DNA of 64,000 nt from Hydrogenophaga sp. (GTDB lineage Bacteria; Pseudomonadota; Gammaproteobacteria; Burkholderiales; Burkholderiaceae_C): contig NZ_JADMKB010000027.1 in assembly GCF_018780075.1 (NCBI RefSeq), forward strand, positions 62,001 to 126,000. Direction: 5' to 3'. A model generated the notes under the pieces. It was given only the letters and a program-made list of their open reading frames with translations, was not told the origin of the DNA and searched no databases. A program made the translations under genes and the position numbers. Each line of letters starts with the position of its first letter. Within the stretch, counting starts at the first letter, position 1. Of this stretch, positions 1-64,000 are shown one piece after another.

Positions 1-322
1 GACGCCGTTCGACGGCGGCGCGGCACAGAAGGGCTACGCCCTGAACAAGATGTGCTTTTCGTTCAATCACAAGGCCAACCGTGAAGCCTTCGTGGCCGAC
101 CCCGAGGCCTACATGCGGCAGCACGGCCTGAACCAAGAACAGGCGGAGGCCATTCGCTCCAAGCAGGTGCTGGCCCTGATCGCGGCCGGTGGCAACGCCT
201 ACTACCTGGCCAAGTTCGCCGGCATCTTCGGCCTGGACATGCAGGACATCGGCGCCCAGCAGACGGGCATGACCAAAGAACAGTTCAAGGCCAAGCTCGT
301 GGCCGCGAACGACCAGTGCTGA
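1..322 (+). CDS. ligA: Protocatechuate 4,5-dioxygenase alpha subunit, 5'-partial
   Basis: Small alpha subunit of the extradiol enzyme that opens protocatechuate between C4 and C5. The frame is open from base 2 and reads FDGGAAQKGYALNKM before the first internal Met. That matches the conserved N-terminal part of LigA, so the start lies left of the window and the Met at base 50 is internal. The remainder is the helical LigA domain (HGLNQEQAEAI, GGNAYYLAKFAGIFG). LigB follows after 16 bp with an AGGAG ribosome site, so the two are co-transcribed and form the alpha2beta2 enzyme of the protocatechuate 4,5-cleavage pathway. Family assignment is secure; only the 5' end is missing. Confidence 0.95.
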   Translation, partial: TPFDGGAAQKGYALNKMCFSFNHKANREAFVADPEAYMRQHGLNQEQAEAIRSKQVLALIAAGGNAYYLAKFAGIFGLDMQDIGAQQTGMTKEQFKAKLVAANDQC

Positions 323-338
323 ACCAGGAGACACGAAC

Positions 339-1187
339 ATGGCACAACTCATCGGTGGCCTGGCCACATCGCACATCCCCGCCATCGGCGGCGCCATCCA
401 CAAGGGCCTGCAGAACGAGCCTTACTGGAAACCCTTCTTCGACGGCTTCCCGCCGATCCACCAGTGGCTGGGCAAGGTCAAGCCCGACGTGGTGGTGGTG
501 TTCTACAACGACCACGGCCTGAACTTCTTCCTCGACAAGATGCCGACGTTTGCGGTGGGTGCCGCCGCGACCTACAGCAACGCCGACGAGGGTTGGGGCA
601 TTCCCACACTGCCGCCGATCCCGGGTTGCCCGGAACTCTCGTGGCACCTGATCAATGAGCTGATCGCCAAGGAATTCGACATCGTGACCTGCCAGGAGAT
701 GCTGGTGGACCACGCCTGCACGCTGCCGTTCAAGCTGTTCTGGCCCGAGCACGCCGTGGCGCCGGTGCAGATCGTGCCGATCGACATCAACACGGTGCAG
801 TTCCCGTTGCCCACGGCCAAGCGGGTCTACAAGCTGGGCAAGGCGGTGGGCGAGGCGATTCAGAGCTGGCAGAGCGACAAGCGCGTGGCGGTGATGGCCA
901 CGGGCGGTCTGTCGCACCAGCTGGATGGCGAGCGGGCGGGTTTCATCAACAAGAAGTTCGACCTGCAGTTCCTGGACAGCATGGAAACGAACCCCGAGTG
1001 GGCGACGCAGTTCAGCGATCTGGAACTGGTGGAGAAGGCGGGCACGCAGGGCGTGGAGTTGTTGATGTGGCTGGCGATGCGGGCGGCGCTGACGGCCGGT
1101 GGTTCGGGGGTGCGCAAGGTGCACAGCAATTACCACATCCCGATTTCGAACACCGCTACCGGGGTGTTGGCGCTGGAGGCGGTCTGA
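339..1187 (+). CDS. ligB: Protocatechuate 4,5-dioxygenase beta (catalytic) subunit
   Basis: 282-aa class III extradiol dioxygenase subunit carrying the non-haem Fe(II) site. H12 (ATSHIP), H59 (NDHG), H193 (GLSHQ) and E240 align with H12, H61, H195 and E242 of Sphingobium LigB, so the metal ligands and catalytic base are all present. The length is normal for the family. The start is set by AGGAG 8 nt upstream of the ATG. It is the last gene of the operon: a hairpin terminator lies 30 nt past the stop. The substrate is most likely protocatechuate; gallate or methylgallate activity cannot be excluded from sequence. Confidence 0.95.
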   Translation: MAQLIGGLATSHIPAIGGAIHKGLQNEPYWKPFFDGFPPIHQWLGKVKPDVVVVFYNDHGLNFFLDKMPTFAVGAAATYSNADEGWGIPTLPPIPGCPELSWHLINELIAKEFDIVTCQEMLVDHACTLPFKLFWPEHAVAPVQIVPIDINTVQFPLPTAKRVYKLGKAVGEAIQSWQSDKRVAVMATGGLSHQLDGERAGFINKKFDLQFLDSMETNPEWATQFSDLELVEKAGTQGVELLMWLAMRAALTAGGSGVRKVHSNYHIPISNTATGVLALEAV

Positions 1188-1216
1188 TCTGTTTTTGGGT
1201 TTTTGGTGGATGAAGG

Positions 1217-1239
1217 AGGGAGCCTTTGGCTCCCTTTTT
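1217..1239 (+). terminator. Intrinsic terminator of ligAB
   Basis: Perfect 8-bp stem AGGGAGCC / GGCTCCCT with a TTT loop, followed by a T run. It lies 30 nt downstream of the ligB stop. Confidence 0.85.
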
Positions 1240-1258
1240 CGTTCTGGCTTTTGTGCGG

Positions 1259-1360
1259 GTGCCGGGAGCGTCCGGTATCCGACTCCGCGAATGTCCCCCG
1301 GCGGCGGGAGGCCGCCTCCTCCTTTATTTCGCTGCGTCGGACACCGAACGCTCCCGGCAC
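1259..1360 (-). repeat. Stem-core element, copy 1 (core read on minus strand)
   Basis: 25-nt inverted arms (1259-1283 and 1336-1360, two mismatches) enclose a 52-nt core. Read on the minus strand, the core starts GCAGCGAAATAAAGGAGGAG, holds a small GC hairpin and ends with CCGGGGGACAT..GCGGA. The same core, reversed, occurs in copy 2 inside completely different arms. No protein-coding signal is visible. The element lies between the ligB and rpoD terminators, outside both transcripts as predicted. Confidence 0.7.
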
Positions 1361-1407
1361 CGGCCGCAACGTTGGTGTGCTCACGCAGGCGTACCTTTCC
1401 GCAGGCG

Positions 1408-1513
1408 TCTCGCAGAGGTGGGGCGCACTGCGCAGCGAAGTAAAGGAGGAGGGTCCGGCCGCAGGCCGGGGCCGGGGGACATGAGCGGAGCAGTGCGCCC
1501 CACCTCTGCGAGA
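1408..1513 (+). repeat. Stem-core element, copy 2 (core read on plus strand)
   Basis: Perfect 24-bp inverted arms at 1408-1431 and 1490-1513 enclose a 58-nt core (1432-1489). The core begins GCAGCGAAGTAAAGGAGGAG and ends GGGGGACATGAGCGGA. Its centre is a different GC hairpin (CCGGCC-GCA-GGCCGG) from the one in copy 1. The two copies stand head to head, 48 bp apart. Arms and central hairpin vary but stay self-complementary; the flanking core is conserved. Confidence 0.7.
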
Positions 1514-1539
1514 CACACCACAAAACCCGGCGCACCAAA

Positions 1540-1564
1540 GAAAAACGGGAGCCGAAGGCTCCCG
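1540..1564 (-). terminator. Intrinsic terminator of rpoD
   Basis: On the minus strand: CGGGAGCC-TTC-GGCTCCCG followed by TTTTT, 28 nt past the rpoD stop. Confidence 0.85.
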
Positions 1565-1591
1565 TGGATCGAAACAAAACGCCGAAACGGC

Positions 1592-3928
<2,337 letters not shown>

Positions 3929-4220
3929 GAGGACCTCAAAAAAAATGTCAGAAAAAGAACCGGCAGGACTCACAGAAGCCGACAACAAACCGCGCGGGGC
4001 AGACCATCCACGGTGGTTTTGTCGGGCACAACGCCCATCACTCGCCGGTGAGGATGGGCCTGCAAGCTGTGTGGGCGAACATTTGGTGTGCAGTCCTTGC
4101 GGGGTTCCGTCAGGACCGGGCGGGTCGCTGAGGTGGCCAGGGGGATTCCCGTGTCGCCCCTGTCTGGGGGCAGGCCTGTGCCGGAGGTGCTGCTGTCGCG
4201 CTTGCGGTGCAAAACCCTAG
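3929..4220 (-). other. rpoD leader region
   Basis: 292 bp between the dnaG stop and the rpoD start. It has several GC-rich stems and no convincing reading frame. If the candidate promoter at the dnaG stop is used, this becomes a roughly 285-nt 5' leader for an rpoD-only transcript. Confidence 0.4.
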
Positions 4221-4226
4221 ATTATA
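4221..4226 (-). promoter_or_regulatory. Candidate -10 box for rpoD, overlapping the dnaG stop
   Basis: Perfect TATAAT on the minus strand that includes the dnaG TAA stop codon. No good -35 hexamer lies 16-18 bp upstream; a TTGAAA is present but only 13 bp away. Independent transcription of rpoD is plausible but unproven. Confidence 0.35.
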
Positions 4227-6225
4227 CCGGTGGAGCGCTTTTCAAGGCCTTGATGCGTTCATTGACCCGCTTGTAGTCCTCGAAGGCCGAGGCGTCGCCC
4301 TGCTGCACCCGCGCCGCCAGCAGGCCGGCCAGGGCTTCCAGGGCGTCGCCGCGCAGGCGGTCCATCACGTCGGCGAGCTCGGCCAGCTCCAGCGCCGAAT
4401 CCGCGCCCATGGTGGCCTGCTCCACCTCGGCGCAGATGAAGGTTTCGTGGTCGTTGCCGCGCAGGGCCTCGCGCAGGGCAGCCCAGGGTTGGGGGCCGTG
4501 TTCGTGCAGTTGGGCTTCGAGCCAGGCGAACACCGGGCCGTGCGGGGCAGGCAGGTGGGCCAGCATGGCGTGGTCGTCGGCGGAAAGCGTGTCCCAGGCC
4601 TGGGCGTTGGCCAGCAGCAGGCCCACCGCTCGGTCGGCCCGGCTGCCGCCCGAGCGGCGCGAGCCCAGCATGCGCGGCGGCGGGGGCGGGCCCTTGCGCC
4701 ATTTGCCATAGCCCTTGTTGCCGTAGCTGCCTTTGCCGTAACCGCTGTTGCCACCGCCGCCATACGACCCGCCGCTGGAGGGGGGGTACGACGGGGTGTA
4801 AGCACCCCCCTGAGGGTCGTCGTGGCCCTGGTGATGGCTGCCGCCGTCGTAGCCGGGCTCCTGCGGTGCCGGGGGTTCGCGGTTCGGGCGCGGGGAGCGC
4901 GCACCGCCGCCGGTCTGCTGCCAGAGCTGCAGCAGGTCGGCGCTGGCGATGCCGATGGCGTTGGACAGCTCGGTGATCAGCTGGCGTTTCAAGGCGCCAT
5001 CGGGCAGGGCGTTCCACAGCGGGCGGGCCTGGCTGGCCATGCGGGCACGGCCTTCGGCGCTGCCCAGGTCGCAGTCGGCACTGGCGGCGTCGACCAGAAA
5101 ACGCGAGAGCGGCACGGCCTCTTTGACGCACTGGGCGAAGGCCTCTTCGCCGTTGGCGCGGATGTAGCTGTCGGGATCGTGTTCGGCCGGCAGAAAGAGG
5201 AATTTGACGCTGCGCGTGTCGGTGGCCAGGGGCAGGGCGGCGTCGAGCGCCTTGCGCGCGGCGCGCCGTCCGGCGCCGTCGCCGTCGAAGCTGAAGACCA
5301 CCGAGTCGGTGAAGCGGAAGAGCTTTTGCACGTGATCGGCCGTGCACGCCGTACCCAACGTGGCCACGGCGTTGGCAAAGCCGAGTTGCGCCAGGGCGAC
5401 CACATCCATGTAGCCCTCGGTGACGAGGGCGTAGCCGGCCACGCGGATGGCGGTTCGGCCTTCGAACAGGCCGTAGAGTTCGCGGCCCTTGCTGAACACA
5501 GGCGTTTCGGGTGAGTTCAGGTACTTGGGTTCGCCCTTGTCGAGCACGCGCCCGCCAAAGCCGATGCACTCGCCCTTGACGTTGCGGATCGGGAACATGA
5601 TGCGGTCGCGGAAGCGGTCGTAGCGTTTCGCTTCGCCGTCCTGGCCCTTTTCGTCCTCGTGCGCGATCACCATGCCGGACTCGACCAGCAGCGGGTCGGT
5701 GTAGTCCGGGAACACGCTCGCCAGGCTGCGCCAGCCCTCGGGCGCGTAGCCCAGGCCGAAGGTTTTGGCGATCTCGCCCGAGAGGCCGCGGCCCTTGAGG
5801 TAGCTCACGGCGCGTGGCGAGGCCTTCAGGTGCTTCATGTAGGCGTGCGCAGCCTTTTCCAGCACGTCGTTCAGCGTCACCTGCTTCTGGCGCTGCTGGG
5901 CGGCGCGCTCGCGGTCCTGCGGCGAGGCGTCGTCTTCGGGCACCTGCAGACCGGTCTGCTGGGCCAGGTCTTTCACCGCCTCGATGAAGCTCATGCCGGC
6001 GTGTTCCATCAGGAAACCGATGGCGTTGCCGTTGGCGCCGCAGCCGAAGCAGTGGTAGAACTGTTTGGTCGGGCTGACGCTGAACGACGGCGACTTTTCG
6101 CCGTGGAACGGGCACAGGCCCATCAGGTTGGCACCGCCTTTTTTCAGCTGGACGTAGCGGCCCACCACGTCGACCACGTCGACGCGGTTGAGCAGTTCCT
6201 GGATGAAAGTCTGCGGTATGGCCAC
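4222..6225 (-). CDS. dnaG: DNA primase DnaG
   Basis: 667-aa primase that lays RNA primers at the replication fork. A GTG start is chosen because GGGGGAG precedes it and because the family begins (M)-IPQTFI; earlier in-frame Mets lie inside the divergent promoter. The CHC2 zinc ribbon has C38, H41, C59 and C62. The TOPRIM domain has the catalytic Glu in TEGYMDV near 267 and the metal-binding FDGDGAG near 312. Residues about 435-525 are an unusual Gly/Tyr/Ser/Pro-rich low-complexity linker with GYGK-like repeats before the C-terminal DnaB-interaction domain. rpoD follows on the same strand; rpsU is not upstream. The divergent acyl-CoA synthetase starts 43 bp away. Confidence 0.96.
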   Translation of the reverse strand: MAIPQTFIQELLNRVDVVDVVGRYVQLKKGGANLMGLCPFHGEKSPSFSVSPTKQFYHCFGCGANGNAIGFLMEHAGMSFIEAVKDLAQQTGLQVPEDDASPQDRERAAQQRQKQVTLNDVLEKAAHAYMKHLKASPRAVSYLKGRGLSGEIAKTFGLGYAPEGWRSLASVFPDYTDPLLVESGMVIAHEDEKGQDGEAKRYDRFRDRIMFPIRNVKGECIGFGGRVLDKGEPKYLNSPETPVFSKGRELYGLFEGRTAIRVAGYALVTEGYMDVVALAQLGFANAVATLGTACTADHVQKLFRFTDSVVFSFDGDGAGRRAARKALDAALPLATDTRSVKFLFLPAEHDPDSYIRANGEEAFAQCVKEAVPLSRFLVDAASADCDLGSAEGRARMASQARPLWNALPDGALKRQLITELSNAIGIASADLLQLWQQTGGGARSPRPNREPPAPQEPGYDGGSHHQGHDDPQGGAYTPSYPPSSGGSYGGGGNSGYGKGSYGNKGYGKWRKGPPPPPRMLGSRRSGGSRADRAVGLLLANAQAWDTLSADDHAMLAHLPAPHGPVFAWLEAQLHEHGPQPWAALREALRGNDHETFICAEVEQATMGADSALELAELADVMDRLRGDALEALAGLLAARVQQGDASAFEDYKRVNERIKALKSAPPV

Positions 6226-6268
6226 GGGGCTATTCTCCCCCACGATTTTCAAGAACCCGGAGACCCGC

Positions 6269-7915
6269 ATGACGAGCATCTACGACCAGGACCTGCCCCG
6301 CAACGAGGCCAACTTCACCCCGATCTCGCCGCTGTCGTTCATCGAGCGCACCGCCGAGGTCTACCCCGACCGGCTGGCCATCGTGCACGGCGCGCTGCGC
6401 CAGACCTGGCGCCAGACCTACGCTCGCGCGCGCCAGCTCGCCAGCGCCCTGCAGCGCGCCGGCATCGGCAAGAACGACACCGTGGCGGTGATGCTGCCCA
6501 ACACGCCGCCCATGGTCGAAGCGCATTTCGGCGTGCCCATGGCGGGTGCGGTGCTCAACGCGCTGAACACCCGGCTCGACCCAGAAGCCATCGCCTTCAT
6601 GCTCGACCACGGCGAGGCCAAGGCGGTGATCGTGGACCCGGAGTTCGCCGGCACCCTGGCCAAGGCGCTCAAGCTGCGCCAGGCCAGCACACCGCTGCTG
6701 CTGATCGACGTGGAAGACGCGCTCTTCACCGGTGAATCCCAGCCCGTGGGAACCTCGACCTACGAAACCTTCCTCGCGGGTGGCGACCCGGCCTTCGCCT
6801 GGCGCCTGCCCGCCGACGAGTGGGACGCCATCGCGCTCAACTACACCAGCGGCACCACCGGCAACCCCAAGGGCGTGGTCTACCACCACCGGGGCGCGGC
6901 GACGAACGCGATCAGCAACGTGCTGGAGTGGGACATGCCGAAACACGCGGTGTACCTGTGGACGCTGCCCATGTTCCATTGCAATGGCTGGTGTTTCCCC
7001 TGGACGGTGGCGGCGCGCGCGGGCGTGAACGTGTGCCTGCGCCGGGTGGACCCGCAGGCGATCTTCGACGCCATGCGCGAGCACGGCGTGACGCACTACT
7101 GCGGCGCGCCCATCGTGCACGGCCTGCTGGTCAACGCGCCGGCGGCCATGAAGGCCGGTGTGCCCGCCGGCATCAAGGCCATGGTGGCGGGCGCGGCGCC
7201 GCCGGCGTCGATGATCGAAGGCATGGAGCAGATGGGCTTTGATCTCACGCACGTCTATGGCCTGACCGAGGTGTACGGCCCGGCCACGGTCTGCGCCAAA
7301 CACGAGGCCTGGGACGCGCTGGACATCGGCGAACGCGCCCGCCTCAACGCGCGCCAGGGCGTGCGTTACCACTTGCAGCGCGACGTGCGCGTGCTGAACC
7401 CCGAGACCATGGTGCCGGTGCCGCAGGACGGCGAGACCATGGGCGAGATCATGTTCAAGGGCAACATCGCCATGAAGGGTTACCTGAAGAACCCCAAGGC
7501 GACGGCGGAGGCGTTTGCCGGTGGCTGGTTCCACAGCGGCGACCTGGCGGTGCAGTACCCCGACGGCTATTTCAAGATCAAGGACCGCAGCAAGGACATC
7601 ATCATCTCGGGTGGCGAGAACATCTCGTCGATCGAGGTCGAAGACGTGTTGTACCGCCACCCGGACGTGCTGGCCGCGGCGGTGGTGGCACGGCCCGACG
7701 CCAAGTGGGGCGAAACACCCTGTGCGTTTGTGGAGCTGAAGTTCGGCGTGCAAACCACGCCGGAAGACATCGTGGCGCATTGCAAGAAGCACTTGGCCGG
7801 GTTCAAGGTGCCGCGGTTCGTGGTGTTCGGTGAACTGCCCAAGACGAGCACCGGGAAGATCCAGAAGTTCGAACTGCGCAAGCGGGCGGGGTCTGCGGCG
7901 GCGATTGACGTTTGA
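6269..7915 (+). CDS. Acyl-CoA synthetase (AMP-forming), medium/long-chain type
   Basis: 548-aa ANL-superfamily enzyme that activates a carboxylic acid through an acyl-adenylate to its CoA thioester. The phosphate loop YTSGTTGNPKG is at about 192-202. The adenylate motif is in YGLTEVYGP, the hinge region is in HSGDLAVQYPDGYFKIKDRS, and the C-terminal catalytic lysine is in the STGKIQK motif. The chosen ATG (MTSIYDQ) has GGAG upstream and leaves a 43-bp gap to the divergent dnaG. Overall it resembles AlkK-like medium-chain fatty acyl-CoA synthetases. The exact substrate cannot be read from sequence. A second, less similar ligase lies at 57573. Confidence 0.88.
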   Translation: MTSIYDQDLPRNEANFTPISPLSFIERTAEVYPDRLAIVHGALRQTWRQTYARARQLASALQRAGIGKNDTVAVMLPNTPPMVEAHFGVPMAGAVLNALNTRLDPEAIAFMLDHGEAKAVIVDPEFAGTLAKALKLRQASTPLLLIDVEDALFTGESQPVGTSTYETFLAGGDPAFAWRLPADEWDAIALNYTSGTTGNPKGVVYHHRGAATNAISNVLEWDMPKHAVYLWTLPMFHCNGWCFPWTVAARAGVNVCLRRVDPQAIFDAMREHGVTHYCGAPIVHGLLVNAPAAMKAGVPAGIKAMVAGAAPPASMIEGMEQMGFDLTHVYGLTEVYGPATVCAKHEAWDALDIGERARLNARQGVRYHLQRDVRVLNPETMVPVPQDGETMGEIMFKGNIAMKGYLKNPKATAEAFAGGWFHSGDLAVQYPDGYFKIKDRSKDIIISGGENISSIEVEDVLYRHPDVLAAAVVARPDAKWGETPCAFVELKFGVQTTPEDIVAHCKKHLAGFKVPRFVVFGELPKTSTGKIQKFELRKRAGSAAAIDV

Positions 7916-7954
7916 TTCCAGGTTTTTCGCGCCTGCACCTCGCCGCTACACGAA

Positions 7955-8346
7955 GCGCCTGCACCCCGCGCAGGCCAATGGTGTCACCCCCGTTCTCCGG
8001 CCCACGCTCGCCGTCATATGGCTGTGGGCGCCACGGCTGCTGCGTCAACACCGTACGGGTAGGCAGCCTCTGTGGCAACGGCGAATGGGGCCTGCGCCCG
8101 GGGGAGCCACCATCGTCCCCAAAGACGGGTGGGTGCGCCTACGGTTCGCTCCAACGTCACTTCGGGGTAGGTGGTTTGGGTGAGCGGGCGCAGTCCCCAT
8201 TCGCGGTGGCCACGGAGCGTGCGCGCTGCAACGGTGTTGATGAAGCAACGGAAATGCGTCCGGGCAGCCGCCCGAGAGGTGGGACGGAGAACGAACACCC
8301 GGACCACCTGCCCCTGCCAGCACGGCACACGCGCCGAAGGTGGGGC
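7955..8346 (+). repeat. Long intergenic repeat, copy 1 (with nested insertion)
   Basis: Fills the gap between the acyl-CoA synthetase and ggt. It matches the reverse complement of 27673-27940 over its whole length, except for an extra stretch at about 8003-8117 absent from the other copy. Shared blocks include ATGGTGTCACCCCCGTTCTC, TTCGCTCCAACGTCACTTCG and GCGGGCGCAGTCCCCATTCG. The insertion itself carries an inverted partial copy of the core (TCAACACCGT...GCGAATGGGG). Open frames across it look like by-products of the repeat. Confidence 0.75.
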
Positions 8347-8410
8347 AACGATGAACCAGGCACCTGAACAGCAGCAAACCACAGCCGCCCTGCCAACAAA
8401 ACCCGAAGCC

Positions 8411-10279
8411 TCAATCCCCCGCCACAACCCCCTCGCGCCGCGGGTCCGCGCCCCCCAGCCACACCACCTGACCGTCCTTCAGACCACGCTGGATCGCCTG
8501 CAGCCCGCTTGGCATCGGCGTTTCGCTCACGGTGTGGCCGCGTTGCTGCAGCGCCTGCACGGTGCTCGCCGGGAAGCGGCCGGCTTCCAGCAGGACCGGT
8601 CCGCCCAGCGTGCCAAAGTTGGGCAGGTCGATGGCGGCCTGGGGCGCCAGACCACCGCCGAGCGTGGCCAACAGGGTCTTGGCCGTGAAGTGGATGATCA
8701 GTGCGCCGCCCGGGCTGCCGGTGCTCATGAGCAGCTGCCCACTGGCCTTGTCGAACACCAGCGTGGGCGACATCGACGAACGCGGCCGTTTGCCCGGCTC
8801 CACGCGGTTGGCCACGGGTCGGCCCTGCGCGTCGGCGGGGGTGAAGCTGAAATCGGTGAGCTGGTTGTTGAGCAGGAAGCCGCCGGGGCGCGAGGGGTTG
8901 GTGCTCACCATCAGGCGCGCGCCGAAGCCCGCCTCGATGGTCGTGGTCATGGCCAGCGCGTTGCCGTAACGGTCCACGATGCTGATGTGGCTGGTGCCGT
9001 ATTCCGGCTGATCGGGCATGGGCGCGTGCGCGCTGACCACCCAGCCGGGCTGGCCGGGCGGGGCCTGTGGCGCCCGCTGCGGACCGATCAGGCGGGCGCG
9101 CTCGTCGAGGTAACGCATGTCCAGCAGGCTGTCCCAGCGGCCAGCGGGTGCGGCCACAAAGTCGGGGTCCGCCAGGTACAGCGCGCGGTCGGCAAACGCC
9201 AGCCGCGACGCCTCCATGTAGCCGTGCAGCCAGTGCGGGCCCGGCTCACCGCTCAGCGGCGCCGAGCCCTGCGGCGTGCGTGCCAGCAGACCCATGATCT
9301 GCCCGATGGCCACCGCGCCCGAGCTGGGCGGCGGGAAGCCGCAGACGCGCAGCAGGCGCTGCAGGGCCTGGTGGTCGAAGCACAGCGCCTCGCGTTCCTT
9401 GGGCTGGTAGTCCCGCAGGTCGTCCAGCGAGAGGCGGCCGGGTGTCGTGGGGTGTTGCTGCACCCTGGCCACGATGGCGCGCGCCACCGGCCCCTCGTGC
9501 AGCGCGCGCGGGCCTTGCACGGCGATCTCGCGCAGCACCGCCGCCAGCGCCGGGTTCTTCAGCACATGGCCCACCGGGTGGGGCTGCCCATCGGCGCGGT
9601 AGAAATAGGCGGCGGCCACCGGGTCAGCCTTGAGCGCGGTCTCGGCCTGCAGCAGGCCGTGCAGCCGGGGGCTGACGGCGAAACCTTGCTCGGCGAGGGT
9701 GATGGCCGGCCCAAACAGCTGGGCCCAGGGCAGCTTGCCGTGCTGGCGGTGCGCCAGCGCCAGCATGGCCACCGCGCCGGGGGTGCCCACCGAGCGTCCG
9801 CCGACCACGGCCTCCATGAACGGCAGGGGTTGGCCGTCGGTGCCCATGAACAGCTGGCCATCGGCCGCGGCGGGCGCGGTCTCGCGGCCGTCGTAGGCCC
9901 GCACGCGCTGGCCATCGTGGTGCAGCAGGAAGGCGCCGCCGCCGATGCCGCTGGACTGCGGCTCCACCAGCGTGAGCACCATCTGCACGGCGATGGCGGC
10001 GTCCACCGCGCTGCCGCCCGCGCGCAGCACCTGGGCGCCCGCGTCGGCGGCCAGCGGATTCGCAGCGGCCACCGCCTCGCGCGGGAAAGCCCAGCCGGGT
10101 TTGGCGCTCCAGCCCGTGGCCGACTCGGGTTGCTGGGTCAGCGCGGGCGGCTGGTACGCCCAGGGGGACGCCGGTGGGGCGCTGCAGGCGGCGAGAGCGA
10201 CGGCGATGGCCACCGCCGTCAAGGCGCGGCCCGCGATCCGGTGGGCCTGTGAAAAATGTGGCATGGACACGGCTTTCAT
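8411..10279 (-). CDS. ggt: Gamma-glutamyltransferase, lipoprotein form
   Basis: 622-aa Ntn-hydrolase that transfers or hydrolyses the gamma-glutamyl group of glutathione in the periplasm. The N-terminus is a lipoprotein signal ending ALAAC, so the enzyme is probably membrane-anchored after processing. The autocatalytic cleavage site and nucleophile is T429 in YGTSHISIVD. The substrate-binding STGSPGG motif is near the C-terminus. Two Met starts are possible, at 10279 (MKAVS) and 10264 (MPHFS); neither has a strong ribosome site and both keep the lipobox. It is divergent from the GspE-type gene by 109 bp. No terminator is recognisable downstream. Confidence 0.93.
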   Translation of the reverse strand: MKAVSMPHFSQAHRIAGRALTAVAIAVALAACSAPPASPWAYQPPALTQQPESATGWSAKPGWAFPREAVAAANPLAADAGAQVLRAGGSAVDAAIAVQMVLTLVEPQSSGIGGGAFLLHHDGQRVRAYDGRETAPAAADGQLFMGTDGQPLPFMEAVVGGRSVGTPGAVAMLALAHRQHGKLPWAQLFGPAITLAEQGFAVSPRLHGLLQAETALKADPVAAAYFYRADGQPHPVGHVLKNPALAAVLREIAVQGPRALHEGPVARAIVARVQQHPTTPGRLSLDDLRDYQPKEREALCFDHQALQRLLRVCGFPPPSSGAVAIGQIMGLLARTPQGSAPLSGEPGPHWLHGYMEASRLAFADRALYLADPDFVAAPAGRWDSLLDMRYLDERARLIGPQRAPQAPPGQPGWVVSAHAPMPDQPEYGTSHISIVDRYGNALAMTTTIEAGFGARLMVSTNPSRPGGFLLNNQLTDFSFTPADAQGRPVANRVEPGKRPRSSMSPTLVFDKASGQLLMSTGSPGGALIIHFTAKTLLATLGGGLAPQAAIDLPNFGTLGGPVLLEAGRFPASTVQALQQRGHTVSETPMPSGLQAIQRGLKDGQVVWLGGADPRREGVVAGD

Positions 10280-10388
10280 GGGGTGGATCGGACAAGGCTT
10301 GCCCGGTGTCAAACAAATTGTTACTTTTTCGGGGTATGTTGATCTTGCTGGCACACGGGTGCCCAGCACGTGTTCTACAGGAGATTCG

Positions 10389-12332
10389 ATGACCCTCACC
10401 ATCACGCCCGGCTCCGACTCGGGGTCTTTCTGCGCCGCACCGCGTGCGCTGGTGCAGACCCTGCCGCAGCTGATCAACGCACAGGACATACAGCGCCGGC
10501 GTCCGATCGTGGTTTTGAGCGAAGCCTTGCGTCAACTGCACCTGCTGGACGAGGGCACCCTGCGCGAGCTGGTGGCCGAAGACCCCGACCTGCTGCGCTC
10601 GCGCTCGGGCGATCTGGTGCTGCGCCTCCTGCTGACCGAAGACGAACTGCACCGCGCGCTGGCGCGGGTGGCGGGGCTGGTGGAGATCGAGGTGCTGGGG
10701 TTTGAGGGGGACCCCAAGGCCTTTGACCTGCTGCCGCTGCGCCAAGCGCAGGCGCTGAACGTGGTGCCACTGGGCATGGCCAACGAGCAGCTGTACATCG
10801 CGTCGTGTGCGCCCACGAGCGACGCCTTGCGCCAGCAGCTGCGCAGCCTGACCGGCCACTCGGTGGCGCTGGTCTGGGGCAGCCGCGAGGCCATCGAGCG
10901 GCGGCTGGAGGTGCAGGAGCGCGTGGAACGCGCGAACCACGCTCGCCACGCACCGGTCGTTGTCGACGAGCTGTGGCACAAGCTGGCGCCGCCAGGCGCG
11001 GGCAGCGCCCAGGAGCGGGTGCTCGTGGACGACCTGGTGATGCAGGCGATGGTGGAGCTGGGCAGCGGCGCCGAGGCCGAGCAGCTCGCCTCGGCCAGCG
11101 AGTCGGCCGGCATGGTGCGCCTAGTCAACGAGATGATCGCCGAGGCGCAGCGCCTGCACGCCTCCGACATCCACATCGAGACCAACCCGGGCGAGGCGCT
11201 GACCGCGATCCGGTTCCGGCGCGACGGTGATCTGGAGCCCTACCTGTGGCTGCCGGCGAAGCTGCGGGGGCCGCTGGTCTCTCGCGTCAAGATCATGGCG
11301 CGGCTGGACATCGCCGAGCGCCGCCGCCCGCAGGACGGCAAGATCGATTTCGCCGAGTTCGGCGGCCAGGCGCTGGAGCTGCGCGTGGCGGTGATGCCGA
11401 CCCACGACGGCCTGGAAGACGTGGTGCTGCGCCTGCTCGAGTCGGCCAAGCCGCTGCCGCTCTCGCGCCTGGGCCTGCAGCCGCGTGACCTGGAGACCAT
11501 CGCCGGCTTTTCGCAGCGCAGCTTCGGCATGGTGCTGGCCGTGGGGCCGACCGGCTCGGGCAAAACAACCACGCTGCACTCGATGCTGGCCGAGGTGAAC
11601 ACGGCCGAGCGCAAGATCTGGACCGCCGAAGACCCGATCGAGATCACCCAGCCCGGGCTGCGGCAGGTGCAGATGAACGCCAAGATCGGGCTGACCTTCG
11701 CGAGCGCGATGCGCAGCTTCCTGCGCGCCGACCCGGACATCATCATGATCGGCGAGATCCGCGATGCCGAGACCGCGAAGATCGCCATCGAAGCCTCGCT
11801 CACCGGTCACCTGGTGCTCTCGACCCTGCACACCAACAACGCCAGCGAAAGCGTGGTGCGCCTGCTCGACCTGGGCATGGACCCGATGAACTTCGCCGAT
11901 TCGCTGCTGGGGCTGGTGGCGCAGCGGCTGGTGCGCGCCCTGTGCCCGCATTGCGCGAGCACCACCGCACTCGACGACACGTCCTGGACGGCGCTGCTGG
12001 AGGAGTACCGCGAGGGCAGCGGCCTCAGTCTGCCGCAGGCCCAGGCCCGGTTGCTGGACGCCGCGGGCGTGGCCACCCCCGGCGAGGTGCGGGTTCGCCA
12101 CGCGGTGGGCTGCGAGCATTGCAGCGGCAAGGGCTACAAGGGGCGCATGGGCGTCTATGAAATCCTGCAGAACAGCCGGGAGATCAAGCGGCTGATCCAG
12201 AACCGCGCACGGCCTGGCGAGATCTTCGACACCGCCGTGAACGAAGGCATGCGCAGCCTGCGCCACGACGCGCTGGAGAAGGTGGTGCAGGGCCGCATCG
12301 ACCTCAAGCAGGCGCGGCTGGCGTACCGCTGA
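10389..12332 (+). CDS. GspE/PilB-family secretion or pilus assembly ATPase
   Basis: 647-aa hexameric AAA-like ATPase of the type II secretion/type IV pilus family. It has an N-terminal MshEN-like domain (roughly 30-180), Walker A GPTGSGKTTT near 386-395, Asp-box/Walker B RADPDIIMIGEIRD near 447-460 and His-box STLHTN. A tetracysteine zinc module is formed by CPHC near 518 and CEHC near 574. AGGAG precedes the ATG. The usual partners (GspF, pilin, secretin) are absent from the neighbourhood, so this is an orphan; whether it serves secretion, pili or something else cannot be decided here. Confidence 0.85.
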   Translation: MTLTITPGSDSGSFCAAPRALVQTLPQLINAQDIQRRRPIVVLSEALRQLHLLDEGTLRELVAEDPDLLRSRSGDLVLRLLLTEDELHRALARVAGLVEIEVLGFEGDPKAFDLLPLRQAQALNVVPLGMANEQLYIASCAPTSDALRQQLRSLTGHSVALVWGSREAIERRLEVQERVERANHARHAPVVVDELWHKLAPPGAGSAQERVLVDDLVMQAMVELGSGAEAEQLASASESAGMVRLVNEMIAEAQRLHASDIHIETNPGEALTAIRFRRDGDLEPYLWLPAKLRGPLVSRVKIMARLDIAERRRPQDGKIDFAEFGGQALELRVAVMPTHDGLEDVVLRLLESAKPLPLSRLGLQPRDLETIAGFSQRSFGMVLAVGPTGSGKTTTLHSMLAEVNTAERKIWTAEDPIEITQPGLRQVQMNAKIGLTFASAMRSFLRADPDIIMIGEIRDAETAKIAIEASLTGHLVLSTLHTNNASESVVRLLDLGMDPMNFADSLLGLVAQRLVRALCPHCASTTALDDTSWTALLEEYREGSGLSLPQAQARLLDAAGVATPGEVRVRHAVGCEHCSGKGYKGRMGVYEILQNSREIKRLIQNRARPGEIFDTAVNEGMRSLRHDALEKVVQGRIDLKQARLAYR

Positions 12333-12386
12333 GCCAGCCGGAAGCCCGGCACGGTCAGGGACGGCCCCTCGGCGCGACGTGCCCCA

Positions 12387-12464
12387 CCCCGGATGCGGTG
12401 GAACCGGCTTTGCCGGGCCACTCGCATCGCCCCCTTGAGGGGGTCGCGCGAAGCGCGGCGGGGG
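12387..12464 (-). repeat. Gene-end repeat 1
   Basis: Begins 9 nt after the SDR gene stop, same orientation. Arms GATGCG/CGCATC around a CCGGC-AAA-GCCGG hairpin, preceded by a CCCCCT/AGGGGG hairpin. Confidence 0.85.
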
Positions 12465-12473
12465 AGTTCCCTC

Positions 12474-13232
12474 TCAGCGCGGTGCCAGGCGGATCGCGCC
12501 GTCGAGGCGGATCACCTCGCCGTTGAGCATGTCGTTCTCGATGATGTGTTTGGCCAGTTTCGCGTAGTCGTTTGGCGTGCCCAGGCGGCTGGGGAAGGGC
12601 ACGCTGGCGGCCAGGGCGTCCTGCACCTCCTGCGGCATGCCGAACAGCATGGGCGTGCCGAAGATGCCGGGGGCAATCGTCATGTTGCGGATGCCGTTGC
12701 GCGACAGGTCGCGCGCGATGGGCAGCGTCATGCCGACCACGCCACCCTTGCTGGCCGCGTAGGCCGCCTGGCCGATCTGGCCGTCGTAGGCCGCGACGCT
12801 GGCGGTGCTGATCATCACGCCGCGCTCGCCGGTGGCTTCGGGTTCGTTCTTGCACATGGCTTCCGACGCGAGGCGGATCATGTTGAAGCTGCCGACCAGG
12901 TTGACCATGATGGTCTTGGTGTACACGGCCAGCGAGTGCGCGCCGTTCTTGCCCACGGTCTTCTCGGCCGGTGCGATGCCGGCGCAGTTGACCAGACCCA
13001 TGAGCTTGCCCATGGACACGGCCTTGGCGACCACGGCCTGGCCGTCGGCTTCGCTGCTGACGTCGCACTTCACGAAGGCGCCGCCGATTTCCTTGGCGAC
13101 CGCTTCGCCCTTTTCAGCCTGCATGTCGGCGATCACGACGGTGCCGCCGTTGGCTGCCAGCATGCGCGCCGTGCCTTCGCCCAGGCCCGATGCGCCGCCA
13201 GTGACGATGAAAACCTTGCCTTGAATGTCCAT
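12474..13232 (-). CDS. SDR-family 3-hydroxyacyl-CoA dehydrogenase (HSD10-like)
   Basis: 252-aa short-chain dehydrogenase. The Rossmann motif [10 protein letters not shown] is at 11-20, NCAG follows, and the catalytic Ser and Tyr-x3-Lys (YAASK) lie near 144-161. The sequence style ([18 protein letters not shown] and [10 protein letters not shown]) is that of the type II 3-hydroxyacyl-CoA/2-methyl-3-hydroxybutyryl-CoA dehydrogenases of fatty-acid and isoleucine breakdown. The start is set by GAGGAG before MDIQGK. A 16-bp operator lies 30 bp upstream, identical to one before the nitroreductase at 21093. The substrate is inferred from family resemblance only. Confidence 0.85.
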
Positions 13233-13255
13233 GGGTGTGCTCCTCGAATGGTGAT

Positions 13256-13278
13256 TTGACGTTGACGTAAACGTCAAT
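13256..13278. promoter_or_regulatory. Operator shared with the nitroreductase gene
   Basis: The core TTGACGTAAACGTCAA (13262-13277) is an inverted repeat of TTGACGT around AA, preceded by a further TTGACG half-site. The same 23 bp recur at 21053-21075. The form resembles MerR-family LiuR-type operators of branched-chain amino-acid and acyl-CoA catabolism; that attribution is inference. Confidence 0.6.
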
Positions 13279-13311
13279 TATCGCCCACGGTGGGCGGGTG
13301 TGCCGTTTCCG

Positions 13312-14853
13312 TCAGGCGGCCGGGAGTTCCACGGTGACCTGGGTGCCCTGGCCCGGCTCGCTGGACACGTGCAGCCTGCCGCGGTGCAGATCGACGATGC
13401 GTTTCACGATCGCCAGGCCCAGGCCCTTGCCGCCTTCGCCGGTGGCGGGGGCCACGCTGGACCGGCTCTGGTAAAAGCGGTCGAAGAGGTGGGGAATGTC
13501 GTCGGCCGCCATGCCCGACCCGTTGTCGCTGACCCGCACCCTGACCACCTCGCCGTGTTCGCCGGTGTGGTGACCGGCGCTCAGCTGGATAACGCTGCCA
13601 GCGCCCGAGAACTTGAGCGCGTTGTCCACCAGATTGGCCACCGCGCGCTCGAACAGTTCGATGTCCACCGCCGCGAGCGCGGGGCGCTGTGCGGCGCCGG
13701 GGTCTTCGGCGACCTGCAGGCGGATGCCCTGAAGGCGCGCGCGCTCGGCAAAGCGCATGACCACGTCGTCCAGCAATTCGCCCAGGTCCAGCACCTCGGC
13801 GTTGAGCTGGAACGTCGGTTCGTCCAGGCGGGCCAGGTCGCCCAGGCTCTGGACGAGGCGGGCCGCGTTCTGCGTGTTGCGCAGAGCCACCGCGACCAGC
13901 CGGCGGTCTTCGTCACGGGTGGCGTCGCCGGCCCAGCGGGCGTCGAGGGTTTCGAGGCAGGCGGTGGTGGCGGTCAGCGGCGAGCGCAGATCGTGCGAGA
14001 GGTTGCTCACGCCCTCGCGGCGAAAGTGGTCCAGGCGCCGCAGCGTGCTCCACTGCCGCCGCAAGGTCTGGAGCATCGCGTCGATGCCGCGCGCGAGTTG
14101 TCCGAATTCATCGTTGCCCTGGGCATCGGGCAGGTCGAGCGACGGGCCCGGCCCGTCCGGGTCGGTCGAGGCCATGTCGTCGAGCCCGGCCTGCGTGACC
14201 CGGCCGACCGATCGTGTGAGGCGCGACAGTGGGCGCGTGAGGGTGGCGGTGGCCCAGGTGGCGAGCAGGGTGGCGAGCGCCACCACCGCCAGCACCATCA
14301 GCGCCGCGGGTTGCGACAGCGTGCTGCGCAAGGCCGCCATGCGTCCCTCACCGAACACGCGGGGGCGGCACACCAGGTACAGGTAACCATCGACCGGCCG
14401 GTCGGGCCGTATGGAGGCGAACCGAAGGGGGCGCGCCGCGATGACCACGCGCTTGTCCATGTGCTCGGGGTCGTCACCGAGCACATAGGGCATGGGCGTG
14501 TCGCCCGCGGCCTCCAGCACCGGGCCGATGCGCACCTTGAAGCCCGGCGGCAGCGGGGTGGTGCCGGTGGTGCTGAGCACGGTGCCCTGGGTGTCCAGCA
14601 GGTAGAGCTGGGTGCCGGGTTCGTAGAGCACCAGGTTGGCGAGGAAGTCGGTGAAGTCACCGCCAAAACGCTCCCGCATGCCCAGCAGGTCGTTGTGCTG
14701 CGTGACCACGCGCTTCAGAAAGGCGTCGGCCCGGTAGTAGGCCGACTCGTGTTCGAAGCGCTCGTAGGCCAGCACGATGGCGACCACCACGCCCAGCACG
14801 GTGAACAGACCCGTGAGGAAGATCGTGAGGGCGATCTTGGCGCGAACCTTCAT
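13312..14853 (-). CDS. Sensor histidine kinase of an OmpR-type two-component system
   Basis: 513-aa inner-membrane kinase. TM1 is at about 7-29 and a periplasmic sensor segment runs to a second TM near 182-203. A HAMP-like linker, the HisKA box NLSHDLRSP (phospho-acceptor His near 285) and an HATPase_c domain with N (NLVDNALKF), G1 (DNGSGM) and G2 (GKGLGLAI) boxes follow. It starts 3 bp after the stop of the response regulator, so the pair is co-translated. The signal is unknown. The gene is followed by the SDR gene with its own operator. Confidence 0.92.
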   Translation of the reverse strand: MKVRAKIALTIFLTGLFTVLGVVVAIVLAYERFEHESAYYRADAFLKRVVTQHNDLLGMRERFGGDFTDFLANLVLYEPGTQLYLLDTQGTVLSTTGTTPLPPGFKVRIGPVLEAAGDTPMPYVLGDDPEHMDKRVVIAARPLRFASIRPDRPVDGYLYLVCRPRVFGEGRMAALRSTLSQPAALMVLAVVALATLLATWATATLTRPLSRLTRSVGRVTQAGLDDMASTDPDGPGPSLDLPDAQGNDEFGQLARGIDAMLQTLRRQWSTLRRLDHFRREGVSNLSHDLRSPLTATTACLETLDARWAGDATRDEDRRLVAVALRNTQNAARLVQSLGDLARLDEPTFQLNAEVLDLGELLDDVVMRFAERARLQGIRLQVAEDPGAAQRPALAAVDIELFERAVANLVDNALKFSGAGSVIQLSAGHHTGEHGEVVRVRVSDNGSGMAADDIPHLFDRFYQSRSSVAPATGEGGKGLGLAIVKRIVDLHRGRLHVSSEPGQGTQVTVELPAA

Positions 14854-14856
14854 GGC

Positions 14857-15588
14857 TCAGTGCCCCGGGCGCTCGCGCATCTTGTAGCCCGCGCCGCGCA
14901 CCGTGAGGATGAAGTCCGGGCGCAGCGGGTCGGCTTCCAGCTTGGCGCGCAGGCGGTTGATGTGGGTCGTCACCGTGTGTTCGTAGCCGTCGTGCGTGTA
15001 GCCCCAGACGGCGTTGAGCAGCTGCCCGCGTGAAAACACGTGGCCGGGGTGCTGGGCGAAATGCAGCAACAGATCGAACTCGAGCGCCGTGAAATCGAGG
15101 TTCACGCCGCGCACCAGGGCCAAGCGCTTGACGGGATGGATCTCCAGCTCGCCGATGACCAGCGGGGCGCCGGCATCCGCGGCCTGGCTCTGGGCCGCCT
15201 GCGCCGCGCGCAGCAGCTCCGAGCGCCGCAGCAGCGCCTTGACGCGGGCCAGCAGCTCGGCGATGGAGAAGGGTTTGGTGAGGTAGTCGTCGGCGCCCAG
15301 CTCCAGGCCCAGCACCCGGTCGAGCTCGGTGGACTTGGCCGTCAGCATCAGGATGGGCGTGTGGTCGCCACGCGAGCGCAAGGTCTTGCACACCTCCAGC
15401 CCGTCCAGGCCCGGCATCATCAGATCGAGCACCAGTAGGTCGTGTCCGGCCTCGGTCTGCAGCGCCAGCGCCGACGGCCCGTCGCGGGTTTCGCTCACGC
15501 CATAGCCGGCACCGCGCAGGTTCAGGGCCAGCAGGTCCCGGATGTCGGTCTGGTCCTCGGCGATCAGGATCTGCTTCATGGCATTCAT
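14857..15588 (-). CDS. OmpR/PhoB-family response regulator
   Basis: 243-aa DNA-binding regulator. The receiver domain has the phospho-acceptor D55 in LLVLDLMMPG and the conserved Lys in MLTAKS. The C-terminal winged helix ends in the usual recognition segment (YTHDGYEHTVTTHINRLRAK). The start could be MNAMKQ (15588) or MKQILI (15579). It is paired with the kinase just downstream and divergent from an ECF sigma gene 121 bp away; that divergent gap holds an 8-bp inverted repeat at 15630-15652, a possible binding site. Confidence 0.92.
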   Translation of the reverse strand: MNAMKQILIAEDQTDIRDLLALNLRGAGYGVSETRDGPSALALQTEAGHDLLVLDLMMPGLDGLEVCKTLRSRGDHTPILMLTAKSTELDRVLGLELGADDYLTKPFSIAELLARVKALLRRSELLRAAQAAQSQAADAGAPLVIGELEIHPVKRLALVRGVNLDFTALEFDLLLHFAQHPGHVFSRGQLLNAVWGYTHDGYEHTVTTHINRLRAKLEADPLRPDFILTVRGAGYKMRERPGH

Positions 15589-15629
15589 GGGAATGGGTCC
15601 GCAGCGTGAGCGGTTTCTTACCCGATTGT

Positions 15630-15652
15630 TATCGAAATGTGATCTTTCGATA
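15630..15652. promoter_or_regulatory. Candidate operator in divergent promoter
   Basis: Inverted repeat TATCGAAA-N7-TTTCGATA between the response regulator and the ECF sigma gene. The AT-rich arms stand out in GC-rich DNA. Confidence 0.45.
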
Positions 15653-15709
15653 GCGGGCTGTGATCTGGGCTCACCACAGTGGAGGCACCCCATCCGAACC
15701 GGAGCCGCC

Positions 15710-16237
15710 ATGAACACCGCCCACCTGTCTGCCTTCTCCACACCCCCCACCGGCGCCGTCTGCTGGGCCGAGATGGTGAGTCACCGCAGCTACCTGATCC
15801 GGTTCGCCCGGCGCAAGCTCCACGACCCGATGCTGGCCGAAGACCTGGTGCACGACGTGTTCGAGGCGGTGATGTCCGGGTGCGCGGCGTTTTCAGGCCG
15901 CAGCGCGCTGCGCAGCTGGCTCACCGGCATCCTCAAGAACAAGCTGGTGGACCTGATCCGGGACCGGGCCCGCTACCACGAGATGGACGCCGACACCGAA
16001 GATGAAGACGCGCTGCAGTTCGAATGCCAGGCCGCCCGGCCGGACGAACTGGCCGAGCACCGCGAGCGCCTGGCCCAGACGCTCGCACGCATCGAGCAAC
16101 TGCCCGAAGGGCTGCGAGACGTGATGCGGTGGCGCGTGCTGCACGACGAAGCCACCGAGGTGGTGTGCGAGCGCCTGGCGATCAGCCAGGACAGCCTCTT
16201 CGTGCGCCTGCACCGGGCGCGCAAATTGTTGAATTGA
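15710..16237 (+). CDS. ECF-type RNA polymerase sigma factor
   Basis: 175-aa sigma-70 family protein with region 2 (LIRFARRKLHDPMLAEDLVH, then SWLTGILKNKLVDLIRDRAR) and a region 4 helix-turn-helix at the C-terminus (ICERL-like, SQDSLFVRLHRAR). GGAG precedes the ATG 6 nt away. No anti-sigma gene is adjacent: downstream is a convergent iron-binding protein, and upstream is a divergent two-component system that may control it. The ECF subgroup cannot be assigned from the sequence alone. Confidence 0.85.
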   Translation: MNTAHLSAFSTPPTGAVCWAEMVSHRSYLIRFARRKLHDPMLAEDLVHDVFEAVMSGCAAFSGRSALRSWLTGILKNKLVDLIRDRARYHEMDADTEDEDALQFECQAARPDELAEHRERLAQTLARIEQLPEGLRDVMRWRVLHDEATEVVCERLAISQDSLFVRLHRARKLLN

Positions 16238-16238
16238 C

Positions 16239-16318
16239 CACCCCCGCCGCGCTGCGCGCGACCCCCTCAAGGGGGCAATGCGAGCGGCCCGGCGAAGCCG
16301 GTTTCGCCGCATTCTGGG
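16239..16318 (+). repeat. Gene-end repeat 2
   Basis: Starts directly after the ECF sigma stop. Arms AATGCG/CGCATT; inner hairpin CCGGC-GAA-GCCGG. Confidence 0.85.
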
Positions 16319-16368
16319 CGGCAGGCACGCGCTCCTGAGAGGTAAGGGATCGAGAGAGGGGCAGTTGC

Positions 16369-16451
16369 CCCAGAACGCGGTGGAACCGGCTCCGCCGGGC
16401 CACTCGCGTTGTCCCCCCTCCGGGGGGAAGCCGCAAAGCGGCGCAGGGGGG
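16369..16451 (-). repeat. Gene-end repeat 3
   Basis: Starts directly after the TAA of the iron-binding protein, facing copy 2 across a 50-bp gap. Arms AACGCG/CGCGTT. Confidence 0.85.
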
Positions 16452-17495
16452 TTACTTATACCCAACGCGGTCCATCATCTGCTGCACCTTGGTCATGTTC
16501 TTCGCGACCACGCCCAGCGGGATCTGCTCGGCCTTGAAGTTGTCGCCGCCCATGGCCGTGATGGCCGGGTTGGCGACCTTCAGGCCCTTGACGGCGGGGA
16601 ACTCGTTGTTGCCGTTGGCGAAGTAGTCCTGGGCGAAGGGGCTGGCCAGGTACTCCATGAAGACGATGGCGTTGTCGCGGTTCTTGGCGTGTTTGGCCAT
16701 GGCCGCCCCGGCGATGTTGACGTGCGTGCCGCTGGTGCCCTGGTTCGGGAACACCACGCGCACCTTCTCCATCGCCGAGCGCTCGTCCGGCTTGTCCGAC
16801 TTGATCAGGCGCGCCAGGTAGTAGGTGTTGGTCAGCGCCACGCCACATTCGCCGGAGGCGACGGCCTTGATCTGGTCGGTGTCGCCACCCTTGGGCGCGC
16901 GCGCCATGTTGTCCACCACCCCCTTGAGCCAAGCCTCGCCTTTGGCGTCGCCCAGGCGTTCAACCACGGTGGAGAAGAGCGACAGGTTGTAGGGGTGCGA
17001 GCCCGAACGCGTGCAGACCAGGCCCTTGAGCTTGGGGTCGGCCAGCTGCTCGTAGGTGGCCACGTCGGCGGCCTTGACGCGCAGCGGGTCGTACACGATC
17101 ACGCGGGCGCGGGTCGAGAAACCGGTCCAGGTCACGCCGTCCTTGGTGGCGTCGGCGCGCAGGTTGGCGGGAATGGCCGCGTCCAGCTTGGCGGACTTGA
17201 ACGGCTGGAACAGGCCCTGGCTGTCGGCCGAGGCCATGCGCGCAGCGTCCACCAGCAGGATCACGTCGGCCGGCGAAGCGGCACCCTCGGCGCGCAGGCG
17301 CGCCACGATGCCGGCGTCGTCCGCGTCCACCCGGTTGATCTTGATGCCGGTGGTCTTGGTGAAGTTGTCGTACATCGCCTCGTCGGTCTGGTAGTGGCGG
17401 GCCGAGTAGAGGTTGAGCACCTTGTCCTGGGCCTGGGCGTTCAGGGCGGCGGCGCTGGCGGCCAGGATCAGCGTGAGGGAAGCAAGCTTTTTCAT
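16452..17495 (-). CDS. Ferric-iron ABC transporter substrate-binding protein (FutA/FbpA-like)
   Basis: 347-aa periplasmic binding protein with a signal peptide ending near residue 22 (NAQAQD). VLNLYSARHYQTDEAMYDNF and the paired tyrosines in TNTYYLARL are typical of class-II ferric-binding proteins, where tyrosines ligate Fe(III). The start MKKLASL fits the signal peptide. No permease or ATPase gene is adjacent, so the importer partners must be elsewhere. A Fur-like site lies about 90 bp upstream, in the gap to the divergent patatin gene, which fits iron repression. Confidence 0.87.
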   Translation of the reverse strand: MKKLASLTLILAASAAALNAQAQDKVLNLYSARHYQTDEAMYDNFTKTTGIKINRVDADDAGIVARLRAEGAASPADVILLVDAARMASADSQGLFQPFKSAKLDAAIPANLRADATKDGVTWTGFSTRARVIVYDPLRVKAADVATYEQLADPKLKGLVCTRSGSHPYNLSLFSTVVERLGDAKGEAWLKGVVDNMARAPKGGDTDQIKAVASGECGVALTNTYYLARLIKSDKPDERSAMEKVRVVFPNQGTSGTHVNIAGAAMAKHAKNRDNAIVFMEYLASPFAQDYFANGNNEFPAVKGLKVANPAITAMGGDNFKAEQIPLGVVAKNMTKVQQMMDRVGYK

Positions 17496-17574
17496 GGGGG
17501 CTTTCAGAGAGACGGACGTGGACAATGTGGGGCTGGATCCCCGGGCACGGTGCCTCGGGAAACCACGGGAATCG

Positions 17575-18534
17575 ATGCTAACAGAAATGCGAATAGTTCT
17601 TGATAAGCTTTCTTTGATCTGGGTCAAAACCCGTTTCGGCTGGGCGTTGCCGCTGGCCTTGCTGGTGATGGCTGGCTGCAACACCCCGCCCACCGTGCCA
17701 CCGCTGACCGTGCCGCCACCCGTGGTGGAGGCGCCCCAGCGCGCGCCGCGCCTGGGTCTGGCGCTGGGGGGCGGCGCCGCGCGCGGCTTCGCGCACGTGG
17801 GGGTCATTCAGGTGCTGGAAGCCAACGGCATCCACCCCGACGTGATCACCGGCACCTCGGCGGGCAGCCTGGTGGCCGCGCTCTACGCCAGCGGCAAGGA
17901 CGCCACGGAGCTGGAACGCGCGGCCCTGAGCATGGACGAAGCCACCCTCACCGACTGGATCCTCCCGCTGGTCAGCCGCGGCCTGCTGCGCGGCGAGGCG
18001 CTCGCGCGCTACGTGCGCCAGGCCGTGGGCGGCAAGCTGATCGAGCAGATGAAGCTGCCGCTGGGCATCCTCGCCACCGATCTCGGCACAGGGCAGGGCG
18101 TTCTGTTCCGGCGCGGCGACGCGGCGCAGGCCGTGCGCGCGTCCAGCGCCGTGCCCGGCGTGTTCAACCCGGTCGCCATCGCGGGGCGCGAGTACGTGGA
18201 CGGCGGCCTGGTCGCGCCGGTGCCGGTGCGCCAGGCGCGCGAGATGGGTGCCGAGGTGGTGCTGGCGGTGGACATCTCGGCCGACCCGCAGGACCTGCCG
18301 TCCAACGGCCTGCTGAGCCTGCTGCCCAAAACGACGGCCATCATGGGCCAGAGCATCAACCGGCTGGAGCTGGCCGGGGCCAACGTGGTGGTGCGGCCGG
18401 CGCTGGCGGGGGTGGGCAGCGCCGACTTCACTTCGCGCCAGCGCAGCATCGATGCCGGTCGGGTCGCGATGCAGGCGGCCTTGCCGCGCCTCAAGCTGGA
18501 GTTGTCCCGGCACCGGGCGCTGGCCAGCCACTGA
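17575..18534 (+). CDS. Patatin-like phospholipase lipoprotein (RssA-like)
   Basis: 319-aa serine hydrolase of the patatin fold, probably outer-membrane anchored. The signal peptide ends VMAGC (lipid cysteine 35). The oxyanion-hole motif LGGGAARG is followed by the nucleophile S95 in GTSAGS and the catalytic Asp near D209 in VDGG, so the dyad is intact. The start is uncertain: ATG at 17575 or 17587, or TTG at 17614. The Fur-like site overlaps the first two, which would favour the later start if that site is real. It is divergent from the iron-binding protein. The substrate is unknown. Confidence 0.85.
   Translation: MLTEMRIVLDKLSLIWVKTRFGWALPLALLVMAGCNTPPTVPPLTVPPPVVEAPQRAPRLGLALGGGAARGFAHVGVIQVLEANGIHPDVITGTSAGSLVAALYASGKDATELERAALSMDEATLTDWILPLVSRGLLRGEALARYVRQAVGGKLIEQMKLPLGILATDLGTGQGVLFRRGDAAQAVRASSAVPGVFNPVAIAGREYVDGGLVAPVPVRQAREMGAEVVLAVDISADPQDLPSNGLLSLLPKTTAIMGQSINRLELAGANVVVRPALAGVGSADFTSRQRSIDAGRVAMQAALPRLKLELSRHRALASH
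17586..17604. promoter_or_regulatory. Possible Fur box
   Basis: TGCGAATAGTTCTTGAT-type sequence matching the Fur 7-1-7 dyad at about 8 of 14 positions. It lies upstream of the ferric-binding protein gene. Moderate match, supported mainly by context. Confidence 0.4.
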
Positions 18535-18552
18535 GTGGGTTCAGCGAACCCA

Positions 18553-18584
18553 TAAAAAAAGCCCCGGCCTTGCGGCTGGGGCTT
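18553..18584 (-). terminator. Intrinsic terminator reading leftwards (phasin side)
   Basis: On the minus strand: AGCCCC-AGCCGCAAGGCC-GGGGCT followed by TTTTTTT. The T run shows the direction. It lies about 170 nt past the phasin stop and also closes the gap after the patatin gene. Confidence 0.75.
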
Positions 18585-18734
18585 AAGGGGTCCGATGAAA
18601 CCGAATTTCGAAAAGGACCCGAGGAGACAACCAGAAAAACCGGTCTTGGAAACCAAGCCCGCCTTTCGAGGTCGAGGCCTGATCTTCCGATGTTTGAATC
18701 ATGCCCGCCTTGATGGAGATCAAAACCGGCATGA

Positions 18735-18750
18735 AAGGGGCAAAGCCCCG
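18735..18750 (-). terminator. Weak terminator just after phasin
   Basis: GGGGC-TTT-GCCCC on the minus strand followed by TTTC, 7 nt past the phasin stop. The T run is short, so termination may be partial and backed up by the hairpin at 18553. Confidence 0.5.
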
Positions 18751-18755
18751 TCAAC

Positions 18756-19298
18756 TCAACGCTTCTTGGCGGCGGCCTTGGTGGCGCTCACGGCTTGCGT
18801 GGTCACGGTGTTGAAGTTGGCTTCGGCCATTTCGGTGGCTTGCTTGACAGCCTTCTGCACCGATTCCATGGCGTTGTTGGCGGCGGACACGGCGCTCTTC
18901 ATCACGGCCACGGCGGTTTCGGAACCGGCGGGAGCGTTCTTGGAGGCGTTGTCCACGACCGACATGAACTTCTTCTGTGCGTCAGCAGCCTGGGCTTCTG
19001 CGGCCTTGCTGAATTCGGCGCCGGTGCCCGAAGCGATGTCGTACAGGTGACGGCTGTAAGCCACGGTCTTCTCGGCCAGGGGCTGCATCAGGCTGGCTTG
19101 CAGCGTCAGCAGTTCCTGGGCGTCCTTGACGGACAGCAGGGCTTGCGTGCTGTTGGCGGACTCGCTCAGGGCGGCCTTGGTGGCTTGAACGTTCAGTTCA
19201 ACCAGCTTTTCCACGCCTTCGAAGGCTTTCTGGGTCAGGCCGAAAATGGTTTCGATGTTGGCTTTCTGGGCGGCAACGATTTGTTCAGCGGTCAGCAT
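18756..19298 (-). CDS. phaP: Phasin (polyhydroxyalkanoate granule-associated protein)
   Basis: 180-aa, Cys-free, amphipathic helical protein of the Phasin_2/PhaP family that coats PHA granules. The N-terminus [20 protein letters not shown] is the family hallmark and the C-terminus is the usual Ala/Lys-rich tail (KAAAKKR). GGAG precedes the ATG. The promoter has a perfect TATAAT with TTGCAG 16 bp upstream, flanked by two copies of an 18-bp TGC-rich sequence that look like PhaR repressor sites. It is a single-gene unit with terminators on its 3' side. PHA synthase genes are not in the window. Confidence 0.92.
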
Positions 19299-19392
19299 GG
19301 TGATTACTCCAATAGGTATAAAAGGGACAGAGGGCTTAGTTGAGAGCTGCTCTGGAACTCCGCGCTGTCTCGACGCTGTTGTTCTCGTTCGC

Positions 19393-19410
19393 TTTGCTGC
19401 ACTGCAACAT
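19393..19410. promoter_or_regulatory. PhaR-like operator, downstream site
   Basis: TTTGCTGCACTGCAACAT, just downstream of the phasin -10, over the expected transcription start. Confidence 0.55.
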
Positions 19411-19417
19411 GACCCGA

Positions 19418-19445
19418 ATTATAGGGACAACCCGCGCGGCTGCAA
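19418..19445 (-). promoter_or_regulatory. phaP promoter
   Basis: Minus strand TTGCAG (19445-19440), 16-bp spacer, TATAAT (19423-19418). The leader before the phasin start is about 110 nt. Confidence 0.65.
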
Positions 19446-19451
19446 GTGATT

Positions 19452-19469
19452 TTTGCTGCGCTGCAACAT
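19452..19469. promoter_or_regulatory. PhaR-like operator, upstream site
   Basis: TTTGCTGCGCTGCAACAT, one base different from the site at 19393, just upstream of the -35. Confidence 0.55.
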
Positions 19470-19552
19470 TCTAGGGTCGCTTTTCTAAACCGCAGCGGCC
19501 CCGCCGGGATTCATGGGCACGACACAATGGTCCACCCCGCCAGAGTCCCCCC

Positions 19553-20569
19553 GTGCACGTCTTTTACGCCGACCACTTCATCCTGCCGTTGCCTGCCGGG
19601 CACCGGTTCCCCATGGCCAAGTACGGTCGCCTGCGCGAGCGGCTGGCGGCCGAGTGGCCGGCCGTCCAGCTCGGTCAGGCCTTGCCCGCCAGCGACGGCG
19701 AGCTGGCCCTGGTGCACACGCCGGCCTACATCGGCGCCGTCCAGCACGGCACGCTGTCGCCGGCGGCCCAGCGCGAGATCGGCTTCCCCTGGAGCCCGGC
19801 CATGGCCGAGCGCGCACGCCGCTCGGTGGGCGCGACCATCCAGGCCTGCCGCGCAGCCCTGTCGGGCGATGGCCTGGCCGCCAACATCGCCGGTGGCACG
19901 CACCACGCCTGCGCCGACAAGGGCAGCGGCTTCTGCGTGTTCAACGACGCCGCGGTGGCCGCCCGCCTGATGCAGGCCGAACACGCACGCACCCACCGCG
20001 CCCGCGGGCCGCTGCGCGTGGCCATCGTCGATCTGGACGTGCACCAGGGCAACGGCACCGCGCGCATCTTTGCGAACGATCCCTCTGTCTTCACCCTCTC
20101 GCTGCACGGCGAAAAGAACTTCCCCTTCCGCAAGGAGCCCAGCGACCTGGATGTGGAGCTGCCCGATGGCACGGGCGATGTGATCTACCTGGAGGCGCTG
20201 GAGCGCGCGCTCGACGAACTGGAGCGCCGCTTCGAACCGGATCTGGTGATCTACCTGGCTGGTGCCGACCCCCATGAGGGCGACCGGCTGGGGCGCCTGA
20301 AACTCACGTTTGACGGGCTGGAGGCGCGCGACCGCCGGGTCATGGACTGGGCCTGGCAGCGCCGGCTGCCGCTGGCCTTTGCCATGGCCGGCGGCTACGG
20401 CACCGACATGGAGGCCACCGTGCAGGCGCAGGTGAACACCTACCGCGTGGCGCTCGGCTACCACGCGCGCTGGGCCTCGCTGGCCGGGCGCACGGCCAGC
20501 AGCGGAAACGCTGTGGCGACGCGGGCGACAGCCTCGACCGACACCCGCTGGCAGAATGCCGCGCCATGA
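19553..20569 (+). CDS. Histone-deacetylase-family amidohydrolase (AcuC/HdaH-like)
   Basis: 338-aa zinc amidohydrolase. It starts with GTG (reads (M)HVFYADHFILPLP). Active-site landmarks are GGTHHA, the zinc-binding DLDVHQGNG near 160-168 and the downstream zinc Asp in YLAGADPHEGD, so the catalytic set appears intact. Bacterial members deacetylate small acetylated compounds or acetyl-polyamines; the substrate is not deducible. Its stop overlaps the start of the thioesterase by 4 bp (ATGA), so the two are translationally coupled. The start is supported by family alignment more than by its weak ribosome site. Confidence 0.87.
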   Translation: MHVFYADHFILPLPAGHRFPMAKYGRLRERLAAEWPAVQLGQALPASDGELALVHTPAYIGAVQHGTLSPAAQREIGFPWSPAMAERARRSVGATIQACRAALSGDGLAANIAGGTHHACADKGSGFCVFNDAAVAARLMQAEHARTHRARGPLRVAIVDLDVHQGNGTARIFANDPSVFTLSLHGEKNFPFRKEPSDLDVELPDGTGDVIYLEALERALDELERRFEPDLVIYLAGADPHEGDRLGRLKLTFDGLEARDRRVMDWAWQRRLPLAFAMAGGYGTDMEATVQAQVNTYRVALGYHARWASLAGRTASSGNAVATRATASTDTRWQNAAP

Positions 20570-21018
20570 GCCACCCCGCCACCCCCGCCGCCCGCCCGCA
20601 GGCCAAGGCCCGCGACCACTACCGCGTCTTCCGCCCCATCGGCACCCGCTGGAGCGACAACGACATCTATGGTCATGTCAACAACGTCGTCTACTACAGC
20701 TGGTTCGACACGGCGGTCAACGCCTGGCTGATCGGACAGGGCGCGCTGGACATCCATGGCGGCAAGGTCATTGGCCTGGTGATCGAGACCCAGTGCAACT
20801 ACTTCGCGCCGCTGGCCTTTCCGCAGACGGTGGAGGCGGGCTTGCGGGTGGCGCACCTGGGGCAATCCAGCGTGCGCTACGAGGTGGGCCTGTTCGCCGA
20901 AGGCTGCGAGACCGCCGCGGCCTGCGGCCACTTCGTTCACGTCTATGTGGACCGCGACACCCGCCGGCCGGTGCCGCTGCCGGCGGCGCTCAAGGCGGTG
21001 CTCGAAACCGCCCTCTGA
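20566..21018 (+). CDS. Hotdog-fold acyl-CoA thioesterase (4HBT family)
   Basis: 150-aa thioesterase with the 4-hydroxybenzoyl-CoA thioesterase/YbgC signature RWSDNDIYGHVNN at 28-40, including the catalytic Asp and the GHVN turn. It hydrolyses an acyl-CoA whose identity is unknown. It is coupled to the HDAC-family gene by ATGA overlap. Just 34 bp after its stop begins the operator for the following nitroreductase, so that gene probably has its own promoter. Confidence 0.88.
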   Translation: MSHPATPAARPQAKARDHYRVFRPIGTRWSDNDIYGHVNNVVYYSWFDTAVNAWLIGQGALDIHGGKVIGLVIETQCNYFAPLAFPQTVEAGLRVAHLGQSSVRYEVGLFAEGCETAAACGHFVHVYVDRDTRRPVPLPAALKAVLETAL

Positions 21019-21052
21019 CCGCGGAGGCACGCCTTCCGGATCTTGGACATAA

Positions 21053-21075
21053 TTGACGTTGACGTAAACGTCAAT
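21053..21075. promoter_or_regulatory. Operator shared with the SDR gene
   Basis: Same 23 bp as 13256-13278, with the core TTGACGTAAACGTCAA at 21059-21074. It ends 18 bp before the nitroreductase ATG. Confidence 0.6.
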
Positions 21076-21092
21076 AACCACGGAGACCTTGC

Positions 21093-21827
21093 ATGAGCCT
21101 CAACCCCCCGTCTGCCGCCGCCATGGCCGCGATCGATGCCGCCAGTGTGGACGCGGCCATCACCAGCCGCCTGTCGGCCCGGGCCTTCCTGCCGCAGCCG
21201 GTGCCCCGCGCGACGCTGGAGCGCCTCCTGGAGGTGGCCTCGCGCGCGCCCTCCGGCACCAACACCCAGCCCTGGAAGGTCTATGTGCTGCAAGGCCAGA
21301 GTCGCGACACGCTGGTGAGTCAGTGCTGTGCCGCGCACGACGCGCTGCGTGCCGATCCCTCGCTGGCCGAGCAGTACCGCGAGGCATACGACTACTACCC
21401 GGAAAAGTGGGTCAGCCCCTACATCGATCGCCGCCGCGAAAACGGCTGGAGCCTCTACGGCCTGCTCGGCATCACCAAGGGCGACAAGGACAAGATGCAC
21501 GCGCAGCACCAGCGCAACTTCCGGTTTTTTGACGCGCCGGTGGGCCTGATGTTCACGCTGGACCGCGTGATGGGGCGCGGCTCGCTGCTGGACTACGGCA
21601 TGTTCCTGGAAAACCTCATGGTCGCCGCGCGCGGCCACGGCCTGCACACCTGCCCGCAGGCGGCCTGGAACGGCTTCGCCAAGATCATCCTGCCGCACAT
21701 CGGCGCGAGCGAGAACGAGATGCTGGTCTGCGGCATGGCGCTGGGCTATGCCGATCCGGCCGATCCGGTCAACGGGTTCCACACGCCGCGCGAGCCGGTG
21801 GCCAGCTTCACACACTGGCTGGATTGA
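21093..21827 (+). CDS. Nitroreductase-family FMN oxidoreductase
   Basis: 244-aa FMN enzyme. The N-terminal FMN-binding SRLSARAFLPQPVP and the SGTNTQPW motif are family hallmarks, and the C-terminal LVCGMALGYADP closes the flavin site. GGAG lies 7 nt before the ATG. The upstream operator is shared with an acyl-CoA-type dehydrogenase gene, suggesting a role in a catabolic regulon rather than in nitroaromatic detoxification; that is inference. The physiological substrate is unknown. Confidence 0.88.
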   Translation: MSLNPPSAAAMAAIDAASVDAAITSRLSARAFLPQPVPRATLERLLEVASRAPSGTNTQPWKVYVLQGQSRDTLVSQCCAAHDALRADPSLAEQYREAYDYYPEKWVSPYIDRRRENGWSLYGLLGITKGDKDKMHAQHQRNFRFFDAPVGLMFTLDRVMGRGSLLDYGMFLENLMVAARGHGLHTCPQAAWNGFAKIILPHIGASENEMLVCGMALGYADPADPVNGFHTPREPVASFTHWLD

Positions 21828-21829
21828 AG

Positions 21830-21907
21830 CCCCCCCGCCGCTTTGCGTCACCCCCTGAGGGGGCGCCACCAGCCGTCTGGCAAAGCCAGCCCGGCGGTGA
21901 CCTGGGC
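21830..21907 (+). repeat. Gene-end repeat 4
   Basis: Starts 3 nt after the nitroreductase stop. Arms CACC/GGTG around CTGGC-AAA-GCCAG. Confidence 0.8.
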
Positions 21908-21928
21908 AGTGAACGGGGTGGACCTGTT

Positions 21929-22735
21929 TCAGTACGGATCGGGCACGTAGCGCGGGCGGGCGGCCGGGAAGGCGCTGGGCTCGCGGTCCCGGCTGGGGCG
22001 CTGGTAGGTCGGGATGATGCCCATGGCCATCAGGTTTTCGCGGCTGTCGTAGCGGATGCGCACGATCTCGTCGGGTCGGTCGTTGCGCCGCTCGAATTCG
22101 GTCTCGCCCACGCGGTCACGCTCCCGGTCGCCGTGGCCCGTGCCCAGCTCCTGGCCGGGTTCGCTGCGGTGTGATTTGCCCTGCATGGACGACTTGCCCT
22201 GCGTCTCGGGCGCCGGCGCGCTGCGGCCGTAGGGGCCGATCTCGGGCACGGGCTGGCGGTAGGGCGCGCGTTCGCGGAACACGGCCACACCGATCACCCC
22301 CACGTCGTCCGGGCGGCCCGTGCGGGCGGCGTAGGAGCGGGGCAAGCTGGTGAATTCAAAGGCGGCGATCTCCCGGCTGCTCTTGCGCCAGCCGCTCACG
22401 TCGTAGCGCTGGCCCGGGGTCAGCACGTAGCCGGCCTGGTTGAAGGAGGCGGTCTCGCCGCTGATCACGTTGACGCCGTCGACCGACACCACGTTGAGCA
22501 GGCGTCCGCGCGATGCGTTTTGCAACTCCACGGCGTAGCGGGCGCCGGGTTCACCGGCCACCCAGACATCGCCCTTGTGGCGGTACATCCGCAGCACCTC
22601 ACCGCTGTCGCGGTTGACGATGCGCACATCGGTGAGGCGGCCGATCGCCATGGCCGGCAGCGCGGTCAGCAGGCTCGCGCCGACGAGGGCGCCCAGGGCC
22701 ATGCGGCGGGTGAGGGTGGCGGTCTTGGTGTTCAT
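21929..22735 (-). CDS. Exported protein of unknown function, paralogue A
   Basis: 268-aa secreted protein with an N-terminal signal (LVGASLLTALPAMAIG). I do not recognise a named family. It shares long stretches with the protein at 26616-27518: an N-terminal RLTDVRIVNRDSGEVL, then GARYAVELQN, VVSVDGVNVISGETA, AARTGRPDDVGVIGVAVFRE and a C-terminal ERR..RPDE..RIRYDSR motif. The core (about 25-160) looks like a beta-rich domain; the middle is variable and low complexity with histidines and glutamates. Start at MNTKTATL. Convergent with the nitroreductase; upstream lies the 161-bp palindrome. Confidence 0.75.
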   Translation of the reverse strand: MNTKTATLTRRMALGALVGASLLTALPAMAIGRLTDVRIVNRDSGEVLRMYRHKGDVWVAGEPGARYAVELQNASRGRLLNVVSVDGVNVISGETASFNQAGYVLTPGQRYDVSGWRKSSREIAAFEFTSLPRSYAARTGRPDDVGVIGVAVFRERAPYRQPVPEIGPYGRSAPAPETQGKSSMQGKSHRSEPGQELGTGHGDRERDRVGETEFERRNDRPDEIVRIRYDSRENLMAMGIIPTYQRPSRDREPSAFPAARPRYVPDPY

Positions 22736-22863
22736 GTGGGGTCTCCTGACTCCGTGGTGGTTGGGAGATGCCAGTACACCCCGGCTGGGTAAACCTTTGC
22801 CCCTCGCCATGAAAAGCTTGTGTAAACAGGTGTGCGAAATGGTGTGTGGCGGCGCGAGGGCTG

Positions 22864-23024
22864 AGAGGCTGAGCGTCTTTCGCTCATGCCCGCTCACCAC
22901 CCCAAAACGCACCCGCTCTGCGTTGCAAATGCGCGCCATAGACCGAGCTATGGCTGTGCTTTGCGCCTTGATCGGGCACGCTTTGGGGCGTTGCTCGGAC
23001 ACGCCCGAGAAACGCTCAGCCTCT
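22864..23024. repeat. 161-bp near-palindrome
   Basis: Outer arms AGAGGCTGAGCGT (22864-22876) and its exact complement (23012-23024). The pairing continues inward with scattered mismatches through a CCCCAAA-type block to a central CCATAG-ACCGAG-CTATGG hairpin near 22936-22953. It lies between an exported-protein gene and the FKBP gene, ending 60 bp before the FKBP start. No coding capacity. Confidence 0.75.
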
Positions 23025-23084
23025 GACCGGGGCGCGGGCTGGAATAATCGCCACTCCGTTTTCATTTCTTCACAAGGACATTCC

Positions 23085-23432
23085 ATGATCACCACCCCCA
23101 GCGGCCTGCAATACGAAGACACCGTGGTCGGCACCGGCGAAGTCGCCCAGGCCGGCCGTCCGGTGCAGGTGCACTACACCGGCTGGCTCTTCAACGATGG
23201 CGTGCAAGGCGCCAAGTTCGACTCCAGCAAGGACCGGGGCCAGCCCTTCGAATTCCCCCTGGGCGCCGGCCACGTCATCAAGGGCTGGGACGAAGGCGTG
23301 CAGGGCATGGCCATCGGCGGCACGCGCCGCCTGGTGATTCCCGCCGCGCTGGGCTACGGCGCGCGCGGCGCGGGCGGCGTGATTCCGCCCAACGCCACGC
23401 TGCTGTTCGAAGTGGACCTGCTGGCGGTCTGA
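23085..23432 (+). CDS. FKBP-type peptidyl-prolyl cis-trans isomerase
   Basis: 115-aa single-domain FKBP that speeds proline isomerisation during folding. VQVHYTGWL, FEFPLGAGHVIKGWDEG, RRLVIPAALGYG and NATLLFEVDLL are the canonical FKBP strands and active-site residues. No signal peptide, so it is cytoplasmic. The start has an AAGGA site 8 nt upstream. It is monocistronic, with the large palindrome on its 5' side and a gene-end repeat on its 3' side. Confidence 0.93.
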   Translation: MITTPSGLQYEDTVVGTGEVAQAGRPVQVHYTGWLFNDGVQGAKFDSSKDRGQPFEFPLGAGHVIKGWDEGVQGMAIGGTRRLVIPAALGYGARGAGGVIPPNATLLFEVDLLAV

Positions 23433-23436
23433 CGAT

Positions 23437-23516
23437 CCCCCCCGCGCCGCCTGCGGCGTCACCCCCCAGGGGGCGATGCGAGCGGCCTGGCGGAGCCAGC
23501 TCCGCCGCATCCCGGG
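23437..23516 (+). repeat. Gene-end repeat 5
   Basis: Starts 4 nt after the FKBP stop. Arms GATGCG/CGCATC, inner hairpin CTGGC-GGA-GCCAG, so the inner stem also covaries. Confidence 0.85.
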
Positions 23517-23600
23517 ATGAATGCACGCGCTTCGGAGGTGGGCCTAATTCGAGCCGATGCTTGGTTTCTCGACATTTGCCTTGTTCCAAGGAAGACCTTC

Positions 23601-24569
23601 ATGACCTCTCGCCCTGCCATCCTGATCGCCCGCGCCGTGTTTCCTGAAGTGGTGGCGCGGCTGCGTGAACACTTCGAGGTTGAGACCAACGATCTGGACG
23701 CGCCATTCACGCCGGTTGAGTTGGCGCAGCGCCTGCAGGGCAAGCAGGGTGCGATGACCACGGGCAGCGAGCGCATCGACGCCGCGCTGCTGGCCGCTTG
23801 CCCTGAGCTGCGCATCGCCGCCAACATCGCGGTGGGCTACAACAACTTCGACGTGCCGGCGATGACGGCGGCCGGCGTGCTGGCCACCAACACGCCCGAC
23901 GTGCTGACCGAGACCACCGCCGACTTCGGCTTCGCGCTGCTGATGGCCACGGCGCGCCGCGTGACCGAGAGCGAGCACTTTCTGCGTGCAGGCCTGTGGA
24001 ACCGCTGGGCGCTCGACATGTTCGCCGGTGCCGAGGTGCACGGCAGCATCCTGGGCATCCTGGGCATGGGCCGCATCGGCCAGGCCATCGCGCGGCGCGG
24101 GGCGCACGGCTTCGGCATGAAGGTGATCTACCACAACCGTTCGCGGCTCGACGCGGCGACCGAGGCCGAGTGCCAAGCCTCGTATGTCAGCAAAGATCAG
24201 CTGCTGGCGCAGGCCGACCACCTGATCCTGGTCGTGCCCTACAGCGCCGAATCGCACCACGCCATCGGCGCGGCCGAGATCGCACAGATGAAGCCGACGG
24301 CCACGCTGGTCAACATTGCGCGCGGCGGCATCGTGGACGACGCGGCCCTGGCCGTGGCGCTGCGCGAGAAGCGCATCGCGGCGGCGGGACTCGACGTGTT
24401 CGAGGGCGAGCCGAAGGTGCACCCGGACCTGCTGACCGTGCCGAACGTGGTGCTCACGCCCCACATCGCGAGCGCCACGCTCAAGACGCGCCGCGCCATG
24501 GCCGATCTCGCGGCCGACAACCTGATCGCCTTCTTCACGCGCGGTGAAGCGCTCACGCCGCTGAATTGA
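23601..24569 (+). CDS. D-2-hydroxyacid dehydrogenase (glyoxylate/hydroxypyruvate reductase type)
   Basis: 322-aa NAD(P)-dependent oxidoreductase. The Rossmann motif GMGRIG is near 154-159. The substrate-binding NIARGG, the catalytic Glu in FEGEP and the catalytic His in TPHIAS complete the Arg-Glu-His set. Family resemblance is to GhrB-like reductases acting on glyoxylate, hydroxypyruvate or 2-ketogluconate. AAGGAAG precedes MTSRP; an upstream in-frame Met at 23517 lies inside the gene-end repeat and is rejected. Confidence 0.9.
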   Translation: MTSRPAILIARAVFPEVVARLREHFEVETNDLDAPFTPVELAQRLQGKQGAMTTGSERIDAALLAACPELRIAANIAVGYNNFDVPAMTAAGVLATNTPDVLTETTADFGFALLMATARRVTESEHFLRAGLWNRWALDMFAGAEVHGSILGILGMGRIGQAIARRGAHGFGMKVIYHNRSRLDAATEAECQASYVSKDQLLAQADHLILVVPYSAESHHAIGAAEIAQMKPTATLVNIARGGIVDDAALAVALREKRIAAAGLDVFEGEPKVHPDLLTVPNVVLTPHIASATLKTRRAMADLAADNLIAFFTRGEALTPLN

Positions 24570-24573
24570 AATA

Positions 24574-24650
24574 CCCCCGCAGCGCTTCGCGCTACCTCCA
24601 AGGGGGCGGCACTGGCCGTCCGGCAGAGCCGGCCCGGTGGTGCCCTGGGT
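24574..24650 (+). repeat. Gene-end repeat 6
   Basis: Starts 4 nt after the dehydrogenase stop. Arms GGCAC/GTGCC, inner hairpin CCGGC-AGA-GCCGG. Confidence 0.85.
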
Positions 24651-24724
24651 GGCGCCGTTTCATGCGTCTGGGTGGCGCTCCGGCGCCATGAAAAACTCGC
24701 AGAGGTCGGGTCCATCGGTGTGGG

Positions 24725-25780
24725 TCAGCGCAGCAGCGGCAGCAGCGCCGTGTGGCCGGCCTGCTCGGCGATGTCGGCGGCGCTGCGGCCCTGTGGGTCT
24801 CTCAACTGGGCGTCGGCTCCCGCGTCCAGCAACAGCTTCACGATGGCCGCGTCGCCGCGTTGCGCCGCCAGCATCAGCGCGCTGCGCCCCGAGGCATCGC
24901 GGCCGTTCACGTCCACACCCTGGGCCAACAGGCGGCGCACGCCGTCCCCGTCGCTGCTGCCCACCGCCTGATGCAGGGGCGGCGGTGCGGGAGCGCGCCG
25001 CGCTTCGGTGGCGACCTCGTTGCGGGCCCGCGCCGATTCCCTCGCCACCGCGCCCGCTCCGGCGCGTGCCGCATCGGCCGCTGCGGCGGAGGCCGTGGGC
25101 GGAACGGGTGATGCTGACATCGGCGCGGCGGCGGGCGCCGCTTTGGCCATGGCGGCGGGTGCCGGCGGTGTGGCGGGCGCGGCCACGCTCGCCGGCGCAT
25201 CCGGCGCGGCGGGGGATGCCGGCGCCTCCATGGGCGAAGGGGCCTGTGCCGCCGCCGGTGATTCGGGTGCCCGCACCACGTTCTCGCTGCTCGCCGTCGT
25301 TGGGGGCTGAACCCTTGCTGGGGCCGCGCGCGGGGCGGCGGCTGGTGCCGCGGCGGGCCGGGGTGCCTGAACCGTCGGCGCGCTGGGCACCGCCGCGTCG
25401 CGGGTGACCGGCGCGGCCTCGGTGAGGGGCGCTGGCGCCGATGCAGCGGGCGAAGGCGGGGCTGCAGGGCGGGGGACCGACGTGCCCAGCGCGGCCTCGC
25501 GCTCCTCGGGCGTGCCCCGGTCGAACTGCAGGACCAGCAGGCCCACCAGCCCCAGCACGGCCAGGCCACCGAAGGCCTTCCAGGTCCACACGCTGTCGTT
25601 GGCCGCGCTGGGTTTGACCACCGGTGCTGCCGTGGTTCGCGCCTGCGCGACGCTGAGCGCGTGGGCCAGCACCTGGTCCCGCAGCGCCGCGCCCGGTCGT
25701 GCGTCGTCGAGCGCGTTGGCCTCGCGGTAGCGCTGCAACAGCAGGTCGTCGTCGCCTGCGGGCTTCTGGTCGCGGTTCAT
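24725..25780 (-). CDS. Membrane-anchored ankyrin-repeat protein
   Basis: 351 aa. The N-terminal cytoplasmic segment (1-65) has no zinc anti-sigma HxxxCxxC motif. A single TM helix spans about 66-86 (LAVLGLVGLLVLQF), followed by about 180 residues rich in Ala and Pro. Ankyrin repeats occupy about 270-351 (DVNGRDASGRSALMLAAQRG and DAQLRDPQGRSAADIA). GGAGG precedes the ATG. It lies 127 bp downstream of an ECF sigma gene on the same strand, across a tandem 65-bp repeat. The position suggests a regulatory partner of that sigma factor, but no recognised anti-sigma domain supports this. Confidence 0.78.
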   Translation of the reverse strand: MNRDQKPAGDDDLLLQRYREANALDDARPGAALRDQVLAHALSVAQARTTAAPVVKPSAANDSVWTWKAFGGLAVLGLVGLLVLQFDRGTPEEREAALGTSVPRPAAPPSPAASAPAPLTEAAPVTRDAAVPSAPTVQAPRPAAAPAAAPRAAPARVQPPTTASSENVVRAPESPAAAQAPSPMEAPASPAAPDAPASVAAPATPPAPAAMAKAAPAAAPMSASPVPPTASAAAADAARAGAGAVARESARARNEVATEARRAPAPPPLHQAVGSSDGDGVRRLLAQGVDVNGRDASGRSALMLAAQRGDAAIVKLLLDAGADAQLRDPQGRSAADIAEQAGHTALLPLLR

Positions 25781-25781
25781 G

Positions 25782-25910
25782 CGAATACCTCCGCTCTTCG
25801 AGCTGCAGTGCGAGCTTGCTTGGGGCGGCCCGGCGCGGCGCTCACTCGAATACCTTCGCCCTTCGGGCTGCGGTGCGAGCTTGCTTGGGAACGGCCCGGC
25901 ACGGCGCTCA
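25782..25910 (-). repeat. Tandem 65-bp repeat
   Basis: Two units, 25782-25844 and 25847-25910, about 87% alike. Each carries CGAATACCT at its left end, GCGAGCTTGCTTGG in the middle and GGCGCTCA at its right end. The right unit ends in the stop codon of the ECF sigma gene; the left unit supplies the ribosome site (GGAGGTATTCG) of the ankyrin gene. It looks like a duplication of an intercistronic segment. Confidence 0.8.
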
Positions 25911-26480
25911 TGCCAGCGCCTCCAGGGTCTCGCGCAAGCGCGCGCGGGCGTAGCGCAGCCGGCTCTTGGCGGTTTCGCCACTCACGCCTGTGGCCTGGGC
26001 GATTTCGGCCACGCTCATCCCCGCTTCGGCCTGCAGCAGAAAGGCCTCGCGTTGCACGGCGGGCAGGGCGGCGAGCGCGTCCAGCAGGGCATGGGCCTGT
26101 TCGCGCGAGCTCAACCGGCGCTCCGGGCCAAAGCCCGATTCGGCCGCCAGCGTGTCGGCCAGCGCGGCCCCGTCGTCGCTCTCGGCGTCGAGGCTGGCGT
26201 GGTGTTTGTGGGTGCGCCAGTGGTCCACGATGCGGTGGTGGGCGAGCGTGAACAGCCAGGTGCGGAAGCGGGCGCGGGCCTCGTACAACGGCGCCTGCCG
26301 CGCCACGCTGAACCACACGTCCTGCACCAGATCGTCGGCCACCGCGCTGTTCTGCACGCTGCGCTGCACGAAGCGCCACACCGGCAAGGCGTGGCGGTCG
26401 TACAGGGTTTCAAAGGCGCGGGTGTCGCCCGCGGCGTAGGCGTGCATGAGGTGTTCGTCGCTGGTGGCGTCCGCGTCCAT
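25908..26480 (-). CDS. ECF-type RNA polymerase sigma factor (RpoE-like)
   Basis: 190-aa sigma factor. Region 2 covers about 15-80 (FETLYDRHALPVWRF, DDLVQDVW, FRTWLFTLAHHRIVDHWR). Region 4.2 covers about 130-185 (QREAFLLQAEAGMSVAEIAQ, then GETAKSRLRYARARLR). It is followed by the membrane ankyrin protein and preceded by an exported protein on the same strand, which may be its target. The stop lies inside the tandem repeat. The stimulus is unknown. Confidence 0.9.
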   Translation of the reverse strand: MDADATSDEHLMHAYAAGDTRAFETLYDRHALPVWRFVQRSVQNSAVADDLVQDVWFSVARQAPLYEARARFRTWLFTLAHHRIVDHWRTHKHHASLDAESDDGAALADTLAAESGFGPERRLSSREQAHALLDALAALPAVQREAFLLQAEAGMSVAEIAQATGVSGETAKSRLRYARARLRETLEALA

Positions 26481-26530
26481 GCGGCCGATTATGGTGGGCT
26501 ACACACCCGCAGCCAGCGAGGTGACCCCAA

Positions 26531-26615
26531 CCCAGGACACCGCCGGGCCGGCTTTGCCGGGCGGCCAGTGTCGCCCCCCTGGGGGGTGACGCCGCAGGCG
26601 GCGCGGGGGGGGGGG
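26531..26615 (-). repeat. Gene-end repeat 7
   Basis: Its C tract abuts the TGA of the paralogue B gene. Arms GACAC/GTGTC, inner hairpin CCGGC-AAA-GCCGG. Confidence 0.85.
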
Positions 26616-27518
26616 TCAACCGGGGTCCGGTGCATAACGCGTGCGGCGCGAACCCGGGAACGGCTGGGGCTGGGCCATGGGTTCCACGTCCGGCGGCAGC
26701 ACGCCCATCGCGATCAGGTTGATGCGGCTGTCGTAGCGGATGCGGATCACTTCGTCTGGGCGGGCACTGCGGCGCTCGAAGCTGGTGTGACCGACCCAGG
26801 AGCCCTCGCGCTCGCCGTGGCCTGTGCCCAGGCGCGGGGCAGGGCTGGCGGGGCGGCGCACGGCATCGGCCGCTTCGTTGTGGGACTGGCTCTTGGCGCT
26901 GCCCATGCCCGATGCGGGCGACTCGGCGGCCGGCGCGGCCGACGCGGGCGCGCTGCGGTCGAGCGTGGAGCGCTCCGATTCGTTGAGCTCGCGGCGTTCG
27001 CGCCAGGTGGAGGGGGCCTCAGGCAGGGGCACGCTGGCGGGCGGCGGGGCGAGCTTCTCGCGGAAGACGGCCACGCCGATCACGCCCACGTGGGCAGGTC
27101 GCCCGGTGCGCGCCGCGTAGGAGCCCGAGAGGTTCGTGAAGTGGAAGGCGGCGACCTCGGCGTCGCTCTTGCGCCAGCCGGTGATGTCGTACCGCTGCCA
27201 GGGGCTGAGCACGTAGCCGGTCTGCTCCAGCGCGGCGGTCTCACCCGAGACCACGTTGACGCCATCGACCGAGACCACGCTCATCACGCGGCCGCTCAGC
27301 GCGTTGCGCACCGACACGGCGTAGCGCGCGCCGGGGCGTCCCGCTACCCAGTATTCGCCTCGGTGCTGGTGGACCGGCAGGGTCTCGCCGCTGTCGCGGT
27401 CGATGATCTGGATGTCGGCGAGGCGCCCCACGGCATGGGCCGGCAGCGCGCTGAGGAACGCCAGGGTGGCGAGGGCGGGGAGGGCGAGGCGGCGCAGGGG
27501 GTGGCGGGTGGCGTTCAT
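26616..27518 (-). CDS. Exported protein of unknown function, paralogue B
   Basis: 300-aa secreted protein (signal LATLAFLSALPAHAVG). It is a clear paralogue of the product of 21929-22735: RLADIQIIDRDSGETL, GARYAVSVRN, VVSVDGVNVVSGETA, AARTGRPAHVGVIGVAVFRE and a C-terminal FERRSARPDEVIRIRYDSR. The middle third differs and is Ser/Ala/Glu rich. The conserved parts probably form the folded domain. CTGGAG precedes the ATG. It lies directly upstream of the ECF sigma gene on the same strand. Function unknown. Confidence 0.75.
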   Translation of the reverse strand: MNATRHPLRRLALPALATLAFLSALPAHAVGRLADIQIIDRDSGETLPVHQHRGEYWVAGRPGARYAVSVRNALSGRVMSVVSVDGVNVVSGETAALEQTGYVLSPWQRYDITGWRKSDAEVAAFHFTNLSGSYAARTGRPAHVGVIGVAVFREKLAPPPASVPLPEAPSTWRERRELNESERSTLDRSAPASAAPAAESPASGMGSAKSQSHNEAADAVRRPASPAPRLGTGHGEREGSWVGHTSFERRSARPDEVIRIRYDSRINLIAMGVLPPDVEPMAQPQPFPGSRRTRYAPDPG

Positions 27519-27672
27519 GAAAGCTCCAGAAAAGAGGTTGAGGAGCTGACTGAAACGAACGGGGCGGGGTGATGGGGTTAAAGCGCCGCTGGTTTATTTG
27601 CAACAAGTTGTGCTGAGGCGTTTCAACGCTTGCGGTTGGCCTTTGGAAAAGGTTTTTGACAGCGCGTTGGGT

Positions 27673-27940
27673 CTCACGTTCGGCGCTCGGGTCGCGGGGG
27701 CAGGGGCAGGTGGTCCGGGTGCTCGTTCTCCGTCCCACCTCTCGGGCGACTGCCTGGGCGCGCTGTTGTTGCTTCATCAACACGGTTGTGGCGCGCCACC
27801 GCGCGGGCAACCGCGAATGGGGACTGCGCCCGCTCACCCAAACCACCTGCTCCCGAAGTGACGTTTGAGCGAACCAGCAGGCATGCCCACTGGTCTTTGA
27901 GAACGGGGGTGCCGCCATCGGCCTGTGCGAGGTTCAGGCG
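27673..27940 (-). repeat. Long intergenic repeat, copy 2
   Basis: Inverted relative to the copy at 7955-8346 and lacking that copy's insertion. The conserved core TTGCTTCATCAACAC, a variable hairpin and GCGAATGGGGACTGCGCCCG are all present. The rest of the 27519-27979 gap shows nothing recognisable. Confidence 0.75.
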
Positions 27941-27979
27941 CACGAATCCCCGGAAGTCTTCACACAACAAAAAGCGAAG

Positions 27980-28912
27980 TCAGCAAGCGTCGCACCCCGC
28001 CAGCGCCAAAGCCACCCCCGCGCGCGTGTGCTCGGTGAGGTGGTCGAGAAACACCTGGGTGCGTTGCGGCAAAAACTTGCGGCTGGGCAGGGCGGCGTAG
28101 AGCGTGAAACGCCCCGTGATCCAGGGCGCCAGCACCCTGGCCAGCGCGCCGCTGGCGAGGTGGGGCGCGGCCAGCTCCACGGCGGTGGAGGTGATGCCCG
28201 TGCCGTCCAGCGCGGCACGGATCAGGGTGTCGGTGTGGTTGGACCACAGCACGGGTTGCACGTCGAGTTCGACCTGCTGGTTGTCATCGTCGCTGCGGAA
28301 CAGGCGCCAGCAGCGGCTGCGCGGGCCTTCGGCTTTGATGCGCAGGCAATCGTGCCGCGGCAGGTCCAGGGGCGTCTGTGGCGTGCCGCGGCGCGCCAGG
28401 TAGGCCGGCGACGCCACCAGGATGGCCTCGGTCGCGTTGATCTTGCGGGCGATCACGTTGCCGTCAAACCCGTCGGTGGTGCCCAGCAGGGTGATGTCGT
28501 AGTCCTCGACCGGTGGTTCCCGGTGGCTGGCCACGTCGATGTCGAGCTGGATCTGCGGGTAGCGCTGGTGAAAGCTCGCGACCAGGGGCGCGAGCACGTG
28601 CGAGGCCAGCACCGGCGGCGCCAGCACCCGCAGCACGCCCGAGAGCTGGTGGGTGTGCGAACTCACGAGCGAGTCGGCGTCGTCCAGATCGAGCAGGATG
28701 TGGCGCACCCGCTCCAGGTAGGCCTCACCCGCGTCGGTGAGCGACTGGCGCCGGGTCGTCCGGTGCAGCAGGCGCGCACCGAGGTGCTCCTCCAGGTCGG
28801 CCACCAGACGGGTCACCACGGCGGGCGACATGTCCAGCGCGCGGGCGGCCGCCGCGAAACCGCCTTCGTCCACGACTTTGAGGAACACACGCATTGAGGT
28901 CAGACGGTCCAT
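27980..28912 (-). CDS. LysR-family transcriptional regulator
   Basis: 310 aa. The winged helix-turn-helix is at 1-60 (MRVFLKVVDEGGFAAAARAL, VTRLVADLEEHLGARLLHRT). A type-2 periplasmic-binding-like effector domain follows (HDCLRIKAEG, GTGITSTAVELA). It belongs to the large CrgA/DmlR-like branch. The chosen start MDRLTSM fits the family; the longer ORF start adds 20 unrelated residues. The next gene (29138) is divergent and could be its target. The effector is unknown. Confidence 0.9.
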   Translation of the reverse strand: MDRLTSMRVFLKVVDEGGFAAAARALDMSPAVVTRLVADLEEHLGARLLHRTTRRQSLTDAGEAYLERVRHILLDLDDADSLVSSHTHQLSGVLRVLAPPVLASHVLAPLVASFHQRYPQIQLDIDVASHREPPVEDYDITLLGTTDGFDGNVIARKINATEAILVASPAYLARRGTPQTPLDLPRHDCLRIKAEGPRSRCWRLFRSDDDNQQVELDVQPVLWSNHTDTLIRAALDGTGITSTAVELAAPHLASGALARVLAPWITGRFTLYAALPSRKFLPQRTQVFLDHLTEHTRAGVALALAGCDAC

Positions 28913-29137
28913 GGGGCGATTGTGTGGGGCATCAACGGGTTGATTGTTGCGAATTCCACAACGGAGTATCACTGATCTGGTGGTTTTTCTTCTTGGCGTG
29001 AAATTTTAAAGTTCACCCATCGCAGCGAAAACGCTTCTGAAACACAACGCAAAGAAGCGATACCGCCACGAAAAGACACCCGGTCCACGGACCGGCACGA
29101 TCACTTTGCCACTCACCACTTCTTGAAAGGAAGCACC

Positions 29138-29746
29138 ATGAAAGCCTCTTACCTCTCCTCCATCGCCCTCGCCGTGGCCGCCCTGTCGGCCGGTCAGGCC
29201 TTCGCTGCCGACGCCGACGCGCCCTTGACCCGCGAACAGGTTCGCGCCGAGCTGGTGCAGGCCCAGCGCAACGGCGATGTCATCGCCGACAACGAGTCCG
29301 GCCTGACCCTGCGCCAGATGTACCCCGGCCGCTACGACGCCGCCCCGGCGGTGCAGGCCAAGTCCCGCGCCGACGTGCAGGCCGAGCTGAAGGAAGCCCA
29401 GCGCAGCGGCAACGTGATCGCCGACGCGGAGTCGGGCCAGACGATGAAGCAGCTGTTCCCCGGCCGCTACCCCGCCGCCACCGCGACGGCCAGCCTCAGC
29501 CGTGAAGACGTTCGCGCCGAACTGCGCGAAGCCCAGCTCAATGGCGACGTGATCGCCGACAACGAGTCGGGCCGGACGCTCAAGGAGATCTACCCGAACC
29601 GCTACCCGACCACCGTGGCCCAAGGCAAGACCCGCGCCGAAGTGCTGGCCGAACTGAAGGAAGCCCAGCGCACCGGTGACATCGTGGCCGACGGCGAATC
29701 CGGCCGCAAGCTGAACGAGCTGTACCCCAGCAAGTACAAGAACTGA
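29138..29746 (+). CDS. Exported protein with four DUF4148-type repeats
   Basis: 202 aa. Signal peptide 1-23 (ALSAGQAFA), then four successive copies, about 44-48 residues apart, of the motif R..V.AEL.EAQR.GD.IAD.ESG..L...YP.RY. DUF4148 proteins of Burkholderiales usually carry one such unit per small exported protein; here the unit is repeated four times, probably by internal duplication. GAAAGGAAG precedes the ATG. It is divergent from the LysR gene. Function unknown; periplasmic location is predicted. Confidence 0.85.
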   Translation: MKASYLSSIALAVAALSAGQAFAADADAPLTREQVRAELVQAQRNGDVIADNESGLTLRQMYPGRYDAAPAVQAKSRADVQAELKEAQRSGNVIADAESGQTMKQLFPGRYPAATATASLSREDVRAELREAQLNGDVIADNESGRTLKEIYPNRYPTTVAQGKTRAEVLAELKEAQRTGDIVADGESGRKLNELYPSKYKN

Positions 29747-29822
29747 TCCCCCTGCGCTGCTGCGCAGCTTCCCCCTGGGGGGACCACGCCCTTGGACCGG
29801 CAAAGCCGGATCCTTGGCGTGT
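29747..29822 (+). repeat. Gene-end repeat 8
   Basis: Starts directly after the DUF4148 gene stop. Arms CACGCC/GGCGTG, inner hairpin CCGGC-AAA-GCCGG. Confidence 0.8.
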
Positions 29823-29914
29823 GCTTGAGGGACTGCCCTTCTGTCCCGCGTCCCTCCCGTCTCACCCTCCGTCTGGTACAACCTCGCGCTACACGATGGC
29901 AACAGGAGATGACC

Positions 29915-30298
29915 ATGACGAGCTTCAAGAAGGTGGTGCTGTACACCGGCACCGACGGGCGGGCCGGATTTCGCGAAGAGACCGTGGAGCTCAGTGAAGG
30001 CACGCCAGCGGCGTGCCTTTCGCCGTTGATGGCTTCGGGCGGTTTTCAGCTGCGCGAGAGCCCGGTCGGGTTTCGCAGCCAGTTCCACTGCACCGGGGCG
30101 CCGCAGTGGCTGTTTGTGCTGCAGGGGCAGATGGAGATCGGCCTGCAGGACGGCAGCTCACGCACCTTTGGCCCAGGCGATCATTTCTATTCGGCCGACA
30201 CGCTGCCCGCGGGCGCCACCTTTGACCCGCAAGTCCACGGTCACTGGAGCCGCCAGGTCGGCGATCAGCCGCTGGTGACCCTCTTCGTGAGAGGGTGA
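29915..30298 (+). CDS. Cupin-domain protein
   Basis: 127-aa single cupin barrel. The metal/ligand strand is around QFHCTGAPQWLFVLQGQMEI and the second motif is FGPGDHFYSADTLPAG. The start at 29915 is chosen for AGGAG 6 nt upstream; an ATG 6 nt earlier overlaps that site. It is the first gene of a probable three-gene operon with the MoaD-like and BNR genes (22-bp gap). Function unknown; it may bind a small acid or metal. Confidence 0.78.
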   Translation: MTSFKKVVLYTGTDGRAGFREETVELSEGTPAACLSPLMASGGFQLRESPVGFRSQFHCTGAPQWLFVLQGQMEIGLQDGSSRTFGPGDHFYSADTLPAGATFDPQVHGHWSRQVGDQPLVTLFVRG

Positions 30299-30320
30299 AA
30301 CGCTGTTCGACGGGTCGGCC

Positions 30321-30620
30321 ATGTCCGACACTGGCGCCGGTTGCATTGCCATGGTCACCGTCGAATTCGCCCCCAGCCTGCGACGCCACGTCGACTGCGC
30401 GCCGCAGCAGGTCGCGCCCGGCGCCTTGCGTGAGGCGCTCGAAACCGCCTTGCGGGCCGCGCCCGCGCTGGCGCCCTATGTGTTCGACGACCAGCGCGCG
30501 GTGCGCAAGCACGTGGCGGTGTTCGTCAACCGGCAACTGGTGCAGGACCGTGTGTCGCTGAGCCAGCCGCTGCAGGCGGGCGACCGGGTGCTGGTGGTGC
30601 AGGCCCTCAGCGGCGGCTGA
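30321..30620 (+). CDS. MoaD/ThiS-type ubiquitin-like protein
   Basis: 99-aa beta-grasp protein ending in the diagnostic Gly-Gly tail (ALSGG), the site adenylated and thiolated in sulfur carriers. The core strands are VTVEFAPSLRRHV, VAVFVNRQLV and GDRVLVVQAL. The start may be 30321 or the internal Met at 30351 (MVTVEF), which gives a more typical 89-aa carrier. It is followed 28 bp later by a BNR-repeat propeller gene and preceded by a cupin; no moaE, moeB or thiG gene is nearby, so a role in molybdopterin or thiamine synthesis is not supported by context. Confidence 0.82.
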   Translation: MSDTGAGCIAMVTVEFAPSLRRHVDCAPQQVAPGALREALETALRAAPALAPYVFDDQRAVRKHVAVFVNRQLVQDRVSLSQPLQAGDRVLVVQALSGG

Positions 30621-30648
30621 AGGCCCCCAACGAAGCGAGGAGATTCAG

Positions 30649-31743
30649 ATGCAGACGCTGTTGATCGCCACCCGCAAGGGCCTCTTCGTGCTGCACGGCG
30701 AGGGCGCCGAGTGGGCCATCACCGCCCACCACTTCCCGGGCGAGCCGGTCACCAGCGTGCTGGTCGATGCCCGCGACGGCGCCTGGTACGCCGCCCTGCG
30801 GCTGGGCCACTTCGGCGTCAAGCTGCACCGCAGCGCCGACCGGGGCCAGACCTGGGAGGAAACGGCCGCGCCGGCGTTCCCCCTCAAACCCACCGAGGGC
30901 CCCGACGCCGACGACACCACGCCGTGGAGCGTGGACCTGATCTGGTCGCTCGCGGCCGGTGGTCCGGACCAACCCGGCGTGCTCTGGGCCGGCTGCATCC
31001 CGGCCGGGCTGTTCCGCTCCACCGATGCCGGCGCCAGCTGGACCCTGAACACGCCCTTGTGGAACCAGCCCGGGCGGCGCGGGTGGTTCGGCGGCGGCTA
31101 TGACCACGCGGGCATCCACTCCATCCTGGTGGACCCGCGCGATGCCAGTCATGTCACGGTCGCCGTGTCCTGCGGCGGTGTCTGGCAGACGCGTGATGCT
31201 GGCGCCCACTGGACCCTCACGGCCCAGGGCATGACGGCCGACTACCTGCCCGCCGAGAGCGCCGACGACGGCAACACACAAGACCCTCACTGCATGGTGC
31301 AGTGCACCGCCAACCCGGATGTGCTCTGGGTGCAGCACCACTGCGGCATCTACCGCTCGGCCGATGGTGGCCAGTGCTGGCGTGGCATCGCGGCGCCCGC
31401 GCCGTCGGGTTTCGGCTTTGCCGTGGCCTGTGACCCGCACAACCCGCAACGCGCCTGGTTCGTGCCCGCGCAGGCCGACGTCTGCCGCTTCCCGGTGGAC
31501 GGGCGCATGGTGGTGACCCGCACCGACGACGGTGGTGCGAGCTTCCAGACTTTTTCCAGCGGCTTGCCGCAGACCCACGCCTACCACCTGGTCTACCGCC
31601 ACGGGCTGGACGTGAGCGCCGATGGGCAGACGCTGGCGCTGGCCTCGACCACGGGCGGGCTGTGGGTGAGCGCCGACGCGGGCGAGCACTGGCACCCGGT
31701 GTCGAACGACCTGCCGCCGGTGGCGTCGGTCCGCTGGGTGTAA
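30649..31743 (+). CDS. BNR/sialidase-like beta-propeller protein
   Basis: 364-aa propeller with Asp-box repeats: SADRGQTWEE, STDAGASWTL, TRDAGAHWTL, SADGGQCWRG, TDDGGASFQT and SADAGEHWHP. No signal peptide, so it is cytoplasmic, unlike true sialidases. AGGAG precedes the ATG. It is the last gene of the cupin-MoaD-BNR unit. The propeller probably binds protein or ligand; hydrolase activity is not supported by any visible catalytic Tyr/Glu/Arg set. The pairing with a Gly-Gly-ending carrier is the notable part. Confidence 0.83.
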   Translation: MQTLLIATRKGLFVLHGEGAEWAITAHHFPGEPVTSVLVDARDGAWYAALRLGHFGVKLHRSADRGQTWEETAAPAFPLKPTEGPDADDTTPWSVDLIWSLAAGGPDQPGVLWAGCIPAGLFRSTDAGASWTLNTPLWNQPGRRGWFGGGYDHAGIHSILVDPRDASHVTVAVSCGGVWQTRDAGAHWTLTAQGMTADYLPAESADDGNTQDPHCMVQCTANPDVLWVQHHCGIYRSADGGQCWRGIAAPAPSGFGFAVACDPHNPQRAWFVPAQADVCRFPVDGRMVVTRTDDGGASFQTFSSGLPQTHAYHLVYRHGLDVSADGQTLALASTTGGLWVSADAGEHWHPVSNDLPPVASVRWV

Positions 31744-31746
31744 AAC

Positions 31747-31840
31747 GCCCCCCCCCGCAGCGCTTCGCGCTACCCCCCTGGGGGGCGGCACTGGCCGTCC
31801 GTCCTGAGCTGGTCGAAGGGCGGCCCGGCGGTGCCCTGGG
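31747..31840 (+). repeat. Gene-end repeat 9 (variant inner hairpin)
   Basis: Starts 4 nt after the BNR gene stop. Arms GGCAC/GTGCC as in copies 6 and 15, but the inner hairpin is replaced by GTCCTGAGCTGGTCGAAGG (31801-31819), a different short repeat. Confidence 0.8.
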
Positions 31841-31850
31841 TTGGATCGCT

Positions 31851-32936
31851 TCACGCGCCGGGTGGCGCCCCCGTAACTTGTACATGGATGGGGGCCTCCG
31901 CTTGTCCGGTCTCGGGCAAGCGCAGCCGCAGCAGCGCCCGCACGAAACCGTGGTCGCTGCGGCTGCGGTCGCGGCCTTCGAACAGGTGGTCGTTGAACAC
32001 CTCGACGCGCCGCACGTCACCGATGGCCGCGCGGCTGGTGGCCACGAACTCTTCGCTCACCAGCACCTGGTCCAGCACCTCGGGGTAGCCCTGGTGGATG
32101 TGGGAAAAGGCCACGTCGCGGCGCAGCGCGGCCTCGCCCATCACGTCCCAGGCGCTGAAGAGGGCGTTGTCGCGCGCGCCCTTGTCGTAGGCCACCTGCG
32201 AGGTCGCCGCGATGAGCTGGGTGGTCACGCTGTGCGGGCCGTCGTTCAGGTCGCCCATGACGATCAGCGGCAGGCGCGTGCGGTGCAGCAACTCCACCAC
32301 CTTCAGGCGCAGCGCCAGCGCTTCGCCCGCGCGCATGATCAGCGAGCGCAGCGAACCCACGGCCTGCACCGTGGGGTCTTCCGTGTCCTCGATCGAGCGG
32401 CCTTGCGCGTCCTGCAGGTACTTGGGGCGCTTGGACTTGAGGTGGGCCGTGATCACGGCGACCTCCTGCCCGTGTTTCATCCGCAGCGTGGCCAGCAACG
32501 GCGGGCGCTCGAAGCGGGTGTGCGGGCCGATGCCGGGGACCTGCACCACGGCCGCAGCGGGGAAGTCGGTGATCGACTGGATGGACTCAACCTTCAGCCG
32601 TGTCACGAGGCCAACGCGGGGCGTGCCCTGGGCGCCCACCTGTCCCGGTCCGTTCTCGGCGCCGGGCACGCTGACCGTGCTGTACTGCAGACCGCTGCGG
32701 GCCACGGCGGCGCGCAGCGCGAGCTCGTCCCACACCTCCTGCACCGCCAGCACGTCGGCGTTGAGCACCCGGAAACGCTCGCCGAGCCAGCCCACCTTGC
32801 GCTCGAACTCGTTCTGGCTGTAAGGGTCCTGGCCGTCGTAGAAGTGGCGCCCAGGCTGCGCCAGGTTGAGCACGTTGCAACTGGCCACCATCAGGGTGGC
32901 GAAGCGCGAGACGGGGGGCAGGATCATGTTGGGCAT
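31851..32936 (-). CDS. Endonuclease/exonuclease/phosphatase-family protein
   Basis: 361-aa EEP-fold phosphodiesterase. The early Asn/Glu motifs are in VASCNVLNL and VLAVQEVWDE, the catalytic Asp-Asn pair is in VMGDLNDGPHS, and the terminal Asp-His is in RSDHGFV. These are the DNase I/exonuclease III active-site residues. No signal peptide is visible. GTGAGGTC precedes MPNMIL. The substrate (nucleic acid, phosphoinositide or other phosphodiester) is not deducible. Confidence 0.87.
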   Translation of the reverse strand: MPNMILPPVSRFATLMVASCNVLNLAQPGRHFYDGQDPYSQNEFERKVGWLGERFRVLNADVLAVQEVWDELALRAAVARSGLQYSTVSVPGAENGPGQVGAQGTPRVGLVTRLKVESIQSITDFPAAAVVQVPGIGPHTRFERPPLLATLRMKHGQEVAVITAHLKSKRPKYLQDAQGRSIEDTEDPTVQAVGSLRSLIMRAGEALALRLKVVELLHRTRLPLIVMGDLNDGPHSVTTQLIAATSQVAYDKGARDNALFSAWDVMGEAALRRDVAFSHIHQGYPEVLDQVLVSEEFVATSRAAIGDVRRVEVFNDHLFEGRDRSRSDHGFVRALLRLRLPETGQAEAPIHVQVTGAPPGA

Positions 32937-33008
32937 GACCTCACTGTAACCAGACGCCGTGACCGGTTTTCCATGGCGCCGCAACACCCCTGCGCATGAA
33001 ACGGGGCC

Positions 33009-33088
33009 AACCAGGGCGCCGCCGGGCCGGCTCGCCGGACGGTCGGTGTTTCTGCCCGGAGGGTGCGCGCGAAGCGCGGCGGGGGGCG
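33009..33088 (-). repeat. Gene-end repeat 10 (degenerate)
   Basis: Follows the stop of the sensor kinase gene at 33091. The GC-rich first part and the CCGGC-GA-GCCGG hairpin are kept, but the outer arms are poorly paired, so it may be decaying. Confidence 0.65.
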
Positions 33089-33090
33089 CG

Positions 33091-34446
33091 TCAGGGGGCT
33101 GCCGGGGGCGGGATGCCCGTCAGCGGCAGGCGCACGCGCACGGTGAGTCCGCCGCCCGGCGTGTCGTCCAGCTCCAGCCGGGCACCGTGCAGTTCCGCGA
33201 TCTCGCGCACGATGGACAGGCCCAGGCCACTGCCCTTGCCGTCTCCCGGTGAGAGCCGAACGAAACGTTCCATCACGCGCTCGCGGTCGGCCGCCGAAAT
33301 GCCAGGCCCGGTGTCGCTGACCTCCAAGACGGCCCAGTGTCCTTCCACACGAAGGCTCACATCGATGCGCACCGGCGCGGTGGCGTGGTTCAGGGCGTTG
33401 TCGATCAGGTTGTCCACCAGGGTGCGCAGCGCGTGCGGATCGCCGTTGAGGCTCACCGTCGCGGCGCCCGCCAGCCCCAGATCACCGCCCAGGTGCTCCG
33501 CGCGCGCAGAAAACGCCGAGACGGCCTGGCGCAAGAGGTCGTCCAGCTGAACCGGGGCCAGCATCGGCTGCCGGGCGTCAGGTTCGAGGCGGGCCAGTTG
33601 CAGCAGCTGGGACGAGAGCCGGGTCGCGCGCTCGATGCCGGCGTCCAGCTCGTCCAGCGCGGCGGGCCACTCCGCCGGGCTGACGCGCCGGGCCAGCTGG
33701 GCCTGCAGCTTGACCGCGGCCAGCGGGGTGTTGAGCTCGTGGGCGGCATCGGCCAGAAACCGCCGCTGGCTGGTCAGCAGCGTGTCCACGCGGGACAGCA
33801 GCTCGTTGAGCGTCTGGGCCAGGGGGGCAATTTCGACCGGCAAGCCCTGGGTGTGAATGGCCTGCAGTCCATCCGACCCCCGTTGTTCGATGTCGCTGCG
33901 CAGGTCTTCCAGCGGACGCAGCGCCCGGTTGACGCCGGCCTGCATCAGCAGGCCCAGCGTGGTGACGAGCAGGGCGAGTGGGACCAGCAGCCAGGGCATC
34001 AGGTCGTAGAAGTGCTGGCGCCGGATTTCGGTGGTCACCGCGACCTGGACCGTGCGTCTTTCCTGACGCAGCGTGTAGAGGCGCCAGCTCTGGCCCTGCC
34101 AGGTGACGATGTGGTGCCCGGGCGTCTGCAGGGGCGGGCCGACGTTGGGCAGCGAGGAATAGATGAGCTCACCGGCGTTGTCCCAGATCTGGCTGACGAA
34201 CTGGTCCAGATCCTCTTCGTCGTCCAACCACCCTTGGCCGGTGGGGGGCGGTGGTGCTGCCGCGGCCGGGGGCGCGGGGGTTTCGTCGTGCCGCATCACC
34301 GTTTGTGCGATCTGCTCCAGGCCGAGATCGCGCACGTTGTTGAACCCGCTCCAGGTCAGCCTCGCCGTGAGATAGCCCACCACCAGCGTGGTGATCAGCA
34401 CCGACGAGATGAGCCACAGCAACAGGCGGGCGCGGATCGAGTTCAA
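33091..34446 (-). CDS. Sensor histidine kinase (QseC/TctE-like)
   Basis: 451-aa inner-membrane kinase. TM1 is near 8-30. A sensor segment with a Pro/Ala-rich acidic stretch (about 57-85) precedes TM2 near 150-172 (MPWLLVPLALLVTTLGLLMQ). HAMP, HisKA with DAAHELNTP (phospho-acceptor His near 235) and HATPase_c (DNLIDNALNH, DTGPGI, GSGLGLSI) follow. Its ATG overlaps the response regulator stop by 4 bp. The signal is unknown. Confidence 0.92.
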   Translation of the reverse strand: MNSIRARLLLWLISSVLITTLVVGYLTARLTWSGFNNVRDLGLEQIAQTVMRHDETPAPPAAAAPPPPTGQGWLDDEEDLDQFVSQIWDNAGELIYSSLPNVGPPLQTPGHHIVTWQGQSWRLYTLRQERRTVQVAVTTEIRRQHFYDLMPWLLVPLALLVTTLGLLMQAGVNRALRPLEDLRSDIEQRGSDGLQAIHTQGLPVEIAPLAQTLNELLSRVDTLLTSQRRFLADAAHELNTPLAAVKLQAQLARRVSPAEWPAALDELDAGIERATRLSSQLLQLARLEPDARQPMLAPVQLDDLLRQAVSAFSARAEHLGGDLGLAGAATVSLNGDPHALRTLVDNLIDNALNHATAPVRIDVSLRVEGHWAVLEVSDTGPGISAADRERVMERFVRLSPGDGKGSGLGLSIVREIAELHGARLELDDTPGGGLTVRVRLPLTGIPPPAAP

Positions 34447-35105
34447 GGCACCTGCACCAGCTTGTAGCCCACACCTCGCACGTTGACGATCCAGGGCTCC
34501 CCGAGCTTGCGTCGCAGGTGGTGCAGGTGCACCTCCACCGCATTGCTGACGATTTCTTCACCCCAGCCATAGAGCTGGTTTTCGAGCTGCTCCACCGAGA
34601 GCACCGCACCGGGCTGGCGCATGAACGCGGCGAGCAGATCGAACTCGCGTTGCGACAGCGCCAGCGCCTTGCCCGACAGTTTGGCCTCGCGCTCGATGGG
34701 GTGCACCTCCAGCCGGCCGAGTTGCAGGTGCGGTTGACCGCGTCCCGCCGGGCGGCGCGCCAGGGCGTGGATGCGCGCGCACAGCTCGTCCAGGTCAAAG
34801 GGCTTGGTGAGGTAGTCGTCGGCCCCCAGGTTCAGCCCCGCGACACGGTCGGGCACAGCGTCACGCGCCGTCACCAGCATCACCGGCGTGTGCTGGCCCT
34901 CCTTGCGCATCCAGCGCAGGATCTGCAGCCCGTCCACCTGGGGCAGGCCAATGTCGAGCAGGACCACGTCGTAAGTGTGGGTGCTCAGCGCTTCGATGGC
35001 CTGGTTGCCCATGCGCACCCAGTCCACCTGAAAGCCGGCGAAGGCCAGGCCCTTTTCCATGCTGGTGCCCAGCATGACATCGTCTTCCGCAAGCAGCAAT
35101 TTCAT
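34443..35105 (-). CDS. OmpR-family response regulator (QseB/TctD-like)
   Basis: 220 aa. The receiver has the acidic pair E7-D8-D9, phospho-acceptor D51 in DVVLLDIGLP and the conserved Lys in YLTKPF. The C-terminal winged helix includes AVEVHLHHLRRKLG. Co-translated with the kinase through ATGA overlap. No target is evident; the gene lies next to the helicase terminator. Confidence 0.92.
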   Translation of the reverse strand: MKLLLAEDDVMLGTSMEKGLAFAGFQVDWVRMGNQAIEALSTHTYDVVLLDIGLPQVDGLQILRWMRKEGQHTPVMLVTARDAVPDRVAGLNLGADDYLTKPFDLDELCARIHALARRPAGRGQPHLQLGRLEVHPIEREAKLSGKALALSQREFDLLAAFMRQPGAVLSVEQLENQLYGWGEEIVSNAVEVHLHHLRRKLGEPWIVNVRGVGYKLVQVP

Positions 35106-35137
35106 GGATACGTCCCGGGCTTCAAGGCAGGCAGGCG

Positions 35138-35163
35138 AAAAAAAAGGCGGGTCCGAACCCGCC
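35138..35163 (-). terminator. Intrinsic terminator of the RhlE-type helicase gene
   Basis: Minus strand GGCGGGT-TCGG-ACCCGCC followed by eight Ts, about 120 nt past the helicase stop. Confidence 0.88.
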
Positions 35164-35184
35164 TTCTGGAATGAAGCCCCGAGA

Positions 35185-35238
35185 TCAAGGCTTCGCTTCC
35201 ACCACCACAGCCGGCTTCACTTCATCTTCAACAACCAT
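35185..35238 (-). CDS. Possible 17-aa small protein or remnant
   Basis: Short frame MVVEDEVKPAVVVEAKP between the helicase stop and its terminator. Its codon use is coding-like (GAA, GTG, AAG, CCG), but it has no clear ribosome site. It may be a small ORF or the tail of a lost gene. Confidence 0.2.
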   Translation of the reverse strand: MVVEDEVKPAVVVEAKP

Positions 35239-35281
35239 TCATTCTGATGAAATTTGACGCGTGGCATCTTGATTCACGGGG

Positions 35282-37081
35282 TCAGCGGATGCGTCCGTAG
35301 CTGGTGCGCAACGGGTCGGCCGGGCCGCCGCGCGGTGCATCACCGCGTGGACCCCCGCGGCCGCCACCACCACCACCGCCGCGGTTGCCGTTGCGTGCGC
35401 CGCGGCCACCGATGGAGTCGATGCTGGTGCGCAGCGGATCGGGCTGACCGCCAGGGGCCGCAGCGCGCGCGCGGGGTTCGCGGATGCGCAGTTGACCCAG
35501 GTGGGCATTGGGGCCGGGCTGGCGCTCGCTGCCATCACCGCGGTCTTCGCGAGGACCACGGTCTTCACGCGGTCCACGGTCGGCGCGTTCGGCGTTGCGT
35601 GGTGCGCCGCCGCTGCGCGGTGGGCCGTTGCGGGGACCGTTGGCCGGGCCGTTGCGGCCGGGGCCGCCATTGCGGCGGCCGTCGGCGCGTTGACCGTCGC
35701 GGGCACCTTCGCCTCGCGGCTGGGCGTCACCTTGGGCGGCCGGGCGCTGGCGCTGACCACCGCCATTGCCGTTGCCACGGCCTTGCGGCGCGTCGGCCTT
35801 TTTCTCGCGCACGCGCTGCAGCATCTCGGTGCGGGCGGCCTTGGCGGCGGCGGCCATCACGTCGCGGCTCGGTGGCTTGCCGGCGCCGCCCCAGATGGTC
35901 TGGCGGCCCATGGCGATGGGTTCGGCACGCTCACCGGGTTCGGGCATGAACTCCTCGAAGCGCTGCACCGGGATCTCCTGCTTGGTGAAGCGCTCGATGT
36001 CCATCATGAAGCCTTCTTCGTCCAGGCTCACGAGGTTGACGGCTTCACCGCTCTTGCCCGCGCGGCCGGTGCGGCCGATGCGGTGCACGTAGTCTTCGCT
36101 GACGTTCGGGATTTCGTAGTTCACCACGTGCGGCAGCTCGTCGATGTCGATGCCGCGGGCCGCGATGTCGGTCGCCACCAGGGCGCGGATGTCGCCACTC
36201 TTGAAGCCGGCCAGCGCCTGGGTGCGGGCACCCTGGCTCTTGTTGCCGTGCAGCGCCATGGCCTGGATGCCGTTCTTGGTGAGGTACTCGGCCACGTTGT
36301 TGGCGCCGAACTTGGTGCGGGTGAACACCAGCACCTGGCTCCAGTTGTGCTGGTTGATGATGTGCACCAGCAGGGCCTTCTTCTTGCCGCGGCCCACCGG
36401 GTGGATCACCTGGGTGATGCGCTGCACCGTGGTGTTGCGCGGGGTCACCTGGATGTGCAGCGGGTCTTTGAGCAGGGCGCTGGCCAGGTCACGGATCTCG
36501 TCGCTGAAGGTGGCCGAGAACAGCAGGCTCTGCTTTTCCTTGGGCACCAGGGCGAGGATCTTCTTCACGTCGTGGATGAAGCCCATGTCCAGCATGCGGT
36601 CGGCTTCGTCCAGCACCAGCATCTGCACACCGGAGAGGTCCAGGAAACCTTGTTGCTGCAGGTCGAGCAGGCGGCCGGGGGTGGCCACCAGGATGTCCAC
36701 GCCACGCTTCATGGCATTGATCTGCGGGTTCATGCCGACGCCGCCGAAGATGACGGTGGAGGTCAGCGAGAGGTGCTTGCCATAGACGCGCACCGACTCT
36801 TCGACCTGGGCGGCGAGTTCGCGGGTGGGCGTGAGCACCAAGGCGCGGATGGCCACGCCGCCGAATTTGCTCTTGGCGCGCTCGCCGACGCTCAGCCGGT
36901 GCAGCATGGGCAGGGTGAAGGCGGCGGTCTTGCCGGTGCCGGTCTGGGCACCACCGAGCAGATCTCGCCCGGCCAGCACGGCGGGAATCGCCTCGGCCTG
37001 GATGGGGGTGGGGGTTTCGTAACCGTGCTCGCGCACAGCTTGGACGATGGCCGGGGCCAGGTTCAGTTCTTCGAAGTTCAT
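35282..37081 (-). CDS. DEAD-box RNA helicase (RhlE-like)
   Basis: 599-aa ATP-dependent RNA helicase. The Q motif is around PTPIQAE and motif I is AQTGTGKT at 45-52. PTRELA, DEAD in [10 protein letters not shown] near 155, SAT, and ARGIDI with [10 protein letters not shown] in domain 2 complete the set. Residues from about 425 on are a basic Gly/Arg/Asn/Gln-rich tail ([31 protein letters not shown]) that should bind RNA and be disordered. The start MNFEEL fits RhlE proteins. It ends in a strong terminator. Likely role: ribosome assembly or RNA turnover, by family. Confidence 0.93.
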
Positions 37082-37410
37082 TAAAGGTGTGGCGCCCGTC
37101 CAGGGCGCTGGGGGCATCTGCCCGTTCGGACCTGGTGGGGACCGTTCAGTAGAAGGCAGACAGGATTCAGAAGGTGGGTCCGCGGGTCCAAAGTCTTGGA
37201 ACGCCGACCCTCCAGCAGGGTGCTGGTGTTGGAAGTCACTGATACAACACAACGGTTGCATTGTCGCACGTCTTTTCGCGCCGGCACGGAAAGATGCTTG
37301 CCGGAAGGTTCCGCCGCGCTCACATAATGGCGCGGAACATGGAATTTGCACCCGGGGTGCGGCCTCCCTGCCGCGCCTCAATCCGCCGATCTCACTTCTA
37401 CTCAGCCCCG
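37082..37410. other. Divergent promoter region, helicase / DUF1631
   Basis: 329 bp, no coding signal. A CATAAT near 37323-37328 could be the -10 of the DUF1631 gene, but the nearest TTGCCG is 19 bp upstream. The helicase leader is long on the other side. No repeat family is present here. Confidence 0.4.
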
Positions 37411-39603
37411 ATGAACGCTCCCAAGATGCTCCGGTTGGGCATGGCCAACGACGCCAGCCACCTGCGCCCCACGCTGCAGGACTGCCTCGAAGCCGCGCTG
37501 TCGATATCCGATTCGATGATCGACGAACTGCTCGAAGGCCTGCAAGCGGCGTTGGACCCCGATCGGGCAGGCGCCCCGCCGTTGGCCGAGACGCACCTCC
37601 AGCTGGAGCTGATCGAGCGGCTCAGCGAAGAGTCCGATGCGCTCAAGCGCACCTGGCACGAGCAGTTGCGCGAGGTGCTGTACCACGGCAGTGTGCTGGA
37701 TGCCGCGGGACCGGCGTCGGTCCGGTTTGACGACCTGCGGCAGCTCGATGACCGGCTGATCGACGCCACCATCGGCTTTGCCGTGGCCGAGCAGTCGATC
37801 CGGAGCGCCAGCACCGAGCAGCTGCCCAGGCTCAATGCCCTGGTCAGCAGCCTGATGGGCTGGATGACCGTGCAACCCGAACTCAATCCGCTCAGGCCCG
37901 CCGCATTTGCCCATGCCCTGCGCGAGTTGCTGGTTCGCCATGTTCCCGACGACGAGCAGCGCAGCGCGCTGTTTTTCCCGGCGGCGGGCATGCTGGGTGA
38001 AAGCCTGCGGCAGGTCTATCGCGAACTCATCCAGTGGCTGCTGGTGCACGGCGTGGAACCGGTGGCCGGTCCTGCGCTGCTGGCCCAACGGGAGCAAGGC
38101 CCCCAAGGCGCCGTGGGGCGGACGATGCTCACCCTGGGCCGGCTTCGGCAGCTGCTCGCGGGTGACCTGAGCCATGAGGAATCGACGGGCCAGGGGTTCG
38201 TGCACACGGTGCCCCTGTCCATGACGGCGCTGGAGGACCTGGACCTGATCGAGCCGCTGATTCGTCGCTTGCGTCAGCGGGCCAGCTCCACCGATGAGGC
38301 GGCGGCGAAGCCCGAACTGCCCATTGTTCTGGAGAACAACCTGGGTCGCCTGCTGGGGCAGGAGGTGGTTCGGCTCATGCTGGACAACCTGACGCAGGAC
38401 GAGCGCTTGCTGCCGGCCATCCGGCAGCAGATCGGCCTGCTGGAACCCATCCTGATCAAACTGTCGCAAGCCGACCCGCGTTTTTTCAGCGAGCGCCGGC
38501 ACCCCGCGCGCCAGTTGCTGGAAGAAATCACCCAGCGCAGCCTCGGGTTTCAGGGCCAGAACGACGAAGGTTTCTCCAAGCTGCTGGATTCGATCATCGA
38601 TGCGGTGTATTCGCTCAACCGGGCCGCCGCGACCGAGGAGGTGTTTGCCCGCTTGCTCAAACGCCTTCGCCGGCGCTGGGAGCAGGACGATGCGAGCAAA
38701 AACCAGATGCGGACCGAGGCCGCCCGAGCGCTGATGCATGCCGAGCAGCGGCACCTGCTGGCCGAGCGGCTGGCCGCCGACTTCCAGCGCCAGACGCTGG
38801 ACAAGGACATCCCCGAGTTCGTGCTGCAGTTCCTTTGTGGCCCCTGGTCGCAGGTGGTGGCCGAGTCCCAGCTGGCCGGCGTGGCCTCGGTCGAAGCGGA
38901 CGAGCCGATTGACCGCGTCGCGGAAGACCTGATCTGGAGCGTGCAGATCGAGCTCATCCGGCGTGACACCGAGCGGCTGGTCAAGCTGGTGCCCCGCCTG
39001 CTCGGGCAACTGCGGCGGGGTTTGCAGTTGATCGAATACCCACCCGACCTGACGGGCCAGCTCTTCGACATGCTGGTGGCCGTGCACGAGCAGGCCTTTG
39101 ACCGGGCGGCGTCGCCGGAGCCCGGTGACGCGCCGCCAGTGGCGGACATTCCCACCTTGTTCGAGCGGGTGGACGACCCGGCCTCCGCCGCCGTGCCAGC
39201 GTCCGCAGAACACGGCGAAACCTTCTGGATGGCCAACAGCGAAGCCACCGATGCCGGCTACGTGTCAGAAGAGCCCGCCGCACCAGCCGCGCCCGATTCG
39301 GGGGATGCTCACAGCGCCGATCTGGCCACCGGTGCCTGGGTGGACCTGCTGATTCAGGGCGCCTGGGTGCGGGCCGAGCTGACCTGGACGAGCCCGCACC
39401 GCAGCCTGTTCATGTTCATCTCCGCCAAGGGGCTGGCCCACTCCATGACCCGGCGCACGCTGGACCGGCTGCGCCATGCCGATCAGTTGCGGGTGGTGTC
39501 GCGCGGGGGCATGGTCGAGGGCGCGCTCGATGCCGTCGCCCAGCTCGCCTTGCGCAACCAGAGCGAAGCCGATGGCGCCGCTGAGCCTGGAACCACCCCG
39601 TGA
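37411..39603 (+). CDS. DUF1631-family protein, paralogue 1
   Basis: 730-aa cytoplasmic, mostly helical protein of the DUF1631 family (function unknown). Conserved blocks are [30 protein letters not shown], a [16 protein letters not shown] motif and a C-terminal beta-rich module ([29 protein letters not shown]). The second paralogue at 42735 keeps the same blocks. The start MNAPKM lacks a clear ribosome site; an upstream in-frame Met at 37261 would lie in the promoter region. Its stop overlaps the GTG of the next gene by 4 bp. Confidence 0.85.
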
Positions 39604-40145
39604 CCACCACCACCTTTGGCTACAACGCGGCGCAGGACCGCATCTGGATGCGCGTGCACGAGCAGGACAGCACCGTCTGGTTCACCCGCCGCATGGTCAT
39701 CAGCATTTTCGGCACGGTGCTTCCCTCGTTCGAGGCGTCCACGCCGGGCGAGCAGGGTGGCGCCAGCCCCCGAGCCCGGGCGTCGATCGAGCACGACCTG
39801 TCGCTCCACGAGGCGGCTCCGGGGCAGCGCCCGCCCCAGATCCGTGCCGGCCACGAGTCGCCGGGCACCAGGAGCGATCCGCAGGAGCGCCTGTGCCAGA
39901 AGATCAGCACCCAGACCAGCAGCGAATCCGTCAACATGACCTTCGACACCGGCAGCGGACCGCTGGTCCTGCGCCTGAGCCGCAAGGGCACGCACCTGTG
40001 GTTCCAGGGGCTGGCCATGGTGCTCAGGCAGGCGCGCTGGAACCTGCCTGACGCCCTGCCGGACTGGTTGCAGGCGGGCGTTTTGCCGCCGGCCATGCAG
40101 CAACTGATCAGCAAGCCCTTGCCAGACAACCTGGATGACGATTGA
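39600..40145 (+). CDS. Conserved-type hypothetical protein coupled to DUF1631
   Basis: 181 aa, GTG start inside GTGA overlapping the DUF1631 stop, so translation is coupled. I do not recognise the family. The N-terminus (FGYNAAQDRIWMRVHEQDS) and C-terminus (LVLRLSRKGTHLWFQGLAMV) look folded and beta-rich, separated by a charged, probably disordered linker (about 45-105). No signal peptide or TM segment. The coupling suggests a partner of the DUF1631 protein. Confidence 0.7.
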   Translation: MTTTTFGYNAAQDRIWMRVHEQDSTVWFTRRMVISIFGTVLPSFEASTPGEQGGASPRARASIEHDLSLHEAAPGQRPPQIRAGHESPGTRSDPQERLCQKISTQTSSESVNMTFDTGSGPLVLRLSRKGTHLWFQGLAMVLRQARWNLPDALPDWLQAGVLPPAMQQLISKPLPDNLDDD

Positions 40146-40292
40146 AGCCCGGGCGATAATCGAAGACTTCTTTTTTTGGCAGCACAGCGGCAGGACAGCA
40201 ACGGCGCAAGGCGTCTTTGTTGAAACGGAGCCGCACCAGCGCTGACGCGCTGTGGCCTGTGTTCCCTTCGGTCACTCAGCATTTTTATCCAA

Positions 40293-41954
<1,662 letters not shown>

Positions 41955-41955
41955 C

Positions 41956-42042
41956 GCCCCCTGCGCCGCGCCTGCGGTGCGTCACCCCCCACTGGGGGGC
42001 AATGCCTGCGGCCTGGCGAAGCCAGTTCCGCGGCATTCTTGG
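41956..42042 (+). repeat. Gene-end repeat 11
   Basis: Starts directly after the ettA stop. Arms AATGCC/GGCATT, inner hairpin CTGGC-GAA-GCCAG. Confidence 0.85.
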
Positions 42043-42070
42043 TTGAACTGCCCATCGCTCCGGAAACACC

Positions 42071-42622
42071 ATGGAACTCACCGATCAACAAGTGCTCGCC
42101 GACACCCGCCGCTGGATCGAGAAGGCGGTGATCGGGTTGAACCTGTGTCCGTTCGCGCGTTCGGTGTATGTGAAGAACCAGGTGCGCATCGTGGTCAGCC
42201 GGGCGAGGCACCTGGATGCCTTTCTCGACGAACTGGACCGCGAGCTGGACCTGCTGGTGAACACGCCGGCCGATCAGATCGACACCACGCTGCTGGTGCA
42301 CCCCACGCTGTTCCCGGATTTTTTCGTGTTCAACGACTTCATGGGCGTGGTGGACGACGTGGTGGCCGAGCACGAACTGGAAGGCACCATCCAGGTGGCG
42401 AGCTTCCATCCCCTGTTCCAGTTTGACGGGGCCGAACCCGACGACATCAGCAACGCCACCAACCGCGCGCCGTACCCGACGCTGCACCTGCTGCGCGAAG
42501 AGAGTGTGGAGCGTGCGGTGGCGTCCGACGCGGGCGACGCCGAAAAGATTGTCGAGCGCAACATCGAGACCCTGCGGGCACTGGGTGCTTCGGGCTGGCA
42601 GGCACTGCTGGCAAAACCCTGA
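42071..42622 (+). CDS. DUF1415-family protein
   Basis: 183-aa cytoplasmic protein of the DUF1415 family. Hallmarks are NLCPFARSVYVKNQVRIVVS, HPTLFPDFFVFNDF, FHPLFQFDG and NRAPYPTLHLLRE. Family function is unknown; the conserved Cys, His and Asp residues suggest a small enzyme. No clear ribosome site precedes the ATG. It lies between ettA and the second DUF1631 gene. Confidence 0.9.
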   Translation: MELTDQQVLADTRRWIEKAVIGLNLCPFARSVYVKNQVRIVVSRARHLDAFLDELDRELDLLVNTPADQIDTTLLVHPTLFPDFFVFNDFMGVVDDVVAEHELEGTIQVASFHPLFQFDGAEPDDISNATNRAPYPTLHLLREESVERAVASDAGDAEKIVERNIETLRALGASGWQALLAKP

Positions 42623-42734
42623 ACTGGCCGGGGTTGGGCGCGCACATCCGGGTATCGCGCGCCGGGTTGGATGGGGATACTGGAAGGCACACCAACCCTT
42701 GCTCCATCTCTGGAGATGAAAGGTATCCGGTCGC

Positions 42735-44813
42735 ATGGACGCCAGCCCGAACGAGTCCTTTGATGCCTGCCTGAAGGAAGCCCTCGTGCAGACGCGCGCG
42801 TGGATCCCGCGCTGGCTCACCAAGCTGCGGGAGGCGCTGCAACAACGCGAAAGCGCCGCCAGCCGCCCGCAGGAAAAGCAGGCCCTGGGTCAGGCCCGGA
42901 CCACGCTGGAGAGCCACCACGAGCTGATTGCGGCACGCTTTCTGGAGGCCTTCGCCGAATCGGTGGAAGGCGCCTTGCCGTCGACCACCAACCCGACCCG
43001 CAGCCTGAAGTCGCTGAGCTTTGACGAACTGGAGCTCATGGGCGATGAACAGGTGCAGGAGACCGTGGAACTCGCCCGTGTGCAGCAGGTGATCAAGATA
43101 TCGGCCGACGAGGCGCTGAATGCCCTGAACGCGCGCATGAGCAGCGCCAGGGGTCTGCAGCGGGTGCGCATCGAGGCCAACCCGCTGCGCTCCGAGGTGG
43201 TGGTGACGTCCCTGATGCGCGCGCTCAACGGATTGCACGTGGAGCCGGCGGTGCGTTCGCGCTGGTTGCAGACCGGTGCCGTGGCCTTTGGTGAGGAGCT
43301 GCGGGACATGTACGTGCGCCTGAGCGCGCTGCTCGACAGCAGGGGCATTGAGCCCGCGGGCTACACCGTGATCCAGACGCCCCGAGGCCGCACACCGGCA
43401 CCGGAGGGCAGCGTCCGCAGTGAATCGGTGTCGACGGAAGCGGTGCGCGGCCCCGATGCGCTGCTCACCCTGGACCACCTGCACCAGTTGCTGGTGGGCA
43501 ACCTCGACCAGTCGGGCAGCGGCCCCAGCGACCAGGGCGCCTCGGGTTCGGGCAACGCCATGGTGCGCACCCTGGCGGCCGAGGTGGTCACGCTGATGCT
43601 GCGGCGCCTGACCACCGACGAACGCCTGCTGGCCCCCCTGCGCGACATGCTGCAGGGCATGAAGCCGGCACTCTTGCTGCTCGCGCGCAGCGATCCCCGG
43701 TTTTTTGCCGACCGGCACAACCCCGCGCGCCGCCTGCTCGACGCCATCGCCGAGCGCGGCCTGGCGTTCACCAGCGAGCAGGATGCGGGGTACCAACCGT
43801 TTGCCACACAGGTGCATGACATCGTGCGCGCGCTGCAGAGCTCGGGGGCCGATCTGCCCGACCGTTTTCCCGGCCTGCTGGAGCTGCTGACGCGCTCGCG
43901 GGCCGAGGCCCTGGTGCCCAGGCAGGCGCAGGCCCGCGGGCTGGCCGTGCAGACCCTGATGCGCGTGGAGCAGCGCAACCTGCTGGCCGAACGGGTGGCG
44001 ACCGAGTTCCGGGCACGCAACGATTTCGAGCGTGCACCCGGCGTGGTGCGGCGTTTCCTGACCGGGCCCTGGTCGCAGGTGGTGGCTCAGGCGCGCATGG
44101 ACGCGGCCGAAAAATCGGTGGCGTCCGTGTCGTTGGCGTCTGCGGCGGGTTACACCGACATCGTGCCCGACCTGTTGTGGTCTTCTCAGCTGGCGCAGGC
44201 CAGTCGCAACCGGCCCCGCCTGATCAAGATCATTCCCGGCCTGCTGCGCACCTTGCGCGAGGGCCTGGATGCCATCGATTACCCGCGCACCCAGAGCGAG
44301 TCGTTTTTTTCGGCCCTGATGGGGCTGCACGAGGCGGCGTACAAGACCCAGCGGGAAGCGCCCGTCGAGGACTCGCCACCCAGCCATCAGTTCGAGCCGG
44401 AGGCCGACGAGCCCTGGATGCATCCGGTCGAAGCGCGCGACACCGGCTTCATGGAGGACGCGCTGATGGACACGCAGCCGGCCTTCGTGGACACCGAGAT
44501 CATGCCGAGGGACTGGTCCGATGCCAAAGAGGCGGTGGCCCGCGAGGGGGGCCAGGTCTTGCCCGTGGGCGCCTGGGTCGATGTCTGGTACGAGGGCCGC
44601 GCGCTGCGCTGTCAGGTCACCTGGGCCAGCCCCCACGGGACCATGTTCCTGTTCACCGGGTCGGACGGGCGCTCCCTGTCCATGACGAGGCGCGGCGTGG
44701 AACGCCTGCTGGCCCAGGACCGGCTGCGCGTGGTGGCCAACCACGGCATGGTCGACGACGCGCTGGATGCCGTGGCGCGTCAGGCCTGCATCAACAGCGC
44801 CCTGCAGCCGTAG
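42735..44813 (+). CDS. DUF1631-family protein, paralogue 2
   Basis: 692-aa paralogue of the product of 37411-39603, with [61 protein letters not shown] and the C-terminal GAWVDVWYEGRALRCQVTW module. It lacks the small coupled partner of paralogue 1. No signal peptide. It is convergent with the TAXI-type gene, with 51 bp between stops and no terminator recognised. Confidence 0.85.
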   Translation: MDASPNESFDACLKEALVQTRAWIPRWLTKLREALQQRESAASRPQEKQALGQARTTLESHHELIAARFLEAFAESVEGALPSTTNPTRSLKSLSFDELELMGDEQVQETVELARVQQVIKISADEALNALNARMSSARGLQRVRIEANPLRSEVVVTSLMRALNGLHVEPAVRSRWLQTGAVAFGEELRDMYVRLSALLDSRGIEPAGYTVIQTPRGRTPAPEGSVRSESVSTEAVRGPDALLTLDHLHQLLVGNLDQSGSGPSDQGASGSGNAMVRTLAAEVVTLMLRRLTTDERLLAPLRDMLQGMKPALLLLARSDPRFFADRHNPARRLLDAIAERGLAFTSEQDAGYQPFATQVHDIVRALQSSGADLPDRFPGLLELLTRSRAEALVPRQAQARGLAVQTLMRVEQRNLLAERVATEFRARNDFERAPGVVRRFLTGPWSQVVAQARMDAAEKSVASVSLASAAGYTDIVPDLLWSSQLAQASRNRPRLIKIIPGLLRTLREGLDAIDYPRTQSESFFSALMGLHEAAYKTQREAPVEDSPPSHQFEPEADEPWMHPVEARDTGFMEDALMDTQPAFVDTEIMPRDWSDAKEAVAREGGQVLPVGAWVDVWYEGRALRCQVTWASPHGTMFLFTGSDGRSLSMTRRGVERLLAQDRLRVVANHGMVDDALDAVARQACINSALQP

Positions 44814-44864
44814 GCACGGTGTGCGCTGGCTGCCGGCACCGCCGTCCGGGCGGGGCCGCGGCGC

Positions 44865-46199
44865 TCAGTTTTTCCTCAGCAGCTTCTTGCGCACCAGACC
44901 GATGTTGCTGCGCAGGGCGTACAGCTCGTCGGTGTGCGACAGCGGCACCACGACCTGCTCCACCTTCTCCTCCAGCCGGTCGAGCTGCGCCAGCAGGTCG
45001 TCCACCGGCGTGGGTTCGTCCTGGTGGTCCATGTGGCGCTGCTCGATGCTGCGCAGTTCGGCGTACCAGCGGAACACACGCGAGCGGATGCGGAAGGTGT
45101 AGAGCGGCGGCACGATGCGCGAGAGGGGCAGGGCCAGGGCGAGGATCAGGCCCATGGCCAGCCACATGCGTTCGACCAGGTTCGCGAGCCAGAAGGGCAG
45201 GTAGCGCTGCAGGAAGGGCGGGCCGTTCTTGATGGCGCGCACCGCCTCGGGCGAGATCGGCACCTCGCTGTGCTCCAAGTTCGGGTACTCGCGCGCCCGG
45301 CTGAACCAGCTGGCGCCGCCGTGCAGGCCGGTGGCCGTCTGGGCGAAGAGCTGCAGGATCGCCGGGTGGGTCTTGGCGCCGGCGAGCAGGCCGGTGGTCG
45401 AGGCCACGAGGTGCATGTCGTGTTCGGGGATGTTCTTCGACAGGTCCACCACGCCCTGCGGCATCACCACGGGCGTGAGGTAGCCGAAGCGCCGCGAATA
45501 GGCCTCGCTTTGCGCAAAGTTCAGCAGGTGGATGCCCGGCGACTGCAGCAGCATCTGCACCATCAGCGATTCGGGTGCGGAGGCGAACACCACGGCGTCG
45601 ACCTCGCCGTTGAGGAAGGCCACCGTGGCCGGCGTTTGCTCCAGTTCGCTGAGCTGGAGCTGCTGCCGGTCGATGCGGTTCACGTCGAGCAGGGTGGTGA
45701 ACAGGCGTGGCACGCCGCTGCCGGCGGTGCCGACGTTGACGCGCCAGCCGACCAGATCCCCGAGCGACTGGATGGTGGGTTGCTGGCGCAGGCGAAGCGC
45801 CGAGTCTTCGCGGTAAAACAGCCAGAGCGGCTCCACGAACAGGCTGCCAAGCGAGGAGATCGACTCCTCGTCGTCGTAGCCGATGTCGGCGCTGCCGCCT
45901 TGCACGAAACCCAGATCGGCCTGGCCGGTGCGCAGCAGTTCGAGGTTGGCCGACGAGCCCTGGGAGGGCAGCAATTCCACGGTGATGCCGTAGCGCTTGA
46001 GTGCGTCGGCGTAGCGTTTGCCGAACTCGTCGTAGGCGCTCTGGGCCGGGCCGGTGGCGAGCACGACGCGCTTGGGCGGGTTGGGGTCGAGCCACCAGTA
46101 GGTGAGCGCGAGCAGCAGCACCGTGAGCAGCGCGAAAGGCCCCACGGATGCCGCCAGGTCGCGCAACGACAGCAGGGTGTAGCGGATGTTGCTGGGCAT
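44865..46199 (-). CDS. TAXI-family TRAP-type solute-binding protein, membrane-anchored
   Basis: 444 aa. An uncleaved N-terminal TM (about 18-36, PFALLTVLLLALTYWW) is followed by a TAXI-type periplasmic-binding domain (LATGPAQSAYDEFGKRYADA, LELLRTGQADLGFVQGGSAD, WRVNVGTAGSGVPRLF). A second TM near 338-360 (MWLAMGLILALALPLSRIVP) leads to a cytoplasmic coiled tail (RLEEKVEQVVVPLS). It has no TRAP permease neighbour, so it may be a sensor or accessory protein rather than a classical transporter subunit. The ligand is unknown; family members bind dicarboxylates or glutamate. Confidence 0.85.
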   Translation of the reverse strand: MPSNIRYTLLSLRDLAASVGPFALLTVLLLALTYWWLDPNPPKRVVLATGPAQSAYDEFGKRYADALKRYGITVELLPSQGSSANLELLRTGQADLGFVQGGSADIGYDDEESISSLGSLFVEPLWLFYREDSALRLRQQPTIQSLGDLVGWRVNVGTAGSGVPRLFTTLLDVNRIDRQQLQLSELEQTPATVAFLNGEVDAVVFASAPESLMVQMLLQSPGIHLLNFAQSEAYSRRFGYLTPVVMPQGVVDLSKNIPEHDMHLVASTTGLLAGAKTHPAILQLFAQTATGLHGGASWFSRAREYPNLEHSEVPISPEAVRAIKNGPPFLQRYLPFWLANLVERMWLAMGLILALALPLSRIVPPLYTFRIRSRVFRWYAELRSIEQRHMDHQDEPTPVDDLLAQLDRLEEKVEQVVVPLSHTDELYALRSNIGLVRKKLLRKN

Positions 46200-46257
46200 T
46201 CCGCTACCTTAGCATGCGTCCGTCAGCGGCAAGACGGGCCGCGACCCGCGCAGCGGC

Positions 46258-46340
46258 AACGCGTTTTTCCGCCGGGCCGCCCCAAGGAAAAACAGCCCCC
46301 TCGGGGGGCAGCGACCCGCGCAGCGGCGGAGCGTGGGGGC
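46258..46340 (-). repeat. Gene-end repeat 12 (divergent)
   Basis: Follows the chemoreceptor gene stop at 46349. The outer arms are GTTTTTCC/GGAAAAAC, unlike any other copy, yet still complementary. Confidence 0.75.
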
Positions 46341-46348
46341 TTGTTACC

Positions 46349-47908
46349 TCACATCCGGAAGATCTGCACCGATTCCTTCATCACCTTGGCCTGGGCCTGC
46401 AGCGAGCTGGCGGCCGCGGCGAGTTCTTCGACCATGGCCGAGTTCTGCTGCGTCACCGAGTCGAGCTGGCCCACGGCCTGGTTGATCTGCGACAGCCCCA
46501 TGGACTGTTCTTGCGAGGCGCCGGTGATCTCGGCGATCAGGCCGTTGACCTGCTGCACGGCCATGACCACGTTGCCCATGGTCTTGCCGGCGTTGTGCAC
46601 CAGCTGGCCGCCTTGCGACACCTGGCTGGCCGATTCGTCGATCAGCACCTTGATCTCTTTGGCGGCGGTCGAGGTGCGCTGCGCGAGGCTGCGCACCTCG
46701 GCGGCCACCACGGCAAAGCCTCGGCCCTGTTCGCCCGCGCGGGCGGCCTCCACGGCCGCATTGAGGGCGAGGATGTTGGTCTGAAAGGAAATGCCTTCGA
46801 TCACCTGGATGATCTCGCTGATGCGGCTCGACGAGCGGCTGATCTGGTCCATGGTGGCGATCACCTGGGCCATGGCCTCGTTGCCCTCGCCCGCCACGTT
46901 GGCCGCACGGCTGGCCAGCACCCCGGCCTCGCGCGCCGATGTGGCGCTTTGTTCCACCGTGCTGGTGAGTTGCTCCATGGAGGCAGCGGTTTCTTCCAGG
47001 CTGCCGGCCTGGGCTTCGGTGCGGGCCGAGAGGTCCTGGTTGCCGTTGGCGATCTCATTGGACGCGACCTGCACACCCTCGACCTCGTGGCGCACGTCGG
47101 ACACCACAGCCTGCAGGTTGACGTTGAGCTGGTTGAGCGCGCGCGAGAGGTCGCCGAACTCCCCGCCGGCCTGGCTGGCTGTGCGGGCGGAGAGATCGCC
47201 GGCGGCCATGAAGTTGGCGAAGGTGACGGCCTGTTCCAGCGGTCCCACCATCATGCGGCGCATGAAGGCGGCCAGGGCCAGCGCCACCACACCGGTGACC
47301 CCATAGGCCACCATGTGCCACACCTCGGGCAGGCCTTCGGTGGCGCTTTCCATGAACTGCACACCGAACGCGAGCCCCAGCGTCATGGCGCCGAGCTTCT
47401 TGCCCAGGGTCGGGCGCATCCAGCGCTGCAGCTGGCCTCGCAGGCCGCTGCGCACCAGCTGGCCGCTGCGCAGGCCGATCGTGGTCTGGCCCGACTCGGC
47501 TTCCGCGCGCATGCGGGCATAGAGGGTCTCGGCCTGTTCGATCTGTTCGCGCGTGGGCTGGGTGCGCACCGACATGTAGCCCACCGGCTGGCCGTTTTGC
47601 ACCACCGGCGTGGCGTTGGCCATGACCCAGTAGTGGTCGCCGTTCTTGCGCCGGTTCTTCACCAGGGCCGACCAGGGCGAGCCGCTTTGCAGCGTGGCCC
47701 ACATGTCGCGAAAGGCCTCGGCCGGCATGTCGGGGTGTCGCACCAGATTGTGGTGCTGGCCGATCAGCTCTTCCCGCGAGTAGCCGCTGACGGCGATGAA
47801 GGCCGGGTTGCAGTAGGTGATGCGGCTTTGCAGGTCGGTCGTGGAGACCAGGGTGACCCCGCTCGGAATGAGGAACTCTTGGTGGGTGACGGGCAGGTTG
47901 GTGCGCAT
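46349..47908 (-). CDS. Aer-like methyl-accepting chemotaxis protein with PAS domain
   Basis: 519-aa energy-taxis type receptor. The N-terminal cytoplasmic PAS domain (about 20-115: [47 protein letters not shown]) resembles the FAD-binding PAS of Aer. A hydrophobic membrane segment lies near 175-215, then HAMP, then the signalling domain with the hairpin tip [20 protein letters not shown] that binds CheA/CheW. It has no periplasmic ligand domain, so it senses inside the cell. A flagellar-type (FliA) promoter candidate lies upstream. Confidence 0.92.
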
Positions 47909-47942
47909 GGCTGGTGATTCCGGTGGAGTTCTTACCTGTGTT

Positions 47943-47967
47943 TCGTCAGGGGGGACAGTGAACTTGA
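47943..47967 (-). promoter_or_regulatory. Candidate FliA (sigma-28) promoter of the chemoreceptor
   Basis: Minus strand TCAAGTTC, 10-12 bp spacer, GACGAAAC, against the consensus TAAAGTTT-N11-GCCGATAA. Partial match, supported by the chemotaxis gene downstream. Confidence 0.4.
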
Positions 47968-47975
47968 GTCCGTCT

Positions 47976-47990
47976 GTCTCAAATTGAGAC
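47976..47990. promoter_or_regulatory. Perfect 15-bp palindrome upstream of the chemoreceptor
   Basis: GTCTCAA-A-TTGAGAC, just upstream of the candidate FliA -35. It has the form of a dimeric-repressor site. Confidence 0.5.
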
Positions 47991-48028
47991 CGTTCGGAGA
48001 ATCCAGTCTATGTGCGCCACTGCACATG

Positions 48029-48070
48029 AAAAAGCCGGAGCAGAGGCCTTATTGACCTGCAGTTCCGGCT
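48029..48070 (-). terminator. Terminator of the copper cluster
   Basis: Minus strand AGCCGGA ... TCCGGCT followed by TTTTT, with an inner GCAGG/CCTCTGC pairing. It is about 70 nt past the CusF-like stop. Confidence 0.65.
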
Positions 48071-48138
48071 CAACACGCCTCGGTGCCGTCAGAAAGACCG
48101 CACCGGGGGCGCTCGAAGGCGTGCTTTCGTGTGCGTCC

Positions 48139-48498
48139 TCAGGGCATCGCCTCCAGTTCGATCACGGTGTAGGCGCCGTTGACCTTGTCGGCCGTGAACC
48201 GCACCTTGTCGCCAGCCTTCAATTTGCCCAGCTGCGCCAGGTCGCGCACCTGGAACACCATGGTCATGGGGGGCATCTCCAGGTTGGGGATGTCGCCGTG
48301 TTTCAGCGTCACTTTGCCCGCGCCCGCGTCCACGCGGCGCACTTCGGCATCCACCATGGGCAGGCCGCTGGCCGGGGTCGCGGTGGCGGCGGTTGCCGGT
48401 GGGGTGACGGCCTGCGCCGCATGGTGGTCGTGGTTCTGCGCCAGGCTGGGCAGGGCGGGGGACAGCAGCGCGAGGGCGAGCACAAGGGTCTTTGACAT
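48139..48498 (-). CDS. CusF-like periplasmic copper-binding protein
   Basis: 119 aa with signal peptide (ALLSPALPSLAQ) and one CusF/EF domain. The copper site reads KHGDIPNLEMPPMTMVF: the His and two Met ligands are present, but the Trp that stacks on Cu(I) in E. coli CusF is Met here. A His cluster (NHDHHAA) follows the signal. It is the last gene of the copper cluster. It probably carries or buffers Cu(I) in the periplasm. Confidence 0.88.
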   Translation of the reverse strand: MSKTLVLALALLSPALPSLAQNHDHHAAQAVTPPATAATATPASGLPMVDAEVRRVDAGAGKVTLKHGDIPNLEMPPMTMVFQVRDLAQLGKLKAGDKVRFTADKVNGAYTVIELEAMP

Positions 48499-48527
48499 GG
48501 GGTGTTCTCCTGGGAGTGGGGCGGTCA

Positions 48528-49001
48528 TCAGCTGCGGAAATAGGACTGGTAGACGCGGGCGCTGCCGTCGGGCAGCACCAGCACCACGTCGTAGGGGGCT
48601 GTGCGGCCGCCGTATTCGGGGCCGTCCATTCCCGGGCTGCCCACCGGCATGCCGGGCACTGCGATGCCGATGGCCTTGGGTTTTTCGGCCAGCAGGCGGC
48701 GGATCTCGCGCGCGTTCACATGGCCCTCGACCACGTAGCCGCCGATGAGCGCGGTGTGGCAGGAGCCGAACTGGTCGGGCAGACCCAGGCGCTTGCGCAC
48801 CGCGGTGTTGCCGGTCTCGAAGACCTGCACCTGGAAACCGTCGCGCTGCAGGTAGCTGATCCAGTCCTTGCAGCAGCCGCAGTTGGGGTCTTTCCAGACC
48901 TGCAGCACCGGCAGGTCTTTGACCGGTGGCGTGGCGGCCCAGGCGGGCAGCGCGGTGGCCAGCAGGGCTGGGGCGGCGAGAAGAAGGGAACGTCGTTGCA
49001 T
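48528..49001 (-). CDS. DUF411 exported metal-binding protein
   Basis: 157 aa. Signal peptide (LLATALPAWA), then the DUF411 hallmark DPNCGCCKDW, a CxCC motif suited to Cu(I), and the conserved GSCHTALIGGYVVEGHV. The start is the inner Met with GGAG 9 nt upstream (the outer ATG overlaps that site). DUF411 proteins are recurrent members of copper and silver resistance clusters; the biochemical role is unknown. Confidence 0.9.
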   Translation of the reverse strand: MQRRSLLLAAPALLATALPAWAATPPVKDLPVLQVWKDPNCGCCKDWISYLQRDGFQVQVFETGNTAVRKRLGLPDQFGSCHTALIGGYVVEGHVNAREIRRLLAEKPKAIGIAVPGMPVGSPGMDGPEYGGRTAPYDVVLVLPDGSARVYQSYFRS

Positions 49002-49029
49002 GGTGTGCTCCATCAGGAAGGGTATGGGG

Positions 49030-49557
49030 TCAGGCCCGGGGCGCGACGCGGATGGTGCCGCGCATGCCCATCTCGTAGTGGCCGGGAATCAGGCAGGCGA
49101 ACTCGAAGTCGCCGGCCCGGTTGAAGGTCCAGGTGATGTCGCCGCGTTTCCCGGCCGCCACGTGGGCCATGTAGGGCTCGTCGTGCTCCATGCCTGGGTG
49201 CTTCTTCATCATCTCGGCGTGCGCCTGCAGTTCTTCGGGCGTGCCGATCACGATCTCGTGCAGCACCTTGCCCCGGTTGGCCGCGCGCAGGCGCAGGGTC
49301 TCGCCCTCGGTGACTTCGAGGTGGCTGGGGGTGAAGCGCATGTTGTCGCTCATGCGGATCTCGATGCTGCGTTTCGCTTCCCTGGGCTCGGCGGCAATGC
49401 CCCAGGGCTTCTGTTCCTTCACGACCGGCGCGTTGGCGGCGCCTGCCGCATGGCGGTCGCCGTGGGCGCCGGCCGGGCGGTGGGCCAGCCAGGCGGCCAG
49501 TGGGGCCAGGGTCAGCCATTGCTGGAAACGGCGGCGGGTGGTGGGGGTGTGTGTCAT
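49030..49557 (-). CDS. Plastocyanin/azurin-like cupredoxin
   Basis: 175 aa with signal peptide. The cupredoxin domain has a type-1 copper site: His in VLHEIVIG and then C, H and M in ACLIPGHYEMGM. An additional Met/His-rich segment (HAEMMKKHPGMEHDE) could hold extra copper. It starts 25 bp after the multicopper oxidase stop. Likely an electron carrier or copper store working with the oxidase. Confidence 0.9.
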   Translation of the reverse strand: MTHTPTTRRRFQQWLTLAPLAAWLAHRPAGAHGDRHAAGAANAPVVKEQKPWGIAAEPREAKRSIEIRMSDNMRFTPSHLEVTEGETLRLRAANRGKVLHEIVIGTPEELQAHAEMMKKHPGMEHDEPYMAHVAAGKRGDITWTFNRAGDFEFACLIPGHYEMGMRGTIRVAPRA

Positions 49558-49582
49558 GGGTGTTGGGTTCTTGGTGGTGACG

Positions 49583-50989
49583 TCAATGCTGGTGGCCGCC
49601 GCTGCCCTGGGGCTTGCGCACCGTGGCGTTGGGCGGCGCTGCGGGGGTGGGCTGCGCGGTGGTGGCGGGTGACTGGGCGGCCCCGGCGGTGGGCGTGGGC
49701 ACCTCGCGCGCCTGCGTGCCCGGCGGCATGGCGTACCAGCCCGGGTCGCCGTAGTCACCGGTTTTCTGGTCGGCGCGCACCTTGAGCGTGGTGAACATGC
49801 CGCCCATCTCGATGGCGCCATAGGGCCCGGTGCCGGTCATCATGGGGAAGGTGTTGGCGGGCAGCTCCATCTGCATCTCGCCCATGTCGGCCATGCCGCG
49901 TTCGCCCATGACCATGTAGTCGGGCGCCGTTTTCTGCAGGCGTTTGACCAGGCTGCTGTGGTCCACGCCGATCATGGTCGGCACGCCGTGGCCCATGGCG
50001 CCCATGGTGTGGTGGCTCTTGTGGCAGTGCATGGCCCAGTCGCCCGGTTCGTCGGCGATGAACTCGATCTGCCGCATCTGGCCCACGGCCACGTCGGTCG
50101 TCACCTCGGGCCAGCGCGCGGTCTTCGGGACCGGGCCGCCGTCGGTGCCCGTGACCTCGAACTCGATACCGTGGATGTGGATCGGGTGGTTGGTCATGGT
50201 GAGGTTGCCGATGCGCACGCGCACCCGCTCCCCCAGCCGCGCCACCAGCGGGCTGATGCCGGGGAAGACGCGGCTGTTCCAGGCCCAGATGTTCTGCTCC
50301 AGCATGGTGTTGACCTGCGGCGTCATGCTGCCGGGCTCCACATCGAAGGCGTTGAGCAGGAAGCAGTAGTCGCGCGCCACGGCCTCGATCAGCGGGTGTT
50401 TCGCCTTCGGGTGGGTGACCCACAGGCCCATCATGCCCATGGCCATCTGCGTCATTTCGTCGGCGTGCGGGTGGTACATGAAGCTGCCGGGCCGGCGCGC
50501 CACGAACTCGTAGACGAAGGTCTTGCCCGGCTGGATCTGCGGCTGCGTGAGCCCGCCCACGCCGTCCATGCCGGCGGGCAGGCGCTGGCCGTGCCAGTGC
50601 ATGGTGGTGTGTTCGGGCAGGCGGTTGGTCACATAGATGCGGACCCGGTCGCCTTCCACCACCTCGATGGTCGGTCCCGGGCTCTGGCCGTTGTAGCCCC
50701 ACATGTTGACCAGGAAGCCGGGCGCCATTTCGCGCACCACGGGTTCGGCCACGAGGTGGAACTCTTTCACGCCGTTGGCCATGCGCCAGGGCAGGGTCCA
50801 GCCGTTGAGCGTGACCACCGGGTTGTACGGGCGGCCCGCGCCGGTGACGCCGGGGGGTGTCCAGGGCGCGGCGGTGTCGGCCGAGGTCTGTTGCACCGCC
50901 TCGGGCAGCGCGGCGAGCGCCACGCGGCTCACACCGGCGGCGGCCACGGCACCGAGCGCGGCGCCGGAAAAAAATTGACGTCTTTGCAT
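49583..50989 (-). CDS. Multicopper oxidase (CopA/CueO-like)
   Basis: 468-aa periplasmic oxidase with a Tat-like signal (MQRRQFFSGAALGAVAAAGV). All four copper motifs are present: HWHG, HPHADE, HPIHIHG and the HCHKSHHTM block that carries the type-1 Cys, His and axial Met. A Met-rich stretch near 375-415 (MGERGMADMGEMQMEL) is typical of cuprous oxidases. It should oxidise Cu(I) to Cu(II) in the periplasm. The C-terminal 60 residues are low complexity, Pro/Ala/Thr-rich and end in GGHQH. Confidence 0.93.
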   Translation of the reverse strand: MQRRQFFSGAALGAVAAAGVSRVALAALPEAVQQTSADTAAPWTPPGVTGAGRPYNPVVTLNGWTLPWRMANGVKEFHLVAEPVVREMAPGFLVNMWGYNGQSPGPTIEVVEGDRVRIYVTNRLPEHTTMHWHGQRLPAGMDGVGGLTQPQIQPGKTFVYEFVARRPGSFMYHPHADEMTQMAMGMMGLWVTHPKAKHPLIEAVARDYCFLLNAFDVEPGSMTPQVNTMLEQNIWAWNSRVFPGISPLVARLGERVRVRIGNLTMTNHPIHIHGIEFEVTGTDGGPVPKTARWPEVTTDVAVGQMRQIEFIADEPGDWAMHCHKSHHTMGAMGHGVPTMIGVDHSSLVKRLQKTAPDYMVMGERGMADMGEMQMELPANTFPMMTGTGPYGAIEMGGMFTTLKVRADQKTGDYGDPGWYAMPPGTQAREVPTPTAGAAQSPATTAQPTPAAPPNATVRKPQGSGGHQH

Positions 50990-51040
50990 GTCAGTGCTTC
51001 TTTGTGAGGTCAAGCGACGCGCGAAGCGGTCGGGTCGGAG

Positions 51041-51115
51041 GACACCGCCGGGCTGGCTTTGCCAGACGGCTGGTGTCGCCCCCTTTGAAGGGGTAGCGCG
51101 AAGCGCTGCGGGGGT
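51041..51115 (-). repeat. Gene-end repeat 13 (inside the copper cluster)
   Basis: Starts 8 nt after the TolC-like gene stop, before the oxidase gene. Arms GACACC/GGTGTC, inner hairpin CTGGC-AAA-GCCAG. Confidence 0.85.
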
Positions 51116-51123
51116 GCTTCATG

Positions 51124-52485
51124 TCAGTGTCCTTGGGGGGCGGCGCCGGCGGGCGCCAGGGTGGCGCTGGCGCCGGGGGGCTGGTAGGCCCCGCCGGCGA
51201 GCAGCAGTTGCCAGTCGAGGTGGGCGAGCCAGAAGTCGCGGCGGGCCTGGGCGGCCGCGGCCGTGGCGGCCAGGCGTTCGCGGCTGGCCTCCAGCAGGTC
51301 CCAGGTGCTTTGCAGCATGCCGTTGTAGCGCAGCAGGGTTTCCTGCTCCAGGGCGGTTTGCAGCGGCAGGATGACCGCGTGGGTCTGCTGCGCCAGCGCG
51401 TGCTGCGCCTGCAGGCGGCCCCAGGCTTCGCGCGCGGCCGAGCGCCGGGCCACCGCGGCGCGCAGCAAACCGGCCTCGGCCGACACCGCGCGTTCCAGCC
51501 CATGGTCGTTGGCGAGGCGGGTGTCGCGCAGGTTCAGGGGCGCGGCAGGCAGCGTGGTGGCATCCAGGCCGGTGGCGCTTTCCTGCAACGCCCGGTCCCA
51601 GGCGGCGCGCTGCGCCGGGGGCGTGGCCTCGATGTCGCGCACCGCGTCGATGCGCTGCAGCGCCAGGGCGGCGTCCTGGGCCAGCACCCGGGCTTCAATG
51701 CCTTGGGCGTCGCCCTCCAGCGTCGCGGGTGGCGCCGCCAGCTCAGCCGGCAGGCGCTGGTCGAGTTCGGCCACCGCCTGACCCTGCCAAAGGCCCAGCA
51801 GGCGGGCCAGCCGCTCGCGGGCACCCAGCGCGGCTTGTTGGGCCTGCAGCAAGGACGCCGTTTCCCGGGCCTCGGCAAGCTGTTCGCGCAGCAGTCGGGC
51901 CTGGCTCCAGCTACCGGCTTGCACCATGCGTCGCCCGAGTTCGGCGGCGCTGCGGGCGGCGTCCAGCCGCGCCTGTTGCAGGCGCTGCGCCTGGCCGGCG
52001 GCGACCGCGTCCACCCAGGTGCGGCGCAGCTCGGCCACATGGTTCTGCAGGGCCAGGTGGCGTCCGGATTGCGCCAGGGCGCTGCCGCGGGGGCTGTCCA
52101 GCAGCTCGGGCCGCAGGCGCAGCGACTGGCGCAGCGCGTCATTCAGCGACAGCGGGCCGGGTTGGCCGGTGGCCTGGGCCGAGCCGGCGGTGTCACCGGA
52201 CTCGGCGCGCAGGATGTCGATGTGCCCGCGGGGGAAGGCGGCCACCCGTTCGTTGGCTGCTCGCCACTGCTTCAGCGCCTCGGCCGGGTTGTCCGGCAGG
52301 GGCTGTGATGCCACGGGGGCGGGTCGGGCCGGCGCGGTGGCGACGGCCGGGGTGGGGGTGGCGGGGTCGGCGGCGCGCTGCGCTTCGGACACCGCCTGGG
52401 CACGGGCGCCCATGAGCGGCAGGGCGAGCAGGCCCGCCCAGGCAAGGCGGTGCAGCAGCGGACGGTGCCGCTGGAATGGGGTCAT
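51124..52485 (-). CDS. TolC-family outer-membrane efflux protein
   Basis: 453 aa with signal peptide (LLALPLMGARAQA). Long alpha-helical hairpins rich in Ala, Gln, Arg and Leu (LRRTWVDAVAAGQAQRLQQA, AALGARERLARLLGLWQG) are the OEP signature. The start is the second ATG because AGGAG then sits 6 nt away. It is in the copper cluster between DUF2946 and the multicopper oxidase. No RND pump or membrane-fusion gene accompanies it here. Confidence 0.83.
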   Translation of the reverse strand: MTPFQRHRPLLHRLAWAGLLALPLMGARAQAVSEAQRAADPATPTPAVATAPARPAPVASQPLPDNPAEALKQWRAANERVAAFPRGHIDILRAESGDTAGSAQATGQPGPLSLNDALRQSLRLRPELLDSPRGSALAQSGRHLALQNHVAELRRTWVDAVAAGQAQRLQQARLDAARSAAELGRRMVQAGSWSQARLLREQLAEARETASLLQAQQAALGARERLARLLGLWQGQAVAELDQRLPAELAAPPATLEGDAQGIEARVLAQDAALALQRIDAVRDIEATPPAQRAAWDRALQESATGLDATTLPAAPLNLRDTRLANDHGLERAVSAEAGLLRAAVARRSAAREAWGRLQAQHALAQQTHAVILPLQTALEQETLLRYNGMLQSTWDLLEASRERLAATAAAAQARRDFWLAHLDWQLLLAGGAYQPPGASATLAPAGAAPQGH

Positions 52486-52563
52486 GGTCATCTCCTGAAT
52501 TCACAAACCGGTGCGAACGCGGTCCCGCAGGGGGACGCGCGGACGCACCACGGGTGGGTGAGT

Positions 52564-52896
52564 TCAGGCGATGGGGGGCTTGTGGCCGCGCTGGAGCACG
52601 GCGCTGGCGAAGTCACTGTGCTCGGGCGCCACCAGCGCCTGCGGCAGCGGCGCGGCGGCGGGACCTGGGTGGGGGCCGGCGGTCATGGCCGGTCCGTTGC
52701 AGACATCGCACAGGGTGTGGGTCTGTTGTTCGTCCGCTGCGGCGTCCACATGACCGCTGGTGTCGGCGGCCGGGGGGTGTTCGGCGCAGTGCGCTGCGGC
52801 GTCGGGCGTCGATGGCATCGACATGGCCATGGCGTCACTCGCCCAGCCGCGCAGGGGGAGCAGGGCGATCAGAAAGATGAGCAGCCAGTGACGCAT
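52564..52896 (-). CDS. DUF2946-like small exported protein
   Basis: 110 aa. Signal peptide (LLIFLIALLPLRGWASDA), then a His/Met-rich segment and HTLCDVCNG, a CxxC close to a His, as in the DUF2946 proteins found with copper genes. It is the first gene of the copper cluster; its -10 may be the TATCAT about 15 nt upstream of the ATG. Function unknown, copper binding inferred. Confidence 0.75.
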   Translation of the reverse strand: MRHWLLIFLIALLPLRGWASDAMAMSMPSTPDAAAHCAEHPPAADTSGHVDAAADEQQTHTLCDVCNGPAMTAGPHPGPAAAPLPQALVAPEHSDFASAVLQRGHKPPIA

Positions 52897-53036
52897 GCAG
52901 GGAATGATACCGGCGAGCGTGAGAAGTTCAGTGCGGACGCGACCGGTGGCAACCGGGCGCAACGCCAGGGCGGCGCCAACGCCTGTGGGCCGGTCGTTGA
53001 GGAGCCCGGCCACGCCACGGTGATGCCCAGGGGCCA

Positions 53037-53792
53037 TCAGTGCCCCAGGATCTTGGACAGGAAGTCCTTGCTGCGGTCGGTCTGCGGGTGGTTGAAGAAC
53101 TCTTCGGGCGTGTTTTGCTCGACCACCTGGCCCTGGTCCATGAAGATCACGCGGTCGGCCACGGCCTTGGCAAAACCCATCTCGTGCGTCACACACAACA
53201 TGGTCATGCCCTGGTCGGCCAGGCCGATCATCACGTCCAGCACCTCCTTGATCATTTCCGGGTCGAGCGCCGAGGTGGGCTCGTCGAACAGCATGATCTT
53301 GGGCGTGAGGCACAGCGCGCGCGCGATCGCCACGCGCTGCTGCTGGCCGCCCGAAAGCTGCAGCGGGTACTTGTGGGCGTGTTCGGCGATGCGCACGCGC
53401 TCCAGCTGCACCATGGCCTTTTCAATCGCCACGTTGCGCGGCAGCTTGGCCACCCAGGTGGGCGAGAGGATCAGGTTTTCCAGCACGGTGAGGTGCGGGA
53501 ACAGGTTGAATTGCTGGAACACCATGCCCACTTCGCGGCGCACCTTGTCGACACCCTTGAGGTCGTCGCCGACCAGGGTGCCGTCCACCGTGAGCTTGCC
53601 TTGCTGGTATTCCTCCAGCGCGTTGACGCAGCGGATCAGCGTGGACTTGCCCGAGCCGGACGGCCCGCAGATCACGACCTTCTCGCCCTTGGCGAAACTG
53701 AGGTTGACGTCGCGCAGCACGTGGTAGCCATTGCTGGCGTACCACTTGTTGACACCTTCGAAATGAATGATGGGGGCTTCTTGTTGGGTCAT
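53037..53792 (-). CDS. aapP: General L-amino acid ABC transporter, ATP-binding protein
   Basis: 251-aa ABC ATPase. Walker [11 protein letters not shown]-loop [17 protein letters not shown], signature LSGGQQQR, Walker [15 protein letters not shown] and H-loop VTHEM are all intact. Strong match to AapP/BztD/GlnQ. It is the last gene of the aapJQMP operon, 32 bp after aapM. It powers uptake by the AapQM permease pair. Confidence 0.95.
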
Positions 53793-53824
53793 GAGAGGCT
53801 TTCGTTTTTTGGGGTGTTGTTTGT

Positions 53825-54928
53825 TCAGCGGACCTTGCTCACGGCCGTGCGTTTTTCAACCCAGAGTGAGTAGCGCGACATGGCGAAACAGAACACGAAA
53901 TAGATCAGCGTGATGAAGAAATAGGCTTCGAGCTTGAACGGGCGCCAGTCGGCATCGGCGTTGAGCGCGAGGGCCAGCGCGCCGGTGAGCTCGTACAGCG
54001 AGACGATGGTCACCAGCGAGGTGTCCTTGAACATGCCGATGAAGGTGTTCATGAGCGAGGGCACCACCATCGACAGCGCCTGCGGCAGCACGATCTTGCG
54101 TTGCGCCTGCCAGTAGCTCAGGCCCAGGGTGGCCGCGGCCTCGGTCTGTCCCTTGGGCAGGGCCTGCAGGCCGCCGCGCACCACCTCGGCCATGTAGGCG
54201 GCCGAGAACAGCGTGATGGCGATCACCACGCGGATCAGCACGTCCACGCTCACGCCCTCAGGCATGAACAGCGGCAGCATGAACGAGGCCATGAACAGCA
54301 CCGTGATCAGTGGCACACCGCGGATCAGCTCCACGTAGAGCGTGCAGATGGTTCTGATGGCCGGCATGTTGGAGCGCCGGCCCAGCGCCACGAAGATCGC
54401 CAGCGGGAAGGCCATGGTCATCGACACCACGGTCAGCATCACGGTCAGCGGCAGGCCTCCCCACTGGTCGGTGTCCACCGCGGTCAGGCCGAGCACACCG
54501 CCCTTCATGAGGATGAAATAGACCACGAGCATGGCCACCCAGATGGGCCCCAGCCAACGGTTCCAGAAACGCGGCATGCAGCTGATGCCCACCACGCCCA
54601 GCATGAGCGCGGTGGCGATCACCGGGCGCCAGTGTTCGGCCTGCGGGTAGCGGCCCATCACGATCAGGCGGCCCTTTTCGGTGACCACGCCCCAGCAGGC
54701 GCCGATGCCGCGCATGTTGTTGCAGGCTTCGAGCTGGGCACCGAACACGGCGTTGAACAGCGCCCAGTCCAGGCTCTTGACCACAGCGAGTATGGCCACC
54801 GCCGCCACCAGCAGCGTCATGGCGCTGTTGAAGACGCTGGAGAACAGGTTGATCTTGAGCCAGGCCACGGCGCCAGTGCTCTTGCCCGGCATCGGGCGTG
54901 CAGGAATGTTCTGATAAATCTGTTGCAT
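53825..54928 (-). CDS. aapM: General L-amino acid ABC transporter, permease
   Basis: 367-aa inner-membrane permease. Several TM helices surround a periplasmic loop, and the EAA loop ([19 protein letters not shown]) contacts the ATPase. It resembles AapM/BztC. Its ATG follows the aapQ stop by one base, so the two are tightly coupled. Confidence 0.94.
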
Positions 54929-54929
54929 T

Positions 54930-56129
54930 TCAGCGTTCCTGAATGGCTGCGCTGGCGTTGAACCAGTTCATCAGCGCCGAGGTGATGAGCGAGAGTGCGA
55001 GGTAGACCAGCATCACGATCGACAGGGCCTCGATGGCGCGGCCGGTCTGGTTGAGCGTCGTGTTGGCGATCGACACCAGCTCGGGGTAACCCACGGCCAC
55101 GGCGAGCGAGGAGTTCTTGGTCAGGTTCAGGTACTGGCTGGTCAGCGGCGGGATGATCACGCGCAGCGCCTGCGGCAGCACCACCAGCCGCATCGAATGG
55201 CCCTTGTTCAGGCCCAGTGAAGCCGCGGCTTCGTGCTGGCCCAGCGAAACCGAAGCGATGCCCGAGCGCACGATCTCGGCGATGAACGACGCGGTGTACA
55301 GCACCAGGCCCAGCAGCAGCGCGGTGAACTCGGGGCTGAACACGGCACCGTTCTCGATCTGGAAGTCGCCCTTCACGGGCAGGTCCCAGCCGGTGGGGGC
55401 GCCACCCGCGAGCCAGCCCGCGACCGCGAGTCCGGCGATCAGCGCCAGCGACACCCACAGCACCGGCTTTGGCTGGCCGGTCAGGTCGAAGTGCCGCCGC
55501 GCCTTGCGCGAGTACATGACCGAAGCGATCACGCCCAGCACGAGGCCGATGAGCGCCAGCGTCTGTCCCAGCTTCCAGATGGGCCAGGGGAAGGCCAGGC
55601 CGTTCTTGCTCAGGTAGAAGTGGCCCACCTGCCAGGCCTCTTCAAAGCTGGGCAGGATCTCGGTGAACACGATGTACCAGATCAGCAACTGCAGGTAGAT
55701 GGGCACGTTGCGGAAGAACTCGACGTAGCCGTAACAGAGCTTGCGCACCAGGAAGTTGGTGGAGAAGCGGCCGATGCCGATCAGGGTGCCGAGGATCGTG
55801 GCCAGCACGATGCCGATGACGGCGACCTTCAGCGTGTTGAGCAGACCGATGGAGAAGGCGGTCCAGTAGGTGCTCATCACGTCGTACGGGATGACGGTTT
55901 CGCTGATGTCGAAACCGAACGGCTGACCCATGAAGTCGTAGCCGCTCTGGATGCCGCGTTCGCGCATGTTGCGCAGCGTGTTGCGCACCAGCAGCCAGCC
56001 CAGGGCCACCACCGATGCGATGGCGACGATCTGGTAGATGACGCTGCGGCCTTCGCGGCTGTTCCAGGACATCGAGCGCCGTTTTTTGGCGGGCAGCGGC
56101 CGCGCTTCAATCATGGGCTGATGGGGCAT
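54930..56129 (-). CDS. aapQ: General L-amino acid ABC transporter, permease
   Basis: 399-aa permease homologous to AapQ/BztB. TM1 is near 33-50. The long insertion between the membrane halves is usual in this subfamily, and the EAA motif (SVSLGQHEAAASLGLNKGHS) is intact. The start MPHQPM has GGAACTGCC upstream. It follows a strong hairpin after aapJ, so its level is probably lower than that of the binding protein. Confidence 0.94.
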   Translation of the reverse strand: MPHQPMIEARPLPAKKRRSMSWNSREGRSVIYQIVAIASVVALGWLLVRNTLRNMRERGIQSGYDFMGQPFGFDISETVIPYDVMSTYWTAFSIGLLNTLKVAVIGIVLATILGTLIGIGRFSTNFLVRKLCYGYVEFFRNVPIYLQLLIWYIVFTEILPSFEEAWQVGHFYLSKNGLAFPWPIWKLGQTLALIGLVLGVIASVMYSRKARRHFDLTGQPKPVLWVSLALIAGLAVAGWLAGGAPTGWDLPVKGDFQIENGAVFSPEFTALLLGLVLYTASFIAEIVRSGIASVSLGQHEAAASLGLNKGHSMRLVVLPQALRVIIPPLTSQYLNLTKNSSLAVAVGYPELVSIANTTLNQTGRAIEALSIVMLVYLALSLITSALMNWFNASAAIQER

Positions 56130-56155
56130 GGGAGGCAGTTCCAGAATGAAAGGCT

Positions 56156-56207
56156 AAAAAAACGGCACAAGTGCCCTACGAAACCAGGTTCATAGAACAC
56201 TTGTGCC
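56156..56207 (-). terminator. Attenuator hairpin between aapJ and aapQ
   Basis: Perfect 10-bp stem GGCACAAGTG / CACTTGTGCC (56164-56173 and 56198-56207) followed on the minus strand by a T run. It is placed between binding-protein and permease genes, where partial termination raises the binding protein relative to the membrane parts. Confidence 0.75.
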
Positions 56208-56236
56208 TGCGACGGCCAAGTGCCGGTGGTGACGGA

Positions 56237-57265
56237 TCAGCGCAGAGGGGAGGCGTACATGAAACCGCCGGCGCTCCAGAGGTTGTTCTTGCCGCGCGGC
56301 AGGTTGATGGCGGTCTTGGGACCGACGTTGCGTTCGAACATCTCACCGTAGTTGCCCACGGCCTTGATGGAACGGGCCAGCCACTCCTTGTCCAGGCCCA
56401 GGTGCTTGCCGAGGTCTTCGGTCGAGCCGAGCATGCGGCCGACTTGCGGGTCGGTGCTGGTCTTCATCTGGTCCACGTTGGCCTGGGTGATGCCGTATTC
56501 CTCGGCCTCGATCAGGCCGTTGAGCACCCACTTGCTGATGGCGAAGAACTCGTCGTCACCGCGGCGCACCATTGGGCCCAGGGGCTCCTTGGAGATCAGG
56601 TCGGGCAGGATCACGTGGTCGGCCGGCACCTTGGCTTCCTTGGCACGGATCGAGGCCAGGCCCGAGGCGTCGGTGGTGTAGGCCTGGCAGCGGCCGGCGA
56701 AGTAGGCGCCGGTGGAGGCTTCCAGCTTCTCGAACACCACGGCCTTGATGTTGAGCTTGTTGGCGCGCGAGAAGTCGGTCAGGTTCTTCTCGGTGGTGGT
56801 GCCGGACTGCACGCACACGGTGGCGCCCTTGAGTTGCTTGGCGCTGGTGATCTTGCCCTTGTTGACCAGGAAGCCCTGGCCGTCGTAGTAGTTGACGCCC
56901 ACGAAGTGCAGGCCGAGCGACGCGTCGCGCGAGAGGGTGTTGGTGGTGTTGCGCGAGAGCACGTCGACTTCACCGGATTGCAGGGCGGTGAAACGCTGCT
57001 GGGCCGTCAGCGGCACCCACTTGACCTTGGTGGCATCGCCCAGCACCGCGGCGGCCACGGCCTTGCAGTAGTCCACATCGAGGCCTGTCCAGGCGCCGGC
57101 GCTGTCGGCGGCGGAGAAACCGGCCAGGCCCACGTTCACACCACACACCAGCTGTCCACGGGCCTTGATGGCGTCCACGGTCTTGCCCGCATGGGCGGGC
57201 AAGCTCACCAATGCCGAGGCAGTGCCCAGGCTCAGCACGGCCAGTTTCAGTGCATTCAATTTCAT
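56237..57265 (-). CDS. aapJ: General L-amino acid ABC transporter, substrate-binding protein
   Basis: 342-aa periplasmic binding protein. The signal peptide ends SLPAHAG, followed by a SBP_bac_3 domain (GQLVCGVNVGLAGFSAADSA, WTGLDVDYCKAVAAAVLG, LSRNTTNTLSRD, AYTTDASGLASIRA). Full-length match to AapJ/BztA, which take up glutamate, aspartate, glutamine and other L-amino acids. It is the first gene of the operon, under a candidate sigma-54 promoter about 190 bp upstream. Confidence 0.95.
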   Translation of the reverse strand: MKLNALKLAVLSLGTASALVSLPAHAGKTVDAIKARGQLVCGVNVGLAGFSAADSAGAWTGLDVDYCKAVAAAVLGDATKVKWVPLTAQQRFTALQSGEVDVLSRNTTNTLSRDASLGLHFVGVNYYDGQGFLVNKGKITSAKQLKGATVCVQSGTTTEKNLTDFSRANKLNIKAVVFEKLEASTGAYFAGRCQAYTTDASGLASIRAKEAKVPADHVILPDLISKEPLGPMVRRGDDEFFAISKWVLNGLIEAEEYGITQANVDQMKTSTDPQVGRMLGSTEDLGKHLGLDKEWLARSIKAVGNYGEMFERNVGPKTAINLPRGKNNLWSAGGFMYASPLR

Positions 57266-57454
57266 GGTTTCTCCGGTTCTCTGTAAAGGTTGATCGTCAG
57301 GTTGCGCCGCACCAGAAAGGGGCGGTTTGCACCCGCAGGGCGACTGTATTCCCGCCCCGTGGGCTGGGACATCGGGGTTTACGTGGGAAAACTATGCGAA
57401 GAATGTATGACCGCATCGCTCTACCACCGACCCCGGGTCCGAGACGATCGCATC

Positions 57455-57470
57455 AGCAGGTTCCATGCCA
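57455..57470 (-). promoter_or_regulatory. Candidate sigma-54 promoter of aapJQMP
   Basis: Minus strand TGGCATG-N4-CTGCT: GG and GC are exactly 10 bp apart, with two mismatches to the consensus TGGCACG-N4-TTGCT. This fits nitrogen control of amino-acid uptake. Confidence 0.55.
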
Positions 57471-57513
57471 GCGCCTCCGCCCGGCAACCCGTCCCAAGAG
57501 CGACAACCCTGCT

Positions 57514-57529
57514 GTGCTTTTCGCAGCAC
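57514..57529. promoter_or_regulatory. Possible enhancer-binding dyad upstream of the sigma-54 site
   Basis: GTGCT-TTTCGC-AGCAC, about 45-60 bp upstream of the -24 element. The position would suit an NtrC-type activator, but the match to its consensus is weak. Confidence 0.3.
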
Positions 57530-57572
57530 CCGACCGTATGCTGTGACCGGAAAACCATCAGGAGACAAGCCG

Positions 57573-59285
57573 ATGCCATCCCCCGCCGTCCCGCCGGTGC
57601 CGTCCGCTGCCGTCCGGCCGCACTACCGCTTCTGGCCCAAACGCCTGCCGCACCGCATCACCCCGCCGGCCACCTCGCTCTGGCACAACCTGGTGGTGAG
57701 CGCGCAGCGTTACCCCGACAAGCCGGCGCTGGTGTTCTTTGACCGGCGCACCAGCTACCGCGAACTGCTCGAACAGGCCGAGCGCCTGGCGGCCCACCTT
57801 CACGCCCGCGGCGTGAGGTCGGGCGACCGGGTGATCCTGTTCATGCAGAACTGCCCGCAGTGGATCGTGGCGCACTACGCGATCCTGCGCGCCAACGCGG
57901 TCGTGGTGCCGGTCAACCCGATGAACCGGGCCGAGGAGCTCAAGCACTACATCACCGACCCGGACGTGAAGGTCGCCATCAGCGCGGCCGACCTCGCGGG
58001 CGACCTGCTGCAGGCCAACGCCGCGTTGCCCGAGGCGCAGCGCCTGTCGCACCTGGTGGTGGCGCACTACCACGACGCCATCGGCCCGCAGGCCGAGATT
58101 CCACCGGCCTGGGGCGACTGGCTGGCCGCGCGCCATGCCGTGCCCGCCATGCCCGGCGGAACGGTGGCCGACTGGGCCGAGGCCCTGGCCTGCACCGAGG
58201 CGCCCCCGCTGCACGACCGCCAGCCCGCCGACCTGTGCGTGCTGCCCTACACCAGCGGCACAACCGGTCTGCCCAAAGGCTGCATGCACACCCACGCGAG
58301 CATCATGCACAACGCGGTCGCGGGCTGCCTCTGGGCCGGCAGCACCTCGGAAAACGTGTCGCTGGTGGTGGTGCCCATGTTCCACATCACCGGCATGGTG
58401 GTGGGCATGCACGCCGGCATCTACATCGGCGCCACGGTGGTGCTGATGCCGCGCTGGGACCGCGATCTGGCCGGACGCCTGATCTCGGCCTGGAAGGTCA
58501 CCAACTGGAGCAACATCCCCACCATGGTGATCGACCTGCTGGCCAGCCCGCGCTTTGACCAGTACGACCTCTCCAGCCTGCAGTTCATCGGGGGTGGTGG
58601 CGCGGCCATGCCGCAGGCCGTGGCGCAGCGCCTGTTTGAGCAGTACGGCCTGCGGTACGCCGAGGGCTACGGGCTGACCGAAACCGCGGCGCCCTCGCAC
58701 AACAACCCGCCGGACGCACCCAAGCAGCAGTGCCTGGGCATTCCGTTCCTGAGCGTGGAGGCGCGTGTGGTGGACCCGGAGACGCTGCAGGAAATGCCGC
58801 AGGGCGAGGCCGGCGAGATCATCATCCGCGGCCCGTCGGTCTTCAGCGGCTACTGGAAGCGGCCCGAGGCCACCGAGGCGGCCTTCATTCAGTTCGAAGG
58901 CCAGCGGTACTTCCGCTCCGGCGACCTGGGTCGGGTGGACGAAGACGGCTATTTCTTCATCACCGACCGCCTGAAACGCATGATCAACGCCAGCGGCTTC
59001 AAGGTCTGGCCGGCCGAGGTGGAGGCGCTGATGTTCAAGCACCCGGCCATCGCGGAGGCCTGTGTCATCAGCACCAAAGACGGCTACCGCGGCGAGAGCG
59101 TGAAGGCCGTGGTGGTGCTGCGCGATGCCGCGCGCGGCCAGACAAGCGAGCAGGACATCGTGGACTGGTGCCGCGAACACATGGCGGTGTACAAGGCGCC
59201 GCGCGTGGTGCAGTTCGTCGATGCCTTGCCCAAGAGCGGCAGTGGCAAGGTGATGTGGCGATTGCTTCAAGAGAAAGAACCCTGA
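57573..59285 (+). CDS. Long-chain fatty-acid/aryl acid--CoA ligase, AMP-forming
   Basis: 570-aa ANL enzyme. The phosphate loop YTSGTTGLPKG is at about 226-236. YGLTETAAPS, FRSGDLGRVDEDGYFFITDR and the C-terminal SGSGKVMWR with the catalytic Lys follow. It differs from the ligase at 6269 and may act on another acid; the substrate is unknown. AGGAG lies 8 nt before the ATG. Divergent from aapJ. Confidence 0.9.
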   Translation: MPSPAVPPVPSAAVRPHYRFWPKRLPHRITPPATSLWHNLVVSAQRYPDKPALVFFDRRTSYRELLEQAERLAAHLHARGVRSGDRVILFMQNCPQWIVAHYAILRANAVVVPVNPMNRAEELKHYITDPDVKVAISAADLAGDLLQANAALPEAQRLSHLVVAHYHDAIGPQAEIPPAWGDWLAARHAVPAMPGGTVADWAEALACTEAPPLHDRQPADLCVLPYTSGTTGLPKGCMHTHASIMHNAVAGCLWAGSTSENVSLVVVPMFHITGMVVGMHAGIYIGATVVLMPRWDRDLAGRLISAWKVTNWSNIPTMVIDLLASPRFDQYDLSSLQFIGGGGAAMPQAVAQRLFEQYGLRYAEGYGLTETAAPSHNNPPDAPKQQCLGIPFLSVEARVVDPETLQEMPQGEAGEIIIRGPSVFSGYWKRPEATEAAFIQFEGQRYFRSGDLGRVDEDGYFFITDRLKRMINASGFKVWPAEVEALMFKHPAIAEACVISTKDGYRGESVKAVVVLRDAARGQTSEQDIVDWCREHMAVYKAPRVVQFVDALPKSGSGKVMWRLLQEKEP

Positions 59286-59290
59286 ATAGA

Positions 59291-59370
59291 CACCCCCCCG
59301 CCGCGCTGCGCGCGACCCCCAAGGGGGCGATGCGAGTGGCCCGGCGGAGCCGGTTCCACCGCATCCTGGG
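59291..59370 (+). repeat. Gene-end repeat 14
   Basis: Starts 5 nt after the ligase stop. Arms GATGCG/CGCATC, inner hairpin CCGGC-GGA-GCCGG. Confidence 0.85.
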
Positions 59371-59431
59371 TTCAGGCATATTGCGCCGGAAGCTGTCCCC
59401 CGCATTTTTCCACGCTTGAACGCAAAACCGC

Positions 59432-59674
59432 ATGGTCACCCCCCTCGCATCGCTGCGCCGCCTCTGGCAACCGCGCCTGCCGCTGTTCTGGCTGGTGGTG
59501 GCGCTCAACCTGATGTCGTCGGCGATGACCTCGGCGTTGTACGTGCTGCAGCCTGTCGGGGCGATGCGGCTGCTGCTGACCCTGTTCGCCCTGCTCAATA
59601 CCCTGGCAGGCTGGTGGCTGCTTGCGCGTCTCTGGCGCGAGACCGCTCCGGTGGAGAAGGGCGAAGGGGCCTGA
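59432..59674 (+). CDS. Small membrane protein, unknown function
   Basis: 80 aa with two predicted TM helices, about 17-38 (LFWLVVALNLMSSAMTSALY) and 46-66 (LLLTLFALLNTLAGWWLLAR), and a basic loop. No family recognised. No convincing ribosome site. Its TGA abuts the TCA of the convergent DUF2189 gene with no gap, forming TGATCA. Confidence 0.6.
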   Translation: MVTPLASLRRLWQPRLPLFWLVVALNLMSSAMTSALYVLQPVGAMRLLLTLFALLNTLAGWWLLARLWRETAPVEKGEGA

Positions 59675-60520
59675 TCAGGCGGTCGGCACGATGTGCCGGT
59701 AGGCGTGCCAGGTGGCGTGCCCGATCACCGGGCCGGCGATCAGCAGACCCAGGAACGCGGGCAGCATGGCGATCACGATGATGCCGGTGATGAGCGCGCC
59801 CCAGAACAGCATGACCCCCGGGTTCTGCAGGCAGGCGCGGATGCTGGTCAACCCCGCCGACACGGCGTCCACCTGGCGGTCCATGATCATCGGGATGGAG
59901 ATCACGCTGGTGACGAAGATCAGGCTGGCGAAGACCCCGCCGACCACGCAGTAGGTGACCACGAAGCCGATGTTTTCCGGGTCGAGCAGCATGGCCAGCA
60001 GGTTGGCCTTGTCGGGCATGGTGTTGAAGCTCACCGCGAACACCACCAGGGCCGCACGGCCCCACAACATTTCCAGGATCAGCAGCACGCCGGCAAAGAT
60101 GGCCATGGTGCCGCGCGTCGGCCGCCAGGCTTGCAGCGAGGCGCGCAGGGAAGGGCGGTGGCTGTGTGTCTGCATGGCCTTGCTGGCGTCGTACAGGCCC
60201 AGGCACAGGAAGGGCCCCATGAGCAGAAAGCCGGCGCTCAGGGCCAGCAGGTACTCAGGCGCTTTCTGGAACAGCGCCAGCAGCGCGTGGCCCATGGCGA
60301 AGAAACACAGGCCGTAGAACAGGCCGATGCGCGGGCAGCGCTTGAAATCGGCCCAGCCCAGCCGGAGCCACTGCAGGGGGGCGGTCAGGCGCAGGGTGGC
60401 GAGCGGGAGCGAGAGCACCGACGGGCCGCGCGCGGCCTCGTCGTCCGGTGCCGGGTCGACCGTGTCTGACGGAGCTGGCTCGTCGGCGGCTTCGGCGTGG
60501 GCGTGAAGGGGCGTTGCCAT
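59675..60520 (-). CDS. DUF2189-family integral membrane protein
   Basis: 281 aa. An acidic cytoplasmic N-terminus (about 1-45) precedes PLQWLRLGWADFKRCPRIGL, the DUF2189 hallmark, and about six TM segments (YGLCFFAMGHALLALF, LALSAGFLLMGPFLCLGLYD, MAIFAGVLLILEMLW and others). MATPLHA is chosen as start because GGAG precedes it. The promoter side holds an ATTG-GT-CAAT palindrome. Function unknown. Confidence 0.87.
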   Translation of the reverse strand: MATPLHAHAEAADEPAPSDTVDPAPDDEAARGPSVLSLPLATLRLTAPLQWLRLGWADFKRCPRIGLFYGLCFFAMGHALLALFQKAPEYLLALSAGFLLMGPFLCLGLYDASKAMQTHSHRPSLRASLQAWRPTRGTMAIFAGVLLILEMLWGRAALVVFAVSFNTMPDKANLLAMLLDPENIGFVVTYCVVGGVFASLIFVTSVISIPMIMDRQVDAVSAGLTSIRACLQNPGVMLFWGALITGIIVIAMLPAFLGLLIAGPVIGHATWHAYRHIVPTA

Positions 60521-60637
60521 GGGTGTCTCCGGTTGAAGGAGAAATATAACCATTGACCAATATCGCCAGCCCCGTGGTTTACCCCATGCGCGGATAGGGT
60601 TTTTCGCCGCGCCGGGGGTGGTGCGGCGCGCGGGTGT

Positions 60638-61099
60638 TCAGTGCGGGGGGCGGGCGGTGTGGTGGCCCGCCGCCCGGCGCGCGGCGCCACCGCCGGCACT
60701 GGTGGCCACACTGGCGGGCTCACGCCGCATGTGCAGGGCCAGCGCCGCGTCGAGCGACTGGGTGTGTTTGGCGAACCAGACCGCCAGTTCCCCGGCCATT
60801 TCACGCACCTCCGCCAGCCGGCCGGCCTGGGCCAGGACCGAGCCTTCGCGCAACACGTTGAGCACCACCCGGTGCTGCAGGATGTGGTTCTCGGCGGACG
60901 CAAACCGGGTCTTGCGCATCCACGCATCCTCGCGGCCAAAGTGCTGCACCGTGTGCTCCACCACGGCGCTCCAGGCTTTCGCCAGGGCTTCGTCGGGCGC
61001 GCCCTGGGCGAGCGCGAGCAGGTCGACAAACTCGCGGTGGACCGCGTCCATGGGTTCAAAGTCCAGCAGCAAGGCATCGGACCATTCAACGGTATTCAT
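60638..61099 (-). CDS. Bacteriohemerythrin
   Basis: 153-aa oxygen-binding four-helix bundle with a di-iron site. Iron ligands are visible in MDAVHREFVDLL, EHTVQHFGREDAWM, ENHILQHRVVL and WFAKHTQSLDAAL. AGGAG is 9 nt before the ATG. The C-terminal 25 residues are a disordered Ala/Gly/Arg-rich tail. Likely oxygen sensing or storage. Confidence 0.88.
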   Translation of the reverse strand: MNTVEWSDALLLDFEPMDAVHREFVDLLALAQGAPDEALAKAWSAVVEHTVQHFGREDAWMRKTRFASAENHILQHRVVLNVLREGSVLAQAGRLAEVREMAGELAVWFAKHTQSLDAALALHMRREPASVATSAGGGAARRAAGHHTARPPH

Positions 61100-61221
61100 A
61101 GCGGTCTCCTTGGCAATGCCTGCAGCTTGACAGTGCGCGGACGCGGTGGTTTTGATCCAGCGCAGAAACTGCGCGGGCGGTGTGTGGGCGATCAAAATCG
61201 GCGCCGGTACACTGCCCGGCC

Positions 61222-61965
61222 ATGACGCGACTTGCCTTTTCACCCCCTTATGTCTCCCTGAGCGGGCTCGATCCAGCCCTCCGTGACTCGGGTTTTGCTC
61301 TCGTCAGCGCGAGCGATGTGCAGCGCTGGCTGCACACCGATGCCGACGAACTCCGTGCCTTGCACACGAGCTGGGACGACCTGCCGAGCGACGCCTACCT
61401 GATGGACGGCGGCCGCTACCGGCGCCGTCGCCACAGCTGCTTCGTGGTGGATGGCGGCGCGGTCCAGCAGGTGCCGCACCGCGCGCACTGGCAGCCGCTG
61501 GAATACAACGCCCTGCACGGCGGCATGCAGCGCTGGTTCGAGCCCATGGACCCGGCCGTGGTGGCGACGCCGCTCTGGCATCGCCTGCTGGGCACGGTGG
61601 GGCAGACGGTGTCGGCGCTGCGCGGGGAGCGGCCCTGGTTCGTGGAGGCGCACCCGTTCCGCATCGACACCACCGACGGCATCGGGCGGCCCACGCCCGA
61701 GGGCGCGCACCGCGACGGGGTGGACCTGGTGGCGGTGTTCATGCTCGGGCGCCACCGCATCAAGGGCGGCGAGAGCCGGGTGTTTGACGCGCACGGCCCC
61801 GGTGGCCAGCGCTTCACGCTCACCGAGCCGTGGTCGTTGCTGCTGCTGGACGACGAGCGTGTGATCCACGAGAGCACGCCGATCCAGCCGGTGGCACCTG
61901 GCGAACTCGGCTGGCGCGACACGCTGGTGCTGACCTACCGCCGGGACGGCTTCCAGGGCGGCTGA
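61222..61965 (+). CDS. 2OG-Fe(II) dioxygenase family protein
   Basis: 247 aa of the 2OG-Fe dioxygenase family (PF10014-like). The Fe-binding HxD is in EGAHRDGVDLVAVFM and the distal His is in VIHESTPI, with the 2-oxoglutarate Arg downstream in TYRRDG. RWFEPMDPAV and EYNALHGG are further family landmarks. The start MTRLAF lies 122 bp from the divergent hemerythrin start. Related enzymes hydroxylate free amino acids; the substrate here is unknown. Confidence 0.85.
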   Translation: MTRLAFSPPYVSLSGLDPALRDSGFALVSASDVQRWLHTDADELRALHTSWDDLPSDAYLMDGGRYRRRRHSCFVVDGGAVQQVPHRAHWQPLEYNALHGGMQRWFEPMDPAVVATPLWHRLLGTVGQTVSALRGERPWFVEAHPFRIDTTDGIGRPTPEGAHRDGVDLVAVFMLGRHRIKGGESRVFDAHGPGGQRFTLTEPWSLLLLDDERVIHESTPIQPVAPGELGWRDTLVLTYRRDGFQGG

Positions 61966-62095
61966 GCCGCGCCGAAAAGGGCGCTGTTCCAGGGCCTTCA
62001 CCGCGCCCTTCAGCGGCCGCGCCCCGTGACCGGGACAATGCGCTTGGTGGCCTGTGCGTCCGCTCGGGCGCCCCACCACCGAGAGAGGATGTTTG

Positions 62096-63163
62096 ATGCT
62101 TTCATGGCCCACGCTCGTGCCGTTCGCCGCCGCTGCCCTGCTGGGGGGCGCTCTCATGGGGACGCCCGGTACCGCGCTTCTGGCGGTGTGTGCGCTGGCC
62201 CTGATCGGCGCGGTGATCGCGGCGGTGCATCACGCCGAGGTGGTGGCGCACCGGGTGGGTGAACCCTTCGGCACCTTGGTGCTGGCGGTGGCCATCACCG
62301 TGATCGAGGTCGCGCTGATCGTCTCGATGATGCTCGCCGGGGGTGAGGGCAAAGCCACCTTGCCCCGCGACACCATTTTTTCAGCGGTGATGATCATCAG
62401 CACCGGCGTGGTGGGCTTGTGCCTGCTGGTCGGTGGCCTGCACCACCACGAACAGACCTTCCAGCTCGATGGCGCCAACTCGGCGCTGGCCGCGCTGGTG
62501 GCACTCGCCGGCCTGTCGCTGGTGTTGCCCACGTTCACCACCAGCGCGGGTGTGGGGCTCTACACCGTGTCGCAGCTGGCGTTCGTGGCGGTGTCGTCGC
62601 TCGTGCTGTGGGGGGTGTTCGTGTTTGTGCAGACCGTGCGGCACCGCGACTATTTCCTGCCGCCCACCAACGCGTCGAACGAAGACGTGCATGCCGAGCC
62701 ACCGACCCCTGCACAGGCCTGGACCAGCTTCGGCCTGCTGCTGGTGTCGCTGGTGTCCGTGGTGGGTCTCGCGAAACAGCTGTCGCCCACCATCGAGTCG
62801 GGCGTGGCCGCCATGGGCGCGCCCAAGGCGGTGATCGGCATCGCCATCGCGCTGCTGGTGCTGCTGCCCGAGACCTGGGCGGCGGTGCGCGCCGCGCGCG
62901 CCGACCGCCTGCAGACCAGCATGAACCTGGCCCTGGGCTCGGCCCTGGCCAGCATCGGCCTCACCATCCCGGCGGTCGTGCTCGCGTCGGTGCTGCTCGA
63001 CCTGCCGCTGGTGCTGGGCCTCGCGCCCAAAGACCTGGTGCTGCTGATGCTCACCTTCCTGGTCAGCACCATCACGCTGGCGACGGGACGGACCAATGTG
63101 ATGCAGGGGGCCGTGCACCTGGTGCTGTTCGCGGCCTTCCTGTTTCTGTCGCTGGTGCCTTGA
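62096..63163 (+). CDS. chaA: Calcium/proton (sodium) exchanger, ChaA-like
   Basis: 355-aa, about 11-TM cation/H+ antiporter of the CaCA family. The two alpha repeats are seen in VAITVIEVALIVSMML and ALLVLLPETWAAVRAARADR, which carry the acidic residues needed for transport; LQTSMNLALGSALASIGLTIP is also diagnostic. GAGAGG precedes MLSWPT. It should move Ca2+, Na+ or K+ out against protons. Confidence 0.92.
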   Translation: MLSWPTLVPFAAAALLGGALMGTPGTALLAVCALALIGAVIAAVHHAEVVAHRVGEPFGTLVLAVAITVIEVALIVSMMLAGGEGKATLPRDTIFSAVMIISTGVVGLCLLVGGLHHHEQTFQLDGANSALAALVALAGLSLVLPTFTTSAGVGLYTVSQLAFVAVSSLVLWGVFVFVQTVRHRDYFLPPTNASNEDVHAEPPTPAQAWTSFGLLLVSLVSVVGLAKQLSPTIESGVAAMGAPKAVIGIAIALLVLLPETWAAVRAARADRLQTSMNLALGSALASIGLTIPAVVLASVLLDLPLVLGLAPKDLVLLMLTFLVSTITLATGRTNVMQGAVHLVLFAAFLFLSLVP

Positions 63164-63171
63164 GGGGAGGC

Positions 63172-63250
63172 ACCCCCACCGCGCTGCGCGCGACCCCCTC
63201 AAGGGGGCGGCACTGGCCGTCTGGCAAGGCCAGCCCGGCGGTGCCCTGGG
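63172..63250 (+). repeat. Gene-end repeat 15
   Basis: Starts 8 nt after the exchanger stop. Arms GGCAC/GTGCC, inner hairpin CTGGC-AAG-GCCAG. Confidence 0.85.
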
Positions 63251-63338
63251 CGGCATGGGTTCATGCGCAGTGAGGGTGCTCCGGCACCACAGAAGCGATA
63301 CGGCTTCGCCTTTGAACGGCTCACTGCATTGGCTCGCC

Positions 63339-63674
63339 TTAACGTTTGATGCGTTCCCGTGCGCCTTCGGTTGTGGGGCCTGCCTGTGCCGTGCCAGGGC
63401 GCCCGGCGGCGCGTTCGTCCGCATAGTGACGGATGTGCTCCGGCAGGCGCGCCAGCAGCCAGCGCAGCGCCATGGGCACGATGATCAGGTCGTCGAGCAC
63501 GCCGATCACCGGCAGCACATCGGGAATCAGGTCGACCGGCGACACCAGGTACAGCACCACGGCAGCGGCGCCGCCCTTGAGCCAACCCGGCGCCTGCGGA
63601 TGGCCCAGCGCGAACCACAGGCGACGCACATCACCCTTGACCACCACCCACAGCACCGACACTCGTTTCCACAT
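63339..63674 (-). CDS. DUF1232 (YkvA-like) small membrane protein
   Basis: 111 aa with the DUF1232 core GAAAVVLYLVSPVDLIPDVLPVIGVLDDL, seen here as VLYLVSPVDLIPD and then GVLDDLIIVPMALRWL. One or two TM helices. AGGAG is 9 nt before MWKRVS. The C-terminal 25 residues are polar. Function unknown. Confidence 0.88.
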   Translation of the reverse strand: MWKRVSVLWVVVKGDVRRLWFALGHPQAPGWLKGGAAAVVLYLVSPVDLIPDVLPVIGVLDDLIIVPMALRWLLARLPEHIRHYADERAAGRPGTAQAGPTTEGARERIKR

Positions 63675-63882
63675 GGCGTTTCTCCTGTAGAGCGCACACA
63701 ACACACCGAATCACCACCCGGCCAGGCCGGGTGGTCACTGCACAGTGTGGGGGCTGAGACCGCCCATGCAAGAGCGGGTTCCCTGTCGCGGACCGGCGGT
63801 GGACCAACCCGTGCGAAAAGTCCGATTCCGTTGTTCAGCCTGTGTTCACAGATCCACTTCCGGTGCGAAATGTCTGAGCCGT

Positions 63883-63958
63883 GAACGCGGCGGAACCGGC
63901 TCCGCCGGGCCGCACCGCGTTGCCCCCTCGAGGGGGTCGCGCGCAGCGCGGCGGGGGT
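63883..63958 (-). repeat. Gene-end repeat 16
   Basis: Minus orientation. Arms AACGCGG/CCGCGTT, inner hairpin CCGGC-GGA-GCCGG. By the rule seen for the other copies it should follow a minus-strand stop codon, and a TAG is found at 63965-63967. Confidence 0.85.
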
Positions 63959-63964
63959 GCTTCG

Positions 63965-64000
63965 CTACCTCCTGACTGCGTTGGGGAAATACATCGCGGT
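63965..64000 (-). CDS. C-terminal end of an unidentified minus-strand gene (partial)
   Basis: Eleven codons ending ...TAMYFPNAVRR-stop just before the gene-end repeat. The call rests on the repeat's position relative to the stop. Too short to identify. Confidence 0.4.
   Translation of the reverse strand, partial: TAMYFPNAVRR

Follow-up and report, generated by a model that had tools for sequence, protein, structure and literature searches.

Paired outward-facing hairpins with a conserved purine-rich core in gene gaps of Burkholderiales and some other bacteria

The gap between ligB and rpoD in a 64,000-nt stretch of Hydrogenophaga DNA (the window) contains two head-to-head hairpins that face outward, away from each other. 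They belong to a widespread family, present in 78 of 141 sampled genera, that combines very strong covariation, a strand signal and selection in place with no match in the RNA library. Judged from sequence data, and with a little less than an even chance of being right, the family would be a nucleic-acid element that acts in cis through its structure, most probably as RNA, and is deployed as an outward-facing hairpin pair at gene ends.

The two copies in the window and their core

A sequence-only reading had described two elements at this site that share a core read in opposite directions. Both copies, their orientation and the common core were recovered, while the borders turned out wider (1258-1361 and 1407-1514) and the stems measured 26 and 25 pairs. 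The features of the site, in window coordinates unless stated otherwise, were as follows.

339..1187, plus strand: flanking gene ligB, LigB catalytic subunit of an aromatic-ring-opening dioxygenase (PF02900, E 4.4e-60)
1218..1239, plus strand: terminator-like hairpin with a T run, downstream of ligB and not part of the element (by eye)
1258..1361, minus strand: copy 1 (left), whole element from outer stem to outer stem, the minus strand being the folded one
G000:C168:63256-63363 (contig coordinates): covariance-model match of copy 1
1336..1361, minus strand: copy 1, 5' arm of the outer stem, 26 nt, pairing with 1258-1283 (fold)
1316..1335, minus strand: copy 1, 5' half of the core, GCAGCGAAATAAAGGAGGAG, with helix strand GCGAA and a loop containing GGAGGAG
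1300..1315, minus strand: copy 1, inner hairpin, variable but paired (fold)
1284..1299, minus strand: copy 1, 3' half of the core, GGGGGACATTCGCGGA, in which TTCGC pairs with GCGAA
1258..1283, minus strand: copy 1, 3' arm of the outer stem (fold)
1362..1406, no strand: spacer between the twin hairpins, 45 nt
1407..1514, plus strand: copy 2 (right), whole element, the plus strand being the folded one
G000:C168:63404-63517 (contig coordinates): covariance-model match of copy 2
1407..1431, plus strand: copy 2, 5' arm of the outer stem, 25 nt, pairing with 1490-1514 (fold)
1432..1451, plus strand: copy 2, 5' half of the core, GCAGCGAAGTAAAGGAGGAG (core search)
1452..1473, plus strand: copy 2, inner hairpin (fold)
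1474..1489, plus strand: copy 2, 3' half of the core, GGGGGACATGAGCGGA, with TGAGC opposite GCGAA, so that tandem G.A replaces two Watson-Crick pairs
1490..1514, plus strand: copy 2, 3' arm of the outer stem (fold)
1542..1563, minus strand: terminator-like hairpin and T run after rpoD, outside the element (by eye)
1592..3820, minus strand: flanking convergent gene rpoD, RpoD-type sigma-70 factor (six Sigma70 families matched)

Both copies followed the same plan, in which the outer stem of 25 to 26 pairs leads through an internal loop, GCA/GGA, to a 5-bp helix, and this helix through a purine internal loop to a capping hairpin. The stem of copy 1 had 26 pairs on the minus strand, two of them G.U, and that of copy 2 consisted of 25 Watson-Crick pairs. 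The inner hairpin differed between the copies and was nevertheless paired in both folds, as had been noticed before. Folding of the core strand gave z-scores of -8.75 for copy 1 and -10.02 for copy 2, and none of 200 shuffles folded equally well. The earlier statement that the stems have no sequence in common holds loosely for the window pair; across 263 elements the inner arm showed a weak GGGTG at positions 11 to 7 from the core, and orthologous sites had stem arms in common. By eye, ligB and rpoD each possessed a terminator-like hairpin of their own between stop codon and element. As both copies therefore lie beyond these hairpins, transcription reaching them would be read-through.

The core reads GGNGGA, hairpin, GGNGGACA, and essentially only the two N vary. 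The four GG doublets kept each of their eight G in 130 to 132 of 132 distinct copies, and the A closing each half of the core was fixed in 131, but the copies were found via the core or a model of it, so that core variation is under-sampled and its conservation overstated to some degree. The middle bases varied (A 120, G 10, C 2 in one half; G 120, A 11 and one gap in the other), and so did the first A after the invariant T (A 107, C 24, G 1). One element found through its flanks (L323) still had a paired stem, a damaged loop and one GG doublet lost. Four fixed GG tracts with freer bases between them would suit a two-tetrad G-quadruplex, possibly held between helices. ViennaRNA gave no quadruplex in copy 2 and used another set of G in copy 1; its model forbids a hairpin inside a quadruplex loop. 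The octamer AAAGGAGG, a strong Shine-Dalgarno sequence, partly fits the earlier idea of a ribosome site, which leaves the equally fixed second half GGNGGACA unexplained. The binding motif of CsrA is GGA, and RNAs bound by CsrA carry ANGGA in a hairpin loop. In the element the conserved GGA motifs belong to an internal loop, where the leading GG of either half is just as fixed. Neither the Shine-Dalgarno nor the CsrA motif accounts for both core halves being equally fixed.

Covariation, folding strand and selection in place

A search with the 20-nt core, allowing up to three mismatches, detected 18 copies in the 5.39-Mb genome from which the window comes and none in the backward control. Although this search is blind to the stem, a long stem was seen by eye beside the core in 17 of the 18 copies, the remaining one (L017) being degenerate. 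Within the 18 copies 31 of 40 pairs had changed on both sides, and 87.7% of the cells were paired compared with 60.3% in shuffles. The larger alignment, which took 150 of 155 matches (the other five were left out), contained 132 distinct copies. In this alignment, which was fitted to the model, both-side changes occurred at 37 of 38 pairs, 91.2% of the cells were paired, and the covariation score was 0.79 versus about 0.1 in slid controls. The proposal of a structured element with a fixed core and a covarying stem was thus borne out. The stem is about 24 bp long; the paired share was 0.86 at position 23, 0.57 at position 25 and 0.30 at position 26.

For the helix and strand counts, nine of 272 unique elements with weak stems were dropped, which left 263. 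The types of the 5-bp helix were GCGAA/TGAGC (161), GCGAG/CGAGC (30), GCGAA/TTCGC (28), GTGAG/CGAAC (16), CGCAG/CGGAG (7), GCGGG/CCCGC (3) and others, these shares being biased because part of the set was drawn from an exact-pattern scan. Tandem G.A and Watson-Crick pairs substitute for one another in this helix.

The folding strand can be told from mismatches, since G.T on one strand is A.C on the opposite strand. In stem positions 1 to 24 of the 263 elements, which had been filtered for at least 14 of 20 stem pairs with G.T counted as a pair, the core strand had 473 G.T, 33 A.C and 168 other non-pairs. Among the 18 copies recovered with the core alone, 31 G.T stood against 8 A.C on the core strand, and a second site (G000:C93) gave ratios of 43:2 and 64:15. 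The large excess of G.T over A.C indicates that the core strand, which carries GGAGGAG, is the folding one. G.T pairs also stabilise single-stranded DNA, which is a point against the RNA reading.

The second site is flanked by genes that we take to encode an aldehyde dehydrogenase-like and an extradiol dioxygenase-like protein. Of 60 genomes searched, 43 supplied the 44 loci that were read. By this reading both elements were present in 27 loci, a single one in 5, decayed remnants in 3 (L336, L337, L340) and none in 8. Over the final 80 codons of the gene upstream (28 loci) third positions were 66% identical and the other two positions 96%. The arms of the 27 left and 27 right elements were 55 to 63% identical, their loops 93 to 99% identical and their stems 94 to 96% paired, and double changes were found at 22 (left) and 21 (right) of 24 stem positions; these figures exclude the left element of L323, whose loop is damaged, and the right side of L332, where the element is missing. 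The arms have thus diverged as far as third codon positions while loops and pairing were kept, which argues for selection in place. Contrary to the suggestion that the element acquires or rewrites its stem, orthologous arms at two sites drift together by compensatory changes. It is highly improbable that the elements are functionless and that their arms are held complementary by template switching or by arm-to-arm conversion of the palindrome: palindromes are known to be corrected in such ways, but correction leaves no lasting bias of G.T over A.C and would not conserve the loop.

The rpoD site was also searched in 60 genomes; 30 loci were examined, of which 28 were readable, and all readings were made by eye. 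Each of the 11 loci showing the ligB end carried elements, namely nine pairs, one single (L264) and one chimeric remnant whose arms no longer pair (L262). One further locus had elements with a different upstream sequence (L258), two were cut by contig ends (L247, L254), and 14 loci with another neighbour had no core within 450 nt. By eye, L261 and L273 carried the whole pair in opposite orientation, so that it differs between species by an inversion that apparently lies between the terminators of the two genes; a symmetric device would be expected to tolerate this. At the second site the right elements of L309 and L313 seemed, by eye, to combine two arms of different lineage that meet within the core. 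Such arm swapping, as in L309, L313 and L262, leaves outer stems that do not pair and looks like damage. Single sites are dispensable, because sites get lost and three of 24 genomes of the genus had no match.

Spread, pairing and dispersal of the family

With the covariance model 21 copies were found in the own genome, arranged as eight head-to-head pairs and five singles. Matches were present in 22 of 40 genomes of relatives, including 21 of 24 of the genus, within which copy number ranged from 0 to 31 per genome. The family sample, for which stricter filters were used and at most 12 candidates were scored per genome, gave matches in 141 of 299 genomes and 78 of 141 genera; the many further copies that a covariance model had been expected to reveal in relatives were thus found. 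In wider samples, which added three families, matches were obtained in 18 of 399 genomes of the order sample (families f1, f13 and f21 only), in 4 of 369 genomes of the class sample, which added f63, and in 6 of 299 genomes of the phylum sample (f1 and f63). Among the matches listed by the exact-pattern scan were Hydrogenophaga, Rubrivivax, Rhodoferax, Variovorax, Aquabacterium, Methylibium, Caldimonas and Sulfurisoma, and, from the Lysobacter group, Lysobacter, Luteimonas and one Lysobacterales bin; f63 is probably this group.

Two possible carriers were rejected. The viral collection had no exact match to the pattern, which represents the main core type and does not cover window copy 1, whose core is of the ATTCGC type. 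Among plasmids the copy 2 query matched three records, all of them Variovorax replicons of 1.2 to 1.3 Mb typed as non-mobilizable. Several elements were located less than 200 nt from contig ends (G242:C300/C236/C278/C229, G035:C17/C24, G011:C2/C171/C27 and G344:C12/C241), as if the assembly had broken at the paired hairpins.

Head-to-head order was found in 147 of 156 distinct neighbour pairs, 120 of these 147 having at most 130 nt between the cores, and such pairs were also present in f13 and f63. Only two of the 156 neighbour pairs had the same direction. Spacer lengths, calculated for arms of 24 nt, were 40 to 49 nt in 52 of 80 distinct cases, and inspection of the spacers by eye revealed no conserved promoter. 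In three loci of f13 (L098-L100) the spacer between the twins held tandem units of about 33 nt, the number of which differed between genomes (by eye).

Gaps were classified from the gene orientations given by a home-made gene caller, and 40 of 183 units at contig edges were left unclassed. Pairs were assigned to tandem gaps in 49 cases, to convergent ones in 18 and to divergent ones in 4; the corresponding numbers for singles, many of which are pairs whose partner was missed by the strict search, were 40, 30 and 2. Gaps of at least 100 nt in the window comprised 20 tandem, 8 convergent and 9 divergent ones. Divergent gaps therefore held 6 of 143 classified units, compared with 9 of 37 gaps of at least 100 nt in the window. 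Of 410 elements, 8 had TTTTT within 60 nt beyond the stem and 62 had AAAAA there. An intrinsic terminator was rejected as an identity of the element, the T run being on the hairpin's strand in just those 8; the A runs fit terminators of oppositely directed genes.

A role in supercoiling, replication or recombination as a structure of the DNA itself, such as a cruciform or a G-quadruplex formed by one strand, appears improbable. This reading would suit the G-rich core and the strong hairpins, the position of several elements near contig ends and the recombination junctions seen by eye within the cores of L262, L309 and L313. However, RNA would more naturally show the 14:1 excess of G.T over A.C, and the avoidance of divergent gaps points to transcription.

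In four genomes, of which 19, 25, 12 and 7 copies were read, the average arm identities were 46 to 59%, with 82 to 88% for the best pair in each. Identical inner hairpins on arms less than 60% alike were met in 18 of 451 comparisons within genomes and in 3 of 1172 between genomes. An element of G011 had stretches of 102 to 107 nt with 86 to 92% identity elsewhere in G347, G348 and G356. Two of these places, both in G356 (L410, L411), were whole pairs that were 87% identical over 277 nt and had flanks without a match, so the pair was copied as a unit of about 277 nt; a third, in G347 (L412), was 80% identical to both over about 280 nt. The matches L410/L414, L409/L411 and L412/L413 extended along the flanks and hence represent three sites shared between genomes. 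Downstream flanks of the 3' arms contained GAGCGAA in 34 and CGCGAGG in 28 of 410 elements, whereas base shuffles gave 2.5 for either motif. The dispersed unit might thus extend 20 to 30 nt past the stem, in line with the copies of about 277 nt. The mobile hairpin considered in the sequence-only reading is supported, as regards dispersal, by the range of 0 to 31 copies per genome and by the G356 pairs.

A third site, in Hydrogenophaga genomes (L370-L398), lies between convergent genes that presumably are proC and ubiA. Twenty-four of 30 loci were readable on both flanks. Four had gaps of 22 to 43 nt (L382, L386, L393, L395), G011 had an ordinary pair, and 16 had gaps of 565 to 1558 nt. Intact hairpins stood at both ends of five long gaps (L371, L372, L384, L390, L398), at one end of five and at neither end of six. 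The genes between or beside the hairpins differed, and several scored as foreign by codon use. They included DUF2625 (L389), a trypsin-like protein below the cut-off (L371), and CcdB with a Phd-like protein, the latter below the cut-off, in three loci without intact hairpins (L374, L376, L387). L381 contained an AbiU2-type HEPN gene and no hairpins, and the cargo of L384 included an attC-like site by pattern. This site is an insertion hot spot, at which integron-type cassettes may have been captured. Among the loci examined, most of which reach 1.5 kb to each side, head-to-head pairs more than 300 nt apart occurred at the third site only.

Dispersal of whole pairs shifts some weight from a cis-acting RNA element to a non-autonomous selfish repeat of the REPIN or MITE type, in which the hairpin pair would be the substrate of a single-stranded-DNA transposase and only folding copies would spread. 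We consider this explanation rather unlikely. It would agree with the variable copy number within the genus, the whole-pair copies L410/L411 and L412, the genome-specific dialects of core and hairpin evident from the comparisons within and between genomes, the inverted dimers that avoid divergent gaps, as in REPs, and the patchy reach into f63. Across 17 genomes, however, Y1 transposase genes did not co-occur with the elements: Y1_Tnp was detected in three genomes without a model match (G004, G009, G016) and not found in three element-rich ones (G135, G142, G021), and the 10 Y1_Tnp loci examined of 15 matches had no element by pattern. As far as tested, a REPIN driven by a Y1 transposase was therefore rejected. 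Furthermore, resident elements keep loop and pairing while their arms saturate, which spread alone does not require, and no target duplication was established.

Proposed function and comparison with known systems

In the cis-acting element that we favour the molecule would be RNA, formed as a transcript crosses the gap. With twins facing outward, transcription from either side would produce a single sense copy shortly before the polymerase reaches the far end of the gap. The purine loop GGNGGA/GGNGGACA could then be a specific binding site for a protein, the ribosome or a ligand, possibly as a two-tetrad G-quadruplex, and the outcome might be control of gap crossing, for example of read-through, 3'-end processing or stability. 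A bolder version seems unlikely to us, namely that the family is an ancient natural RNA class of Burkholderiales and Lysobacter-like bacteria with a two-tetrad G-quadruplex in a long hairpin, whose outward twins at gene ends form a bidirectional RNA device, with one working copy exposed by transcription from each side, and whose stems drift freely.

No known Rfam RNA could be assigned. With Rfam release 15 there was no match at the gathering threshold in the window and five loci, where no score exceeded any family threshold, and no match at E<=5 in six loci. A literature search for an earlier description yielded only BRE and Burkholderiales-1 as possible candidates. As far as the published descriptions go, the family may coincide with BRE (2011) or Burkholderiales-1 (2010), and its novelty is stated with reserve.

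REP, BIME and REPIN sequences are, in the passages on their structure, extragenic palindromes, often dimers and among them head-to-head ones, with GTAG or CGTC tags and stems of 6 to 13 bp (GTAG) or 8 to 9 bp (CGTC); their G.T pairing was taken there as a hint of RNA function (PMC3733652). The present family resembles them in its inverted dimers (147 of 156 neighbour pairs) and differs in its stem of about 24 bp, its long conserved internal loop, the lack of a tag and the at most 31 copies seen. No near-invariant tetranucleotide was present at either foot (positions 24 to 32 of the 5' arm and 21 to 60 downstream).

BRE is described by Hot (2011) as a mostly intergenic repeat of Bordetella, Comamonadaceae and one Rhodocyclaceae strain with up to 29 copies, its units of 75 to 91 bp standing in tandem with few or no bases between them, and the bprJ region yields two RNAs with lengths of about 80 and about 200 nt, according to the passages on this repeat (PMC3110155). 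The part of a later paper dealing with bprJ, which lies in a BRE region, reports differential expression in an RNase III mutant (PMC8386462). Hosts and copy numbers, as given in those passages, overlap with those of our family, whereas the passages speak of tandem arrays and, in what they cover, of neither a fold, stem covariation nor head-to-head pairing. BRE-type tandem arrays, taken as direct repeats, were not met among our elements, of whose neighbour pairs 2 of 156 had the same direction. Burkholderiales-1 is listed by Weinberg (2010) as a candidate conserved motif of Burkholderiales, its table row giving the RNA status as "?" and no Rfam accession (PMC2864571). It shares with our family the host order named in that row, Burkholderiales.

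Integron attC sites are hairpins that fold from single strands and have a conserved core and a free stem, with RYYYAAC and GTTRRRY at their feet. The element is similarly a hairpin with a conserved core and a free stem; it differs in having no conserved GTTRRRY or RYYYAAC ends in the arm columns and in that its conserved part is internal. Fluorogenic aptamers of the Spinach type contain a two-tetrad quadruplex between helices and were selected in vitro. They share with the element the GG tracts in a purine-rich internal loop that is flanked by two helices, whereas the element is natural and its quadruplex a putative one. If the proposal is true, the family would provide a G-quadruplex that occurs in nature between two helices, or a device that works in both directions on transcripts crossing gene gaps.
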